DNA of 64,000 nucleotides from positions 62,001 through 126,000 of the forward strand of contig DATIGE010000047.1 of the NCBI GenBank assembly GCA_035454885.1. The letters run 5' to 3'. The notes under the pieces were generated by a model that was not told the origin of the DNA, did no database searches, and saw only the letters and a list, made by a program, of their open reading frames with translations. This document shows, piece after piece, positions 1 through 64,000 of the stretch. Position 1 is the first letter of the stretch, and every line of letters starts with the position of its first letter. Position numbers and translations under genes: made by a program. The stretch is from a bacterium (GTDB lineage: Bacteria > UBA10199 > JACPAL01 > GCA-016699445).

Positions 1-1074
1 GAAGACTCGCCGGTTGGCCTCGGCAAAGGCCGGGCCCTCACGGATGAAGTCCTCCGGATCGCTGTTCGACTTGCCCTTGTCGCCGTCGGAATAGAACTCC
101 TCGCGGCCCGTCAGGGCCTTCCCCGTCATCGCCGCGATGGCCCTGGAGAGATCCGGATAGAGGCGGTTGGAGGCGTCCCGAAAATCTCGGGATTTGTCCA
201 GGTTCGTGCCCCGGAGGGCCGAAAGGGCCTTGTCCCTCATGCCCCCGTCGCGGCCCTGGGGGTCGGCCACGTAGGTCTCGAAGAAACGGTGGGCATTGGA
301 GACGACGTGGACGAAGCTCCCCATGAACCCCTTTTCGTCCCAACCCCAGGAGAGGAGGACCCCCAGGCCCTGCTTGAGGAGGACCGGCGTGATCTGTCCT
401 GTGTGAAAGGGCTGGTGGAGGTCTTGAAGGTAATGGAGGCCCCCCGCCAGGAACCTCCAGCCCCAGTAATCCTCGTCCAGGGCGAAGGCGAGACCCGAGA
501 GGTCAAAGTAGATTTCGATCCTTCGGGAGGCCTCTCCGATCGCGCGAAAGGGGAAGCCGAAGGTCGAGACCGGATGTTTGAGGGAAAACGGGGGCTTTTC
601 CATGTGCCGGAAGGCCTGGGAGTTCGGGCCTTGGATCGCCCCGAACCACTTCTGGTCGGGGAACATCGGCTGCGGATTTCCCTTCCCGTCGCGGACAAAG
701 AGGTCCTGGTCCCGGCCGTCGTCGGCGTCCGTCGCGTAGAGGGACAGGATCTCGATCGGCGTGAGGGTCTTTTTGCCCTGGGGAGAGCCTTCCGGGTCGC
801 GGAGGGACTCGACGGCGCCGATGTCGATCTTCGGGTTGATCTTCAAATAGTAGGAAAACTGCCAGGCGTCCCCCAATTCCGGGCGAATCGACCGAAGCTT
901 TTCCAAAAAGGAGGAAAGGGGGTGGATCTCGACGGACTCGTCCAACCTCCAGTCACGGGAGACGTCCTCCAGGGCGAGCCGCGCCATCTCCCGGTGGTCG
1001 CTCAGATTCCAGCCGAGGGCGTTCAGCGGAAGACAAACGGCCAAGAAGGCGAGAGAAAGGGTCCGGCTTTTCAT
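1..1074 (-). CDS. Secreted zinc-dependent phospholipase C / S1-P1 nuclease-like protein (3' end cut by window)
   Basis: The frame stays open for 358 codons to the window edge, so the C terminus is missing. Residues 1-21 form a Sec signal peptide. The predicted mature protein begins with Trp22 followed by His27 (W-x4-H), as in S1/P1 nucleases, where the N-terminal Trp is a zinc ligand. The HYLQDLHQPFH stretch (His214, Asp218, His224) is the family H-x3-D-x5-H zinc site. A later NAHRFFE gives H-x3-E, the ligand pair typical of zinc phospholipase C. The fold assignment is good; substrate (phospholipid or nucleic acid) cannot be decided. The start overlaps the gshB stop as ATGA, so translation is probably coupled. 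Confidence 0.75.
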   Translation of the reverse strand, partial: MKSRTLSLAFLAVCLPLNALGWNLSDHREMARLALEDVSRDWRLDESVEIHPLSSFLEKLRSIRPELGDAWQFSYYLKINPKIDIGAVESLRDPEGSPQGKKTLTPIEILSLYATDADDGRDQDLFVRDGKGNPQPMFPDQKWFGAIQGPNSQAFRHMEKPPFSLKHPVSTFGFPFRAIGEASRRIEIYFDLSGLAFALDEDYWGWRFLAGGLHYLQDLHQPFHTGQITPVLLKQGLGVLLSWGWDEKGFMGSFVHVVSNAHRFFETYVADPQGRDGGMRDKALSALRGTNLDKSRDFRDASNRLYPDLSRAIAAMTGKALTGREEFYSDGDKGKSNSDPEDFIREGPAFAEANRRVF

Positions 1075-2024
1075 CGGCTCCTCAAATTGTCCTCGAAGAG
1101 ATCGACGATCTGCCGCTCGTGCCGCTTCCCGTCGGTCTCGTTCCATTCCCAGAGCATGCCCGGGCTCGTGATGTTGACCTCGGTCAGTTTTTCGCCGATC
1201 ACGTCGGCGCCCGCAAAGAAAATCCCATTCCTCCTCAAAAAGGGGCCGAGGCGCGCGCAGAGCCTCTTTTCGCGCGCCGAGAGGCGGGTTCTCCTGAGCC
1301 GGGCCCCCAGGTCGGGATTGGCCAGGAAACCGCCGGGAGGGGGGATGCGCCGGAGGGCCCCCAGGGGCCTTCCGTCGATGAGAAAGATCCGTTTCTCCCC
1401 CCGGGAGACCTCCGGGAGGAAGGCCTGGACCATGACGGGTGCCCGGCCCCCCCGGGTCATCTTGCGGACGATGCGGTCAAAGTGGGGATGGCTCGTATCG
1501 GCGCGTTCCACGCCCCGCCCCCCGAAGCTGGAGAGGGACTTGAGGACGACCGTTCCACCGATCTTTTGAGCGAACCGGCCGATGGCCTTCGCGTCGGCCG
1601 TCACGCGCGTCGGAGGGATCCAATCCGGGAATTCGAGAATGATCAATTTCTCGTTCCAACGGGCCAGGGACCGGGGGGCGTTGCAGACCCACGTCGGAGA
1701 CGGGACACGGGACAATAGACGGGCCGCGCGCAGGTACGTCCCGTCAACGGGGGGGTCTTTTCTCATGACGATGAGGTCGAAGGCGGAGGCCGGCAGGAGG
1801 CGCTCCTTGGAGAGCCGGAAATAGGGCGATTTTTCCAGGACGGCGGCCGGATTGGCCCGAATCCGGACCTCCCGGCCCTTCGTCCCGAGCTTTTGAGGAT
1901 CGGAGACGAAGACGGCGTGGCCGCGGCGTTGAAACTCGAGCAGGAGGAGGTGCGAGCTGTCTTTGCGGAGGTTGTACGGTCCGTTCGGCCCTTTGAGGGG
2001 GTCGAGAATGCCGAGGATTTTCAT
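1071..2024 (-). CDS. gshB: Glutathione synthetase (ATP-grasp)
   Basis: A 317-residue protein expected to ligate gamma-glutamylcysteine and glycine in the cytoplasm. Family landmarks are RKDSSHLLLLEFQRRGH near residues 20-36, MRKDPP at 87-92, NEKL at 124-127 and the ATP-grasp glycine loop SSFGGRGV at about 165-172. The ATG at 2024 (MKILGILDP) matches the usual GshB start. An in-frame upstream start at 2081 would add 19 atypical residues. The 3' end overlaps the next gene by four bases (ATGA). No gshA is in the window. Confidence 0.9.
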   Translation of the reverse strand: MKILGILDPLKGPNGPYNLRKDSSHLLLLEFQRRGHAVFVSDPQKLGTKGREVRIRANPAAVLEKSPYFRLSKERLLPASAFDLIVMRKDPPVDGTYLRAARLLSRVPSPTWVCNAPRSLARWNEKLIILEFPDWIPPTRVTADAKAIGRFAQKIGGTVVLKSLSSFGGRGVERADTSHPHFDRIVRKMTRGGRAPVMVQAFLPEVSRGEKRIFLIDGRPLGALRRIPPPGGFLANPDLGARLRRTRLSAREKRLCARLGPFLRRNGIFFAGADVIGEKLTEVNITSPGMLWEWNETDGKRHERQIVDLFEDNLRSR

Positions 2025-2087
2025 ACGTTGGAAAAGACAAAGGCCCCATGACGTCTTCCGACGCCAGGAGGCCTTCGTCAAGCTATT

Positions 2088-2144
2088 GGCTAGCTTCCTT
2101 CACGAGCCGTAGCGAGCGCTGTCCCGCGGGAAGCGGGATTAGCC
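2088..2144 (-). repeat. 57-bp palindrome-rich dispersed repeat, copy 1
   Basis: This stretch reappears nearly unchanged at 54385-54442. Its ends form a short inverted repeat (GGCTA/TAGCC). Inside lie AGCG-AG-CGCT and TCCCGC-GGGA-A-GCGGGA, both able to form hairpins. It begins at the hup stop: the TAA of hup is part of the repeat end. It resembles a REP/MITE-like extragenic palindrome and may act as a 3' hairpin for hup. Confidence 0.8.
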
Positions 2145-2411
2145 CACCGCCTTGCGCAGTTCCTTCCCCGCCTTGAACTTGGGGACGCTGCAAGCCCGAA
2201 TATTGATCTCCGCCCCCGTCTGGGGGTTCCTCCCTTTGCGAGCGCGCCGCTTCGAGACGGAGAATGTGCCGAACCCCGTCAAGGCGATGCGATCGTTCTT
2301 CTTGAGCGCCCGGGTGATGTTGCCCGTCACCGAGTTGAGCGCCTTTTCCGCGACGGCCTTGGAGCACTTGCAGTCCTTGGCCACCGCGGCGATCAATTCC
2401 GCTTTGGTCAT
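2139..2411 (-). CDS. hup: HU-family nucleoid DNA-binding protein
   Basis: A 90-residue histone-like protein, the normal HU length, that bends and compacts DNA as a dimer. Visible hallmarks are the N-terminal MTKAELIAAVA helix, the conserved GFGTFSV strand (about residues 46-52), the DNA-binding arm RKGRNPQTG (about 59-67) and the C-terminal VPKFKAGKELRKAV helix. It is monocistronic or last in its unit. It is preceded by a very strong Shine-Dalgarno sequence and followed directly by a palindromic repeat whose terminal bases include the stop codon. HU versus IHF subunit is settled by the arm sequence and length, which favour HU. Confidence 0.95.
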   Translation of the reverse strand: MTKAELIAAVAKDCKCSKAVAEKALNSVTGNITRALKKNDRIALTGFGTFSVSKRRARKGRNPQTGAEINIRACSVPKFKAGKELRKAVG

Positions 2412-2416
2412 CTGGA

Positions 2417-2427
2417 ATCACCTCCTT
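2417..2427 (-). promoter_or_regulatory. Exceptionally strong ribosome binding site of hup
   Basis: Read on the minus strand this is AAGGAGGTGAT, complementary over eleven bases to the 3' end of 16S rRNA, with five bases to the ATG. It fits the high expression expected of HU and fixes the start. Confidence 0.8.
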
Positions 2428-2685
2428 CCTGTATAATTATGTCTAACGCACGCCGGCAGCGGCTTTCCCGCCCACGCTGCCCGCTAAGCCGCCATTGTTC
2501 TATCTCGGCGGTCCTTGTCAATGAAATTTAGGGGAGGATTTTTACTTTTCCCTTTTTTTGCCGAAAAACCGCCAGGCCTTGATTTTTCTGGGCTTGCGGT
2601 CGGCTAGTTGGCACGAGTTTTGGATTGCATTTGGCCCAAAAAAGCGGCAAAAAACCCGCACGATAGCGAACGGAGGAAGGCTTTC

Positions 2686-5121
2686 TTGGGCACCGAAATC
2701 ATCTCGGTCAATATCGAAGACGAAATGAGGGATTCCTACTTGGATTACGCGATGAGCGTGATCATCGGGCGGGCGATCCCCGACGTCCGCGACGGCCTCA
2801 AGCCCGTCCATCGCCGCATCCTCTACGCCATGCTTCGGGAAGGGCTGCTCTCAAACAAGAAATTCTCAAAATGCGCCGGCGTCGTCGGGGAGGTCCTGAA
2901 AAAGTACCATCCCCACGGCGACTTGGCCGTCTACGACGCCTTGGTCCGCATGGCCCAGGACTGGAATCTCCGGTATCCTCTTATCCACGGCCAGGGCAAT
3001 TTCGGTTCGATCGACGGCGACCCTCCGGCGGCCTACCGGTACACGGAGGCCCGTCTGATGAAGCTTGCCGAGGAGCTCTTGGCGGACATCGACAAGGAGA
3101 CGGTCGATTTCATCCCGAACTTCGACGGCTCGACCGAGGAGCCGGTGGTCCTGCCGGCCAAGGTTCCCAATCTGCTGATCAACGGCTCGGACGGCATCGC
3201 CGTCGGCATGGCGACCAAGATCCCCCCGCACAACCTGAGGGAGGTCTGCGACGCGCTGGTCGCCCTGGCCAAGAATCCCGGACTGACGATCCCGGAGATC
3301 ATGAAGATCATCCCGGGGCCGGATTTCCCCACCGCGGGCTTCATTCACGGACGCGAAGGCATCAAGGACGCCTACACCACCGGCAAGGGCATCATCCAGA
3401 TGCGCGCCAAGGCGGTGATTGAGCCGGTCGCTCGGGGCGACAAGGAAAACATCGTCATCACGGAGATCCCGTTCCAGGTGAACAAGGCGCGTCTGATCGA
3501 AAAGATCGCCGACCTGGTCCGCGACGCCAAGGTCGAGGGCGTGAGCGACATCCGCGACGAATCCGACAAGGACGGCATGCGGATCGTCGTGGAGCTCAAG
3601 AAGGGGACGGTCGCGGGCGTCGTCCTGAACCAGCTCTACAAGCACACGGCCATGCAGTCGACCTTCGGCGTCATCATGCTGGCCATCGTGGGCGGGCAGC
3701 CCCGGACGATGAACATCAAGGAGATGCTCGAGCTGTTCCTGGAGCATCGCAAGGAAGTCGTCACCCGCAGGACGGCCTTCGAGCTCAGGCAGGCGGAGGC
3801 CAGGGCCCATGTTCTGGAAGGCCTCAAGATCGCCCTGGATCACCTGGATGAAGTGATCGCGCTGATCCGCAAGTCGAAGACCCCTCAGGAGGCCAAGGAC
3901 GGCCTCATGACCAAGTTCGATCTCTCGGAGATCCAGTCCCAGGCCATCTTAGATATGCGACTCCAACGCCTGACGGCGTTGGAGCGAGACAAGATCATCG
4001 AGGAATACGAGGAAGTCATCGCGCTCATCAAGAAGCTCAAGGCCATCCTCAGGGACGAAAAACTGATCTTGGGCATCATTGTGGACGAGGTGAGCGAGAT
4101 CAAGACGAACTTCGGCGACGAGCGACGCACGCAGATCCAGGGGGAGACTCAGGAGCTTTCCATCGAGGACCTGATCGCCGAGGAGGACATGGTCGTCACC
4201 ATCTCCCACGGCGGATTCATCAAGCGGAATCCCATCAGCATTTATCGCGCCCAGCGGCGCGGGGGGCACGGCAAGACGGGCATGTCGACCGGCGAGGAGG
4301 ATTTCGTCAGCGACCTCTTCATCGCCTCGACCCACAGCTACGTCCTGATTTTCACAAGCTTCGGAAAGGTGCATTGGGTCAAGGTCTACGACATTCCCCA
4401 GGCGGGGCGTACCGCGAAGGGCAAGTCGATCTCGAACCTGATCCAAATGGGCAATCACGAGCGGCTGGCCGCCGTCCTGCCCGTGAAGGAGTTCGTGGAA
4501 GGCAAGAATATCATCTTTGCGACCAAGAACGGCGTCGTCAAGAAGACCGATCTCACGGCCTACAGCCACCCGCGCGCAGGCGGCATCATCGCGTTGGGCG
4601 TCGAGCAGGACGACGAGCTGATCGAAGTCTCTCTGACGGAGGGCCAGCAGGGGGTCCTTCTTTCCACCAAGGAAGGCCAGGCCATCCGGTTCTCCGAGGA
4701 CGACGTCCGTCCGATGGGCCGGGGGGCCACGGGCGTGATCGGTATCCGGTTGGGCGAAAAGGATCAGGTCGTCAGCATGGAGGTCCTGCGCGAAAAGGCG
4801 ACCGTCCTGACCGTCACCGAAAACGGCTACGGCAAGCGCACGGACGTCGAGGAATACCGCATCCAGTCGCGCGGCGGCAGCGGCATCATCACGGTCAAGA
4901 CGACGGACAAGAACGGGGCCGTCGTCGGCGTCAAGCAGGTGACCGATGACGACGATGTCATGCTCATCACCAACCAGGGCAAGGTGATCCGAATGAGGGT
5001 CAAGGAGATCTCCGTCATGGGCCGCAACACCCAGGGCGTCCGGCTCATCCACCTGGAAGAGGGCGAGAAGGTCGTCGCCTTCGCCAAGCTCGCCGAAAAG
5101 GAAGAGGATGCGGGCGCTTAA
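2686..5121 (+). CDS. gyrA: DNA gyrase subunit A
   Basis: The breakage-reunion subunit of gyrase, about 811 residues. I chose the TTG at 2686 because GGAGGAAGG lies nine bases upstream and the protein then begins [20 protein letters not shown]; the ATG at 2608 has no ribosome site. The catalytic tyrosine is Tyr119 in AAYRYTEAR (E. coli Tyr122). The quinolone-determining stretch reads [10 protein letters not shown]: the residue equivalent to E. coli Ser83 is Leu80, while Asp87 is conserved as Asp84. The C-terminal half carries beta-pinwheel repeats including the GyrA-box-like [10 protein letters not shown]. The last 14 bases overlap the DUF192 gene. gyrB is not adjacent. Confidence 0.95.
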
Positions 5122-5548
5122 GCCGGCCTTCCTCTTTTTTTCTCTGGCCGTTTTCGGCGGCTGTCAGCAATCGGCCGATTCATTCATCGTCATCAAGAAG
5201 ACTGGTGGGGAGACGCTTCAAGTCCGGGTGGAGGTGGCGGATACGCCGGCGCTTCGGTCCCGCGGCCTCATGTTTCGCGAGGAGTTGCCCGAAGGGACCG
5301 GGATGCTCTTCGTCTTTCCGGCGGTAACCTCCGGCGCCTTCTGGATGAAAAACACGCCGATTCCCCTCGACCTCATCTTCGTCAAGGCGGGCGCGATCGT
5401 CGCCCTGATCGAAAACGCCGTCCCTTTTGACGAGACCCCGCTCTCGCCCGGGGCGTCCTATACCATGGCGCTTGAGGTGCCCGGGGGCTACGCCTCGCGC
5501 CACGGCGTGCGCGTGGGAGACGGGTTCGAATGGAGAAAGCGGGAATAG
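5108..5548 (+). CDS. DUF192 family lipoprotein or secreted protein
   Basis: A 146-residue protein of the DUF192 (COG1430) family. The signature blocks are RSRGLMFRE near residues 50-58, [22 protein letters not shown] near 79-93, and the C-terminal [18 protein letters not shown]. The N terminus is a hydrophobic signal ending FGGC, which could be a lipobox, although Phe at -3 is unusual. The function of DUF192 is not firmly known. The gene starts inside gyrA (14-base overlap), so it is likely co-transcribed with it. Its 3' end converges on the PpiC gene with four bases between stops. Confidence 0.85.
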
Positions 5549-5552
5549 GCCG

Positions 5553-6566
5553 TTAATTGGTAGCCGGGGCGGGGGGCTCGGCTGGAGCACCCGGTTCCGC
5601 GGGGGCGGGAACGGCCGGCTCGACGGGCGCGGAAGATGCTCCGGGCGTCGTGGGCGCACCCGGCGCCGGGGCGGCCTCGTCCTTCTTGGAGAGATACTCG
5701 ACCTTGTACTTCTTCTTCAGGTCGTCCAGGAGGGTGGTGCGAATGTCGGCCTGGAGGCGGAACTTGATGCCCGCCTCGGCCTCCTCCAGCGGTTGCTGCT
5801 TCTTTTCTTCCAGCACTTTGACGACGTGGAAGCCGTCCTGGGTCTTGATCGGCTCCGAGATCTCGCCCGCCTTCATGGCGAACGCCTTCTCGGCCACCGG
5901 CAACCATCCCCAACGCTCGAGTCTGCGGTCCTTGATCGTGATGTAGCCCAGTTCCCCCATGGCGCTCTTGGTGCGGTCGTCCTCGGAAACCTCCTTGGCG
6001 ACCTTGCCGAAGTCCTCGCCCTTGACCAGGCGGTCGCGGACGGATTCGGCCAATTTCAGGGCTTCCTGTTCCGAACGCTTGGCCGTGGGTTTTTTCGCGT
6101 CCTTCTTCTCGTCCTTTTTCTCTTCGGGCTTGGCCGCCTCCGCCATGGCGGCGCGGATCAGGATGTGCGCGACCTTCACGCGCTCGAATTCGTCCTTGTG
6201 GGCGTCGTAGTATTCCTTGACCTTCTTATCCAATTCCGTGTCGAGAAGGGCCTGGGCGACCAGGATCTTCTCGTACAAAGCGATCTTGTCCTTGAGGTCC
6301 GCCGCGCGGTTCAGGCCCCGGTTGACGCTCTCCTGATAGAGCATTTCCTGCTCCACGTAATTTTCCAGGACCTTCTGCCGTCCCTGGGGCGTTCCGAGCC
6401 GCGGTTTCAGGCGCGGATTAACCCGTGCCAACGTTTCGAGATCTTCGTTGGTGATCTGAGCGCGCCCAACCTTGACGAGAGGCTCTCCCCCCTTGCCGCA
6501 GGATGCAGCGGTCGTCAGAACAAGTGAAGCGAGAACGGCGATGGTGAGTAAACGGAATGACGGCAT
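5553..6566 (-). CDS. PpiC/parvulin-type peptidyl-prolyl isomerase, probable lipoprotein
   Basis: A 337-residue envelope folding factor. The ATG at 6566 is preferred because GGGG lies upstream and it gives the signal MPSFRLLTIAVLASLVLTTAASC with a likely lipidated Cys. A SurA-type N-terminal helical domain (about residues 25-120) is followed by a parvulin domain with KVAHILI near 130, FGKVAKEVSEDD, GELGYI and the terminal QDGFHVVKVLE. A lysine/glutamate-rich insert interrupts the first parvulin strand region. The last 45 residues are an Ala/Pro-rich tail, probably a flexible wall- or membrane-spanning linker. It resembles PrsA and SurA relatives. Confidence 0.85.
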   Translation of the reverse strand: MPSFRLLTIAVLASLVLTTAASCGKGGEPLVKVGRAQITNEDLETLARVNPRLKPRLGTPQGRQKVLENYVEQEMLYQESVNRGLNRAADLKDKIALYEKILVAQALLDTELDKKVKEYYDAHKDEFERVKVAHILIRAAMAEAAKPEEKKDEKKDAKKPTAKRSEQEALKLAESVRDRLVKGEDFGKVAKEVSEDDRTKSAMGELGYITIKDRRLERWGWLPVAEKAFAMKAGEISEPIKTQDGFHVVKVLEEKKQQPLEEAEAGIKFRLQADIRTTLLDDLKKKYKVEYLSKKDEAAPAPGAPTTPGASSAPVEPAVPAPAEPGAPAEPPAPATN

Positions 6567-6647
6567 ACGAGAATCCCCCTTTGTTCGATGCGCCATGATA
6601 AGAAAGCGGCGCGTTAAGTCAAATGAAAACTCTTTAATATTAAAGGC

Positions 6648-6923
6648 CTACACAATTCTGAAGTCGGTGAAGCTCCCATGGAAGTCTTCCCAATTCTCGT
6701 CGATTTTGTCGACGCGCGCCGCCGGCGGCCCCCGGCGGCACCAGACGACGATCTCTTCGACCGCCGTCTTCTCACCCTCGAACAACGCTTCGACCTGGCC
6801 GGACGGTAGATTTCGGACCCATCCGGTCAACCCACGGCGTTGGGCCTCTTCTTCCGCGTACATTCGGAAGCACACGCCCTGAACGCGGCCGGAGATGAGG
6901 ACATGGACACGGGCTTTGGTCAC
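6648..6923 (-). CDS. acyP: Acylphosphatase
   Basis: A 91-residue protein, the standard length, that hydrolyses acyl phosphates. The phosphate-binding loop GRVQGVCFR (residues 12-20) with its catalytic Arg20 and the catalytic Asn in GWVRNLPSG (about Asn38) are both present. It sits alone between a PpiC gene and the divergent ruvX gene. Nothing in the neighbourhood indicates a specific substrate. Confidence 0.95.
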   Translation of the reverse strand: MTKARVHVLISGRVQGVCFRMYAEEEAQRRGLTGWVRNLPSGQVEALFEGEKTAVEEIVVWCRRGPPAARVDKIDENWEDFHGSFTDFRIV

Positions 6924-7033
6924 CCGTCCTTCCTACGTTTCCGCGCTTGCGGCATCAACCGAATTCATCGGAAGATGGCAGCACACCCTTGGGGTGCGAT
7001 TCAGGGTGTTTGATTTTTTGGAGGAGCTGAAAC

Positions 7034-7474
7034 GTGCGAATCATGTGCTTAGATGTGGGTTCAAAGACCATTGGCGTCGCGATGAGCGACCCCTTGGGCT
7101 GGATCGCCCAGGCGGTGAAGACCATTCGACGGGGGGCGACGCAGGACGACAGCCTCGATCTCAAGAAGATGATCGAGGAGAACGAGGTCAAGACGATCGT
7201 CGTGGGGCTCCCCCTCAACATGAACGGCACCGAAGGACCGCAGGCCGCGAGCGTGCGGCGCTTCGTCGACGAGATGAGGAAGGTCATCCCCGACGTTCCT
7301 GTCGAGTTCTGGGATGAGAGACTCTCTACCGTCGCGGCAGAAAGGGGACTGTTGGAGGCCGATCTTTCGCGTGCGAAGCGGAAAGGCGTCATCGACCAGA
7401 TGGCCGCGGTCCATATCCTTCAAGGCTATCTTGAGGCCCGCCGGGGCGCGGAGTCCGAAGGAGACGGCGAATGA
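7034..7474 (+). CDS. ruvX: RuvX/YqgF family Holliday junction resolvase-like protein
   Basis: A 146-residue RNase H-fold protein, implicated in Holliday junction resolution or pre-16S rRNA processing. The catalytic Asp lies in MCLDVGSKTIGVAMSD (residues 4-19). VVGLPLNMNG (about 56-65), DERLSTVAAE (about 94-103) and the C-terminal IDQMAAVHILQGYL carrying another acidic ligand are typical. It starts at GTG behind GAGGAG. It overlaps mltG by ATGA, the usual yqgF-mltG pairing. Confidence 0.92.
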   Translation: MRIMCLDVGSKTIGVAMSDPLGWIAQAVKTIRRGATQDDSLDLKKMIEENEVKTIVVGLPLNMNGTEGPQAASVRRFVDEMRKVIPDVPVEFWDERLSTVAAERGLLEADLSRAKRKGVIDQMAAVHILQGYLEARRGAESEGDGE

Positions 7475-8433
7475 GACGCCTCTTCGCAGCCCTCATGATC
7501 GCACTGGGGGTCGTGGCCGCCGTCTTCGGGGTCAGTTTCGTATTCTTTCTGCGGACTTCGTCCCCGTCGGCTGAGCCCCAGACGGTCGTGGTGGAAAAGG
7601 GCACGACCGTCTCCAAGATCGTCGAGGTGCTGCATGCCAAAGGCGTCGTCTCGCGGCCTTCGCTCTTCAAGGCGTACGTCCTCCTGATGCAGGCCGCCCC
7701 GAAGATCCGAGCCGGCGAGTACGTCTTCGCCCCGGGACTCACGCCGCCGGAGGTGTTGGCGCAGCTCCTGAAGGGGGATTTTTCCACGCGCCGGATCACG
7801 ATCCCCGAGGGATGGTCGGTGAAGGAGATCGCAAAGTCTCTCGCGGCCCAGGGTCTGGTGAGCGAGGAACGGTTTTTGGAAAAGGCCCGGAACTTGGAAG
7901 GCACCCTGTATCCGGACACCTATGAAATCTACAAACCCAGGGACGAGGGGGAGGTGCTCAAGCGGTTCACGGACCGGTTCGAGGAGGTCTGGAACAAGGA
8001 GTTCGCCGCGCGCGCGGCCTTCGTGGGGATGAGCCGGCAGGAGGTCGTGACGCTGGCCTCGATCGTGGAGAAGGAGACCGCAAAGGCGGACGAGCGGCCC
8101 CTCATCGCGTCGGTTTTCCTGAACCGCCTGAGGCGGGGCATGCCGCTGGCCACCGACCCCTCCGTCATTTACGGCATCTCGAACTTTGACGGCAACCTGA
8201 CCAAGCGCCATCTGAGCACGCCCGGCCCTTACAACACGTATCTCAACGTGGGTCTGCCGCCGACGCCCATCGCGAATCCCGGAGAGGACGCGATTCGCGC
8301 CGTGCTGTATCCGGCGACGACGGAGTACCTCTACTTCGTCTCCAAGAACGACGGGTCGCATTATTTCTCCAAGACTCAGGAGGAGCACACCGCGGCGGTG
8401 AGGAAGTATCAGATCGAACGAAGACGGCCCTGA
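7471..8433 (+). CDS. mltG: Endolytic murein transglycosylase MltG
   Basis: A 320-residue inner-membrane enzyme that cleaves nascent peptidoglycan strands and helps set glycan length. There is one N-terminal membrane segment (about residues 4-27) and a LysM-like domain (about 35-90). The YceG catalytic domain contains LASIVEKETAKADERP with catalytic Glu200, FLNRLRRGMPLATDPSVIYG, and the conserved end DGSHYFSKTQEEH. The end is intact although 191 bases are overlapped on the other strand by the ApbE frame. Its start overlaps the ruvX stop (ATGA). Confidence 0.93.
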   Translation: MRRLFAALMIALGVVAAVFGVSFVFFLRTSSPSAEPQTVVVEKGTTVSKIVEVLHAKGVVSRPSLFKAYVLLMQAAPKIRAGEYVFAPGLTPPEVLAQLLKGDFSTRRITIPEGWSVKEIAKSLAAQGLVSEERFLEKARNLEGTLYPDTYEIYKPRDEGEVLKRFTDRFEEVWNKEFAARAAFVGMSRQEVVTLASIVEKETAKADERPLIASVFLNRLRRGMPLATDPSVIYGISNFDGNLTKRHLSTPGPYNTYLNVGLPPTPIANPGEDAIRAVLYPATTEYLYFVSKNDGSHYFSKTQEEHTAAVRKYQIERRRP

Positions 8434-9241
8434 TCTGCGGGTGGTTTGCCAGAACCTTTTCCGATTCAGCGGGACCCAGGACGAAAAGGCCCGTGGCCAG
8501 GGCGTCGGCCGTCGTCGATGTCGGGGCGATGACCGTGACGCTTTTCAATCCCATGGCGGGTTTTCGGATTCGAGGGTCGATGATGTGGGCCCCGCGCTCG
8601 TATTGACCCGAGGTCGAGACGGCTTGGTTCTCGGCCTCGATCTCGCAGAGGATTTCGGCGGAGCCCGGTACGTCCGGGTTTCGAATTCCGATCGTCCAGC
8701 GGCCGGAGGCGTAAAGATCCCCCGCGTCAACGAGGAATTTCTTAAAACCGGCCCGCCGCAGAATACGTGACATGGCATCGACGATGTAGCCCTTGGCGAT
8801 CCCTGAGACGCCGATTCGAACGCCGGGACGCAAATAGGCGAGACCCAATTCCGGGATAACGACGACGTCCCGGAACGTAATATTCCTTTTTCGCGACGCG
8901 AAGGTGATGTCGAACGCCCCGTCCGTCATCTCCGAGATCTCCCGCGCGCGGAGAAGGATTTTCGTCATCTCGCGATCGACCGGCACCAGGGCCTTGCCGG
9001 CGTTCCGGTTGAGGAGCGTAGCCTGGCTGCCTTTCCGCCACTCGCTCACCGAATGTTCGAGGCGCCGGGCTTCCGCGAACGCCTTTTCCATGGAGGAGAA
9101 GGCTTTTCCCTTCTTGGACGCGGCGGCCTCGACGGTCATGGTGACTTGGACGTCGCCCATGAGGACTTGGGTGCGGGCGAACGTCGCGGCTTGGAGAGAT
9201 CCCGGGACGAGGAGGAGTGCGAGAAGAAGGGCCCGTCTCAT
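8243..9241 (-). CDS. apbE: FAD:protein FMN transferase (ApbE), C terminus extended antisense into mltG
   Basis: ApbE enzymes covalently attach FMN to a threonine of flavoproteins in the periplasm. The signal peptide is residues 1-18. Family motifs are SVSEWRKGSQATLLNRNAG, SGIAKGYIVDAMSRIL (about residues 145-160), VSTSGQYERGAHIIDPR (about 208-224) and TSTTADALATGLFVLG with the metal-binding Asp/Thr (about 240-255). The expected C terminus is near RAVFVRSD, about residue 275. The frame then runs on for some 60 low-complexity Arg/Ser-rich residues read antisense to mltG. The natural stop may have been lost. The upstream dehydrogenase gene ends 21 bases before this start. Confidence 0.82.
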   Translation of the reverse strand: MRRALLLALLLVPGSLQAATFARTQVLMGDVQVTMTVEAAASKKGKAFSSMEKAFAEARRLEHSVSEWRKGSQATLLNRNAGKALVPVDREMTKILLRAREISEMTDGAFDITFASRKRNITFRDVVVIPELGLAYLRPGVRIGVSGIAKGYIVDAMSRILRRAGFKKFLVDAGDLYASGRWTIGIRNPDVPGSAEILCEIEAENQAVSTSGQYERGAHIIDPRIRKPAMGLKSVTVIAPTSTTADALATGLFVLGPAESEKVLANHPQIRAVFVRSDTSSPPRCAPPESWRNNATRRSWRRSRGTPSSPDTARRESRPLRDSRWASAADPR

Positions 9242-9262
9242 GGCGGGACCAGCTCGTGCTTC

Positions 9263-10774
9263 TTAGGCCCTTTGGTCAAGCGTTTCCTGCGCGCCTTCTC
9301 CATCGTCATCCACGCCCGGAAAGGGGCCGCCGACGGCCCGGCCGTCCCGGACCAGGCGGTTGAAGCGTCGTTTGGCCTCCCGGTCGCGGGCGATTTGGGG
9401 CGCGGTGTGGCTCCGGAAGGACGCAAGGGAGAGTTCCGTCAGGCTCCCGACGCCGACGGCGGCGCGCAAGAGCCCGTCCTCGTTCAGGCCGATTCTTCGG
9501 ACGGTGACCGAAAGGGCGCCCATCTGGTTCGTCTCCGAATCGTTCGGCACGAAAATACCCTTCGACTGCAGGAGAGAGGCCAAGGGCTCGATGGAGCCGC
9601 CGACGGTATCGATGACGTTGTTTGCGGCGCCGATGACGGCCCGGACTTCGGAATTCGCCAGGTACTCGGCGACCTCCTGCGTGATCGGGTGGGGTCCGGC
9701 GTTGGGGGAAAAGATCGTTGTTTCGGGCGCCTGGGCCAGGGCCGAGGACAATTCGGCGACGATCGTAATGTTGTTTTCCTGGACCGCCGAGAGGAGAGCC
9801 GGGTCGATGTCGCTCTTGGCGCCTACCTGCAGAAAGAGGGGAGCCTTGATCCCGTCGCGCCGGGCGGCGGCGAGTTTGTTCACATCGATGTCCATGATGC
9901 CCGAGATGGAATGACCATCCTGCACGGCGAACCGGACCATCGGGGTCCCGACGTTGCCGTAGCCTTGAAAGAAGATGGGCCCCTTGTGACCGCTGAGCAA
10001 TTTTTGCCGCGTCGTTCGGAGAGCCTCATAGACGCCCCGGGCCGTCAAAGGGCTCGGGTCGCCCATGCCGGCGTAGGTGGGGAAGAGATGGTCTTTGGCC
10101 CCCATGAAATTAAAGGGCGCGATCTCCGAGAAATAGGTGCAGAGACCAGGCGTCATGTTTTGATCGGAACCGCTGATGTAGATCCCGAGCTCGCGAGCCA
10201 CCGAGGCCGTGACCGCCACGGCGTCGCGACGGCCTTTTTCGCTTGCAGGATGAGAGGCCGTAGCCTTGCCCCCGCCCAAGTTGGTGAGGACGGGGTGGCC
10301 GATCGCTTCCAGGTTGGCGTCGATGAACTGCCACTTGGTCGTCATCGCCGTGGACTTGCGGACGACGTCGGCGATGAGCGCCGCCTCCGACTTGTTTTCG
10401 CGCGGGTCGTCGCTGAAGAGCATGATGCCGCCGAGGCACTGGAAGGCGCCGTTTTGGATCGCATTCCACTCGTTCCGGATCGCGCCGTGCAGGAAGATGG
10501 CGCCCAGGACCTGGGCCTCTTGGTTCCGGTAGAGGACGAGGCCGAGCCCGTTCTCCCACAGAGGCGTCAGGGCGGGGGCCAGGGCGGCGCCGAGGTCCGC
10601 GGCGCGCGGCAAGAAAAGGACCTCCGTACCGCTGGAAATCCGGGTCGGCGTGAATCCGTCCGCGGGGTTTTCCATCGTGGCGAGATTCGGGAGAACGCCG
10701 CTTTGAAAGGTGTGGGCGGCGAAGAGATCCTGGATGAGGGGGGACCGGAACGCGGGAACGGCACCGACGGCCAT
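9263..10774 (-). CDS. Glu/Leu/Phe/Val dehydrogenase family protein
   Basis: A 503-residue oxidoreductase related to NAD(P)-dependent amino-acid dehydrogenases. Visible elements are TNLGGGKATA (about residues 165-174, the substrate Lys region), SGSDQNMTPG in place of the usual PAPDVxT motif, the Rossmann loop FFQGYGNVGTPM (about 270-281) and VIGAANNVID (about 385-394), close to the canonical GAANN. An N-terminal extension of about 60 residues precedes the catalytic region. Substrate cannot be fixed from sequence: the family part is clear, but divergence around the lysines makes glutamate only one possibility. It precedes apbE in the same orientation. The ATG follows AGGAGG. Confidence 0.78.
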   Translation of the reverse strand: MAVGAVPAFRSPLIQDLFAAHTFQSGVLPNLATMENPADGFTPTRISSGTEVLFLPRAADLGAALAPALTPLWENGLGLVLYRNQEAQVLGAIFLHGAIRNEWNAIQNGAFQCLGGIMLFSDDPRENKSEAALIADVVRKSTAMTTKWQFIDANLEAIGHPVLTNLGGGKATASHPASEKGRRDAVAVTASVARELGIYISGSDQNMTPGLCTYFSEIAPFNFMGAKDHLFPTYAGMGDPSPLTARGVYEALRTTRQKLLSGHKGPIFFQGYGNVGTPMVRFAVQDGHSISGIMDIDVNKLAAARRDGIKAPLFLQVGAKSDIDPALLSAVQENNITIVAELSSALAQAPETTIFSPNAGPHPITQEVAEYLANSEVRAVIGAANNVIDTVGGSIEPLASLLQSKGIFVPNDSETNQMGALSVTVRRIGLNEDGLLRAAVGVGSLTELSLASFRSHTAPQIARDREAKRRFNRLVRDGRAVGGPFPGVDDDGEGAQETLDQRA

Positions 10775-10890
10775 GGCAACCTCCTATGAGATTGCCGGTT
10801 CCTTCGCACATCTTTGGATTCGGTTGCGAGGATTTTTGTCCTCTTTTGCCTTATTTCTGAAAAACAGCGGCGGGGGAAGGGCTCAAACAC

Positions 10891-10907
10891 AACCTATTAT
10901 TTAGGTT
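10891..10907. promoter_or_regulatory. Inverted repeat AACCTA-N5-TAGGTT, candidate operator
   Basis: Perfect six-base arms separated by five A/T bases, 34 bases before the winged-helix gene and in an AT-rich patch where a promoter would sit. Placement suits autoregulation by the winged-helix protein. This is inference. Confidence 0.5.
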
Positions 10908-10940
10908 GAAAAAAGAAAGATCGCGTGCCAAGGTGAGCGA

Positions 10941-11384
10941 GTGCTGGAAATCCTCTTCGGAAATAGGACGGCGGCCAAAATCCTCCTCTTTCTCGAAAGA
11001 TACGGGGAAGCTCATGCTTGGGCATTGTCCGGGCATCTTCATATCCCCCTGAATATGGTTCAGAAGCAGCTCGAGCGATTTGCGCGCGCGGGGATTCTGG
11101 AGAGCCGCTTTCAGGGCAGGCGGAAAGTCTACTCCTGGAATCGGGAGTATCCCCTTCTAAAGGAATTGAGGCTCGTACTCAGAAAAGGGCAGGAGGGAAG
11201 CTCCGATCCCGCCGATGGGAGTCATCTTTCGCTCCAAGAGCGTGTCTGGCAGTCGGAGGCGCTGATTCGAGAGGCGGAAGCCGTGAATCCGCGCCATCGT
11301 CCCGTCCCCTTCACCAAGTCCTTCGACAGTTTTGCATCCTATGAGCGTTGGAGAAAAAGACAAAACAACCCCTGGCTTGTTTAA
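10941..11384 (+). CDS. Winged-helix DNA-binding protein, partner of the nucleotidyltransferase
   Basis: A 147-residue protein whose first 80 residues form an ArsR-like winged helix: ILFGNRTAAKILLFLERYG, then HIPLNMVQKQLERFARAGILESR as recognition helix and wing, then GRRKVYSWNREYPL. The remaining 65 residues are charged and end SYERWRKRQNNPWLV. The GTG start follows AAGGTG. The next gene starts inside it (44-base overlap), indicating one transcript. Such regulator/nucleotidyltransferase pairs are common in toxin-antitoxin or abortive-infection loci. Here it would be the regulator or antitoxin. Confidence 0.7.
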   Translation: MLEILFGNRTAAKILLFLERYGEAHAWALSGHLHIPLNMVQKQLERFARAGILESRFQGRRKVYSWNREYPLLKELRLVLRKGQEGSSDPADGSHLSLQERVWQSEALIREAEAVNPRHRPVPFTKSFDSFASYERWRKRQNNPWLV

Positions 11385-11835
11385 AGGGTCCCGTTTGGTC
11401 GAGGTGTGCCGTCTTCTCAACGAGGCCGGGGCGCGCTATCTCGTCGTCGGCGGGCATGCCTGTAACTTGCACGGCCTGATCCGCGCCACCAAGGATATCG
11501 ACCTCCTGATTCCGAAAGACGAGACGAACACGGAGGCGGTCCTGAAAGCCCTCAAAGGATTGACCTGGGGCATCGCGGGCGAGCTTGACGCCGCCGAAGT
11601 GACGAAGAAGACGTTCACGATCATCGGGGACACCCCGCGCGTCGACCTGCTGACCGTCGCCCACCGCGTTAAATACGCGCACGCGGAGCCCAAGTCCCTG
11701 ACGGCGAAGATCGAAGGCGTCAAAATCCACTATGTCGATCTGGAGACCTTGCTCGAGACGAAAAAAACGGGCCGCCTCCAAGACGAGGCGGACATCGAGC
11801 GTTTGAGACAAATCGCCGGCAAAAGGGACCGCTGA
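11341..11835 (+). CDS. Nucleotidyltransferase-fold protein (AbiEii/MNT-like), candidate toxin
   Basis: A 164-residue protein with the minimal nucleotidyltransferase signature: GARYLVVGGHACNLHGLIRATKDIDLLI, where GG and the D-x-D of KDIDLL form the catalytic core (about residues 22-48), and a third acidic candidate in RVDLLTV (about 100). LETLLETKKTGRLQDEADIERL near the end is typical of this group. The ATG at 11341 is assumed; a TTG at 11332 is possible. It overlaps the winged-helix gene by 44 bases. It may transfer nucleotides to RNA or protein as in AbiE/MenT systems. The target is unknown. Confidence 0.7.
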   Translation: MSVGEKDKTTPGLFKGSRLVEVCRLLNEAGARYLVVGGHACNLHGLIRATKDIDLLIPKDETNTEAVLKALKGLTWGIAGELDAAEVTKKTFTIIGDTPRVDLLTVAHRVKYAHAEPKSLTAKIEGVKIHYVDLETLLETKKTGRLQDEADIERLRQIAGKRDR

Positions 11836-11894
11836 ACGTCCGTTGCATTCTTATCACGCAGCAACTCTCCCGCCGTTTCGACGAAGGAGCCGCC

Positions 11895-13166
11895 ATGACC
11901 CCCGTTTTCTTTCCTCTGGGAGCCACCTCAAGCTCTGCATGGATCCCTCTGGAAACGTTGACGACGCTGGCGTTGCAGGCGGAAGAAATGATCCGGCAAG
12001 ACCGGGCCGCCTGTCTCCACGCCTTGCTCGAGGGGCACGGTGTCCCGCCGAGCGAACAAGGGCGGGCCGTTCGCGAGCTGGCGGTTGGGTTCTCCCTCTT
12101 TCGGGCCTTCGACGCTTATCGGCGCCATTTGACGGGAGAAAGGCCCTTGGAAAATCCGCCGATCGAGATCGAGCAGATCGAGCGCGTTGCGCGTCACGTC
12201 GCCGAGGCGGGGCTCGAAGAGGCTCTCGCGGCGGCGGAAAAGGAGAGAAACAATGAGAATTATGAGTATGAGTTGATCTACATCGTCCGCGATTTCGTCA
12301 AAGGCGGATATGCCCACCGGGCTCGGGAGATCCTTGAGGTGGCCGTCGCCGCCTGTTGGACGGGGGAGTGGGAAAACGAGTTAGGAGGGGATTTCACGTG
12401 GGATCGCCGGATCGGAATCCTCGGTCAGGTCGCGAATCAAGTCGCGGAATTCGGCCTGGTCGGTCGGCCGTCGGAGATGTTTAATTTCCTTCTCGCAAGG
12501 GCGGAGGATGCTTCTCTTCGTTCTCGGGCTCTTCTTGAACTTGCCGCCGAACTTTTTCCCGGAAATGAGTCGCAGTCCTCGGCATCCCATTTCGCTTTCA
12601 GAATGTGTGCTTCGGAAGAGCATGCTTCCGAGTCGATCGATCTTTTTCTGGCCGCCTGCGAGGAGGTCGCTCGCGTGGGCGAATCCAGCACCGGATTTGC
12701 AGCGACCGTCTTCCTCATTGCAGCTCACTCCCCCGGTGAACGGGATGCTGAGCTGTTGGATCGAGCGGCGTCCGTCGCGCGCCGGATCAAGAATCCGGCC
12801 GATCGCTTCTACGCTCAAGAAGAGATGGCGCACAGACTGGCGGAATACGGTCATGACGATCGCGCAAAGAAAGTGCTGGAAGAGGCTTTCGAGTCCTTTT
12901 TGGAGGGCTATTTCGACGGCGCCCTTTACATGTTCGAGGACGCCGCGGCCATTCTTTGCGACTTCACGTTACTTATGACTGCGCTCGGAGATCCCGATCG
13001 GGCGATGGAACTCTCAGAGAAAGCCATCGAAAAGCTGGAAACGTTCGGCTCTTCCGATCTCGCCGAGGAGATCCGGGCAGAGCTCGCCTACCATCTTGAA
13101 GAGGCGGGACGCGATGATCTTGCTGAAAAAATTCGAGCTGCTATTCCTGAAAACACGCCGCGGTGA
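11895..13166 (+). CDS. Alpha-helical repeat protein of unknown function
   Basis: A 423-residue soluble protein with no signal peptide or membrane segment. From about residue 90 to the end it is built of paired amphipathic helices with TPR-like spacing, for example YAHRAREILEVAVAA, RAKKVLEEAFESF and DRAMELSEKAIEKLETF. I do not recognise a family or catalytic motif. AAGGAG precedes the ATG. It lies 59 bases after the nucleotidyltransferase gene, so it may belong to the same unit. Its last 26 bases overlap the convergent ApbE-like gene. Confidence 0.7.
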   Translation: MTPVFFPLGATSSSAWIPLETLTTLALQAEEMIRQDRAACLHALLEGHGVPPSEQGRAVRELAVGFSLFRAFDAYRRHLTGERPLENPPIEIEQIERVARHVAEAGLEEALAAAEKERNNENYEYELIYIVRDFVKGGYAHRAREILEVAVAACWTGEWENELGGDFTWDRRIGILGQVANQVAEFGLVGRPSEMFNFLLARAEDASLRSRALLELAAELFPGNESQSSASHFAFRMCASEEHASESIDLFLAACEEVARVGESSTGFAATVFLIAAHSPGERDAELLDRAASVARRIKNPADRFYAQEEMAHRLAEYGHDDRAKKVLEEAFESFLEGYFDGALYMFEDAAAILCDFTLLMTALGDPDRAMELSEKAIEKLETFGSSDLAEEIRAELAYHLEEAGRDDLAEKIRAAIPENTPR

Positions 13167-14028
13167 CGTCGCCCACGATGTGGATCTTGCCGTTCCGGTC
13201 CTCCAAGATGACGCCGAAGCCGGGCTCGGGGATGGAGGCGAACATCGTCCGGGCGTTCTCCCGGCCGGAAAAGAGGCCGGCCTTGGCCAAGGCCGACGCG
13301 TTGGTGGCGTTCCGGGCGATGACAGTCACGCTTTGGAGATCGGTCCGCGAATTCGGAAAGAGGCGCGTGTCGGCCGTGGCGATGCTGGAGGCCTCGAGCG
13401 ACACGCGGCAGAGTCCCTTGCCGGAACCGTTCGGGTCGGCCACGTTGAGCCTCCAGTAATCCTGGCCATCACGGCCCATGGTGCGGAACACCGGGCCCGA
13501 CTGGATCATGAAGTCGCCGTACCCCTCCGACTTGAGCGTGCCCGCCATGCGGTCGACGACGTAGCCGTTCCGGATGCCGCTGAAGTCGACCCAGGCCTTT
13601 TTCTCCAGCTGGACTTCCCCGCGACCGAAGTCGACCTGCAGCGTCGCGGTCTTTTTCCCTGACGTCTGGACGACGTCGAAGAGACCGTGTGTCCACTCCG
13701 AGATCTGCATGCAGACGCGCAGCAGGGTCAGCATCGCGCCGCTCACCTTCACCTTTTCCTTGCCCGCGCCCTTGTTGATCCGCCCGAGCTCGCCCGAAGA
13801 TTTTTGATCCAGGTCCTTGTAGAGGCGCTTCGCCTCGTCAAAGGCCTTGCGGATCGCCTTGTCGGGCGGCGATTTCGCCCCCGATGCCGGATGGACCTGG
13901 ACCGCGGCGTTCACGCCCTGGGCGATCGCGTCCGTCTTGACGGTCTTGGCGGCAGGGGAGGCCGTGGACGCCGAACCGAGAGTCCAAAGCCCAAGAAACA
14001 ACGTCATGAAAAGGAGCCGAATGTGCAC
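13141..14028 (-). CDS. Degenerate ApbE-family paralogue, probably catalytically dead
   Basis: About 295 residues with an N-terminal signal (GTG start at 14028 chosen because it gives charged residues, a hydrophobic core and an A-S-A site; TTG 14088 and ATG 14007 are alternatives). The order of blocks matches ApbE, but key residues are changed. The SGIAKGY lysine block is SGIRNGYVVD, the glycine/acid motif is QSGPVF, and the metal-binding D-A-x-A-T block is ATNASALAKAG, lacking Asp and Thr. The ApbE at 8243-9241 retains these. It may bind flavin or metal without transferring FMN. A Fur-like box lies about 150 bases upstream. Confidence 0.7.
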   Translation of the reverse strand: MHIRLLFMTLFLGLWTLGSASTASPAAKTVKTDAIAQGVNAAVQVHPASGAKSPPDKAIRKAFDEAKRLYKDLDQKSSGELGRINKGAGKEKVKVSGAMLTLLRVCMQISEWTHGLFDVVQTSGKKTATLQVDFGRGEVQLEKKAWVDFSGIRNGYVVDRMAGTLKSEGYGDFMIQSGPVFRTMGRDGQDYWRLNVADPNGSGKGLCRVSLEASSIATADTRLFPNSRTDLQSVTVIARNATNASALAKAGLFSGRENARTMFASIPEPGFGVILEDRNGKIHIVGDVTAACFQE

Positions 14029-14174
14029 GTAGTAATTGTAGCAAGAATGAGGGAATAGCGGAACGGCCGCGATAAGATAGGGCACCAAGCCGCGCTTTAG
14101 GACATGGGCCCGGCGCGATTCTTGTCATGTTGATCCGGCCGTGCCGACGCGCTCGCGGTCGTTATTTTCATTTT

Positions 14175-14193
14175 GATAATGATTATCATTTTG
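14175..14193. promoter_or_regulatory. Fur-like box between ApbE-like gene and acyl-CoA ligase
   Basis: GATAATGATTATCATTTTG matches the classical 19-base Fur consensus at 16 positions, counting the symmetric centre as free to vary. It sits in an AT-rich patch between divergent genes, 69 bases before the ligase start. Iron (or zinc) regulation of one or both genes is inferred. Confidence 0.65.
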
Positions 14194-14261
14194 ATAGCAA
14201 AACAAGTGACGTCTTTCTGACCCACCCCTAGAAAAATCAGCGGGATAGCTCCCCTAAGAAG

Positions 14262-16133
14262 ATGGTCTCGCTCCTGCATCGAATGAAAAGGATCCAGGGC
14301 TCGATTGAGGCCTCCATGACGGAAGGCGACATTTTTTCCCGGTTGAGCAAGACCGCACGACGCTTCCCCCATCGTCAGGCGATCGGATTTTTCCGCGGCG
14401 GTCACCTCCAGTACTGGACCTACCGGGAATTCCTCGAGGAGGTGAAATTGGCCGCGCTGGGGCTCTGGTCCCTGGGGTTCCGGCGCGGGGATCGCTTTGC
14501 GTTTCTCGCCCCGAATTCCGCCGAGTGGGCCGTCCTGGATTTTGCCGCCTTTCGCCTGGGGTTAGTGACCGTCCCCATCCATACCACCCTTTCGGCGGGA
14601 CAGATCCGCCACCTGCTGCTCTTTTCGGGCGCCAAGGGCCTGGTCTTGGGCCGCGGGGGCGCCCTGGAGGGTTTCCAGGTCCTCTGTTCCCTCCTGGCCG
14701 GCCTCGCACCGAGGCTGCCGGGACTGATCCGCAGCGAATTCCCACGATTGAAGCATATTTTTTTCCTCGAAGACCTGCCCGTGTTGATGGAGGGTCAAAA
14801 GAGGGCGATCAGTTTTTTCTTTGGCGAGATCCTGGACCGGGGAAGGAAGTTGCGTGACCGGAATCCGTCATTACCGGAAGGCCCCCGGCCGGAGGATCTG
14901 GCCAGCATCTGTTATACCTCCGGCACGACGGGCGAGATGAAGGGCGTCATGCTCACGCACCGGAATCTCCTCAGCAATGCCCTGGCCTGCACCGAGGCGA
15001 CCGGCGGAAATCGCGACGACGTCCACCTGGCCACTCTCCCCTTGAGCCACGCCTTCGAGCACACCTGCGGTCTCCTCATGCACCTCTTCATGGGTGCGAC
15101 CGTGGTCATCGGACGGGGACCCGCCTATTTGATGGAGGACCTCCAGGCCGCGCGGCCGACCCTGACGGCGGCGGTCCCGCGCATGTTGGAGAAGATCTGT
15201 CTGGCCCTTAAGGAAAAATTGTCCAGAAAAGGCCGGCTCGCCGCGGGCCTCTTCCATTTCAGCCTCAAGAGGACCCGGCTCTACCGGGAATGGAGCGAGG
15301 CGAAGAACCCGCTGCGCGCCATCGTCTTCCTGGAGAACCACCTGGCCGACCGCATCTTCTACCAGAAAATCCGGGATGCCTTCGGCGGGCGTCTGAAGAA
15401 GATCGTTTGCGGTGGCGCACCGTTGGATCCCCACATCGCCGGTTTTTTCCTCGACGTGGGGATCAAGGTCCAAGAGGGCTACGGCCTCACTGAGCACGCG
15501 CCGACCATCGCCGTGAATCCCTTTCACCGGTTGAAATTGGGTTCCGTGGGAAAGCCCCTTCCTCAGGTGGATGTCCGCATCGGGGAGGAGAACGAGATCC
15601 TCGTCCGCGGTCCCTGCGTCATGAAAGGTTATGAGAAAAACCCGAAAGAGACCTCCCGGGTCCTAGACGGGGACGGTTGGCTGCACACCGGGGACCAGGG
15701 ATTCCTGGACGAGGAGGGCTACCTGTTCGTGCGCGGGCGATTGAAGGAGATGATCGTGACCGGTTATGGCAAGAACGTGTATCCGGCCCCCATCGAGCAG
15801 GCGATTCAAAGAAGCCCCTACGTCAAGCAGGCCATGGTCGTGGGCGAGGGCAGGCCTTATCTCGTCGCCCTGGTGGTGCCGGACAGGGAACACCTCAAGG
15901 CCAGCGGGATCGAAGGGAACGGCCATTCGGGAGGCCATCTCCAGCGCCTCCTGTTGGAGCAGATCACGCGTTTCACGTCGGACTTCGCCGAACACGAAAG
16001 GGTCAAAAAGGTCCTCGTGATCCCCGAGGCGTTTTCCGAGACGAACGACCTTCTCACGCCGACCCTCAAGCTAAGGCGGCCCAAGATCGAAGACGTTTAT
16101 CGGGCCGGGATTGATTCCCTCTATCGAGTCTAG
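14262..16133 (+). CDS. Long-chain acyl-CoA synthetase (AMP-forming)
   Basis: A 623-residue ANL-superfamily ligase that activates fatty acids with ATP and CoA. The P-loop-like A3 motif CYTSGTTGEMKGVMLTH lies at about residues 220-236, the A5 motif GYGLTEHAP at about 407-415, the A7 motif TGDQGF at about 476-481, and A8 GRLKEMIVTGYGKNVYP at about 492-508. This layout matches FadD15-like long-chain ligases. The A10 lysine (TPTLKLRR) is present. Starts at 14262, 14286 and 14316 are possible; the last has GAGG upstream. It is preceded by a Fur-like box and followed directly by a displaced uvrA tail. Confidence 0.88.
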   Translation: MVSLLHRMKRIQGSIEASMTEGDIFSRLSKTARRFPHRQAIGFFRGGHLQYWTYREFLEEVKLAALGLWSLGFRRGDRFAFLAPNSAEWAVLDFAAFRLGLVTVPIHTTLSAGQIRHLLLFSGAKGLVLGRGGALEGFQVLCSLLAGLAPRLPGLIRSEFPRLKHIFFLEDLPVLMEGQKRAISFFFGEILDRGRKLRDRNPSLPEGPRPEDLASICYTSGTTGEMKGVMLTHRNLLSNALACTEATGGNRDDVHLATLPLSHAFEHTCGLLMHLFMGATVVIGRGPAYLMEDLQAARPTLTAAVPRMLEKICLALKEKLSRKGRLAAGLFHFSLKRTRLYREWSEAKNPLRAIVFLENHLADRIFYQKIRDAFGGRLKKIVCGGAPLDPHIAGFFLDVGIKVQEGYGLTEHAPTIAVNPFHRLKLGSVGKPLPQVDVRIGEENEILVRGPCVMKGYEKNPKETSRVLDGDGWLHTGDQGFLDEEGYLFVRGRLKEMIVTGYGKNVYPAPIEQAIQRSPYVKQAMVVGEGRPYLVALVVPDREHLKASGIEGNGHSGGHLQRLLLEQITRFTSDFAEHERVKKVLVIPEAFSETNDLLTPTLKLRRPKIEDVYRAGIDSLYRV

Positions 16134-16134
16134 G

Positions 16135-16257
16135 AACCCCAAAATCGGATTTTCTTCCTCCCATTCCCGATTGTTTCTGGTCTTGAGCTTGAAACCGGCT
16201 CAGACGGCCTTTGCCACGGAGGTTCGCGAGGGTTTGTCCGCCAGGGCCTTTTTGAGA
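16135..16257 (-). repeat. Displaced copy of the uvrA 3' end (copy C)
   Basis: About 123 bases closely matching 19377-19500. On the minus strand it encodes [18 protein letters not shown] then TGA, almost identical to the UvrA C terminus, followed by the same 3' flank. The match starts two bases after the ligase stop codon. No open gene is attached to it. In the integration model this is the original uvrA end left beside its original neighbour. Confidence 0.85.
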
Positions 16258-16313
16258 AGAGACGTCCGCGGCGACCTCTCGTCCCGAGGTTTATGGACTT
16301 GGTTTTGCGGTCC

Positions 16314-17237
16314 TTAAGCCGCCTCACGCGCAGGAGATTTTTCCGCCGGCGGCTGCTCGCCGCCCGATTTAGACGTTTCCGGTCCTTCATAGACATCGAC
16401 CCGGAAATTGTCCCGCTTGTCCCCTTTCTTCTGTGACTTCTCGCCCGTAAGACCGGAATGGGCCTTGATCGTGTATCCTTCGGGAACCTCGAGATCAATC
16501 GTCGAATTCCCCTTTTTCAGCTCGAATGTCCGGACCGTCCCGTCGGGGTAGACCACCTCAACGGTGCTGGGGTCCTGGGGATCAAGGGAGTTAACGTCGA
16601 AGATCTTCATCAAAAGCCGTCTCATCGGAGACTCAGAAGGCGCGACCGGGGCTGATGCTACGTCACCAGTCCCGGAACCAAAGCCGCCTCCGGTCGAGAT
16701 GGAAACGGCGCGCCGGGATAATTCCCCCACCGTGGTAGCCGGCAAGGTCCCGTAACCCGATGCGGCCTGCGGCCTGGAAGGGCTCTGATAGGTGGCGTCC
16801 ACTCCCACCCCCTGCCGGGCCGCCACAGTCGGGGCCGAGTTAAAGGCCCTAGAGGCGCGATCGTCGCCGACGAACAGGGAGGTCACCTTGTTCATCCCCC
16901 GCTTCTCCGTCAAGTCCTTCAGCTTCCGGGAGGCGTGTTTCGCCTCGCGACATCCCTTTTCCGCGTCGGCCTTGGCCTGCGCCTCGCACCGGTCCGTCTT
17001 TTTGTTCTCCGCCGCCTTCTCCGAGTTTTTCTCGGAGCCCGCGACGGGGCAACCCGCAGGTTTGGCGGAGACCGGAGTAGCGTCTTTGGGGGTCTCCTGC
17101 GGGATCGTGTTCGGAATTTCCGGCGGGAGAGAGGGAGAAGGGCTTGCCTGGGGCGGTTCGCATGAATTAGGGGCTGCGGGAGGCGGGGTCTTAGGCAAAC
17201 TCATGGGGACCTCTTTTTCGGACACGGTAAAGACCAT
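16314..17237 (-). CDS. Proline-rich low-complexity protein of unknown function, sigma54 promoter
   Basis: 307 residues from the ATG at 17237, which has AGGAGA seven bases upstream. Residues 10-60 are Pro/Ser-rich, 60-115 are Lys/Glu/Ala-rich and probably coiled, and 120-210 are Ser/Gly/Ala-rich. Only the last 100 residues look folded (VNSLDPQDPSTVEVVYPDG, TIDLEVPEGYTIKAHSG). There is no Sec signal or membrane segment. Several Cys occur in the N-terminal half. I do not recognise the family. The composition resembles exported effectors or surface-linked proteins. A -24/-12 promoter lies just upstream. The stop is 57 bases from a displaced uvrA tail. Confidence 0.7.
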   Translation of the reverse strand: MVFTVSEKEVPMSLPKTPPPAAPNSCEPPQASPSPSLPPEIPNTIPQETPKDATPVSAKPAGCPVAGSEKNSEKAAENKKTDRCEAQAKADAEKGCREAKHASRKLKDLTEKRGMNKVTSLFVGDDRASRAFNSAPTVAARQGVGVDATYQSPSRPQAASGYGTLPATTVGELSRRAVSISTGGGFGSGTGDVASAPVAPSESPMRRLLMKIFDVNSLDPQDPSTVEVVYPDGTVRTFELKKGNSTIDLEVPEGYTIKAHSGLTGEKSQKKGDKRDNFRVDVYEGPETSKSGGEQPPAEKSPAREAA

Positions 17238-17265
17238 AAAATTTTCTCCTTCTGATTTTCTTATG

Positions 17266-17282
17266 AGCAAGCCGGATGCCAA
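17266..17282 (-). promoter_or_regulatory. Sigma54 (-24/-12) promoter of the proline-rich gene
   Basis: TTGGCAT-CCGGC-TTGCT on the minus strand keeps the invariant GG and GC with exactly ten bases between them. It differs from TGGCAC-N5-TTGCW at one position. Transcription would start near 17254, just before the ribosome site at 17244-17250, leaving a short leader. Confidence 0.75.
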
Positions 17283-17405
17283 AAAATGAATCTATCTATC
17301 TAATGGATATTATTGCAATTTATATGACTCCATTTTTTGTAATATTCGTTTTGTTCTCATTATAGGTCCTATCCAAAGGGCTCATTAGGTGAACACCAGC
17401 TGGGG

Positions 17406-17495
17406 ATGAGTTTAAGGACGCTCGATCTCCGCCTGGAAAAGATGGGGCTGTCGCTGAAGAAGAAGCAGTTGGAGAAGTATTTGGGGCTTTCCTAG
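17406..17495 (+). CDS. Possible 29-residue small protein
   Basis: A short frame from ATG after GGGG, encoding a basic helical peptide (LRTLDLRLEKMGLSLKKKQLEKYLGLS). It lies in the AT-rich gap of the uvrA-linked element, head-on to the PIN fragment. It may be a real small protein or a remnant of a larger one. No family recognised. Confidence 0.25.
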   Translation: MSLRTLDLRLEKMGLSLKKKQLEKYLGLS

Positions 17496-17498
17496 CGA

Positions 17499-17716
17499 TC
17501 AGAGAACGGAAGAATAATTTTTCAGGATGTTTCCGTCCCGGGTTCCGAGGGGAAGCGACCGGACTCTGCTGTGGGCCACGAGGAGGCGATCGAAGGGGTC
17601 CCGTGTCCAGGTGATATCGAAGGCGGCCAGACAAAGATTCTCCAACGCCACATCGTCGATCTGGAACCTCGTATCTTTACGCAGATCCGCGACGATCTGC
17701 GGCAGGTCGGCATCCA
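17499..17716 (-). pseudogene. C-terminal fragment of a PIN-domain (VapC-like) toxin
   Basis: The last 70 or so residues resemble the C-terminal half of a PIN ribonuclease: DDVALENLCLAAFDITWTRDPFDRLLVAH, with the W-x-RDPFDRL-V-AH block characteristic of VapC toxins and a downstream GTRDGNI. The N-terminal half with the first catalytic Asp is absent. In its place stands the uvrA 3' flank (copy B). The only in-frame start upstream, a TTG, lies inside that uvrA-derived sequence. Most likely a decayed toxin. Confidence 0.65.
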
Positions 17717-17870
17717 TTCCCCATTTTTTCTGGTCTTGAGCCTGCAACCGGCTTAGACGGCCCTTGCAACGGAGGCACGGGTGGATTTGTCCGCCAGGGG
17801 CTTTTTGAGGTACTGGCCGGTGAAGGAGGCCGACGTCTTGGCGACGAGTTCGAGGGCCTCGGCGACGAGC
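17714..17870 (-). repeat. Diverged copy of the uvrA 3' end (copy B)
   Basis: About 157 bases related to 19412-19570, covering the last 38 codons or so of uvrA, its stop and about 40 bases of flank. The encoded tail matches UvrA at 25 of 32 residues from ELVAKT to the end. It is more diverged than copy C and extends farther into the gene, so it is a separate acquisition. It joins the antitoxin start on one side and the PIN fragment on the other. Confidence 0.85.
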
Positions 17871-17974
17871 CGGTTGATGACTTTCACGTCGGGGCCGATG
17901 TGATCAGCCAACTCCCCCTGGCTTAGATCCAACGGCCTGAGGAATTCCTCCCGAAGAATCTCGCCCGGGGTCAT
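17753..17974 (-). CDS. Chimera: HigA-like antitoxin N terminus fused to UvrA C-terminal tail
   Basis: A 73-residue open frame. Residues 1-37 (MTPGEILREEFLRPLDLSQGELADHIG and on) match the start of HigA/XRE-type antitoxins, with the first helices of the HTH. Residues 38-73 are the UvrA tail ([21 protein letters not shown] and on). The join interrupts the HTH, so DNA binding is doubtful. The junction keeps the reading frame and the UvrA stop. A perfect palindrome upstream suggests the original antitoxin promoter remains. It is either an expressed chimera or a relic. Confidence 0.6.
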   Translation of the reverse strand: MTPGEILREEFLRPLDLSQGELADHIGPDVKVINRLVAEALELVAKTSASFTGQYLKKPLADKSTRASVARAV

Positions 17975-18009
17975 GGGCTTTCTACTTGATGCGAATCATG
18001 GTTCCCCTA

Positions 18010-18024
18010 TTATCATCGTGATAA
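18010..18024. promoter_or_regulatory. Palindromic operator TTATCA-TCG-TGATAA upstream of the HigA-like chimera
   Basis: Perfect six-base arms with a three-base centre, 36 bases before the chimera start. On the minus strand it overlaps GATAAT, a possible -10 element. This is the usual layout for autoregulated toxin-antitoxin operons, so it is probably the remnant HigA operator. Confidence 0.55.
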
Positions 18025-18141
18025 GTTCTGCACGAATGGAGTCAGTTTTGACCCCCAATATCCTCTCTTTTACCTGTGACCGCAGGAATAAATAATAAGT
18101 AATATCAAATAGATAGACTTCGGCTCTTGTTCCGTCCCCCG

Positions 18142-18157
18142 TGGAATAATTCTTGCA
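18142..18157 (+). promoter_or_regulatory. Candidate sigma54 promoter upstream of the 340-residue unknown
   Basis: TGGAATAATTCTTGCA keeps GG-N10-GC and a perfect TTGCA -12 box. The -24 box departs from consensus at the C of TGGCA. It lies about 90 bases before the start of the downstream gene. Moderate candidate only. Confidence 0.4.
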
Positions 18158-18247
18158 AGCTTAGGTTCCTAACGCCAATTGTTCGGTACGGATCGCTTCA
18201 AGAAAGAGCGGTCGGAGTGACACCCGTCATTTTGGGAAAATGCCCTT

Positions 18248-19270
18248 ATGCTCGCCAAGCTTCTCGCCTATCGGGATTTCGCCAGGATGACCTGGGTCAT
18301 TCGCAAGGAGCTCAAATGCGAAATCGAAGACGTGGATGCCGCCCTGGCGCCGACCCTCGTCTTTCCGGGAATCCTCTTCGGGTATGATGCCTTCGTTCGA
18401 ACCGGCTGCCATAAGATCTTTTGGAAATTTCTCAAGGCGGTCCTGTACTACGGGGACCGAATCATCGAAAACTTCATCCACCGTTACGGCACCGACGTCT
18501 TAAAAGGGCTCCTCGATTCTCAAAAGACGAAAGATGATTTTTTTCTTTTCCCTCAAGATATGACCGACCGGATCGGAGTCGGGAGGGAACACGAGAGGCT
18601 CGCCGCGTACTATGATCAGATTCGATTTGATTGTGAGCACTTCGAGGCGTTGGATCCATCGGGTCGCGAACGCATGTTGCAATGCTTCGTCGCCTCTTCC
18701 TACGCCGCGATCGAGTCGACGATCTTCGAGGACGGCTGGCGGAAGTTGGATCGGGAGGATCCGGATATCGCCAAGAAATTGCTCGAGTCGGTGGCGCGCA
18801 CCGAATACGCAAAGAACGTCCGCGTCGTCATGGAGTGCCTGCGCATCAAAGAGCTGTTCGGAGGATTCCCCGTTTACCCCGTCGACGACCACACAATGGT
18901 TTGTCGGACCAGCCACTGGTTCACGCTGATCGACGACCTATTGGATTTCAAGGAAGACGTGACGCTGAACGTCCCCAACCACCTGGTCGCCTTTTCCCAT
19001 GCCGAGGGGGAATGGAAAGACATGGAACGGTGCTTGAACACGTCGTCCTTGGCCGTCATCCCGCCCGACGTTTTGAAAAAGACTGCGCCCCGCACCATGG
19101 AGCGGTTTTGGTTCGAGTACAAGAGCGCCAAGCGGTCCTTCGTTGAGGCCTTCCCCCTTTGCCCGAGACTCCTTGCGGGGCTCATCGAATGGAGGGCTTT
19201 GGGAGCGCGCCATCTTTCCCCCTTCCTGACGCCCGCCGGACAAACGCTGAACGCCCAAAATGCCGTCTGA
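18248..19270 (+). CDS. Alpha-helical protein of unknown function, isoprenoid-synthase-like motif
   Basis: A 340-residue protein without signal peptide, rich in long helices. FTLIDDLLDFKEDVTLNVPNHLV (about residues 225-247) recalls the second Asp-rich helix of class I isoprenoid synthases (D-D-x-x-D-x-x-x-D), followed by a conserved-looking DHTM/ARTMERFW context. A clear first Asp-rich motif in the expected position is not visible, so the assignment is only a possibility. It lies within the uvrA-linked element, opposite to the antitoxin chimera, behind a sigma54-like site. Confidence 0.65.
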   Translation: MLAKLLAYRDFARMTWVIRKELKCEIEDVDAALAPTLVFPGILFGYDAFVRTGCHKIFWKFLKAVLYYGDRIIENFIHRYGTDVLKGLLDSQKTKDDFFLFPQDMTDRIGVGREHERLAAYYDQIRFDCEHFEALDPSGRERMLQCFVASSYAAIESTIFEDGWRKLDREDPDIAKKLLESVARTEYAKNVRVVMECLRIKELFGGFPVYPVDDHTMVCRTSHWFTLIDDLLDFKEDVTLNVPNHLVAFSHAEGEWKDMERCLNTSSLAVIPPDVLKKTAPRTMERFWFEYKSAKRSFVEAFPLCPRLLAGLIEWRALGARHLSPFLTPAGQTLNAQNAV

Positions 19271-19441
19271 GTTTGTTTTACGTTGACCTCACCCCTGTCG
19301 TCGAAATGCTCTCTTGCAGGATCGCGATCGCCTCGGAGAATAGGAATTTTAAAACCCCATTTTTGACGGTTGGTAGACCCCAAGATCGAATTTTTCCTCC
19401 TCCCATTCCTGATTTATTCTGGTCTTGAGCCTGAAACCGGC

Positions 19442-22294
<2,853 letters not shown>

Positions 22295-22348
22295 AGAAGG
22301 TAAAAAGCCCGAATATTCAAGCGTAGGGCGGTTTCGTTATCGATTCAA

Positions 22349-22364
22349 TGGCAAACTAGTTGCT
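22349..22364 (+). promoter_or_regulatory. Candidate sigma54 promoter upstream of mgtA
   Basis: TGGCAAACTAGTTGCT keeps TGGCA, TTGCT and the GG-N10-GC spacing. It lies 99 bases before the ATPase start on the same strand. By chance such a match might occur once in a few windows of this size, so it is suggestive rather than firm. Confidence 0.45.
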
Positions 22365-22462
22365 AGGTTCACTTTTGGCCCGAATCCAAGGCCCGCCCTG
22401 CGCCAGGTCGTCGACCCGATTCGCCTCTTGGTTTCGAGGGCCGCCGCGGCTATTTTAGGGCG

Positions 22463-24994
22463 ATGACCCGCTCCAAAGAAGCCCGGCAAGCCGGTCCGGA
22501 GTCCTATTGGAGCCACGACGGCGGCGAGCTGTTGCGCCAGCTTCGGTCGAGCCGCGACGGCCTTTCGTCGGACGAGGCGGCGAGGCGGCTGAACGAGGTG
22601 GGTGCGAACGAGCTGAAAGAGCATCGCCCCTTGTCCCGGTTGCGCGCCTTCACCGACCAGCTCCGAAACCCCCTCCTGCTGCTGCTTCTGTTCGCCGCGG
22701 GGGTCTCGGTGGCCACCGGCGAATGGATCGACTCCGCGATCGTGTTCGCGATCGTCCTGGTCAGCGTCGGCATCGGCTATTCCCGGGAGTATGGCGCCCA
22801 GGTGGCGGCGGCCGAGCTGCAGGACCGAATACGGACGCGGGCGAGCGCATTGAGGGACGGGCGCGCGGTCATGATTCCGGTCCGGGAGATCGTTCCGGGG
22901 GACATCGTTCTTCTGTCCGCCGGAAGCCTGGTCCCCGGGGACGGCGTGGTGTTGGAGGCGACCGATTTCTTCGTGAACGAAGCCGTGTTGACCGGCGAGA
23001 GCTTTCCCGTGGAGAAGAAGGCCGGAACCGTCGATTCCCAAGCGGAGCTTGTCGAGCGCAGCAACTGCGTCTTTCTCGGGACGAACGCGCGGAGCGGCAC
23101 GGCGCGATGCCTCGTCGTCGCCACGGGGCGCGCGACCCAATTCGGGGCGATCGCCCATCGCCTGGCTCTCCGCCCCCCCGAGACCGATTTTGAGAAGGGG
23201 ATCCGAAGGTTCGGATACCTCCTCACGAGCACCATGTTCGTGATGGTGCTCGTGATCTTCGCCGTGAACATGCTCCTGGGGCGCCCGCCCGTCGAGACCC
23301 TGCTTTTTTCCGTCGCCCTCGCCGTCGGCCTGAGCCCCGAACTCCTGCCCGCCATCCTGAGCATCAACCTGGCGAGAGGCGCGCAGATGATGGCGCGTCA
23401 CGGCGTTCTCGTCAGGCACCTGAACGCCATCGAGAACCTCGGCAGCATGGACGTTCTCTGCACCGACAAGACGGGCACGCTCACCGAGGGAGTCGTGAAG
23501 GTCGAGGGCGCCTACGACGAGTCCGGAAAATCTTCTCCTGAAATCCTGCGGCTCGCCGCCTGGAACGCCGCCCTGCAGACGGGGCTCGCCAATCCGCTCG
23601 ACGACGCCATCCTTCAGGCTTCGTCCCCGGACTTGAGCCTCGTCAAAAAGATCGCCGAGATCCCCTACGACTTCATCCGCAGACGCCTCAGCGTGATCGT
23701 GCGCGAATCCGGCGTCATCCGTCTCATCACCAAGGGGGCGTTCGAGTCCGTGGTGGAGACCTGCTTGCGGCTCGCGGACGGAACGCCGCTGGACGCCGGA
23801 CGTCGGGCCGATTTGGAGAGAAGGTTTCAGGAGTGGAGCGGCCAGGGCGTCCGAGTGCTCGCCGTCGCCGCGCGAAAGATCCCCGAAAAGTCCTCCTATG
23901 GCCGGGACGACGAGCGCGACCTCGATTTCATGGGTTTCTTGACCTTCCTCGACCGCCCCAAGGACGGCGTCCCGGAGGCCATCGCCGATCTCGCGGGGCT
24001 CGGCGTCGCCGTCAAGCTGATCACCGGCGACAACCGGCCGGTCTCGCAACACGTCGCGGCGATGGTCGGCTTGCGGACCGACCGCGTCCTCACGGGCCGC
24101 CAGATCAAGGAGATGCACGACGACGCCCTTCGCCAGGCCGCCGAAAAAACCGATTTGTTCGTCGAAGTGGACCCGAATCAAAAGGAAAGAATCATCCTCG
24201 CGCTCAAAAAAATGAGCCACGTCGTGGGCCTGCTGGGCGACGGCGTGAACGACGCCCCCGCGATGCACGCGGCGGATACCAGCCTGTCGGTGGAGGAGGC
24301 CGTGGACGTGGCCAAAGAGGCGGCGGACTTCGTCCTCTTGGAACGCCATTTGGACGTCATCCGGCGCGGAATCGAGGAGGGGAGAAAGACCTTCGCCAAC
24401 ACGCTCAAGTACGTGTTGACGACCATGAGCGCGAACCTCGGCAACATGGTCAGCATGGCGGTGGCCTCGATGTTTCTCCCCTTTCTTCCCCTCCTGGCGG
24501 GCCAGATCCTTCTCAACAATTTCCTTTCGGACATCCCGGCCTTCGGCATCGCTGACGACAGCGTCGATCCGGAGCTGGTCGACCGGCCCAGGCGTTGGAA
24601 CATTCGGTTCATCGGCGCCTTCATGGTCGAATTCGGCGTCCTGAGTTCCGTCTTCGACTTTCTGACCTTCGGCGCCCTTCTCGGGATCTTTCGCGCAGGT
24701 CCCGAATTGTTTCGAACGGGGTGGTTCGTCGAGTCTCTTCTCACCGAACTTGTCGTCGCCTTCATCGTCCGGACCCGGCGGCCTTTTTTCCGCAGCCGGC
24801 CCGGTCGGTTGATGCTTCTCTTGACCTTGGGCACCGTCCCCGTCGCCTTGGCGCTTCCTTATCTCCCCCTCGCGGGGTTCTTCGGATTTACGGCCATGCC
24901 GGGCGCGGTCGTGGGCGCGCTCGTCGGGATCACGCTGCTTTACGTCGCTGTGACGGAACTTGCGAAGAATTGGTTCTACAGGAGGGCGGCGTGA
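22463..24994 (+). CDS. mgtA: Magnesium-translocating P-type ATPase (MgtA/MgtB-like, P3B)
   Basis: An 843-residue inner-membrane pump, predicted to import Mg2+. The actuator motif LTGESFPVEKK lies at about residues 178-188. The membrane motif VGLSPELLPAILSINLARGA (about 288-307) is specific to MgtA-type pumps. The phosphorylation site CTDKTGTLTEG (about 333-343), the nucleotide-domain KGAFESV, and the hinge GDGVNDAPAM (about 592-601) are complete. C-terminal membrane segments follow. The stop overlaps the ZIP gene start as GTGA, so the two are translationally coupled. No magnesium-sensing leader was recognised. Confidence 0.92.
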   Translation: MTRSKEARQAGPESYWSHDGGELLRQLRSSRDGLSSDEAARRLNEVGANELKEHRPLSRLRAFTDQLRNPLLLLLLFAAGVSVATGEWIDSAIVFAIVLVSVGIGYSREYGAQVAAAELQDRIRTRASALRDGRAVMIPVREIVPGDIVLLSAGSLVPGDGVVLEATDFFVNEAVLTGESFPVEKKAGTVDSQAELVERSNCVFLGTNARSGTARCLVVATGRATQFGAIAHRLALRPPETDFEKGIRRFGYLLTSTMFVMVLVIFAVNMLLGRPPVETLLFSVALAVGLSPELLPAILSINLARGAQMMARHGVLVRHLNAIENLGSMDVLCTDKTGTLTEGVVKVEGAYDESGKSSPEILRLAAWNAALQTGLANPLDDAILQASSPDLSLVKKIAEIPYDFIRRRLSVIVRESGVIRLITKGAFESVVETCLRLADGTPLDAGRRADLERRFQEWSGQGVRVLAVAARKIPEKSSYGRDDERDLDFMGFLTFLDRPKDGVPEAIADLAGLGVAVKLITGDNRPVSQHVAAMVGLRTDRVLTGRQIKEMHDDALRQAAEKTDLFVEVDPNQKERIILALKKMSHVVGLLGDGVNDAPAMHAADTSLSVEEAVDVAKEAADFVLLERHLDVIRRGIEEGRKTFANTLKYVLTTMSANLGNMVSMAVASMFLPFLPLLAGQILLNNFLSDIPAFGIADDSVDPELVDRPRRWNIRFIGAFMVEFGVLSSVFDFLTFGALLGIFRAGPELFRTGWFVESLLTELVVAFIVRTRRPFFRSRPGRLMLLLTLGTVPVALALPYLPLAGFFGFTAMPGAVVGALVGITLLYVAVTELAKNWFYRRAA

Positions 24995-25737
24995 CCATCT
25001 GGATTGCGAGTCTTCTCAGCGTCTCCGCGGTGAGCCTCGTATCGCTCGTGGGCGTCATGGCGCTGACCGTCCGGCAGGACCGGGTTCAAAGGATCACGCT
25101 TTATTTGGTGAGCTTCGCCGCCGGCGGACTGTTCGGAGACGCCTTGATCCATCTTCTTCCCGAATCCTTCGCGAGAAACGGGCCGTCGCTCTCCGACTCG
25201 CTGCTCGTCATCGCAGGCATTCTGATCTTCTTCGTCCTCGAAAAGGTCCTTCGCTGGCGCCACTGCCACGTCCCGGTTTCCGACCGTCACGTCCATCCGG
25301 TCGTGGCCATCAACCTGGTCAGCGACGCCCTCCATAACTTCATCGACGGCGCCCTGATCGGCGCGAGTTACCTGGTGAGCCTTCCGATCGGCGTCACGAC
25401 CACCGTCGCGGTCATCCTTCACGAAATTCCCCAGGAGATCGGGGACACGGGAGTGCTTGCGCACGGCGGCCTTCCGATCCGGAGGGTGATTCTTTTCAAT
25501 TTCCTCTCCGGGCTGGTCGCCGTTTTGGGAACGATCCTCGTCCTGGCCGTTGGTCCTTACTTCGGAAATCTCGTCCAGGCGATGCTTCCGGTCACCGCCG
25601 GCGGGTTTCTCTACATCGCCGGATCGGACCTCGTTCCCGAACTCCACCACGAGGAGCGGCTCTCGAGTTCGATCGCCCAATTCGGACTCATCCTGCTGGG
25701 GGTGGGCATCATGGCCCTGCTGACCTTGTTGGAATGA
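24991..25737 (+). CDS. ZIP family metal transporter
   Basis: A 248-residue membrane protein with about seven or eight transmembrane segments, normal for bacterial ZIP proteins that move Zn2+, Fe2+ or Mn2+ into the cytoplasm. The metal-binding motifs in TM4 and TM5 are intact: LHNFIDGALIGASY (about 111-124) and ILHEIPQEIGD (about 138-148). A His-rich loop (HCHVPVSDRHVH) precedes TM4. The GTG start overlaps the mgtA stop and has GGAGG upstream. The coupling suggests joint divalent-cation handling. The 3' end converges on the phosphohexomutase. Confidence 0.9.
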   Translation: MTIWIASLLSVSAVSLVSLVGVMALTVRQDRVQRITLYLVSFAAGGLFGDALIHLLPESFARNGPSLSDSLLVIAGILIFFVLEKVLRWRHCHVPVSDRHVHPVVAINLVSDALHNFIDGALIGASYLVSLPIGVTTTVAVILHEIPQEIGDTGVLAHGGLPIRRVILFNFLSGLVAVLGTILVLAVGPYFGNLVQAMLPVTAGGFLYIAGSDLVPELHHEERLSSSIAQFGLILLGVGIMALLTLLE

Positions 25738-25766
25738 AAGGACGCCCGCGGGGTTTGGGATATTTT

Positions 25767-27140
25767 CTAGGCGAGACCCAGGAGGAGGCGGCCTTCCCGA
25801 ATCAGGTCGCGGGTCTGCTGGGGGGAGTGGGTCTCGGCGTAGATCCGGAGAAGGGGCTCCGTACCGGAGAGGCGGAGGAGGAGCCAGGAGCCGGTCTCCA
25901 AGAGATACTTCGTTCCGTCCAGCCGGTTGACCCCCCGGATCTTCAGGCCGGCGAGGCTCCCCCGCGCGTCCTTCGTCATAGCATCCTCAACCTGGGTCCT
26001 TTGTTCGTCGGAGAGGTGAACGTCCTCCCGCACGAAGTGAAAAGGGCCGATTTCCCGCTCCAAGCCCTTGAGAATCTCCCCGAGCCTTTTGTTCTTGGCC
26101 GACATGATCTCCAGGAGCATCAGCCCGCAGAGGAGGCCGTCCCGTTCGTAAACGTGGGAGGGGATGCCGATGCCGCCCGATTCCTCTCCGCCGATCAGGG
26201 GCGTCGTTTCGAGAAACTTGGCGCAGATGTGTTTGAACCCGATCGGCGTCTCGTGGACTTTGAGGCCGTGCCGGGCGGCGATGGCGTCGATCATGCCCGT
26301 CGTGGAAACCGTCTTGACCACGTCGCCCCGTTCGCCCCGCTCGATCAGGCGCCCTAGCAGAAGTGCGAAGATCTGCTGCGGCGTGACGAAGATTCCGGTC
26401 TCGTCCACCGCGCCGATCCGGTCGGCGTCGCCGTCGGTCGCGAGCCCCACGTCGAATCCTTCCCCCGGCACGAGGGCCGTCAAAGCGCCCAGGTTCTTGC
26501 CGATCGGTTCGGGATTGAGACCGCCGAAGGCAGGGTTCTCTTCGCCGTGGATTTCATGGACCGGCCGTTCGAGGACCTTTCCGAGAAAACCCCCGCCGGC
26601 CCCGAAGAGGGGGTCATAGGCGACCTTCCAGTTGGATCTTGCGATCGCCTTGACGTCGACGCGCTCGCGGAGGGCCTTCACGTAGGCGTCCTGGGGGTCA
26701 AAGGAGAGTATCCTCCCGTCGCCGGTTCTCTTGACCGAAACGCCTTCGGAAAGCCTCTTTTCCACCTTGGCCGTGAACTCGGGCGAGGCGGAGCCGCCGT
26801 AGGACTCCTTGAATTTGACCCCGTTCCACGGGGCGGGGTTGTGGCTCGCCGTGATGACGACCCCCCCCGAGGCCTTCAAGTTCTTCGTCATGACGGAGAT
26901 GCAGGGCGTGGGGCAGTAATCCTTGGAGAGGTGGACGGTGAAACCGTTGGCCGCCAAGACCCCGGCCGCGCGCTCGGCGAATTCGCGGGAGAGGAAGCGG
27001 CGGTCGTGTCCGACATAGATCGCTGCGCCTTTCGGCGCGGCGGCGACATCGGTGTACGCCTGGACCACGCGCTCGACGTTCTCGAACGTAAACTCGTCCC
27101 CAATGATCGCCCGCCACCCATCGGTGCCGAATTTTATCAT
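25767..27140 (-). CDS. Phosphoglucomutase/phosphomannomutase family protein
   Basis: A 457-residue alpha-D-phosphohexomutase. The phosphoserine loop TASHNPAPWNGVKF lies at about residues 97-110, the metal site DGDADR at about 239-244, the sugar-specificity loop GGEESGG at about 317-323, and the C-terminal phosphate-binding RLSGTEPLLRIYAE at about 428-441. Substrate, glucose or mannose phosphate, is not decided by these. The start at 27140 has AGGGGAG upstream and overlaps the pdxA stop as ATGA, placing it last in the mfd-ppiC-surA-pdxA run. Confidence 0.9.
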   Translation of the reverse strand: MIKFGTDGWRAIIGDEFTFENVERVVQAYTDVAAAPKGAAIYVGHDRRFLSREFAERAAGVLAANGFTVHLSKDYCPTPCISVMTKNLKASGGVVITASHNPAPWNGVKFKESYGGSASPEFTAKVEKRLSEGVSVKRTGDGRILSFDPQDAYVKALRERVDVKAIARSNWKVAYDPLFGAGGGFLGKVLERPVHEIHGEENPAFGGLNPEPIGKNLGALTALVPGEGFDVGLATDGDADRIGAVDETGIFVTPQQIFALLLGRLIERGERGDVVKTVSTTGMIDAIAARHGLKVHETPIGFKHICAKFLETTPLIGGEESGGIGIPSHVYERDGLLCGLMLLEIMSAKNKRLGEILKGLEREIGPFHFVREDVHLSDEQRTQVEDAMTKDARGSLAGLKIRGVNRLDGTKYLLETGSWLLLRLSGTEPLLRIYAETHSPQQTRDLIREGRLLLGLA

Positions 27141-28021
27141 TGTCTCCCCTTGGCCATCTTGGCCGCCGTTAAAATGGCCGCGATCATGCTCGACGGATCC
27201 GCGACGTTCTTCCCGGCGATGTCGAATGCCGTTCCATGGTCCACGCTCGTCCGGACGAACGGGAGGCCCAACGTGATATTCACCGCGTCTTCGAAATGAA
27301 GCAGCTTGAGCGGGATTAGCCCCTGGTCGTGGTACATTGAGACCACGCAATCGAACTCGCCCTTCACCGCCCGGTGGTAGACGGTGTCTGCGGAGAGGGG
27401 GCCGGTGATGTTCCAACCTTGAGACAGGGCTTTTTTCACGGCCGGAAGGATCACGCGCCGCTCTTCGTCGCCGAACATCCCGGCCTCGCCCGCGTGGGGA
27501 TTGAGGGCCGCGACGGCGATGCGCGGCCTATGGACCCCGAACCGGCCCCGAAGCGAGGCCTGCGTGATCTCGATCGTCTTGAAAATGCCGCCGGCACTCA
27601 GTATGCCAGCGACCTTCGCGAGGGGCTCGTGGATCGTGACCAGGACCACTTTGAGGCTTGGCCCCGCCATCATCATGCGCACCTCCCGCACGTGGGAAAG
27701 ATGGGCCAGGAATTCCGTGTGGCCGGGGTACCGGTAGCCGCCCGCATTGAGGTTCTCCTTGGAGATGGGGGCCGTGGCGATCGCGTCCACGCTGCCGCGC
27801 AGCGCCGCGCGCGCCGCCTCCTCCACGTAATACCCGGACATGCGTCCGCACTGGACGTCCGTCAATTTCCGCGCGCGCTTCCAGTCATAGTAGGCCGTGT
27901 CGCCGAAGAGGAGGACATCGCAAACCCGGCGGACGGCCTTGGAAGCGAGGGCCTTGCGCACGACCTCGGGACCGATGCCCTTCGGGTCGCCCAAAGTGAC
28001 GCCGATCAAGGGCCGTTTCAT
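27137..28021 (-). CDS. pdxA: 4-hydroxythreonine-4-phosphate dehydrogenase
   Basis: A 294-residue NAD-dependent metalloenzyme of pyridoxal phosphate synthesis, slightly shorter than the E. coli enzyme. The start IGVTLGDPKGIGPEVV is diagnostic. TAPISKENLNAGGYRYPGHTEFLAHL (about residues 95-120) holds substrate residues. ALNPHAGEAGMFGDEE and SMYHDQGLIPLKLL contain the metal-binding histidines. VRTSVDHGTAFDIAGK closes the protein. It overlaps its neighbours by four bases on each side, so the unit is tightly coupled. Confidence 0.95.
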   Translation of the reverse strand: MKRPLIGVTLGDPKGIGPEVVRKALASKAVRRVCDVLLFGDTAYYDWKRARKLTDVQCGRMSGYYVEEAARAALRGSVDAIATAPISKENLNAGGYRYPGHTEFLAHLSHVREVRMMMAGPSLKVVLVTIHEPLAKVAGILSAGGIFKTIEITQASLRGRFGVHRPRIAVAALNPHAGEAGMFGDEERRVILPAVKKALSQGWNITGPLSADTVYHRAVKGEFDCVVSMYHDQGLIPLKLLHFEDAVNITLGLPFVRTSVDHGTAFDIAGKNVADPSSMIAAILTAAKMAKGRQ

Positions 28022-28626
28022 TGTTTGATTTCGACGAAGGTCTTGGAGCGCGCCTCATCGAGGTACTTGACGAGCTCTTCCGACGACCGGGCCTGGAGGA
28101 GTTCCATCCGCGCGCGGATGCGGGCCTCGTCGCTCGGCTTCGCACCCGCCTTGCGCGCGACGTCGTCCTCCGAGATCTTGATGCGCGGAAAGATGACCTG
28201 GCTCAGGAACTTCATCTGGCGGATCTGATCGCCCAGATCCTTTTTGTATTTTTCGAACGGCGTGCCTTTTCGGGAGAGTTCGGACTTCAAGATATCGAGC
28301 GTGATGCCGTTCCGAGTGACGACGTCGTTCACCGCGGCGTCGATTTCGCCGTCGGTGGCGGCGACCCCCAGGCGTTCCATCTCGAGCTTGAGGAGTTTTT
28401 CCCGGATCAGGGCCTCGAGGGGGTCCTTGGAGGCGGCAGGAGCCCCCGCCATGCCCTCGGCGAGCCGGGGATTGGCCGACCGCTGGGCCGAAAACTTTTT
28501 CACGTCCGAGAGGGTGATGATGTCGCTGCCCACGACCGCCACGACCCGGTCGACGATTTCGGCGGCGGCCCGCCCGGAGGCAAGTGCCGAAACGGCAAGC
28601 AAAATCAGGAAGATGGATGTTCTCAT
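28018..28626 (-). CDS. SurA N-terminal-domain protein without an isomerase domain
   Basis: A 202-residue periplasmic protein with a signal peptide (residues 1-22, cut after GRAAA). The SurA-like chaperone domain starts EIVDRVVAVVGSDIITLSDVKKF and continues through LEALIREKLLKLEMERLG and the helical core to about residue 160. The C-terminal strand-helix typical of SurA ends the protein, but no parvulin domain is present. It follows a full PpiC lipoprotein by four bases, so the pair may share outer-membrane protein chaperoning. It overlaps pdxA by ATGA. Confidence 0.82.
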   Translation of the reverse strand: MRTSIFLILLAVSALASGRAAAEIVDRVVAVVGSDIITLSDVKKFSAQRSANPRLAEGMAGAPAASKDPLEALIREKLLKLEMERLGVAATDGEIDAAVNDVVTRNGITLDILKSELSRKGTPFEKYKKDLGDQIRQMKFLSQVIFPRIKISEDDVARKAGAKPSDEARIRARMELLQARSSEELVKYLDEARSKTFVEIKQ

Positions 28627-28630
28627 ATGG

Positions 28631-29590
28631 CTATTGGACCCCTAGAGAGACCTCTTTGAGAGCCTTGTCGTCAATCGTAATTTTCTTGTTGCGGTAAAGC
28701 TGGTCAAACCAGTCCTTGAGGGCGGGGCCGGCCTTTTCCTCTTTGATGCGGCGTTCGACCTCCGCCGACACCTCGGGGAGGGGCTGCTGGCGGCTGGGCT
28801 GTTTGTCGGTGACGCGGAAGATATGATAGCCGTACTCCGACTGGATCACGTCGCTGGTCTGCCCCGTGGCCAGCGTGAAGCACGCCTGTTCGAAGATTTC
28901 CGGGTACTGACCGCGCGAGACGTAGCCCAGGTCGCCGCCGTTCTCCCGGTCCGGACTCTCCGAATATTTCTGGGCGACGCTTGCGAAGTTTTCGCCCTTC
29001 TCCAGGAGGGAGCGGATCTTTTCGGCCTTGTCCTTCTTGTTGGTGACGATGTGACGGCAGCGGATGCGGTCCGGGAGCCTGAAGACCGAGCGGTACTTCT
29101 TGTAATAGTCCTCGATCTCGCGTTCCGTGGGTTTGAGCGGCGCGGTGACTTCCTGTTCGATCAGCTTGTCGATGATTTTCTTGTTTTCCCTCCGTTTCGC
29201 CCAATCCTCCCGGCGGACCTTTTTCTCTTCAAGAATTTTTTCGAACTCGCCCTCGCGGTAGCCGGACTGGGCCTCCGCGGACAACTTTTCTTGCTCCTCG
29301 GGGGTCAGGGAGATGCCTTTCTCGCGGGCCGTCTGGAGGAGGACCTTTTCCTGGATGAGGCCGTTCAAGAGCGTCTTTTTGACGACTGTCTTCCCTTCGG
29401 GATCGGCCAGGACGTCCGGCCCGTAGTCGTCGGCCTGTTCGGCCAGCACCCTTTGAAGATCCTCCGCCAGGATTGGCTCTCCGTCGACGGTCGCGACGAC
29501 CACGGGACCAGCGGGTTTTGAGCAGCCCGCGAGCAGCAGGAGCAACAGGATGAGATGGCGGAGCTTCATGTCGGGAGCATCTAATGTCAT
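28631..29590 (-). CDS. PpiC-type peptidyl-prolyl isomerase lipoprotein
   Basis: A 319-residue parvulin lipoprotein. The ATG at 29590 overlaps the mfd stop (ATGA). An alternative ATG at 29569 starts directly with the lipoprotein signal MKLRHLILLLLLLAGC and gives the same mature protein. Mature residues begin at Cys after LLAG. The chaperone domain covers about 30-160. The parvulin domain covers about 170-275, with RIRCRHIVTNKKDKAEKI, FASVAQKYSESPDRENGGDLGYVSRGQ and SEYGYHIFRVTDK. It is the second PpiC protein in the window and is not a recent duplicate of the one at 5553-6566. Confidence 0.88.
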   Translation of the reverse strand: MTLDAPDMKLRHLILLLLLLAGCSKPAGPVVVATVDGEPILAEDLQRVLAEQADDYGPDVLADPEGKTVVKKTLLNGLIQEKVLLQTAREKGISLTPEEQEKLSAEAQSGYREGEFEKILEEKKVRREDWAKRRENKKIIDKLIEQEVTAPLKPTEREIEDYYKKYRSVFRLPDRIRCRHIVTNKKDKAEKIRSLLEKGENFASVAQKYSESPDRENGGDLGYVSRGQYPEIFEQACFTLATGQTSDVIQSEYGYHIFRVTDKQPSRQQPLPEVSAEVERRIKEEKAGPALKDWFDQLYRNKKITIDDKALKEVSLGVQ

Positions 29591-32500
29591 GAGAGGTGAA
29601 GCGTCAATTCCCGCAGAAATTTCTTGGCCGCCGCCAGCGCCTCGGCGGGTTTCTCCAGGCCGTGGGTGACGATGAACCGAAAGTCCGGCGTCAGCCGGTA
29701 GCGCTTGGGGGATTGGGTGATCCGCTGCATGAGGAGGTCGGGGTTTAAGGGCGAGGACGGGTCGAAGGCGAAGACGAAGTGCTTCGCGTCCGCGCGGACC
29801 TGCTTGATGCGGAGACGCTTCGCGTGGACCTTGAGACCCGAGAGCTCCAGGAGGTTTTCGGCCTCCGCCGGCGGCTCGCCGAAGCGGTCCCTCATTTCTT
29901 CACGGACGATGTCCGCCTCCAGCTCGTCGGAGAGGGACGACAGCCGGCGGTAGGTCTCGAGGCGGACCGGCGGGTCGGGGATGTAGTCCTCCGAGAGGTA
30001 CGCCGGGACCGCGAAGTGGAGCTCGGGGTCGATCTCCTCCAGGACGTGCTCGCCCTTCAGCTCGTGGACGGCCTTTTCCAAGAGCTCCGTGTAGAGATCG
30101 TAGCCGATCGCCGCCATCTGGCCGGACTGGCTCGACCCCAGGAGATTTCCCGCCCCGCGGATCTCCAGGTCGTAGGACGCCATCTTGTAGCCGACGCCCA
30201 GCTCCGAGAAGCGCTGCAGGACGGAGAGCCGCTTCGTCGCCTCCGGCGTGAGTTTCTTGCCTTCCTCGACGAGCAGATAGGCGTACGCGCGGTGGCCGCC
30301 GCGGCCGACGCGTCCGCGGAGCTGGTAGATCTGGGCGAGGCCAAAGTGGTCGGCGTCGTGGATCAAGATGGTGTTCGCCGTCGGGATGTCGATGCCGGAT
30401 TCGATGATGGTCGTGCAGAGCAGCAAGTCGAATTCCCCGTGGAAGAACCGGACCATCACCTGCTCGAGCGCGTCCTCGTCCATCTGGCCGTGGCCGACAC
30501 CGATCCGGGCCTCTGGAATGACCCTCTCCAGCCTCTCCTTCATCCGTCCGATCGTCGCCACCTCGTTGTAGACGTAGAAGACCTGGCCGCCGCGCTTGAG
30601 CTCTCGAACGATCGCCTCGCGAACGACCTCCTCTTCGAACGGCATGACGAAGGTGCGGATGGAGAGCCGGTCGGTGGGCGGGGTTTCGATGACGCTGATG
30701 GGCCGGATGCCGACGAGCGACATGTACAAGGTGCGGGGGATCGGCGTCGCGGAGAGGGCGAGCACGTCCACGTTCTTTTTCAGTCTCTTGATCTTTTCCT
30801 TTTGCTCGACGCCGAAGCGGTGCTCCTCGTCCATGATGAGGAGGCCCAGGTTCTTGAAGGAGACGTCCGGTTGGAGGAGGCGGTGCGTCCCGACGACGAC
30901 GTCGACCTCGCCCTGGGCGAGCCTTTTGACGGTCTCCTTCTGCTCGGCGGGCGACCGGAACCGCGAGATCATGTCGATCGCGACCGGATAGTCCTTGAAG
31001 CGCTCCAAGAAGCGTTCGTAGTGCTGGAAGGCCAAGAGCGTCGTCGGCACCAAGAAGGCCACCTGCCGCCCGTCGAGGACGGCCAAAAACGCCGCGCGGA
31101 GGGCGACCTCGGTCTTGCCATAGCCGACGTCCCCCAACACGAGCCGGTCCATGGGCTTGTCCTTCTGCATATCATCTAAGACCTCGGCGATCGCCCGGTC
31201 TTGATCTGGAGTCTCTTCGTAGGGGAAGGAGGCCTCGAAGGCCTCGAAGAGTTCGTTGGGCGGGGGGAAGGGCGGCTTGTGGCCCGCCGTGCGCGCGGCA
31301 TAGAGGTTCAAGAGATCGCCCGCTAGCTCCTTGATGACCTTCTCCGACTTGGCCCGGATCTTCGCCCAGGAGGCCCCTCCCATCTTGTCGAGCCTGGGAG
31401 GTTTTCCGTCCGCACCCGTGTAGCGCTGGACCAGGTTCATCCGGTAGACGGGCACGTAAAGCCTGTCGCCGTCCCGGTATTCGATCGTGAGGAAGTCGTT
31501 CCGGGCCCCCTCAATCTCCATCGGTATGAGTCCCCGGTAGAGCCCGATCCCGTGTTCCTTGTGGACGACGGGGTCGCCGGTCTTCAGCTCCGCGAAGGCG
31601 GAGAGGTCGAGGCCGCCCTTACCCTCGCGGGCGGGCTTGCGGACCTTGGGGCCGAAGATCTCCTCGTCGGTCAGGATCGTGATCCGTTCGGAGGGGAGCC
31701 GGAAGCCCGCCCTCAGGTCGCCGGAGAGGAGGGTGACGCTCGCCTCGGGCGCCGCGGCCTCGATGAAACGTGAGGTCGAGACCTCTCCCAGGTGCGGCAG
31801 GTAATGGAGGAGGAGGTCGCGCAGGCGCTCGGCCTGGGGCACGGAGCCGGCGACCAGAAAGACGCGGTCGGTCAGAGCCCAATTCTGGATGCGCTTGGCA
31901 AGAGGGGCCAGGGGCTCGACGCCCTTCCTGCTCCTCTCGATCTCCCGGCGGACCTCGTCGTGGGATTCTGCCTGGAAGGCGATTTCCTCCGCAGGCCTCG
32001 AAGACACGGAGCCGAGCGTGATTCTCGTTCTTTGAGCGATTCCCTCGCGAAAGGCGCCCGTCAGCAAGACGTCTTCGGGGCGCATGAGGGTTTCCTTGCC
32101 GGCCACCAGGGTCTTCACCTCGTCCGCGTGTTCTTCGATCACCGCCTCGAGGGCGGCGAAATCGTCGGCGAGGATGACGGCGTCCTCGGGCAGCCAATCC
32201 CAGAAGGACGTCGGGCGGTCATAGAAGAGAGGGAGATACGTCTCGATCCCCGCGAACGGAATGCCCTCCCGGACCTTTTCCAGGGGTCCCGCCCAATGGG
32301 AGCGGGACAGGTCGCGGTCCTCGGCCGTCCTTCGCGCCTTTTCGGCGAACGTCGCGGCGGTCTTGTCGTTCAGGACGACCTCGCGGACGGGGATGAGGGA
32401 GGCCGCCGTCAAGGCGCCTTGCCCCTCCAGAGACCGCTGGGTCTTGGCGTCAAAGGCGCGGATGGACTCCACCGTGTCGCCCATCCATTCGATCCGGAGC

Positions 32501-33102
32501 GGATAGGGATGGAGGGGGTGAAAGACGTCGACGATCGCCCCGCGGACGGCGACGTTGCCGGGATCGACGGCGAGCGGGACGTTCTGATAGCCCCAGGCGG
32601 CCAGGTTCTCGAGAAATTCGTCGCGATCCAAGTCTTCTCCGGTCTTGATCGCGAGAGGCGTCTCCAAGACCGGCTTGGGCAGAAGGGGGGTGAGGACAGC
32701 CGGGACCGTTGTCGCCGTGAAGAGGGGAGGCGCCTTCCGCGTGAAGGCCTGGAGCGTTCTGAGTCGCTCGCAGGTGATCTGGACGTGGGGCGACAGCGGC
32801 GTGAAGGGCAGGGCGTCGTGCGGGGGAAAAAAGAAGGTCTCGCCCTCGGCAAAATCCCCTAGAAAGAACTCAAGGTCTTTGAGGAACCGCGCCGCCTCCC
32901 GCGCGCGCGGAGCGAGGTAGATGAAACAGCGCCCGGCGCCGGAGGTGAGGAGCCGCGAGAGGACGTAGGCCTTCGAGGAGCCCACGAGACCGCTCAAGGT
33001 CAGGGCCCGGGCCCCGGACCGGATTTGATCGGCGAGATGTTCCAGAGGCGCGGGCACAGGGGTTCCCTTGGTATTCAAGAGAACTGGAACCGTCAATCCC
33101 AT
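29587..33102 (-). CDS. mfd: Transcription-repair coupling factor
   Basis: An 1171-residue SF2 translocase that removes stalled RNA polymerase and recruits UvrA. The UvrB-homology region occupies the N-terminal third. The RNA polymerase-interacting domain contains GDRLYVPVYRMNLVQRY (about residues 545-561). The motor shows LVLGDVGYGKTEVALRA (about 650-666), LIMDEEHRFG (about 755-764), LALSATPIPRTLYMS and QLRGRVGRG. The TRG motif and the C-terminal UvrA-inhibiting domain follow. Length is normal. It heads a minus-strand operon with ppiC, the SurA-like gene, pdxA and the hexomutase, with overlaps throughout. Confidence 0.96.
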   Translation of the reverse strand: MGLTVPVLLNTKGTPVPAPLEHLADQIRSGARALTLSGLVGSSKAYVLSRLLTSGAGRCFIYLAPRAREAARFLKDLEFFLGDFAEGETFFFPPHDALPFTPLSPHVQITCERLRTLQAFTRKAPPLFTATTVPAVLTPLLPKPVLETPLAIKTGEDLDRDEFLENLAAWGYQNVPLAVDPGNVAVRGAIVDVFHPLHPYPLRIEWMGDTVESIRAFDAKTQRSLEGQGALTAASLIPVREVVLNDKTAATFAEKARRTAEDRDLSRSHWAGPLEKVREGIPFAGIETYLPLFYDRPTSFWDWLPEDAVILADDFAALEAVIEEHADEVKTLVAGKETLMRPEDVLLTGAFREGIAQRTRITLGSVSSRPAEEIAFQAESHDEVRREIERSRKGVEPLAPLAKRIQNWALTDRVFLVAGSVPQAERLRDLLLHYLPHLGEVSTSRFIEAAAPEASVTLLSGDLRAGFRLPSERITILTDEEIFGPKVRKPAREGKGGLDLSAFAELKTGDPVVHKEHGIGLYRGLIPMEIEGARNDFLTIEYRDGDRLYVPVYRMNLVQRYTGADGKPPRLDKMGGASWAKIRAKSEKVIKELAGDLLNLYAARTAGHKPPFPPPNELFEAFEASFPYEETPDQDRAIAEVLDDMQKDKPMDRLVLGDVGYGKTEVALRAAFLAVLDGRQVAFLVPTTLLAFQHYERFLERFKDYPVAIDMISRFRSPAEQKETVKRLAQGEVDVVVGTHRLLQPDVSFKNLGLLIMDEEHRFGVEQKEKIKRLKKNVDVLALSATPIPRTLYMSLVGIRPISVIETPPTDRLSIRTFVMPFEEEVVREAIVRELKRGGQVFYVYNEVATIGRMKERLERVIPEARIGVGHGQMDEDALEQVMVRFFHGEFDLLLCTTIIESGIDIPTANTILIHDADHFGLAQIYQLRGRVGRGGHRAYAYLLVEEGKKLTPEATKRLSVLQRFSELGVGYKMASYDLEIRGAGNLLGSSQSGQMAAIGYDLYTELLEKAVHELKGEHVLEEIDPELHFAVPAYLSEDYIPDPPVRLETYRRLSSLSDELEADIVREEMRDRFGEPPAEAENLLELSGLKVHAKRLRIKQVRADAKHFVFAFDPSSPLNPDLLMQRITQSPKRYRLTPDFRFIVTHGLEKPAEALAAAKKFLRELTLHLS

Positions 33103-33180
33103 CGATAATTATGGGGTGTCCGTTGGCAGAGATTTCGACTATAATTCCTAAGATACCGATATGATTCAGTTTTGATTGTT

Positions 33181-34533
33181 ATGGCCGGACCTCCTACAAC
33201 ACCGCGGATTCCCGAGAGCGTCGGCAACGCCCTGCACAACGCCGATCGGGCCATGGGTGAAGCCCTTCATGTGGCGGAGCCTTATGTCGATCTCGCCAGG
33301 GCCCTCCCGCTGTCGCCCCGTCCCTCGGATGCCTATGAGGCCCGCCGTTCTCCCACCGACCAATTGGCGGACATGCGCCGGTTCATCATCTTCCGCCCCG
33401 GCCGGGCCCATGAGGTGGCGGCCATGGGCGATCGTACGGAGCCCGGGGCGCGTCCGGCCTCCGACGACGTGATGCGCGTGATCCGGGACGGGCGGATGAT
33501 CGCCGTCCCGTCGCGCGGGACGGAGGAAGCCGCGCGCGCCGGAACGGCCCATCCCGCTCAGGCCGCGCAGAACGCCGCCCAACTCCGGGAAATGCTGTCC
33601 AGCCTGACCAAGGAGGAACTGAGCGTCTTCGAGCGGATCTTCATGGCCCACTTCGAGGGCGGGATCCCCGTCGGCGAGAAACTGGCGGCGGGCCAGTTCA
33701 AGTTCCTGTCCAAGTCGGAAAAGGCCTGGGTGGAGTTCTTCCAAAAATTTCTCCCGTTCACCTTGGAGAAGAAGGTCAAGACGGGCGACGTCGAGATGCT
33801 CGTCTTCCGGGGGCTCTTCGAGGACATGCACAAGGAACAGGCGGCCAAGGGGGAAAAGGCGCCGGTGTTGTTCCTCGTCTCCGACATGAAGTTCCTGGAC
33901 GGCAAGACCGACAAGTTCGCGCGGTTGCAGATTGCGGGGCAGGACCTCCTCAAGACCATGTCCGAGCAGCAACCCGGCAACGTCCTGGGCAAGGAAATGC
34001 TGGCCCAAATCGCCGAAAAGCTCGGCGGCGAGGAATTCTCCTACCTCTCGCTTTCCCACCGGATCGTGAATCCGGACATGGTCGATAAAACGAAAAACCC
34101 AATCGCCGAAGCCTATCGGACTCCGGAGCAGATGAAGGGCCAAGCGATCCGCGAGGGGACGAGGGACGTGAGCCAGGGCATCGCCCTCTCGGCGCGCACC
34201 GAGCAGTTGATCGCCGAGAAGCTGGACATCAACCTGAAGGCGCAGGCGCGCGGTGATCTGGGCGCCGTGGAGCGGCGCGGGGGCGAGGCCCAGGGGATGC
34301 CGGGCGTGGATCTCGGAGGCCTCTTTCTCGGGAAGAAGAAAAGGAAGGGGATGGGGACGGACTACGACGAGGCGGGAGGCCAGTCGCCGTACGTGCCGTG
34401 GTGGCTGGCGCCCATGCAACCCAAGAAGTTCAAGGGCAAGGCGCGGTGGTGGGTGCCGTTCCTGTATTTCCTCGGGGCCTCGGCTGTGGGTCTCGCGCTG
34501 GTGTATGCCTTCCGGTATTGGATATCCCGCTAG
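33181..34533 (+). CDS. Unknown protein with C-terminal membrane anchor
   Basis: 450 residues from the ATG at 33181 (TTG at 33172 also possible; no good ribosome site for either). Residues 1-130 are Pro/Arg/Ala-rich and probably disordered. Residues 135-300 look folded and helical (SSLTKEELSVFERIFMAHF, LSKSEKAWVEFFQKFLPF). A basic KKKRKG patch (about 385) precedes one C-terminal transmembrane helix (about 425-447), so it is likely tail-anchored. No family recognised. A TATAAT box lies about 40 bases upstream. Its stop codon shares a CTAG with the convergent HIT gene. Confidence 0.7.
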   Translation: MAGPPTTPRIPESVGNALHNADRAMGEALHVAEPYVDLARALPLSPRPSDAYEARRSPTDQLADMRRFIIFRPGRAHEVAAMGDRTEPGARPASDDVMRVIRDGRMIAVPSRGTEEAARAGTAHPAQAAQNAAQLREMLSSLTKEELSVFERIFMAHFEGGIPVGEKLAAGQFKFLSKSEKAWVEFFQKFLPFTLEKKVKTGDVEMLVFRGLFEDMHKEQAAKGEKAPVLFLVSDMKFLDGKTDKFARLQIAGQDLLKTMSEQQPGNVLGKEMLAQIAEKLGGEEFSYLSLSHRIVNPDMVDKTKNPIAEAYRTPEQMKGQAIREGTRDVSQGIALSARTEQLIAEKLDINLKAQARGDLGAVERRGGEAQGMPGVDLGGLFLGKKKRKGMGTDYDEAGGQSPYVPWWLAPMQPKKFKGKARWWVPFLYFLGASAVGLALVYAFRYWISR

Positions 34534-34865
34534 CCCGGCGGCCACGAAAACAAACGTCCCGACAAGAGATGCAGGTGCAGGTGCCAGACGCTCTGGCCCG
34601 CGGACTCCCCGTTGTTGACGACCAGCCGAAAGTCTTTCAGTCCTTCCTTCTTCGCGATCTCCTTCGCCGCCCAGTGGAGATGGCCAACCAACTCCTTGTC
34701 GCCCGCCTCCATGTCGTTGATCTTCGCGAAGTGTTTACGCGGCAAGATCAGGATATGCGTGGGCGCCTGGGGGTTGATGTCCCGGAAGGCGAAGCAGAGA
34801 TCATCTTCATAGACCGTCTTCGACGGGATCTCCTTCGCGATGATCTTGCAGAAGAGGCAATCCAT
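34530..34865 (-). CDS. HIT family nucleotide hydrolase/transferase (HinT-like)
   Basis: A 111-residue histidine-triad protein. CLFCKIIAKEIPSKTVYED at the N terminus carries one of the two zinc-type Cys pairs. The active site is QSVWHLHLHLLSG (H-x-H-x-H, about residues 92-104). HinT-type proteins hydrolyse AMP-lysine and related phosphoramidates. The ATG overlaps the hisI stop by one base, placing it at the end of the his operon. The stop is shared, as CTAG, with the convergent gene. Confidence 0.93.
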   Translation of the reverse strand: MDCLFCKIIAKEIPSKTVYEDDLCFAFRDINPQAPTHILILPRKHFAKINDMEAGDKELVGHLHWAAKEIAKKEGLKDFRLVVNNGESAGQSVWHLHLHLLSGRLFSWPPG

Positions 34866-35245
34866 TATTTTTTCGTATACGCCTGTTTAGGATCGAAGAT
34901 CCGTTCGGCGACGATGCTTGCTCTGTCCCCCTCGATTTTCCGGAAAAAGCAGCTCCGGTAACCCTCGTGGCAGGCGGCCACCTTTTGTTCCACCTTGATC
35001 AAGAGGGCGTCCGCATCGCAGTCGAAGTAGACGCCCTTGACGGTCTGCGTGTGCCCGGATTCCTCGCCCTTGATCCAGAGTTTCTTGCGCGAGCGCGACC
35101 AGAAGGCGACGTAGGGGCCCTGAAGCGTCCTCTCGACCGCCTCGCGGTTCATGAAGGCGAACATGAGGACCTCGTTCGTCTTCTCGTCCTGGATGATGGC
35201 CGAAATCAGACCATTTTCATCAAATTTCAGTTGGTCAATGATCAT
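34865..35245 (-). CDS. hisI: Phosphoribosyl-AMP cyclohydrolase
   Basis: A 126-residue enzyme of histidine synthesis step three, without a fused HisE. The metal and active-site blocks are MNREAVERTL, FWSRSRKKLWIKGEESGHTQTVK (about residues 48-70), DCDADALLIKV with the Mg-binding Asp residues (about 75-85), and the zinc cysteines in ACHEGYRSCF (about 92-101). It is separated from hisF by a peptidyl-prolyl isomerase gene and overlaps that gene by ATGA. Confidence 0.95.
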   Translation of the reverse strand: MIIDQLKFDENGLISAIIQDEKTNEVLMFAFMNREAVERTLQGPYVAFWSRSRKKLWIKGEESGHTQTVKGVYFDCDADALLIKVEQKVAACHEGYRSCFFRKIEGDRASIVAERIFDPKQAYTKK

Positions 35246-35817
35246 TGGATTTCGATTTTAACGATCTTGTCGCCGACGGCGATCTTCTTGACCACGTCCA
35301 TGCCGGCCGTCGTCTTGCCGAAGACCGTGTAGCCGTTGTCCAGGAACGGCGTCGGCGCGAGGGTGATGTAGAACTGACTGCCGCTCGAACGTTTTTCCGG
35401 ATTCACCTCGTCGCCCAGGCGCGCCCAGGCGAGCGCCCCTTCGACGTGTTTGTGCGGGTTGTTTTTCAGCTCGGCCGGAATCGTATACCCCGGCCCGCCG
35501 CGTCCCGTGCCCTCGGGGTCGCCGCCCTGAACGACGAAGTTCGGGACCACGCGATGGAACGTCAGCCCGTCATAGAAGCCCCCCTTGGCGAGCTGGACGA
35601 AATTGGTGACGGAGAGAGGGGCCTCCTTGGGGTAAAGTTCGACGGTGATGTCGCCCTTGGAGGTCTTGATGACGGCCTTCGTGTGTTTTTCGACGTCGGC
35701 GAGCGGCGCCTTGGGTTCCGTGAATTTGGAGGCGGACATGGCGATCCTTTCTGCCCCGATCAGGGACAAGACAGCGGTGATGACGATTACAACCTTACCG
35801 GCACATCGTGTTGCCAT
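35242..35817 (-). CDS. Cyclophilin-type peptidyl-prolyl isomerase, probably exported
   Basis: A 191-residue protein. The first 29 residues form a signal-like segment ([23 protein letters not shown]). The cyclophilin domain starts [46 protein letters not shown] holds the catalytic Arg and FxxQGGD, and [12 protein letters not shown] the GSQFFI-like block. AAAGGAG eight bases upstream supports the start at 35817. A second start at 35739, also with a ribosome site, would give a cytoplasmic form of about 165 residues. It overlaps hisF by 31 bases and hisI by four, so it sits inside the his operon. Confidence 0.88.
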
Positions 35818-36563
35818 AGATACTCCTTTGTCTCCGAGAGTGTGAATTCGCGATAGTGGAAAATCGACGCCGCGAGCGCCGCGGCCGCCTCGCCCTTCGT
35901 CAATGCCTCCAAGATGTGATGCGGATGCCCCGCCCCGCCGGAGGCGATGACCGGGATGGTGACGGCCTTCGAGACCGCCGCGGTGAGCTCCAAGTCATAG
36001 CCGTCCTTGGTGCCGTCGCGGTCCATGCTGGTCAAGAGGATTTCGCCGGCGCCCATCTTTTCCATCTTTTTCGCCCAAGCGATCGCATCGAGTTTGGTTT
36101 CCTTGCGGCCCCCATGGGTGAACACGGTCCATTTCTTCGGCAGTTTTTTCCCATTCGACACGGCGTGTTTCGCGTCGATCGCCACGACGATGCACTGCGA
36201 ACCGAATTTCTCCGACGCCTTCTTCACGAACTCGGGGTCCGCCACCGCCGCGGTATTGATGGAAACCTTGTCGGCCCCGGCGTTCAGAAGGTCGCGGATC
36301 TCCTGGAGGCTGCGGATGCCGCCGCCGACCGTGAGCGGCATGAAAACCCGCTCGGCGGTTTTGGCCACGACGTCCAGGATGATCTTCCGCTTCTCGTGCG
36401 AGGCGGTGATGTCCAGGAAGACCAGCTCGTCCGCGCCCTGGTGATCGTATTCCTCGGCGACGAGGACGGGGTCGCCCGCGTCGCGGAGGTTCACGAACTT
36501 GGTGCCCTTCACGACGCGCCCGTCGGCGACGTCGAGGCATGGAATCACTCTCTTGGCTAGCAT
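35787..36563 (-). CDS. hisF: Imidazole glycerol phosphate synthase subunit HisF
   Basis: A 258-residue TIM-barrel cyclase. It starts [20 protein letters not shown], with the catalytic Asp11 equivalent. [53 protein letters not shown] with the second catalytic Asp (about residue 135), and the phosphate-binding [14 protein letters not shown] complete the barrel. Length is normal. It overlaps hisA by seven bases. The partner glutaminase HisH is not in the window. Confidence 0.96.
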
Positions 36564-37294
36564 AAGGTCAACGCCTGCTTGAGGTCGATCGTCCCTTCGT
36601 ACAACGCCCGCCCCAGAATGCAACCGCCGGCTCCGAGCTCCTTCGCTTTTTTCACGTCGTCCAGGCTTGAAAGGCCGCCGGAGGCGATGATGTGGACGCC
36701 CACGGAGTCGATCATCTTCTTCAAGCCCTCCCAGTTGGGACCCGTCATCATGCCGTCCTTGGTGATGTCCGTATACACGAGGTGCTGCAGGCCCATGCCC
36801 TCGAACTGCTGGGCGATGGCGACCGCGTCCTTGTCGCTCACGTCCTGCCAGCCGTGGATGGCGACGCGTCCGTCCTTGGCGTCCAGGGAGACCCCGATGC
36901 GGTCTTCGTATTTCACGCACAGGATCTCCACCAGGTCCGGGTCCTCGACCGCCGCGCTGCCGATGATGACGCGCCCCGCGCCCATGGTGAGGAAGATCTC
37001 CGCCGTGTCCTGTGTGCGGATGCCGCCGCCGATCTGGACCGGCAGATCGATCGAGGTCATGATCTTTTCGATTGGCCCCACGTTGACGGGCTTTCCTTCC
37101 TTGGCCCCGTTCAAGTCGACCACGTGCAGCCACTGGGCCCCGGCGTCCGCCCACTTTTGGGCCGCGTCGAGAGGATCGTCGAAGTAAACCGTGGCGTCTT
37201 CGAAGCGCCCCTGCTTCAGGCGGACGCATTTGCCGTCCAGAATGTCGATGGCGGGGTAGAGGATCACCCCGATTACTTTAAGGATTTCCGGCAT
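36557..37294 (-). CDS. hisA: ProFAR isomerase (HisA)
   Basis: A 245-residue TIM-barrel isomerase of histidine synthesis. Motifs are [18 protein letters not shown] with catalytic Asp, [63 protein letters not shown] with the second catalytic Asp, and [13 protein letters not shown]. The start at 37294 gives nine more residues than usual. A GTG at 37267 giving MILYPAIDI may be the true start; neither has a good ribosome site. It heads the hisA-hisF-cyclophilin-hisI-HIT unit. Confidence 0.94.
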
Positions 37295-37347
37295 CCTTGC
37301 AAGAAGAATGACCGGTGGGGTAACTTCTGGAGGCTTTCCGGCCGATA

Positions 37348-38103
37348 ATGAAAAAAACCATGTCTTTCCGGCGCTTCATTCTGGGTCCCCTGGCCCTTTT
37401 CTTCCTGTCGGCCTGCCTTCCGTCCATGAGTCCGGCGGGATCTCCCGCGAACCCGGCCGGTGTCAAGGAATCCGCCGATGCCGGGACTGTTTCGCGCGCC
37501 GAGGCGCCGGAGGCGCCCGCCGCCGAGGCCGACCCGCAGATCGCTTCAAGCGATGGGGGGTTCGCGCCGAAGCCGGATGAGGCGAGCGTCCAGGATCCCG
37601 AGTTGGTGAGGGATTGGCGGGCCTTTTACGGCGACGGCCCTTGGTTGGAGCTTTCCAAGGTCGCGCCCGCTTCGCTCACGGAGGCGTCCGCCGGTCCCTT
37701 CACGCTTCATTTGGACGTCGAGCAATACGTGATGAGCACTCAAGTGATCACGGGAATGGCCTGGGTGGATGCGCCTCCGGGCATCACCATCAGACTGGTC
37801 TTGAAGCCGGAGGGAGGCGATGCGTCCCGCTTTCAGGCGGTTGATGCGAAGACGCAGAATTGCGAGGTGGAAGGCTGCGGTTATAATATGGAATTCCGGG
37901 ATCTCTCCGTCCCCGACGGGCTGATTGACGTTTACGCCTATCAGGGAGCCCTCAAACCGGACGGCACCCGTGAGACGCCTCCGGCGGACGTGACGGCCTT
38001 CTTGAACGACCCCCGGCGCCGCTATCTCGGTACCTTCTCGACGAAGCTCACCCTTCAGGACCGGACCCGCCGGAATTCGCAGATGGTCCGACCACCGCTC
38101 TAG
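37348..38103 (+). CDS. Lipoprotein of unknown function
   Basis: A 251-residue lipoprotein. The signal ends LFFLSAC at Cys23. An Ala/Pro/Glu-rich linker (about 25-80) leads to a folded domain of beta character (about 95-235), with FTLHLDVEQYVMSTQVITGMAWV and a Cys pair in CEVEGCGYNM (possible disulfide). No family recognised. It is divergent from hisA and converges with the large regulator gene, with nine bases between the stops. Confidence 0.75.
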   Translation: MKKTMSFRRFILGPLALFFLSACLPSMSPAGSPANPAGVKESADAGTVSRAEAPEAPAAEADPQIASSDGGFAPKPDEASVQDPELVRDWRAFYGDGPWLELSKVAPASLTEASAGPFTLHLDVEQYVMSTQVITGMAWVDAPPGITIRLVLKPEGGDASRFQAVDAKTQNCEVEGCGYNMEFRDLSVPDGLIDVYAYQGALKPDGTRETPPADVTAFLNDPRRRYLGTFSTKLTLQDRTRRNSQMVRPPL

Positions 38104-38112
38104 CTCCACGGC

Positions 38113-42555
<4,443 letters not shown>

Positions 42556-42560
42556 GATCG

Positions 42561-42583
42561 GCACAGTGTATACCGTACTGTGC
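42561..42583. promoter_or_regulatory. Palindrome GCACAGT-N9-ACTGTGC, candidate enhancer/operator
   Basis: Seven-base perfect arms around a nine-base centre that itself contains GTATAC. It lies directly before the regulator start and 105 bases upstream of the divergent sigma54 promoter. That is the usual distance for an enhancer bound by the Fis-type domain of a sigma54 activator. It could serve both activation and autoregulation. Inference. Confidence 0.6.
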
Positions 42584-42687
42584 ATTTGACCAAAGGATTT
42601 GCTTGCGCAGAGCGAGCAATAATCTCATCTCAAAATGACACGCGATTGAAACCTATGTAAATCTAGTGACTTATATGTTGGCCTGTG

Positions 42688-42704
42688 TTGGCACCTGAGT
42701 TGCT
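42688..42704 (+). promoter_or_regulatory. Sigma54 (-24/-12) promoter of the 42.7-45.5 kb operon
   Basis: TTGGCACCTGAGTTGCT matches TTGGCAC-N5-TTGCW without a mismatch, with the required GG-N10-GC spacing. Transcription would start near 42716, just before GGGAGG and the ATG at 42728. Confidence 0.85.
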
Positions 42705-42727
42705 ATACACCCTCCCAGGGAGGAACC

Positions 42728-43105
42728 ATGGGCATTTTAAGTGCATTGGGCGGCTTCTTCGGCGGCCCTCTCGGTTACGGGTTGGGGTCCCTGGTCGAAG
42801 GCAAGTCGAGCGCCACCGTCTCCTACGGGAAGCCCGTCGATTATTCCGAAGCGCTTCAATACGCGTCTGACAACAACAAGACGACGGCCTTGGGGCAGAT
42901 TCAAGCCCAGGGGTTTGCGTTGCAGCAGGCTTCCCTTGACCGTCAGATGCAGCTCGCCGCGCAGCTCGAACTCGGAATTGAGAAGCTCGATACGAAATTG
43001 CAGGCCTCCAAGCTGGAATACGTTCAGAGGATGACCGCCGAGGAAAACCGCCATGTCGAGAAAGTGGCCCGATCGGGGGGGATTCCGGAACCGGAGGTCA
43101 TCTGA
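42728..43105 (+). CDS. Small unknown protein with Gly-rich N terminus and coiled coil
   Basis: 125 residues. The first 25 (GILSALGGFFGGPLGYGLGSL) are glycine-rich and hydrophobic, resembling a glycine-zipper membrane-inserting segment rather than a Sec signal. Residues 50-110 are a Gln/Ala/Leu-rich coiled coil (LQQASLDRQMQLAAQLELG, EKLDTKLQASKLEYVQ). GGGAGG precedes the ATG. It is the first gene after the sigma54 promoter and is followed two bases later by the next unknown gene. No family recognised. Confidence 0.75.
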   Translation: MGILSALGGFFGGPLGYGLGSLVEGKSSATVSYGKPVDYSEALQYASDNNKTTALGQIQAQGFALQQASLDRQMQLAAQLELGIEKLDTKLQASKLEYVQRMTAEENRHVEKVARSGGIPEPEVI

Positions 43106-43107
43106 AC

Positions 43108-43722
43108 ATGAAAAAAACGAATTTACTTTTGAACGACCCTGTCCTCGACGCGCTCGATGCGCGCCTTACCATGAGCGTTCCCAGCGTCGCCGCCATCGCG
43201 TCCGCCGGACAGGCTCAGACCGGGCAGGAGATCATGGGGATGATGGCCGCGATGAGCGCGGGCCGTTCCTCGCAACCGATCGTCACAACGGGGGCTCAGG
43301 GGTCATCGGCCGGTCCGGCGATCGCAGCGGGAGTCGTCGGATTGGCCGTGGGCGGGATCGTGGGCGCCGCCTTGGCCGGTTCCTCCAAGGGGACATCGAA
43401 GAAAGCCGCTTCGTCATCCACGACCGGTCACACGCCCGTCAGCTTGACGACATTCAAGCGGCAGGCGGCGGATAAATTGGCGCCCGCGGCGATGCCGGCT
43501 CCGGCCTCGCCCCCGGTCCAGAAGGGCGAGGGACCAAGGCTTCCGGCGGCTCCGGTCCCGGAAAAGTTGCCCGTGCCTGCGCCGAAACCGGCGGTCCCCG
43601 CCGCGACGCCGCCACCGGCGCCGACCGCGTTGCCGGCACCCGTCGCCTCCCACGAGCCGATCGCCTCTTACACGCCGCCGGCCATGTCGATGGTGCCTCC
43701 CGCCGCATCAACGGGGGAATGA
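43108..43722 (+). CDS. Unknown protein with glycine-zipper segment and Pro/Ala-rich tail
   Basis: 204 residues. After a Met/Ala-rich N-terminal region (IMGMMAAMSAG), residues 70-92 form a glycine-zipper hydrophobic helix (IAAGVVGLAVGGIVGAALAG). The second half is a long Pro/Ala-rich tail (PAPASPPVQKGEGPRLP, then repeated Pro-Ala-Pro units) that is probably extended. There is no Sec signal. The gene is two bases after the previous one. The tail could span a wall or serve as a flexible export linker. Function unknown. Confidence 0.72.
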   Translation: MKKTNLLLNDPVLDALDARLTMSVPSVAAIASAGQAQTGQEIMGMMAAMSAGRSSQPIVTTGAQGSSAGPAIAAGVVGLAVGGIVGAALAGSSKGTSKKAASSSTTGHTPVSLTTFKRQAADKLAPAAMPAPASPPVQKGEGPRLPAAPVPEKLPVPAPKPAVPAATPPPAPTALPAPVASHEPIASYTPPAMSMVPPAASTGE

Positions 43723-43748
43723 GGAAAATAATTAACGAAGGAGGACTT

Positions 43749-44768
43749 ATGTCTGGACTGACATGTGGAGATCGTGGGCAGGAAAATTTGGGGGACTCCC
43801 TCTGCAAGTCACCGGACGACCATCCCGATCCGAATCAACGCGGGCTCGTCACCTATCGTGACGGCCGCGTGGCGGCGGTCATTCGCAGCGAGGGCGGGAA
43901 TACGGTCTTCGCAGGCCCCAAGGGGACGGGGGAAATCACCGTCGCCGATTTGGGAACGGCCGCGATCACCCTCATGCGCACCATGGCGGGCGGCGAGATC
44001 GGAGACTGCGCCGCCCGCGACAAGGGCGGTCTGTCGTTCTCCGCGTTGCAGAACGTTTACAACGGTTCACCAATCACCTGGTCGCAATCGCATTTGGCCG
44101 TCCTCTACCGAGCTCTGGGTCAGTCGACTGGGCAATCCGGCAACGCCTTCTTCTGTTCGAACCGCGAGAACGCCGGCGGCATGGTCGTCAACAACGACAC
44201 CTTTCACCGCCCGGCCCTGCTGGCGGCGATCAATGCGTTGGCCGAAAACCGCGGCAAGTTCCCGGAACTGGACGACGACCACCATGGCGCCATGCTTCAA
44301 TCACTCCGCGCCGCCGCCGGCGTGCCGGAATCGCAATCGCCGTGGGACCAGATCAAGGGTGTCATGGGATATCTCTTCGGCGGTCTCTTCGTCTTCATCG
44401 TCGGCGGCGCCGGCTCTCATTTTCTGACGGAGTGGCTCAAAAAGTTCGGCGGTCCCAAGGACCCTCCCGGCGGCGATGCGAAAAAGCCGGGCGGTGATGT
44501 CTCCCGGAAGCCCGAACCGGCGACGCCCGTGGCGAAGCGCGAAGGCGGGCCGGATCTCGGGGCCGTCATCTCGGGATCCCTCCTGGGCGTGGGGGGATTG
44601 GTTTTCGCGAAGGCCCTCTCCGTCGTGGGCCGGGCTCCAGCCGCGCCAGGTCTTGTGCCGCAAGGAGCGCTCGGAAGCGGGCCGATCATCGTTCCCAAAA
44701 TCAAGTCCGAAAACGGTTGCGAGCGATGGCCCTGGGAAGACGAAAAGAAGTGCGGCGGCGGCGCCTAG
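43749..44768 (+). CDS. Unknown membrane protein with N-terminal globular domain
   Basis: 339 residues from the ATG with AAGGAGG upstream. Residues 1-195 look globular and contain several Cys (TCGDRGQ, LCKSPDDHPDPNQRG, GDCAARDKGG, FFCSNREN), possibly disulfides or metal ligands. A membrane helix at about 200-222 (VMGYLFGGLFVFIVGGAG) and a second hydrophobic segment at about 275-297 (VISGSLLGVGGLVFAKAL) flank a Lys/Pro/Gly-rich loop. The end is charged with two Cys. Third gene of the sigma54 unit. No family recognised. Confidence 0.72.
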   Translation: MSGLTCGDRGQENLGDSLCKSPDDHPDPNQRGLVTYRDGRVAAVIRSEGGNTVFAGPKGTGEITVADLGTAAITLMRTMAGGEIGDCAARDKGGLSFSALQNVYNGSPITWSQSHLAVLYRALGQSTGQSGNAFFCSNRENAGGMVVNNDTFHRPALLAAINALAENRGKFPELDDDHHGAMLQSLRAAAGVPESQSPWDQIKGVMGYLFGGLFVFIVGGAGSHFLTEWLKKFGGPKDPPGGDAKKPGGDVSRKPEPATPVAKREGGPDLGAVISGSLLGVGGLVFAKALSVVGRAPAAPGLVPQGALGSGPIIVPKIKSENGCERWPWEDEKKCGGGA

Positions 44769-44776
44769 GAGAAAAC

Positions 44777-45001
44777 ATGAAAGACATTCCATTGCGCATC
44801 GCAACCATCGAGGAATATCTGGGAAACCGGATCACGGGCTTTGAGGCCGGCCGTCGCCTGGGTCTGCATCGCGTTTCGTTTTGGAGGATCTTGAAAAAAT
44901 ACGAATCCGCGGGACCCCGGGGGCTCGAGCACGGGCTTCGGGGACGGCCATCGAACAACGCGAAGATCCATAGAGACTCTGAAAACAGGGAGATGACATG
45001 A
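44777..45001 (+). CDS. Small HTH protein resembling a transposase N-terminal domain
   Basis: 74 residues from the ATG after AGGAGA. IATIEEYLGNRITGFEAGRRLGLHRVSFWRILKKYESAGPRGLEHGLRGRPSN has the form of the HTH_29/IS481-type domain that begins many transposases, including the terminal G-L-x-x-G-L-R-G-R-P-S. No catalytic domain follows, so it is either a domesticated DNA-binding domain or a truncated transposase. It overlaps the next gene by ATGA and follows the previous stop by eight bases, so it is embedded in the operon as if functional. Confidence 0.7.
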   Translation: MKDIPLRIATIEEYLGNRITGFEAGRRLGLHRVSFWRILKKYESAGPRGLEHGLRGRPSNNAKIHRDSENREMT

Positions 45002-45513
45002 AAAAAATAGCGCTCTTTTTTTTCCTGATCCCCATGGCCCTGCACGCCGCCGAAGGCGGCCGGAAGGGCAGGCTCGACGTCGGGGCCGACCTTGGAATCG
45101 GCGTTCGCTCGCCGGCTCGCGGGATCGTCCAGCTGCATTTCGGCGGGTTCCCGGCGAATAACATCCGCCTCGGCGTCACGGGCGATTTCCAGATCGGCGA
45201 TTCACCCTATGAAGGTATCGTCGGCTTATCGTTCGGATTCGGCGGGCTGTTTCACTATTACTTCGACCTCTCCGGATCGAGAATTGCACCGTTCGTGGGC
45301 GCCGGCCTCGGTTGGCGGCATCTCATCGCGGAGGATTACGACCTGAACGAATTGGACGCGACCCTCACGGAGGCTGGCGTTTCGATCCCGATCGGCGCCA
45401 AGGGGCGCTTCGTCTATGAGCCGCGGGCGTCGTTTCATTACATCCGCGGAGGCGGAGAGAATTCCTGGGACGTGAGAGTCTTCCCGGCGTCGTTCTCATT
45501 GAGAATCCTCTGA
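44998..45513 (+). CDS. Predicted outer-membrane beta-barrel protein
   Basis: 171 residues. The signal peptide is MKKIALFFFLIPMALHAA. Alternating hydrophobic strands follow (LDVGADLGIGVR, IVQLHFGGF, NIRLGVTGDFQIG, LFHYYFDLSG, IAPFVGAGLGWRHL), ending with an aromatic/hydrophobic strand FPASFSLRIL as in eight-stranded barrels. It is coupled to the small HTH gene by ATGA and is probably the last gene of the sigma54 unit. Function unknown. Confidence 0.7.
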   Translation: MKKIALFFFLIPMALHAAEGGRKGRLDVGADLGIGVRSPARGIVQLHFGGFPANNIRLGVTGDFQIGDSPYEGIVGLSFGFGGLFHYYFDLSGSRIAPFVGAGLGWRHLIAEDYDLNELDATLTEAGVSIPIGAKGRFVYEPRASFHYIRGGGENSWDVRVFPASFSLRIL

Positions 45514-45680
45514 ATCGGGTCTTGCGCACGCCGGCCGCATCGACATGATTCCCGATGGGTGGTCCGCCTGGGCGTTCTGGACCTGGCCCGGGAGGGCGGG
45601 AGCCTTTCCTTCGCCTGCGTCGCCACGGGGATGAGGGGGGTTGGCTGCAATGATGAATCAACTTTTACGAGGAGCATCAC

Positions 45681-46202
45681 ATGAAAAGAATGATGATAAG
45701 GCGGTTTCTACGAATCACTCTCTTGGCGCCGGGCCTGTTGCTGCTGGTCCAAGGCCATCTTCACGCTCAAACCCTGATCAAGAATTACCTGCGGGATCAA
45801 CGGGCCCTCACGGCCGTGACGCCTCCGGCATCATCGGAGGAACCGGCAACGCACTATCGATACGTCATCGATCGCGTCGAGGGCGTGACCGAAGTGCTTC
45901 AAAAAAATTGCGAGGAAGCCTCGCCCTGCCTGTATTTTGGCCCGCTGGTGAGGGCCTCCAAGGATTTCCTCGGGAGCGGCGGAACCAAGACCGGATCGGA
46001 GCCCTTCAACCGCAGGCTGGAAATGAAATTCGTCTTTCCGCCGGATGCCGCCTCGGCGGCCGCGACCGCTGCCCAGTTGGACGGATGCCGGAAGATGTTT
46101 CAGATGAAAATGGGTGACCCCCTGCACTACCGCCTGGAGGTCACGCAGCCGGTTTCGGAAGAGACTTCGTTTACGTGCGAGATCGTCGAAACGACGCGGT
46201 AG
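45681..46202 (+). CDS. Secreted protein of unknown function
   Basis: 173 residues with a signal peptide (about 1-29, LLLLVQGHLHAQ). The mature part contains four Cys (NCEEASPC, DGCRKM, FTCEIV) that could form two disulfides. GAGGAG precedes the ATG. The 167 bases upstream, to 45514, hold no recognisable gene or promoter. It may be expressed with the upstream operon or alone. No family recognised. Confidence 0.7.
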   Translation: MKRMMIRRFLRITLLAPGLLLLVQGHLHAQTLIKNYLRDQRALTAVTPPASSEEPATHYRYVIDRVEGVTEVLQKNCEEASPCLYFGPLVRASKDFLGSGGTKTGSEPFNRRLEMKFVFPPDAASAAATAAQLDGCRKMFQMKMGDPLHYRLEVTQPVSEETSFTCEIVETTR

Positions 46203-46267
46203 AGACCCCGATTGAAAGCCTGATTTTCCCTTTACACTCCGAATCCTTCCGCTAACCTCGCGCCTCC

Positions 46268-47014
46268 ATGGCGCCTCAAGATTCGATCGTCCGCGCCCGC
46301 GACCTGGTGAAGCGCTACGACGGCTTTACCGCCGTCGACGGGATCTCCTTCGACGTCCGGAAGGGCGAGTGTTTTGGTTTTCTCGGACCCAACGGGGCGG
46401 GCAAGACGACGACGATGCGGATGATTTACGGCTTCTCCGCACCGACTTCCGGCGCGCTCGAGGTCCTCGGGATGCCCGTTTCACAGAACGCGCGCGCCAT
46501 CAAGCGGCGCGTCGGCATCGCCCCGCAGGAGCTGAGCCTCGACCCGGACCTTTTGGTGCTCCAGAACCTTCTCATCTACGCGAGCTATTTCGACATCCCC
46601 AAGGCCGAGGCGCGGAAGCGGGCCGACGAGCTGCTTCAATTCTTCCATCTCCTCGATAAGAAGAACGAGAAGCTCGACCACCTCTCCGGCGGCATGAAGC
46701 GGCGGCTCTTGGTCGCCCGCGCCCTCATCAACAAGCCGGAGGTCTTGGTCCTTGACGAGCCGACGACGGGCCTGGATCCCCAGTCCCGCCACGACATGTG
46801 GGAGCGCGTGCGGGATCTGAAGAGGCAGGGCGTCACGACGATCCTCACCACGCACTATATGGAGGAGGCCGAGGAGCTCTGCGACCGGATCGTCCTGATC
46901 GACCACGGCAAGATCGTGGAGGAGGGGAGGCCCGACGACCTCATCGCCAAACACAAGGTCGACAGCCTCGAGGCCGTCTTCCTCAAACTGACCGGTGAGC
47001 ATTTGAGGGATTGA
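46268..47014 (+). CDS. ABC-2 exporter ATP-binding protein (NodI-like)
   Basis: 248 residues with all ABC motifs: Walker A GPNGAGKTTTMRM (about 41-53), Q-loop APQELSLDPDL, signature HLSGGMKRRLL (about 138-148), Walker [13 protein letters not shown] (about 159-170) and H-loop TTHYMEEAEELC. It closely resembles NodI-type and DrrA-type ATPases. The permease follows six bases later. Substrate unknown; lipid, polysaccharide or drug export are all known for the family. Confidence 0.92.
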   Translation: MAPQDSIVRARDLVKRYDGFTAVDGISFDVRKGECFGFLGPNGAGKTTTMRMIYGFSAPTSGALEVLGMPVSQNARAIKRRVGIAPQELSLDPDLLVLQNLLIYASYFDIPKAEARKRADELLQFFHLLDKKNEKLDHLSGGMKRRLLVARALINKPEVLVLDEPTTGLDPQSRHDMWERVRDLKRQGVTTILTTHYMEEAEELCDRIVLIDHGKIVEEGRPDDLIAKHKVDSLEAVFLKLTGEHLRD

Positions 47015-47020
47015 CGAATC

Positions 47021-47794
47021 ATGACGATCTTCATCCGATACGCATTTAAAGTCTGGTACCGCGATTTTCTCGTTTGGACACGCTACTGGTGGACGAGCCT
47101 CATCGGTGGCCTCGGCGAGCCCGTGCTCTACTTTCTGGCGATGGGCTACGGCCTGGGCTCCTTCGTGAAGGACATCCAGGGATACCCCTACGTCCAGTTC
47201 CTGGCGCCGGGTCTCATATGTTCCACGATCATGCACAGCGCCTCGTTCGAGACGACCTACAGCTCCTACACGCGGATGGCGATCCAGAAGACCTACCATT
47301 CGATCGCGGTGACCCCCATCAACGTGGGCGAAGTCATCGCCGGCGAGATCCTCTGGGGCGCGACCAAGGCGATGCTTTCAGGCGGAATCATGCTCGTCGC
47401 GGTGATCGCGATGGGCATCCTTCCTCAGGAATACCTGCCGAACCTGGTTTTCCTGATCCCATTGCTCGTCGTCGAAGCCATCCTCTTCTCGGCGCTGGGG
47501 ATGCTGATGACCTCCTTTGCGAAGGACTACGATTTCTTCACTTACTATTTCACCCTGGGTCTCGAGCCGATGTTCCTCTTTTCCGGCACGTTCTTTCCGC
47601 TCGATTCCCTGCCGCCTCTCGTGCAGAAGGCGGCGCTTTTTTTGCCGCTCGCCAGCCCCGTGGCACTCGCGCGGAGCCTCGTCCTGGGGGTCGCGTATCC
47701 CCACGGTCTCTGGGAAATCCTCTGGCCGTTGATCCTGATGGCAGCCATCTCGGCCTGGGCGATTCAAAGAATGGTCAGGAGGCTCATGGTATGA
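47021..47794 (+). CDS. ABC-2 type permease (NodJ-like)
   Basis: A 257-residue inner-membrane protein with about six transmembrane segments. The N-terminal WYRDFLVWTRYWWTSLIGGLGEPVLYFLAMGYGLG, the MHSASFETTYSSYTRM region and the C-terminal FSGTFFPLDSLPPLVQKAALFLPLASPVALAR match the NodJ/ABC-2 family. It partners the ATPase just upstream. Its stop overlaps the start of a short frameshifted gene (ATGA). Confidence 0.9.
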   Translation: MTIFIRYAFKVWYRDFLVWTRYWWTSLIGGLGEPVLYFLAMGYGLGSFVKDIQGYPYVQFLAPGLICSTIMHSASFETTYSSYTRMAIQKTYHSIAVTPINVGEVIAGEILWGATKAMLSGGIMLVAVIAMGILPQEYLPNLVFLIPLLVVEAILFSALGMLMTSFAKDYDFFTYYFTLGLEPMFLFSGTFFPLDSLPPLVQKAALFLPLASPVALARSLVLGVAYPHGLWEILWPLILMAAISAWAIQRMVRRLMV

Positions 47795-47924
47795 AGATCA
47801 AGACGTTGCTGTTCGCAGTCTTGCCCTGTCCTCGTCCGCCGAGGCCGGCGACGATTCAACTCCATTCAGAAGGGCCTTTGAGGTGATGAGGGAATGTTTC
47901 ATGATCCCGAACTCAAGGGCATGA
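47791..47924 (+). pseudogene. Frameshifted small secreted protein after the ABC permease
   Basis: The ATG overlaps the permease stop (ATGA). As read, it encodes 31 residues ending at 47886. Shifting frame once near 47821 gives a signal peptide (MKIKTLLFAV then ALSSSAEA) and a 25-residue mature part (GDDSTPFRRAFEVMRECFM and on) ending at 47924. The restored signal suggests a single-base indel or a sequencing error in a small exported protein. Confidence 0.5.
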
Positions 47925-48350
47925 GGGCATCGGTTTGCCTGCCTCCTTCAGTTTCACTCCGTCCCAGTGCACCGGCCTCCAAGTCCCTTCGTCGTCGCCC
48001 TTGCGCAAGTAGTAGAGCCCCTGGTCGCCCGGGTCCAGGCTCGCGTCTTGGTCACCCACGCACCCGCGCTTGTAGTCCTTGTGAAAGATCACGACCGGCA
48101 GGACGTCGCCGGGCTTGGCCTTGCCCATGCAGACTTTCGTGACCGTCAAGGCGGCCGTGTACTTGACCGTATCCGCGCAGTCGTTGCTCTCGACAATACC
48201 CCCGTTCTGTCTCTTGCCGCCCACGCCGCCCAGCACGATGAGGTCGGACTGCTCCTTCAACATCTTCGCCCCGAAGGGGGGCGTGAGCGCCTGGGCCGTC
48301 GTCGAAATGAAAGTAACGAGCCCGGCGATCAGACCGAAACGTTTGATCAT
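47913..48350 (-). CDS. Secreted protein of unknown function
   Basis: 145 residues with a signal peptide (about 1-22, cut after AQA). The mature part includes KEQSDLIVLGGVGG and a likely beta-sandwich (VKYTAALTVTKVCMGKAKPGDVLPVVIFHKDY) with Cys residues that could pair. The G-D-x-L-x-V and GDQGLYYLRK phrasing recalls small beta-sandwich proteins that follow a metallo-protein, but no family is claimed. GGGAGG lies upstream of the ATG. It is convergent to the ABC genes, overlapping the frameshifted remnant by 12 bases. The 135 bases upstream contain no gene. Confidence 0.7.
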   Translation of the reverse strand: MIKRFGLIAGLVTFISTTAQALTPPFGAKMLKEQSDLIVLGGVGGKRQNGGIVESNDCADTVKYTAALTVTKVCMGKAKPGDVLPVVIFHKDYKRGCVGDQDASLDPGDQGLYYLRKGDDEGTWRPVHWDGVKLKEAGKPMPSCP

Positions 48351-48485
48351 GCCGTCCTCCCGAGTGAAGCAATCCTATATCTTACGCAGTCGATGTCATG
48401 TGGTAAATGTCTCCCCTGATCAAAGCAAAAACTCTACCGGGCGCCGTGTCCCAAGGAGCTTGAATGGCCCGGAATGATCGGGGGA

Positions 48486-49235
48486 TCAGTTCGTCACGAG
48501 ATGATCTTTCTTCACCCAGCCTTTCTTTCCATCCGCCAGTTCCATCGCCACCCAGCCCGACTCCTCGCGCTCAAGAAGAGAGACTTCGGCGCCTTCATGA
48601 AGCTCGAAGAGCAGGACATTCGCCTCGCCCGGCCCGGAATAAACCTTCGCCTCCGGCGAGACGACGCCGATGGGACGTTCAAGAAACTCCTTCTGGATCA
48701 GTGAGGCGGCCATCAGAAGGAGGCCGGCGCCCACGATCCAAGACGACCAGCGAAGGAGGTCCTTTTTCCAATAGAGGCGGGCGGCGGCGACGGACCAGAA
48801 ACCGAACCAGAGACCCATGAAGCCGAACCAGTTCTCCCGGCGGCTCATCCGGCCCGCGAGGTCTTGCAGGATTCTGACGGCCAGATTGCGGTGTCGCGGC
48901 TCGATCCGGTCGGTCGCGCGGGCCCGGAGGTAGGCGAGATTCGCCTCGAGGTCCGGGTCCCTGGGTTTTAACCTCGCCGCCAACCGATACTGGAAGAGGG
49001 CTTCCCCGACCTTCCCCTGGCGAAATAGCGCCTGTCCGAGGTTCCCATGGATCGCACCGTTTTCGATCCCCTGCTCCAGGAGCGAACGGTAGCCTTGGGC
49101 GGCTTGATCGTAATGGCCGTCGTCCATGGCCTGGTTGGCGCCGTGAAGGATCTCTTCGGGCGTTTGCGGAACGGCGGCGAAGGCGAACGCGCCGGCCCGG
49201 CAGAGGAAGAACAGCGCCAGGGTCAGTCGCTTCAT
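48486..49235 (-). CDS. batE: BatE-like TPR and SH3 domain membrane protein
   Basis: 249 residues from the ATG preceded by AAAGGAG. A signal peptide (1-20), TPR helices (about 25-110; QAAQGYRSLLEQG, IHGNLGQALFRQGKVGEALFQYRLAARLKP), two membrane segments (about 140-185) and a C-terminal bacterial SH3 domain (about 190-248; AKVYSGPGEANVLLFELHEGAEVSLLE). This is the architecture of BatE proteins closing aerotolerance (Bat) operons. It overlaps batD by ATGA. Confidence 0.8.
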   Translation of the reverse strand: MKRLTLALFFLCRAGAFAFAAVPQTPEEILHGANQAMDDGHYDQAAQGYRSLLEQGIENGAIHGNLGQALFRQGKVGEALFQYRLAARLKPRDPDLEANLAYLRARATDRIEPRHRNLAVRILQDLAGRMSRRENWFGFMGLWFGFWSVAAARLYWKKDLLRWSSWIVGAGLLLMAASLIQKEFLERPIGVVSPEAKVYSGPGEANVLLFELHEGAEVSLLEREESGWVAMELADGKKGWVKKDHLVTN

Positions 49236-51040
49236 GTGCGGATCTCCTTTCCGGCCCGTTCGACCAATTTTCCCAGTTCCTCGGCGAGGCGTTTCCTGAA
49301 CTCGGCCGTCACCGGTTGGCCGCCGTAGAGCGCCTCGTCGCATTCCTCCAGGAATCTCCGGACGGCATCCCTCGTCTCCCGGGACACGTGAAGGGGCTCG
49401 AGGCGTGCGTGGACGTCCGCGGGTGTCAAGGAACCGCCGTCGATCCCGGCCTTGTCGCCCAAAAATCCCCTCAAGATGTGAGCGGCGCGTTCCGGGAATT
49501 CGCGGTCGGTGGCCCGACCGAGGTTTCGGACGCCTTGCCAGGCCGTCTTGGAGGCCCTTTCACGTTTCAGGAATCCCGAATCGGAGCGTATGCGATCGAG
49601 ACGCCGGCGCCATTGCCAGGCGATCAGGAAACCCAAGAACGGAACGAAGGCCGCGAGGAGAAAGGCGGAGCGCATCTTCGGGGAGACGTCTTGGAACCCC
49701 AGCGCCGACAAGCCGCGGTCGATCGGCATCAGATCGTGGGCGAGGACGGTCACCTCCTGCTTTTTAGTTTCGGACCCGCCCGAGATCGGCAGGTTGGTGG
49801 ATTCAGGATGACTCGAGGGGCGGACATGGATGGGGATCGGATCGGTCGCGACGGTCTGGTACTGCCCGGTCTTCGGATCAAAGTAGCTGAGACGGAAGGG
49901 GGGAAGGGTCATCTCCCCGGTCCGGAGAGGCACGATGGCCTTCTTGAAGGTCTTCGTCCCCTCCAGCCCCTGATTTCCCGTGGCCGACTTGAAACTGGGC
50001 TCGTCGTCGTAGGTCTTGAAATCCGAGCCGCCGTCCAGTCGCGGAGCCGGGACGTCGCGGATATCGCCGTTGCCCTGGACGCTCAAGGTGAGTGTCGCCG
50101 ACTCCCCGACCTCGACGTCCCGCGCGCTCAGTTGGGCGCTCAACCGGGGCGTTCCGACGAATCCCGCGAAGTCGCCCGGCCTTCCTTCCGAGGGAAGTGG
50201 ACGGACGTTGACGGCGATCGGATCGGCGGAGAAACGCCGCCTCTGGGCCGGCTGGAACATGCCGTTGAAAAACGGATCGTTCCCGAAGAGGGGATCTTCG
50301 CCGAAGAAGGGATCACGGAACGGTCCGCGTCGCGACGGGAGCAGGAGATCGGCGTCCACTTCCGTGGGTCCGATCTCCGTCTCGCCGGGGGCGACGGGAA
50401 ACAGGGCCCACCGGATCTCGTTCACATCCCACGTCTGGCCGTTGATGACCTTTTGGGTATGGCGGACGTCTCCCAACTGTTCCTTCTGGAAACCGGAAAA
50501 ATCGGGGGCCTTGAGCTCGCTGCCGCGGAGGGGAACGCGGCTGTAGAAGCGGAAGGTATAGACGATCTGCTGATGGACGTAGGGGTTTGTTTCCGAGACC
50601 TCCGCCGTCACGAACGCCATTCGGTCGCCGGCCTCCTGAGGGGTTGCCGGCGCCTGGGCGCCCTTCGCGACGGTGAGCGTGACCGTGCCGCTTTGATACG
50701 TCTTGCCGCCGACGGTGATTTCGGCGGGCCCGATGGTGAACTCCCCGGCGTTTCTCGGCATGAGCTGGAATTGGAACGTCTTGGAGGCGCTGTACCGCCC
50801 GTTGACGATTTGGATCTGCGAGGAGGTCCCCAAGGGCCGAATCTCGAACGCATCGGCGTTTTTCAAGACGGGTTGGGGCGGGCTGGTCAGACCGCTCACC
50901 GTCACCTGTGCCGTGATCGGTTCTCCGGGGGACGCCGTCGTCCGGTCGACCGTCAGCTCAAGCGACGGCTCGTCGGCGCGCCCGAGGGCGGGGACGAGGA
51001 TCAAACCCGCGATGATGAAAATCCTACCAATCTTTGCCAC
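49232..51040 (-). CDS. batD: BatD family protein (oxygen tolerance, DUF7507-type BatD)
   Basis: About 602 residues from the GTG at 51040 (GAAAGG upstream; ATG 51094 is possible but overlaps batBC more). A signal peptide is followed by repeated beta-sandwich domains: LELTVDRTTASPGEPITAQVTVSG, PYVHQQIVYTFRFYSRVPL, and LSAQLSARDVEVGESATLTLSVQGNG. A membrane helix (about 480-500, FLLAAFVPFLGFLIAW) precedes a cytoplasmic helical tail. A Phe/Asp-rich insertion (FFGEDPLFGNDPFF) interrupts domain two. BatD proteins act with the von Willebrand proteins and MoxR in the envelope; the molecular role is unclear. Confidence 0.87.
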   Translation of the reverse strand: MAKIGRIFIIAGLILVPALGRADEPSLELTVDRTTASPGEPITAQVTVSGLTSPPQPVLKNADAFEIRPLGTSSQIQIVNGRYSASKTFQFQLMPRNAGEFTIGPAEITVGGKTYQSGTVTLTVAKGAQAPATPQEAGDRMAFVTAEVSETNPYVHQQIVYTFRFYSRVPLRGSELKAPDFSGFQKEQLGDVRHTQKVINGQTWDVNEIRWALFPVAPGETEIGPTEVDADLLLPSRRGPFRDPFFGEDPLFGNDPFFNGMFQPAQRRRFSADPIAVNVRPLPSEGRPGDFAGFVGTPRLSAQLSARDVEVGESATLTLSVQGNGDIRDVPAPRLDGGSDFKTYDDEPSFKSATGNQGLEGTKTFKKAIVPLRTGEMTLPPFRLSYFDPKTGQYQTVATDPIPIHVRPSSHPESTNLPISGGSETKKQEVTVLAHDLMPIDRGLSALGFQDVSPKMRSAFLLAAFVPFLGFLIAWQWRRRLDRIRSDSGFLKRERASKTAWQGVRNLGRATDREFPERAAHILRGFLGDKAGIDGGSLTPADVHARLEPLHVSRETRDAVRRFLEECDEALYGGQPVTAEFRKRLAEELGKLVERAGKEIRT

Positions 51041-52856
51041 TTTTGCCTTTCCCGTTCTGACGGCCCTTGGGAATAATCCGTCCCCGGTCCTCATGCAAGG
51101 TGGAGAGCCAGCGCTCCGCCTCGTCGCGCGTCATCTTCCCCGCGACGGGTTGTTCGCCCTGACCCGGATGATCCTCTTGCTCTTGATTTCCCTGCGTTTT
51201 CTGAGGGACCTGTGATTCCTTTTCCCCTCCCTTCTTCTGCTGGTCTTGCGGTTCCGCCGTCTGCTGTTGGTCTTGCGATTCCTTCGGTTGTTGTTCTTGG
51301 GATTTGCCCTGTTTCTGGTCCTGCGCGCTCTGTTGCCGGCCCTGATCATTCTTTTGATCCTGACCCTGATTGGATTTTGGTTGCTTCGGCTGTTCTTGTT
51401 GTTGCTCTTTTTTCTGCTCCAGCCTGCGCCGGGCCAATTCCAGGTTGTAGCGCGCGTCCTCATCCTTTGGATCGATCTTCAAGGCCTCTTCGTAGGAGGA
51501 GACGGCGTCTTCCAATTTGTCGGAGCGGAATTGGGCGTTGCCGCGGTTGTACAACGACCGCTCCTGAAGACGCGCGTCCTTCGAAGCGGATTTTGCGGCG
51601 GCATCGAAGAGTTTCCGGGCGTCTTCGTAGCGCTTTAGTTGGTAGTAGGTATTGCCCAGATTGTATTGGAGGCGGGTGTCCTGGGGGTGGTCGATCTGGG
51701 CCGAGAGGAATTTCTGGAGGGCGTCGTCGTATTTCCCCGCCCGATAGAGACGTTCCCCCTCCTGGATTGTGCCGGGGAGGTTGAAGGCCGCGGCGGACTT
51801 TGGACCGAAAAGCGGAGAGAAAAGGGCGGAAATCAAGATCATGAGGGCCAGGCGTCTCTTCAGCAAACCGCCGTTTTTGGTTTCGCTCATTAAGGACTCC
51901 GCGATCAGCAGGAGGAGGGCGGGCAAGAGGAACCACGCATAGCGCTCGATGAAGTGCTTTTGCCGTCCGGCCTTCAGTTCCTTTTCTTCCAGCTTCCCTC
52001 GCATTCCGGCGTAGATCGCCTCGAGGTCGCGGTCGTCGGCGACGGAGCGGGCGTAGACGCCGCCGGTCTGCGAGGCCATTTTCTCCAGAATGGATTCATC
52101 CAGCCGGGTGAGGACGATTTGTCCCGAGGCATCCTTCTTGAATCCTCCTCCTTCGGCCGGGATCGGCGCCCCGCCCTCCGTGCCGACACCCAAGGCGTAG
52201 ATCCGGACGCCCTGTTCGGCGGCCTTCTTCGCGGCGTCGAGGGCGTCTCCCGAGAGGTCCTCGCCGTCGGACATCAAGAGCAGCGACTGGCTGTCCGGGT
52301 TTCCCTGTTTCAACGACTTCAGCCCGAGATCGATCGCCTCCCCGACGTTGGTTCCCTGGGCGGTGATGAGGTCGGGGGACAGGGGATCCAGAAAGAGCCG
52401 GATGGCCCCGTAGTCGAGGGTGAGGGGCGTCATGACGAAGGCGCGGCCCGAGAAGGCGATCAATCCCACGCGGTCGCCTTGCAGGAGGTTCAAAAAGTCC
52501 TCGACCTTGCGCTTGGCGCGCTCCAGCCTGCTGGGCGAGACATCGCCCGCCAGCATGCTCTTCGAGACGTCGACGGCGATCATGATGTCCACGCCCCGGC
52601 GCCGGACCTCCTCCCAACGGAAACCCCATTGGGGACGCGTGAGGGAGACAAGGGAGAGAGAGACGGCGAAAATCAAAAGGACGTTCTTCCATCGTCTCCG
52701 CGTGACCGAAAGGTCCGCGGCCAGACGTTTGTCCAAGCCGGCACTGACGAAACGCTTCAAGGCCCTCTCCCTCTGACGCCATCCCCAGATGAGAAACGCG
52801 ATCAGCGGCGGGATCAGGAGCAGGGCGTAGAAACAGGACGGCATTCCGAATCTCAT
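51024..52856 (-). CDS. batB: BatB-BatC fusion: von Willebrand A domain plus TPR and Gln-rich tail
   Basis: 610 residues from the ATG at 52856 (GAGGAAG upstream, ATGA overlap with batA). Two N-terminal membrane segments, then a vWA domain with MIDAS DVSKS (about residues 92-96) and TNVG, MSDGED. A third membrane segment (about 305-322) and a fourth hydrophobic segment lead to TPR repeats (about 370-465; RLYRAGKYDDALQKFLSAQ, RLQYNLGNTYYQLKRYEDA). A 130-residue Gln/Lys/Glu-rich low-complexity tail follows, then a short conserved end RDEAERWLSTL. In many bacteria BatB and BatC are separate proteins; here they are one chain. Confidence 0.87.
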   Translation of the reverse strand: MRFGMPSCFYALLLIPPLIAFLIWGWRQRERALKRFVSAGLDKRLAADLSVTRRRWKNVLLIFAVSLSLVSLTRPQWGFRWEEVRRRGVDIMIAVDVSKSMLAGDVSPSRLERAKRKVEDFLNLLQGDRVGLIAFSGRAFVMTPLTLDYGAIRLFLDPLSPDLITAQGTNVGEAIDLGLKSLKQGNPDSQSLLLMSDGEDLSGDALDAAKKAAEQGVRIYALGVGTEGGAPIPAEGGGFKKDASGQIVLTRLDESILEKMASQTGGVYARSVADDRDLEAIYAGMRGKLEEKELKAGRQKHFIERYAWFLLPALLLLIAESLMSETKNGGLLKRRLALMILISALFSPLFGPKSAAAFNLPGTIQEGERLYRAGKYDDALQKFLSAQIDHPQDTRLQYNLGNTYYQLKRYEDARKLFDAAAKSASKDARLQERSLYNRGNAQFRSDKLEDAVSSYEEALKIDPKDEDARYNLELARRRLEQKKEQQQEQPKQPKSNQGQDQKNDQGRQQSAQDQKQGKSQEQQPKESQDQQQTAEPQDQQKKGGEKESQVPQKTQGNQEQEDHPGQGEQPVAGKMTRDEAERWLSTLHEDRGRIIPKGRQNGKGKSGKDW

Positions 52857-53857
52857 GGGATCTTCCTCAACCAGGTCCTGGTCAGGACGATTTCCGCCAG
52901 AAGCAATGAGAGTCCGGGGATGAGGAACCAGGAAAAACGCTCCTCGTACTCCATGTACTCCTTCACCTTGGCCTGGCTTTTTTCCAGACGGTCGATCTCG
53001 CCATAGATCTCGGACAGCGACTTCGTGTCCTTGGCGCGGAAATAGCGCGCATGCGTGATCTCCGCGATTTCTTGCAGAGTCGGTTCGTCCAAGTCGGCCT
53101 CCTGATAGACCGTCTGCGGGCCGAACAGGGAGTCGATGACGAAGGGGGCGGGGCCTTCGGAGCCCACGCCGATCGTGTAGATCTTCACGCCGAAGGCGGC
53201 GGCCGCCTCGGCCGCCTGCTTGGGGGTTAGATCCCCCGCGTTGCTCCGGCCGTCGGTCAAAAGGACCACGATCTTCGATTTGGCCTTCAAGTCCTTCAGC
53301 CGGTTCACGCTGACCCCGACGGCCGACCCGATCGCCGTGGCGTCTCCCGCCATGCCGATGGTCAGGTCCTGGAGCAAGGTTTGGAGGAGGTCGTGGTCGA
53401 GGGTGAGGGGGGCCTGCGTGAAGGCCTGCTCGCCGAAGACGACCATGCCCAGGCGGTCGCCCGGACGCCTTTGGAGGAAATCGGAGACGACGGCTTTCAC
53501 CGCGTCGAGGCGGGTCACCTCCCGGCCCCCGATCGTGAAGTCCATCGCCCGCATGCTTCCGGACGTGTCGAGGGTCAGTATGATGTCGACGCCTTCGCTC
53601 AAGATTTCCGTCTGCTTCCTTCCGGTCTGGGGGCGCGCCAGGGCGAGGATCATCAGCGAGGCGGCCGTCAGGCGCAGGAGCAGGGGGATGTGGCGCCTCC
53701 AGGCGGAGACGGGGCGGGGCCCCGAATCCGGGGACGGACCGGTCTTCAAGCCCTCCAGGCTCGAATAGAGAAGGGGGGCGCCCTTCGAATGAAACAGGAT
53801 CAGGGCGGGGAGGGCGATCAAAAAGAGAAGGAGAAAGGACGGATCCGCGAAGGTCAC
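52853..53857 (-). CDS. batA: BatA: von Willebrand A domain membrane protein
   Basis: 334 residues from a GTG that overlaps the previous stop (GTGA). Two N-terminal membrane helices (about 7-22 and 55-75) precede a vWA domain with an intact MIDAS: DTSGS (about 97-101), a Thr in DATAIG, and LTDGRSNAG (about 200-208). A C-terminal helix (about 312-328) gives the usual BatA topology, with the vWA domain in the periplasm. It acts with MoxR and the other Bat proteins. Confidence 0.9.
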   Translation of the reverse strand: MTFADPSFLLLFLIALPALILFHSKGAPLLYSSLEGLKTGPSPDSGPRPVSAWRRHIPLLLRLTAASLMILALARPQTGRKQTEILSEGVDIILTLDTSGSMRAMDFTIGGREVTRLDAVKAVVSDFLQRRPGDRLGMVVFGEQAFTQAPLTLDHDLLQTLLQDLTIGMAGDATAIGSAVGVSVNRLKDLKAKSKIVVLLTDGRSNAGDLTPKQAAEAAAAFGVKIYTIGVGSEGPAPFVIDSLFGPQTVYQEADLDEPTLQEIAEITHARYFRAKDTKSLSEIYGEIDRLEKSQAKVKEYMEYEERFSWFLIPGLSLLLAEIVLTRTWLRKIP

Positions 53858-54384
53858 GCCGTTCCTCCCGACGCGCCTTGCGGCGCCGTTTCGCGGACGA
53901 AGGCCTCCGCAAGGCCGATCAAGGCCAGGGCCTCCTCCTTCGACTTGCGCCGTTCGGCGAATTTCACGGCGTCGGTCTCTCTGAGGATCCGGAGGATCGA
54001 CTCCCTCTGGGGCCCCGTCAAGGAATCAAGATCCGGAAGATGCGCGGCGATCTCCTCCGTCGTCGAATCGGTGGCGGCGAATTGGAATCGCCCTTCCAGA
54101 TAGCGCCGGAAGATTTCGGAGAGGAGGAAATGGAACGTCTTATCGGCGCCGGGGCCGACATCGTCGCGGTTCCGCAGGTTCGAGAGTTCCTCCAAGATCC
54201 GTTCGTGCAGCGGCTGGGGAGGAGCGGCCGGTTCGGGCCCCTTGGTCTTTCGAAAGATCCTTCGAACGAGGATCGCGGCGAGGAAGACGAGGGCGGCCAA
54301 CAGCGCCGCCCCGATGAGGTAGTCGTAAAAGGGGTAGGGGATGTGGATAAGGTCCTTCAGCCCTCGAATGTCTTCCTGCGGCAT
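53854..54384 (-). CDS. DUF4381-like membrane protein of the Bat operon
   Basis: 176 residues with one N-terminal membrane helix (about 21-42, YLIGAALLAALVFLAAILVRR) followed by a basic stretch and a soluble helical domain (LHERILEELSNLRNRD, FHFLLSEIFRRYLEGRF, TTEEIAAHLPDL, FAERRKSKEEALALIGLAEAFV). This matches the DUF4381 proteins found between DUF58 and BatA genes. The start is fixed by GAGGAA, which is supplied by the 57-bp repeat just upstream. The stop overlaps batA. Confidence 0.82.
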   Translation of the reverse strand: MPQEDIRGLKDLIHIPYPFYDYLIGAALLAALVFLAAILVRRIFRKTKGPEPAAPPQPLHERILEELSNLRNRDDVGPGADKTFHFLLSEIFRRYLEGRFQFAATDSTTEEIAAHLPDLDSLTGPQRESILRILRETDAVKFAERRKSKEEALALIGLAEAFVRETAPQGASGGTA

Positions 54385-54442
54385 GGCTAGCTTCCTCTTA
54401 CGAGCCGTAGCGAGCGCTGTCCCGCGGGACGCGGGACTAGCG
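54385..54442 (-). repeat. 57-bp palindrome-rich dispersed repeat, copy 2
   Basis: Matches 2088-2144 at about nine of ten bases, in the same orientation, with one extra base near the middle. It fills the whole gap between the DUF58 and DUF4381 genes. The stop TAG of the DUF58 gene lies in one repeat end, and the ribosome site of the DUF4381 gene in the other. Both internal hairpins are conserved. It interrupts an operon whose other junctions all overlap. Confidence 0.85.
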
Positions 54443-55332
54443 CCTTCTCTCGCGTCTCCGGAAAAATTGCACGAGCGGGTCGACGGCGGACCCCTCCGTG
54501 CCCAGGGCGATGTGGTCGACCCCCGACTGCCGGAAAAGCCGGTCCCTCCTGGCCCGGACCGATGAGAACGACTCCTGCCATTGCCGCCGCAGGGCTCCGT
54601 CGCGGGTGTTGACCAGGGCGAGTCTCCCCGTTTCGGCGTCGCGAAGCTCGATGAGCCCCACGTTCGGGATATGCTTCTCGCGGGGATCGTCGATGGAGAT
54701 CGCGACCAGGTCGTGGTGCCGCGCCGTCCGGCGGAGGACCTGATCATAGCCGCCGCCCAAGAAGTCCGAGATGAGGAAGGCCACGACCCTTCGTTTGGCC
54801 ACGCGGTTCAAGAACTCCAGGGGGAGTTTGAGATCGGTTTTCGTCGCCTTCGACCGGTGGGTGAGGATGTCCCGGATGACCCTCCAGATGTGAGCGCGGC
54901 CCTTCTTCGGCGGGAGGTAGTGCTCCACGTGGTCGGAAAAGATGACGAGACCGATCTTGTCGTTGCTCTTCAGAGCGGCGTAGGCCAGGAGGGCCGTCGC
55001 CTCGGCCGCCATCTCGCTCTTGAACTGCCGCACGCTCCCGAACCGCATGGAGGCGGAGACGTCGACCAGAAAGAGGAGGGTGAGCTCGCGCTCCTCGCGG
55101 TAGATCTTCAAGAACGGCGTCCCCGTGCGGGCCGTGACGTTCCAGTCGATGGCGCGGACGTCGTCCCCGGGCTGGTAGGGCCGGACCTCCTCGAATTCCA
55201 TGCCCCGTCCCTTGAAGGCGGAGACGTATTCGCCGGCGAACAGCTCGGTGACGAGAGACCGCATGCGGAACTGGATTCCCTTCAACTTCGCCAGGACTTC
55301 GGGGGAGAGGACTTGCGTATTCGCCGGCATCA

Positions 55333-55333
<1 letters not shown>
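54437..55333 (-). CDS. DUF58 domain protein of the MoxR/Bat operon
   Basis: 298 residues. The DUF58 signature is complete: GEYVSAFKGRGMEFEEVRPYQPGDDVRAIDWNVTAR (about residues 33-68), followed by a vWA-like core with VDVSASM (about 91-97), FSDHVEHYLPPKKGR, and FLISDFLGGGYDQ. It probably serves as the MoxR ATPase partner or substrate. The start ATG shares one base with the moxR stop (TAATG). Its stop lies in the palindromic repeat. Confidence 0.92.
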
Positions 55334-56316
<983 letters not shown>

Positions 56317-56410
56317 TTTTTTGAGTGACCGGGTATCATCCGAGGTCTCAAGAATCAAGCGAGAGCAGGCCTCGGCGGATTAAAAGATCTTAATCAACGA
56401 ACTCTTAGCC

Positions 56411-57019
56411 CTACTCGGGACAGCTTTCGCCGCCGATGATCGACGAGTAGGGGATTTCCGCGTCGATCTTCGAGCCCTGCTTGGCGGATTTGAGGATGTC
56501 GGGCGACAGGCGCGCGGCGTCGAAGACGATGCATTCCCGTCCTTGCTGGACAACGAGCGACTCCGAGTCAAGCCGGACGACCTTGCCCTTCACGATCATC
56601 CGGCCCTCGCCCGCCTCGCCGGTCTTATTTCGTCTCGAAGGCGTCTTATTGGGATCGACGAAGGTGACCTTGCCTCCGGGGCCCGTGGCCGTCAGGCGTC
56701 CGTCTTTGTAAACGAAACGGGTGCCGCTCGGCAGGAACAGGGGGATCTCTTTCGTGTTCCGCGCCTTGAATCGGGAGCCCGAGAGGACGAGCCCGTCGCC
56801 TTCCGGTTTCCAGCTCCCTTCCTCGATCCAATCCGCGGCGCCGTAGGAGAAACCCGCCGTGTAGGTCCCGTCCGCCTTGATCGCCAACCCGCCCGCCATT
56901 TCCATGACGCCGGTCAGTTCATAACGCCCGGTAAGGTCCTTGACCTCCCAGGCGAGAAGCGGCGTGAGGCCTGCCAGCAGGACGACGATCGAAAAGGCGA
57001 GTTTGGAGATCGTTTTCAT
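56411..57019 (-). CDS. Secreted protein of unknown function
   Basis: 202 residues from the ATG at 57019, with a signal peptide (about 1-24, cut near LLAW). The mature part begins WEVKDLTGRYELTGVMEMAGGLAIKADGTYTAGFSYGAADWIEEGSW, a beta-rich layout like a lipocalin-type or META-like fold, but no family is claimed. Lys/Arg-rich SRRNKTGEAGEGRM separates a second domain ending IGGESCPE. No good ribosome site. It lies between moxR and the tRNA. Confidence 0.68.
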   Translation of the reverse strand: MKTISKLAFSIVVLLAGLTPLLAWEVKDLTGRYELTGVMEMAGGLAIKADGTYTAGFSYGAADWIEEGSWKPEGDGLVLSGSRFKARNTKEIPLFLPSGTRFVYKDGRLTATGPGGKVTFVDPNKTPSRRNKTGEAGEGRMIVKGKVVRLDSESLVVQQGRECIVFDAARLSPDILKSAKQGSKIDAEIPYSSIIGGESCPE

Positions 57020-57049
57020 GCGGGGAGGGATAGCATGAAATGAAGAATA

Positions 57050-57121
57050 AGCCACGGGGGAGGATTGAACTCCCGACCTGCTGATTACGAATCAGCTGCT
57101 CTACCACTGAGCTACCGTGGC
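57050..57121 (-). tRNA. tRNA-Thr (anticodon CGT)
   Basis: A complete cloverleaf. The acceptor stem GCCACGG pairs with CCGTGGC, and the D-arm is GCTCAGTGGTAGAGC. The anticodon arm GCTGA-TTCGTAA-TCAGC carries CGT. The T-arm is GGGAGTTCAATCCTCCC. It reads ACG threonine codons. CCA is not encoded. It is the only tRNA gene found in the window. Confidence 0.95.
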
Positions 57122-57130
57122 GGTCACGCG

Positions 57131-57373
57131 TTAGGATCTTCGGGATTTGCGGATCGGGGCCGGCGCTTCTTCGACGGGGGCCTCGGGGCCGCCCTGGTAG
57201 CCGACCTTGCCCGCCGCGATCTCGCGGAGGGCCGTCACAACCTCGCGGTTCTTGCACTGGATCAACGGGTCGATGCCCTTGAAGAGCTCTCGCGCGCGCT
57301 TGGAGGCGATGTGGACCAGGGCGAAACGATTTTCACAGTGATCGAGACAATCTTCGACGGTGATGCGGGCCAA
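57131..57373 (-). CDS. rpoZ: RNA polymerase omega subunit
   Basis: An 80-residue protein with the omega signature [33 protein letters not shown] and [16 protein letters not shown]. It assists folding and assembly of the beta-prime subunit. The start is a TTG, supported by AAGGAAGG six bases upstream. The C-terminal tail is Pro/Glu-rich. It lies nine bases before the tRNA. A pair of back-to-back TTGACA hexamers upstream may include its -35 box. Confidence 0.9.
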
Positions 57374-57433
57374 GGGACCTTCCTTTTGTGTGATTAAAAA
57401 AGAGGTATGTGTTTATGAGATAGGTACCTGAAA

Positions 57434-57452
57434 TGTCAATAGAAAATTGACA
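57434..57452. promoter_or_regulatory. Inverted repeat TGTCAAT-AGAAA-ATTGACA between rpoZ and the kinase gene
   Basis: Perfect seven-base arms. Each arm contains TTGACA, one per strand, so it can be read as back-to-back -35 boxes for the divergent genes or as an operator. Matching -10 boxes are weak on both sides. Confidence 0.5.
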
Positions 57453-57474
57453 CTCCGGCAGGCTCAGTGTACCG

Positions 57475-59418
57475 TTGCGGACCGTGACTCCCCCGACCGG
57501 TTCCTCGATTTCCAAGGCCTCCGCCCCCGTCGGGAGCCCGAAATTCCTCGATTTTCGGTTTCAGGACTTCACCGCCCGTCACGTCTTCACGGCCAAGCTC
57601 CGTCTCGTCATCATCATCGGTTTTTGGGGGCTGGTGTCGGGGTTCTATCCGTGGATCCTGACCCTCGACCAGCCGATCATGCTGATCATCAGCCTGACCT
57701 TCGTGATGACGACGGTCTGCTACTTTTTCATCCTGCGAGGCGTCGCACCGGTCTTCTTTTTCATTTTGGAATTGGTTGCGGACGTCGCGGCCCAGACGGT
57801 GCTGGTCTACCTGACCGGCGGCGAAAAGAGCAATTTTTACACGATCTACATCATCTACTGCGCGGCCGGCGGACTTTTTTACAACTACCGCGTCTCGGTC
57901 GTCATTTCGGTCATCATTCTCTCGTTCTATTCGTCGCTCCTGGCCGCGACGCATCTGGGGTGGATCGGGGAGTTCTCGTACCCCCTCACGCAGCCGGGAC
58001 TCTTTTCGGGGCTGGGGCCGCTTCAGAATCTGGCGCTTCTGGTCGTCTTCTTGGTGGTCGCCATCTATGGCATCTGGCTCGCGAGCTATTTCACCCAGAT
58101 CCGGGAACGCGCCTTGGAGGCCAAGAACCGCGAGTTGATGGCCTTGAGCCGCATCTCGGCCCTGACCCGGAGCGGCATCACGCTGGAGCGGGTGCGCACG
58201 GAGGTCGTCAAGGGCGTCCACGACGGGATGGGCTATCCGGCGGGTTTCCTCTTGTATCAGGATATCGCGGCGGAGCGGATCCGGGTCTTTCTCCTGGAGA
58301 AGTCGCCCATCGTGGAGGAATTGAAGAAGATCCTGCATTTCAACCCTTCGGACATTTATCTTCCGATCGACGACGAGACGAACCAGGTCTATCAGGCGAT
58401 GCGGAAAAAGAAGCTCATCATCCGGAACGAGTTCGCGGAGGTCTTGAAAGGCGCCGTGCCGGAAATCCCCCGCGAACAGGCCGAGGCCCTCCAGACGCGC
58501 TTCGGGTTTCATAAGTTCGTGGCGGCGCCGCTGGTGGCGGAAGGCCAGGTCCTGGGGGCGTTGATCGGGGTCAGCCGCGACAAGTGGATCGAGCCGGACG
58601 CCATCCGCGCCTTTGAGGGATTCGCCGACCAGGCCGCCCTCATGCTCGACAACGCGATGCTCATCGCCGAACTCAAGCGCAAGAACATCGAACTGGAACG
58701 CGTGAGCCGCGTGAAGTCCGAATTTCTGGCCACCATGTCCCACGAACTCCGGACGCCTTTGACCGCCATCATCGGTTTTTCGGAGCTTCTTTTGGAAGAC
58801 GTCATGGGAACGTCCAATCCGGAGCAGAAGGAGAGCCTTCGCGAGGTGCTGGTCAACGGCGAGAATCTTCTTCAGATGATCAACGGCCTGTTGGATCTGG
58901 CGAAAATCGAGTCCGGCAAAATGGAATTGACGCTCGGGCCCGTCGACATGGTGGATCTCTTGGAGCGCGTGCATCGGATGATCGCGTCGCTGTTGCAGAA
59001 AAAGAATCAACATTACGAGACGCGCGTCCTCACACAGCCGTTTCCGGTCGTCTACGCGGACGAGAAAAAGCTCCAACAGGTCTTGCTGAATCTCCTTTCC
59101 AACGCCGTGAAGTTCACGCCGAACGGGGGAAGCATCGCCGTCAGCGTGGAGTATCTGGCGGATGGAGAACGCGAGGGGACGATGCATGTGGAGGTCTCGG
59201 ACACGGGCATCGGCATCCAGCCCAGGGATGCCCAGACGATCTTCGAATCCTTCAAACAGGTCGACAGTTCCTTCACCCGCGAATATCAGGGCACGGGGCT
59301 GGGACTGGCCCTGGTCAAGCAGTTCGTCGACCTCCACCACGGCAAGATCCGGGTGGAGAGCGAAGTCGGTCGAGGTTCCCGCTTTATCTTCTCGATTCCT
59401 AATAAGAATATCGCTTGA
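57475..59418 (+). CDS. Membrane sensor histidine kinase with GAF domain
   Basis: About 647 residues; start TTG 57475 or GTG 57484, neither well supported. Five or six membrane helices (about 40-210) form the sensor. A GAF-like domain (about 230-400) follows. The HisKA dimerisation helix contains FLATMSHELRTPLTAIIGFSE, with phospho-acceptor His423. The HATPase domain has N-box LLNLLSNAVKFTPNG, DTGIGI, and GTGLGLALVKQFVDLHHG. No receiver domain or adjacent response regulator is seen, so it is an orphan whose partner lies elsewhere. It is divergent from rpoZ. Confidence 0.9.
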   Translation: MRTVTPPTGSSISKASAPVGSPKFLDFRFQDFTARHVFTAKLRLVIIIGFWGLVSGFYPWILTLDQPIMLIISLTFVMTTVCYFFILRGVAPVFFFILELVADVAAQTVLVYLTGGEKSNFYTIYIIYCAAGGLFYNYRVSVVISVIILSFYSSLLAATHLGWIGEFSYPLTQPGLFSGLGPLQNLALLVVFLVVAIYGIWLASYFTQIRERALEAKNRELMALSRISALTRSGITLERVRTEVVKGVHDGMGYPAGFLLYQDIAAERIRVFLLEKSPIVEELKKILHFNPSDIYLPIDDETNQVYQAMRKKKLIIRNEFAEVLKGAVPEIPREQAEALQTRFGFHKFVAAPLVAEGQVLGALIGVSRDKWIEPDAIRAFEGFADQAALMLDNAMLIAELKRKNIELERVSRVKSEFLATMSHELRTPLTAIIGFSELLLEDVMGTSNPEQKESLREVLVNGENLLQMINGLLDLAKIESGKMELTLGPVDMVDLLERVHRMIASLLQKKNQHYETRVLTQPFPVVYADEKKLQQVLLNLLSNAVKFTPNGGSIAVSVEYLADGEREGTMHVEVSDTGIGIQPRDAQTIFESFKQVDSSFTREYQGTGLGLALVKQFVDLHHGKIRVESEVGRGSRFIFSIPNKNIA

Positions 59419-59474
59419 GTCCGCGCCAAAGATGTCCTATAATTGCCATATAATTTATTATAATTATAGCTAAC

Positions 59475-60425
59475 ATGTATTCGCTTCGTCGCTATGACTG
59501 GACCCTTCAACTGGCGGCCTTGATCGTGTGCGCCTACTTCCTGGCCCGCGCGATCACGACGTATTGGGGGGGCGTCTTGGAGTCCGCGAGCGTCGCCGTC
59601 ACGGAGGTGCCCGTGGCCCCGTCCGCTCCCGCGGAAACCGGCGAGGGAGGAGAGGCCTCTCTCGACCTCTACAAGGTGATCGAGGAGCGGAACATCTTCA
59701 ATTCGGCGGAGGTCGCCGCTCCCGAAACCGGCCCGTCGGATCTCAGTTCGCAGCAACTGGGCGAGATGGGGCCCGCGGTGAAAACGAGCCTGGACATCAA
59801 GGTCCAGAGCACGCTCGTCATCGGGGACGGGACGGACCGCCGGTCGTCGGCCATGATTTCGGGAGGCAAGACCAAGGGCAGCAAGGCCTTCTTCGTGACC
59901 GACGAGGAGACCTTCGCTCCCAACGTGAAACTCACCAAGGTGGACAAGGACCGCATCGAATTCGTCAACAACGGGCGTCTGGAATACGCGGAGCTGGAGG
60001 ACTGGGCCTCGAAGAAGAGCGTCTTCTTGCCTCCCGAAGAGGTGCACGGCAGGGATGCGAAAGGGGCGGCTGATAGAGGAAAAACCGCTGAAGACACCGG
60101 CGCCTCAGCCGGAAAAATCGTTCTGGATCAAAAAGAAGTTGATGATGCGCTCCAAAACCTGGATAAATTGCAGCAGGAAGTGCGCATCGTCCCGAATTTC
60201 CAGGATGGAAAGCCGGCGGGCATGAAGGTGCTTTCGATCAAGCCGGGTGGACTTGTCAGCAAACTGGGCATCCGCCGCGGCGACGTCCTCGAAAAAGTGA
60301 ACGGCCAGGAGTTGGACATCAGAAGGGGCATGGAACTCTTCAGCAACATGAAAGATTCCAAAAACTTCTCACTGGACGTCACTCGAGGGGGCAAAAATCA
60401 GACACTCGAATATGAAATCAAATAG
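59475..60425 (+). CDS. gspC: Type II secretion protein C (inner membrane, PDZ)
   Basis: 316 residues. One N-terminal membrane helix (about 12-30) follows a short cytoplasmic tail. The periplasmic homology region begins at LDLYKVIEERNIFNS (about 62-76), the usual GspC motif, and continues to WASKKSVFLP. A charged linker leads to a C-terminal PDZ domain (about 225-310; AGMKVLSIKPGGLVSKLGIRRGDVLEKVNGQEL). GspC links the inner-membrane platform to the secretin. It overlaps gspD by 14 bases. The leader from 59440 to 59474 is very AT-rich, with TATAAT boxes. Confidence 0.88.
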   Translation: MYSLRRYDWTLQLAALIVCAYFLARAITTYWGGVLESASVAVTEVPVAPSAPAETGEGGEASLDLYKVIEERNIFNSAEVAAPETGPSDLSSQQLGEMGPAVKTSLDIKVQSTLVIGDGTDRRSSAMISGGKTKGSKAFFVTDEETFAPNVKLTKVDKDRIEFVNNGRLEYAELEDWASKKSVFLPPEEVHGRDAKGAADRGKTAEDTGASAGKIVLDQKEVDDALQNLDKLQQEVRIVPNFQDGKPAGMKVLSIKPGGLVSKLGIRRGDVLEKVNGQELDIRRGMELFSNMKDSKNFSLDVTRGGKNQTLEYEIK

Positions 60426-63400
60426 GCTCGCGGCCGCTCTCTTGGCCTTTCTCTTCGGGGTGGACGCGATGGCGGCGGATCTGCAGCCTCTCCCGCCTGT
60501 GGCGCTTCCGCCCGTGGTTTCGGCGCCGGGAGAAGTGACGGGGACCGCGGCGCCCGGGTCTCAAATCCCGTCCGCGCTCCCTCCGACGGTGACGCAAGGG
60601 CCAGGCATGTCGGCGGGACCGACGTTCGCCTCGCCGCCCGTCCTGGCCCCCGCGCCCCAGCCCAAGCCGGTGCCTCCGGTGGGCGTGACGACGAGCCAGC
60701 CGCTCTCGCCGGTGTCTCCAGCTCCTCTCTCTGGCCCCCAAGGACCACAGGGTGCGAGTGGGGCTCAAGGACCGCAGGGCGAGATGGGTGCTCAAGGCCC
60801 GGCTGGACCTCAGGGTCCCCAAGGGGTCCCGGGACCTCCGGGAGCCACAATGCCGAGTGCCGTCATTCCCAGCGTTCCACCCGTTCCCTCCGCCCCTCCC
60901 TTGGGGACCGTCACGGCGACACCCTTGTCGCCCTATACGCTGCCCGTTCCGTCGGCGCCGCCTTCGCCACCGATCGCCTTTGAACCCCCGGCCCCGCCTC
61001 CAGCACCGCCCGTTCTCGCATCTCCGGCGTTCGAAGGCGGAGCGGCTCCGCCGTCGACGATGGCGATCGCCGAGCCGGTTCTGACCCAGCCGATGCGTCC
61101 CGTGGCGGCCGAGACGATGGCCGAGACGGCGAAAAAACTGGAGGAAGAAGGGATCTACTTCAACATCGCGGACGACGACATCCGCGAGGTCGTCAAGCAG
61201 ATCAGCCGCGCGTTAGGAAAGAATTTCCTTTTGGACGACAAGCTTCGCGGCAAGGTGACGATCATCAGCGAACGGAAGATGACCAAGGACGAGGTGTGGG
61301 AGGCCTTTCAGTCGGCCCTGGACGTTCTGGGGTACACCATCGTCGGCGGCCCGGCGGGCCTCCTCAAGATCGTGGCGGTCCGGGACGCCCTCAGCAACCC
61401 GATCGATTTCTATACCGACAAGACGCCGTTCACGGACCGCTTCATCACGCGTCTGATCACCCTCAAGAACATCAGCGCCTCCGACATGGCGAACGTCATC
61501 AAGGGGCTCGTTTCCAAGGAAGGAAATCTCTTCGCGTATCCGGTCACCAACACATTGATTCTGACCGATTCGGGGACGAACATCGACCGGCTCATGCGTC
61601 TCATCAACGAACTCGACCAGGAAGGGCCGCAGGAGGTCCTGGAAATTATTCCGATCGTTTACGCCAACGCCAAGGACCTCGCGGGCAAGATCACCCAGAT
61701 TTTTGAGACGGAGAAGAGCGGCGCCCCGGCGGCCCCCGTCCGAGGGCGGACGCCCGCTGCAGCGGCCACGATGGAACTGGAAGAAACGCCGCGGCTCAGG
61801 AAGGTCATTCCGGACGACCGTACGAACTCCCTGGTGATCCTGGCCTCCAAGATGGCCATCAAAAAGGTGCGCGACTTGATCCGGAAACTGGACTCTCCGC
61901 TGGTGGGCGACGAGGGCGAGGTCCACGTCTATTACCTGAAGTACGCCAGCGCCAAGGACATGGCCACCGTCCTGAACGCGATCGCCGGGACCGTCGCGAA
62001 GGATACGAAGGACAAGAAGGGCGGGGGAACGGCGGCGACGGGGGCCGCGGCCGCGGCCGCGGCAACGACGCCCCTGGTGGGAGGGGCGGAGTTCTCCGGC
62101 AAGTTCACGGTCACCGCCGACGAAGGGACGAACGCCATCGTCATCACCGCCGGGGCCAAGGACTACAACACGCTGATCGACCAGGTGATCTCCAAGCTCG
62201 ATATCCCCCGGCGCCAGGTCTACGTGGAGGCCGTCATCGTCGAACTCTCCGTGACCGAGAACCAGAGCCTGGGCGTCGGCATTCTGGGCGGAAAGAACTT
62301 CAACATCGGCGGGAACAACCTGGCCCTGTTCGGCAGCACGTTCGGATTCTTGGACGTCAGCAAGCTCTTAAGCGGGACGATCGGCGCCGCCAATACCAAC
62401 CAGACGATCGACGTCAACCTTCCCAACACCGGCGGAGGGACGGGGACCAGCACCGTTTCGGTGCCGGCGTTCTTCTCGGCGATCCAGTTCGTGCAGAACA
62501 ACACCAACGCCAACATCCTCTCGACTCCCAACATCCTGACTCTCGACAACCAGGAGGCCGAGATCAAGATCGGCAAAAAGGTTCCTTTCCCGTCCGCCTC
62601 GGCGACGACCATCGGCGGCAGCCTCCAGACCACCTTCACCCGCGAGGACGTCGCGCTGAGCCTGAAAGTGAAGCCTCAAATCAGCGAAGGGGGCGCGATC
62701 CGGATGGAGGTGACGCAGGAGGACCGCGACATCCTGCCGGACCAAAACGCCGCCTTCGCCGCGACGGCCGGGCCCACCACCTCCGAACGCTCGATCAAGA
62801 CGGCGATCGTCGCGGCCAACGGCCAGACGCTCGTCTTGGGCGGCCTCATCAAGGACCGGTACACGACCCGGATCAACAAGATCCCGGGCCTGGGCGACAT
62901 CCCCATCCTTGGCTACCTCTTCAAGCAGCGGGTCAAGGAGAAGGAGAAGGTGAACCTCCTCGTCTTCCTCACGCCCTACATCATCCGCGAGCCCCGGGAT
63001 TTTCTGGCGATCCTGAACCGCAAGATCGAAGAGCAGAACCGGTTCATCGAGACGAACTTCAGCAAGGGCCAGCAAAAGCAGATTCGAAAGCAGCTCGAGA
63101 CCCACGCCGACGCGATCCTCAAGGCCGGCCAATGGACGCCCGAAGCGGTTCCTCCGACGGAGGAGGACAGGTACCCGATGGAACTCGTTCCGCCGCCGCC
63201 CGCGCCGGGCGAGGAGACGGTTCCCTCCGGCGCCAAGACGAACGGCAAGAACGGCAAAAAGGCCGAGGCTAGCCCCAAGGCCCCGATCTCCGAGACGGCG
63301 GCGACGCCTCCTCCCGCCGCGGTACCGGTGACTCCGGACGAGGAAGAGTATTCCGACCTGGCGATCGAGCCCAAGTACCAGAAGAAATCCACGAAAAAGA

Positions 63401-63501
63401 AGACGAAGGCGACCGCTCCGGAACAGCCGCCGCCCGCCGCCGCGCCCGGCGAGTCGTCCGCGCCTCCCCCGTCCGGCGGGGATATAGATTTGGCGTACTG
63501 A
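60412..63501 (+). CDS. gspD: Type II secretion secretin GspD with collagen-like N-terminal segment
   Basis: 1029 residues, much longer than usual (about 650-750). Signal peptide 1-21. Residues 22-240 are Pro/Ala-rich, with thirteen consecutive Gly-X-Y triplets at 108-146. The N0 domain starts near YFNIADDDIREVVKQISRALGKNFLLD (about 245). The N1-N3 repeats follow (DRFITRLITLKNISASDMANVIKGL; LEIIPIVYANAKDLAGKI; VHVYYLKYASAKDMATVLNAI), with Ala/Gly-rich loops. The secretin core has KVPFPSASATT, LKVKPQISEGGAIRMEVTQE and the gate GQTLVLGGLIKDR...GLGDIPILGYLFK. A Pro/Lys-rich tail of about 130 residues ends the protein. Confidence 0.93.
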   Translation: MKSNRLAAALLAFLFGVDAMAADLQPLPPVALPPVVSAPGEVTGTAAPGSQIPSALPPTVTQGPGMSAGPTFASPPVLAPAPQPKPVPPVGVTTSQPLSPVSPAPLSGPQGPQGASGAQGPQGEMGAQGPAGPQGPQGVPGPPGATMPSAVIPSVPPVPSAPPLGTVTATPLSPYTLPVPSAPPSPPIAFEPPAPPPAPPVLASPAFEGGAAPPSTMAIAEPVLTQPMRPVAAETMAETAKKLEEEGIYFNIADDDIREVVKQISRALGKNFLLDDKLRGKVTIISERKMTKDEVWEAFQSALDVLGYTIVGGPAGLLKIVAVRDALSNPIDFYTDKTPFTDRFITRLITLKNISASDMANVIKGLVSKEGNLFAYPVTNTLILTDSGTNIDRLMRLINELDQEGPQEVLEIIPIVYANAKDLAGKITQIFETEKSGAPAAPVRGRTPAAAATMELEETPRLRKVIPDDRTNSLVILASKMAIKKVRDLIRKLDSPLVGDEGEVHVYYLKYASAKDMATVLNAIAGTVAKDTKDKKGGGTAATGAAAAAAATTPLVGGAEFSGKFTVTADEGTNAIVITAGAKDYNTLIDQVISKLDIPRRQVYVEAVIVELSVTENQSLGVGILGGKNFNIGGNNLALFGSTFGFLDVSKLLSGTIGAANTNQTIDVNLPNTGGGTGTSTVSVPAFFSAIQFVQNNTNANILSTPNILTLDNQEAEIKIGKKVPFPSASATTIGGSLQTTFTREDVALSLKVKPQISEGGAIRMEVTQEDRDILPDQNAAFAATAGPTTSERSIKTAIVAANGQTLVLGGLIKDRYTTRINKIPGLGDIPILGYLFKQRVKEKEKVNLLVFLTPYIIREPRDFLAILNRKIEEQNRFIETNFSKGQQKQIRKQLETHADAILKAGQWTPEAVPPTEEDRYPMELVPPPPAPGEETVPSGAKTNGKNGKKAEASPKAPISETAATPPPAAVPVTPDEEEYSDLAIEPKYQKKSTKKKTKATAPEQPPPAAAPGESSAPPPSGGDIDLAY
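60733..60849 (+). repeat. Collagen-like Gly-X-Y repeat inside gspD
   Basis: Thirteen uninterrupted triplets encoding GPQ, GAS, GAQ, GEM, GPA, GVP, GPP and GAT units. The DNA shows a matching periodicity (repeated GGNCCNCAA-type units), so it may have expanded by slippage. Triplets of this length can form a collagen-like triple helix when proline-rich. Confidence 0.85.
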
Positions 63502-63544
63502 TTCCGACGTGTTATAATCCTTCCAAGTTAATTAAAGAAAACTT

Positions 63545-64000
63545 ATGGAAGATCGTAGTCTTGGCGCCATTCTGCTGGAGAATTCGACGCTCACCCAAGA
63601 GCAGCTCGAAGAGGCCCTGAACTATCAACGCGAGAAGGGGGTCAAGCTGGGCGAGGCGCTGATCCAGCTCAAGTTCCTGAGGAACGAGGACATCCTCAAA
63701 GCCCTCTCCATCCAGCTGGGCATTCCCTATTTGAACAAGGTCGAATCCGAGGACGTCTCCTCCGACATCGTCTCCCTCTTGCCCTTGAACTACGCCAAGA
63801 AAAACGAGGTCCTGCCGCTCAAGAGGGAGAACGGAGGCATCCTCGTGGCCATGGCGGACCCCCTCAACCATTACGTGCTGGACGACCTCAGGCTCATCTA
63901 CAACCAGGCCATCCGGCCCGCGATCGCGAACTCCTACGAGATCATGGGGGCCATCAACAACGTCTATAACAAGATGAGCGACATGGGCGATAAGGCGGCC
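63545..64000 (+). CDS. gspE: Type II secretion ATPase GspE, N-terminal part (cut by window edge)
   Basis: The first 152 codons of an ATPase subunit. The T2SSE N-terminal domain (MshEN) is clear: LGAILLENSTLTQEQLEEALNYQREKGVKLGEALIQL, then FLRNEDILKALSIQLGIPYLNK and ILVAMADPLNHYVLDDLRLI. MshEN domains in some relatives bind cyclic di-GMP; the required L-L-G pattern cannot be judged safely here. The gene follows gspD by 43 bases, so the order is gspC-gspD-gspE. Walker motifs lie beyond the window. Confidence 0.88.
   Translation, partial: MEDRSLGAILLENSTLTQEQLEEALNYQREKGVKLGEALIQLKFLRNEDILKALSIQLGIPYLNKVESEDVSSDIVSLLPLNYAKKNEVLPLKRENGGILVAMADPLNHYVLDDLRLIYNQAIRPAIANSYEIMGAINNVYNKMSDMGDKAA

Follow-up and report, generated by a model that had tools for sequence, protein, structure and literature searches.

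The window analysed here, a 64,000-nucleotide stretch of bacterial DNA, contains an operon of five genes (A to E, 42728-45513) placed divergently from the gene of a giant sigma54 activator (EBP). The features of the locus are listed below.

37348..38103, + strand: small lipoprotein, convergent with the EBP; its family occurs in four other EBP loci
38113..42555, - strand: giant EBP, 1,480 aa; Ser/Thr kinase, TPR, GAF, sigma54 AAA+ and Fis-type HTH
42561-42583, no strand: GCACAGT-N9-ACTGTGC palindrome; putative UAS (enhancer) of the EBP
42689-42704, + strand: sigma54 promoter TGGCACCTGAGTTGCT, zero mismatches, GG-N10-GC; predicted start ~42715
42728..43105, + strand: gene A, 125 aa; Gly-rich N-terminus and long conserved helix (residues 40-115)
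43108..43722, + strand: gene B, 204 aa; one glycine-zipper hydrophobic segment (72-90), Pro/Ala-rich tail, no Sec signal
43749..44768, + strand: gene C, 339 aa; soluble N-terminal domain with two hydrophobic segments after it, no Sec signal
44777..45001, + strand: gene D, 74 aa; transposase-type HTH part, akin to N-terminal domains of transposases, no catalytic domain
44998..45513, + strand: gene E, 171 aa; Sec-like signal, possible small outer-membrane barrel

The preliminary description of this DNA had reported a perfect -24/-12 promoter and five tightly spaced genes divergent from the EBP, and both were recovered: the 64-kb window has a single exact sigma54 match, TGGCACCTGAGTTGCT at 42689-42704, and the intergenic gaps of the operon range from -3 to 27 nt. 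The ATG of gene A lies 23 nt downstream of the site, next to the genome-wide mode of this spacing (24-26 nt). Genes were called by a simple script. The start of gene C, formerly placed at 43719, was corrected to 43749, which has a GGAGG ribosome site. No RNA elements were found, and a terminator scan of the operon gave a result no better than chance.

Gene A had been called a Gly-rich coiled coil. The N-terminus is indeed Gly-rich, as well as variable and, in some family members, hydrophobic, and the core is conserved among paralogs. AF2 predicted a single helix of 76 residues (pLDDT by block about 51-92, mostly >74), but the coiled coil is unproven because the hydrophobic periodicity and heptad pattern did not rise above shuffles. 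Hydrophobic segments without Sec signals had also been claimed for two of the proteins, and our reading of the sequences places such segments in B and C, with the topology of both predicted from hydropathy alone. Four cysteines of C (6, 19, 87 and 136) are invariant in five aligned paralogs. The single-sequence AF2 model of C (pLDDT 51.6) was too low for a fold search, and the model of A was not fold-searched because a single helix would match everything.

With 74 aa, gene D falls short of its paralogs (114-125 aa), and its match is confined to the HTH region (residues 7-69 against positions 133-194 of 582 in phrog_151). An insertion sequence or transposon was rejected as an explanation of D, as no catalytic transposase domain accompanies the HTH. 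For gene E, a faint resemblance to OmpW (E 0.0026 and 0.12) missed the family cut-offs, with 12.7 bits vs 24 in Pfam and 17.1 vs 287 in NCBIfam, and may point to a barrel of this type. Apart from the HTH of D and this weak OmpW match of E, searches of Pfam, NCBIfam, PHROGs and PADLOC returned nothing for the operon, A, B and C having no family in any of the four, and A and C had no match in PDB. The absence from known families that had been proposed was thus borne out in the libraries searched. Two known kinds of system were also compared. For anti-phage defence, A-E belong to no PADLOC family, and the EBP is hit there on account of its kinase and AAA+ domains alone, both generic; for R-bodies (Reb), neither A nor B has a RebB-like Pfam match.

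The activator, its candidate binding site and the sigma54 regulon

The EBP matches Pkinase (8e-34), GAF_2 (5e-12), Sigma54_activat (7e-66) and HTH_8 (6.5e-9) in Pfam. With its AAA+ domain, the Walker motifs GESGTGK and GGTIFLDE and a GAFTGA-type loop, it is predicted to be a sigma54 activator. Its GAF-AAA+-Fis C-terminal architecture is that of NorR/NifA-type EBPs (NifA model E 3e-111, below the equivalog cut-off), from which it differs by ~950 N-terminal residues that comprise the Ser/Thr kinase and TPR region and by the loop GAFTHA in place of GAFTGA. The reading frame is open to 42585, and a start at 42555 seems more plausible, because the kinase glycine loop then comes immediately and the palindrome is non-coding. 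The convergent lipoprotein at 37348-38103 belongs to a family that an iterative profile search of the fetched loci also found at the EBP loci L014, L018, L017 and L012.

A palindrome upstream of the promoter had been noted before and is present, 105 bp before the -24 box, but it lacks significance of its own: a 7-bp-arm inverted repeat arises in ~11% of shuffles of the same intergenic stretch (P about 0.11), so that alone it is weak evidence. Half-sites GCAC...GTGC also occur upstream of two homologous EBPs, one in this genome (L018) and one in the genome G013, from another family of the phylum (L052); this makes three observed against 0.12 expected for a motif picked post hoc. The palindrome may be the site of the giant EBP.

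The genome carries a single rpoN (PF04552, 212.8 bits, C4:88563). Genome-wide, a sigma54 site followed by an ATG at 15-32 nt was found 40 times and never in the reversed-pattern control, and these two observations together argue for a sizeable, real sigma54 regulon. This regulon of ~40 promoters is enriched in lipoproteins: by a crude lipobox rule, the first gene after a sigma54 site is positive in 13 of 38 cases, vs 19 of 479 for other genes (p = 3e-8). Mosaic lipoproteins are also present in the regulon. Genes of the cell exterior have been linked to sigma54 in other bacteria (PMC3162934).

Recurrence of the operon genes as paralogous modules

The genome (82 contigs, covered only around hits) has 30 PF00158 matches, about a dozen of which are giant fusions of >1,100 residues. 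Eleven giant EBPs were read with their surroundings, and 10 are assessable because a contig end cuts the one at L015. In 6 of these 10, as well as at the EBP of G013, a strict sigma54 site points away from the EBP within 190 bp of its start as called. At the enriched site density of the loci, which were selected for EBPs or sigma54 sites, 0.09 such divergent sites would be expected by chance for 12 stretches. Together with the presence of rpoN, this pairing in one genome and in another family supports the earlier proposal that sigma54 controls the operon and that the divergent kinase-EBP is its likely activator; the window EBP thus probably drives the promoter at 42689-42704.

The histidine of the contact loop is also a common feature of these proteins. 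G(A/S)FTHA is found in eight giant EBPs of the genome (window, L011, L012, L014-L018), in the shorter EBP of L020 and in the G013 homolog. The usual glycine, as G(A/S)FTGA, is kept in the giant EBPs of L009, L010 and L013 and in the stand-alone EBPs read. GAFTHA has been listed as a variant expected to retain function, in Desulfovibrio DVU2894 (PMC4641369).

The window operon and its EBP are one of several paralogous modules, in which A, B, C and D reappear in varying combinations. The EBP-divergent sigma54 site is followed directly by gene A in the window, at L014 and in G013, and by a remnant of this gene at L012. At L014, the gene after A encodes a different hydrophobic protein, rich in glycine, and the next is D. 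The L018 module has C-D behind the EBP-divergent promoter, its gene A standing behind other sigma54 sites, in one case as A-lipoprotein-B. Further sets are B-D at L050 and lipoprotein-B at L102. Additionally, A is found three times in tandem (contig C64) and once alone (contig C40), away from any EBP read; the C40 copy lies behind the near-consensus site AGGCATGGGACTTGCT. A remnant of A is at C4:55701.

Beyond this genome, the distribution is narrow. A profile search of 46 genomes of the phylum, all of one class, found A in three, with eight copies and a remnant here, two copies in G013 and one in G004. Gene B has five matches here and none in the 45 other genomes of the phylum, and C has four paralogs here and none in 39 relatives. 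No relatives of A were found in 84,980 species genomes or viral contigs, a set from which its own lineage may be absent, and neither A nor C was found in phage records. A candidate homolog of D in G013 (L119) was rejected as a double Fis-type HTH of a different family. A search for the same gene set beside kinase-sigma54 fusions in other genomes had been proposed as a check; the outcome was positive within this genome, whereas outside it only gene A was found, in G013 beside the fusion, and not the full set.

Probable envelope role and alternative readings

We think it probable that the window operon belongs to a family of envelope-remodelling modules that exist in several copies and are gated by signals. 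The TPR, GAF and kinase domains of the cytoplasmic giant EBP would sense a signal, and its AAA+ ring, at the upstream palindrome, would open sigma54 RNA polymerase at 42689-42704, resulting in expression of the A-B-C-D-E operon. Proteins B and C would be anchored in the inner membrane and E exported, probably to the outer membrane. Gene A may encode a soluble or membrane-peripheral long-helix protein acting beside the EBP or the membrane proteins, and D may be a local DNA-binding regulator. The output would be an altered cell envelope or surface, parallel to the many sigma54-driven lipoproteins of the genome; we favour such an output because of the lipobox enrichment and the membrane-related features of B, C and E. 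The association with the envelope that had been suggested before therefore holds at the level of sequence, through the hydrophobic segments of B and C, the signal of E and the lipoprotein-rich regulon. No evidence emerged for the pore-forming or contact-dependent device offered before as an example, nor for contact-dependent killing or export; the predicted structures were of too low quality to put these readings to a fold search.

The best-surviving alternative is a Psp-like circuit, an envelope-stress response in which A would inhibit its own EBP; envelope damage, sensed by B/C or the lipoprotein, would release A. The pspF gene is divergent from the psp operon. The plan of the locus is that of pspF/pspABC, a sigma54 activator adjoining a sigma54 operon in which a long-helix protein comes first and inner-membrane proteins next. 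In two families, EBP-divergent promoters have gene A as their first gene; its product is a predicted single long helix, and some members carry an N-terminus that is both Gly-rich and hydrophobic. In the Psp system, PspA inhibits PspF, and PspB/PspC relieve the inhibition (PMC3068692; PMC3128695; PMC6003685). However, Pfam gave no PspA/IM30 match for A, which has about half the length of PspA, and no PspB/PspC domains for B-E, and the tandem and solitary copies of A lie away from any EBP read. Compared with pspF/pspABCDE, the present modules also differ by their multiple copies and by an HTH and a possible outer-membrane protein. Furthermore, their EBPs have a large sensory part of their own (kinase/TPR/GAF), unlike PspF. 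Since A fails the PspA family test, we keep a Psp-like working as a hypothesis only, and an unlikely one.

A second alternative is that A, B and C serve the type III apparatus of the phylum as substrates, translocators or adaptors and are switched on by sigma54 as part of contact with other cells, prey or host. The genome has a type III export locus, with SctR/S/T-like proteins, SctV, SctN (T3SS_ATPase_C 1e-20), SctL, an SctJ-type lipoprotein and FHA/YscD, and 44 of the phylum's 46 genomes have the SctV/FlhA family. A, B and C are without Sec signals, copies of A adjoin a locus, shared across the phylum, that encodes small helical proteins rich in Gly, and a sigma54-driven gene elsewhere in the genome borders on the AvrPphF-ORF-2 effector family (25.2 bits vs a cut-off of 25). 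Precedents exist as well. In Chlamydia, both membrane remodelling and type III effectors are under sigma54 control (CtcC; PMC7482065), with one activator for one regulon and no shared gene families seen. The needleless T3SS*/Kil system of Myxococcus predation (PMC12075869) resembles the type III locus of this phylum, itself of a deltaproteobacterial lineage and without a recognised secretin or needle. On the other side, hhalign found no homology between A or B and the small proteins of the T3SS locus, no sigma54 site lies at the T3SS operon, and A-C are far narrower in distribution than the T3SS. Because neither homology nor a promoter links the T3SS locus to the operon, export stays a minority explanation, with a lower probability than the Psp-like circuit. 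P1, the neighbour of the A copies in C64, was considered as a type III gatekeeper and rejected (two weak hits among 22, nothing against PDB).

A broader version would see here an undescribed modular surface or export system of this uncultured deltaproteobacterial phylum, in which paralogous kinase-EBPs respond to different cues, each with its own A/B/C set and surface lipoproteins, and cell contact is made via the needleless type III apparatus; we give it slightly less credence again than export alone. Least probable of all is a decaying or selfish lineage-specific family, its duplicated cassettes spread by recombination and having little function beyond self-regulation, which the short D of the window, the A remnant at C4:55701, the confinement of orphan genes to one lineage, the mosaic lipoproteins elsewhere in the regulon and the transposase HTH would suit, but against which stand the conservation of the A core and the four C cysteines among paralogs at 27-70% identity, the intact promoter, ribosome sites and reading frames, and an A-promoter-EBP order kept across families.

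Significance of the modules

Wiring in which an activator and a sigma54 operon diverge is familiar. What we did not find described is the amplification, within one genome, of kinase-TPR-GAF EBPs, most with a GxFTHA loop and many tied to an operon of orphan families. Replacement of the corresponding glycine of NorR (G266) by D or N bypasses repression by the GAF domain (PMC2941729). Since these substitutions free NorR from that repression, the natural meaning of a Gly-to-His change in the sigma54-contact loop becomes testable in these proteins. If the reading as envelope-remodelling modules is true, this bacterium would select among surface states by means of parallel kinase-sigma54 switches.

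Conserved and secretion-related loci of the phylum

A phylum-wide locus adjoins the HIT and lapA genes, and often also ihfB (read in stretches L047, L051, L115 and L138-L164). A conserved protein of 235-260 aa, to which no family is assigned, is present there in 38 of the 46 genomes, and fast-evolving, Gly/Ala-rich small helical proteins lie on its flanks. Homologs of A, the first gene of the window's sigma54 operon, are located within this locus in three genomes.

The SctV/FlhA family is present in 44 of the 46 genomes. A non-flagellar type III export locus with an FHA/YscD and a FliG-like protein was read on contig C13 (1-25000; L174 and L165), where neither a secretin nor a needle was recognised. 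On contig C56 (1-36000; L028 and L029), an array of large uncharacterised proteins includes three paralogs of C, the operon's third gene, and three related, very large Sec proteins (725-1547 aa); those array proteins that were tested had no Pfam match.

Sigma54-driven lipoproteins and a possible effector-like gene

Sigma54-driven lipoproteins of L101 and L102 (contigs C73 and C74) have a near-identical stretch in common while the rest of their sequence has diverged, which, together with a 145-bp stretch of 99% identity at the contig ends, suggests gene conversion among paralogs. A GDEVI(L/M)P-like motif follows shortly after the lipid-anchored Cys in sigma54-associated lipoproteins of L017, L018, L048, L049, L096, L101 and L102. 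For another sigma54-driven gene (L086:1023-2576), similarity to the AvrPphF-ORF-2 family is borderline, with a score of 25.2 bits against a cut-off of 25.

Sigma54-contact loop of the activators

GxFTHA is common to the sigma54-contact loop of the activators of L011, L012, L014-L018, L020, L052 (another family of the phylum) and the window (38113-42555, minus strand), the majority being giant kinase fusions, whereas other activators from the window's genome carry GxFTGA. These proteins provide a natural series in which to examine the role of the loop residue.
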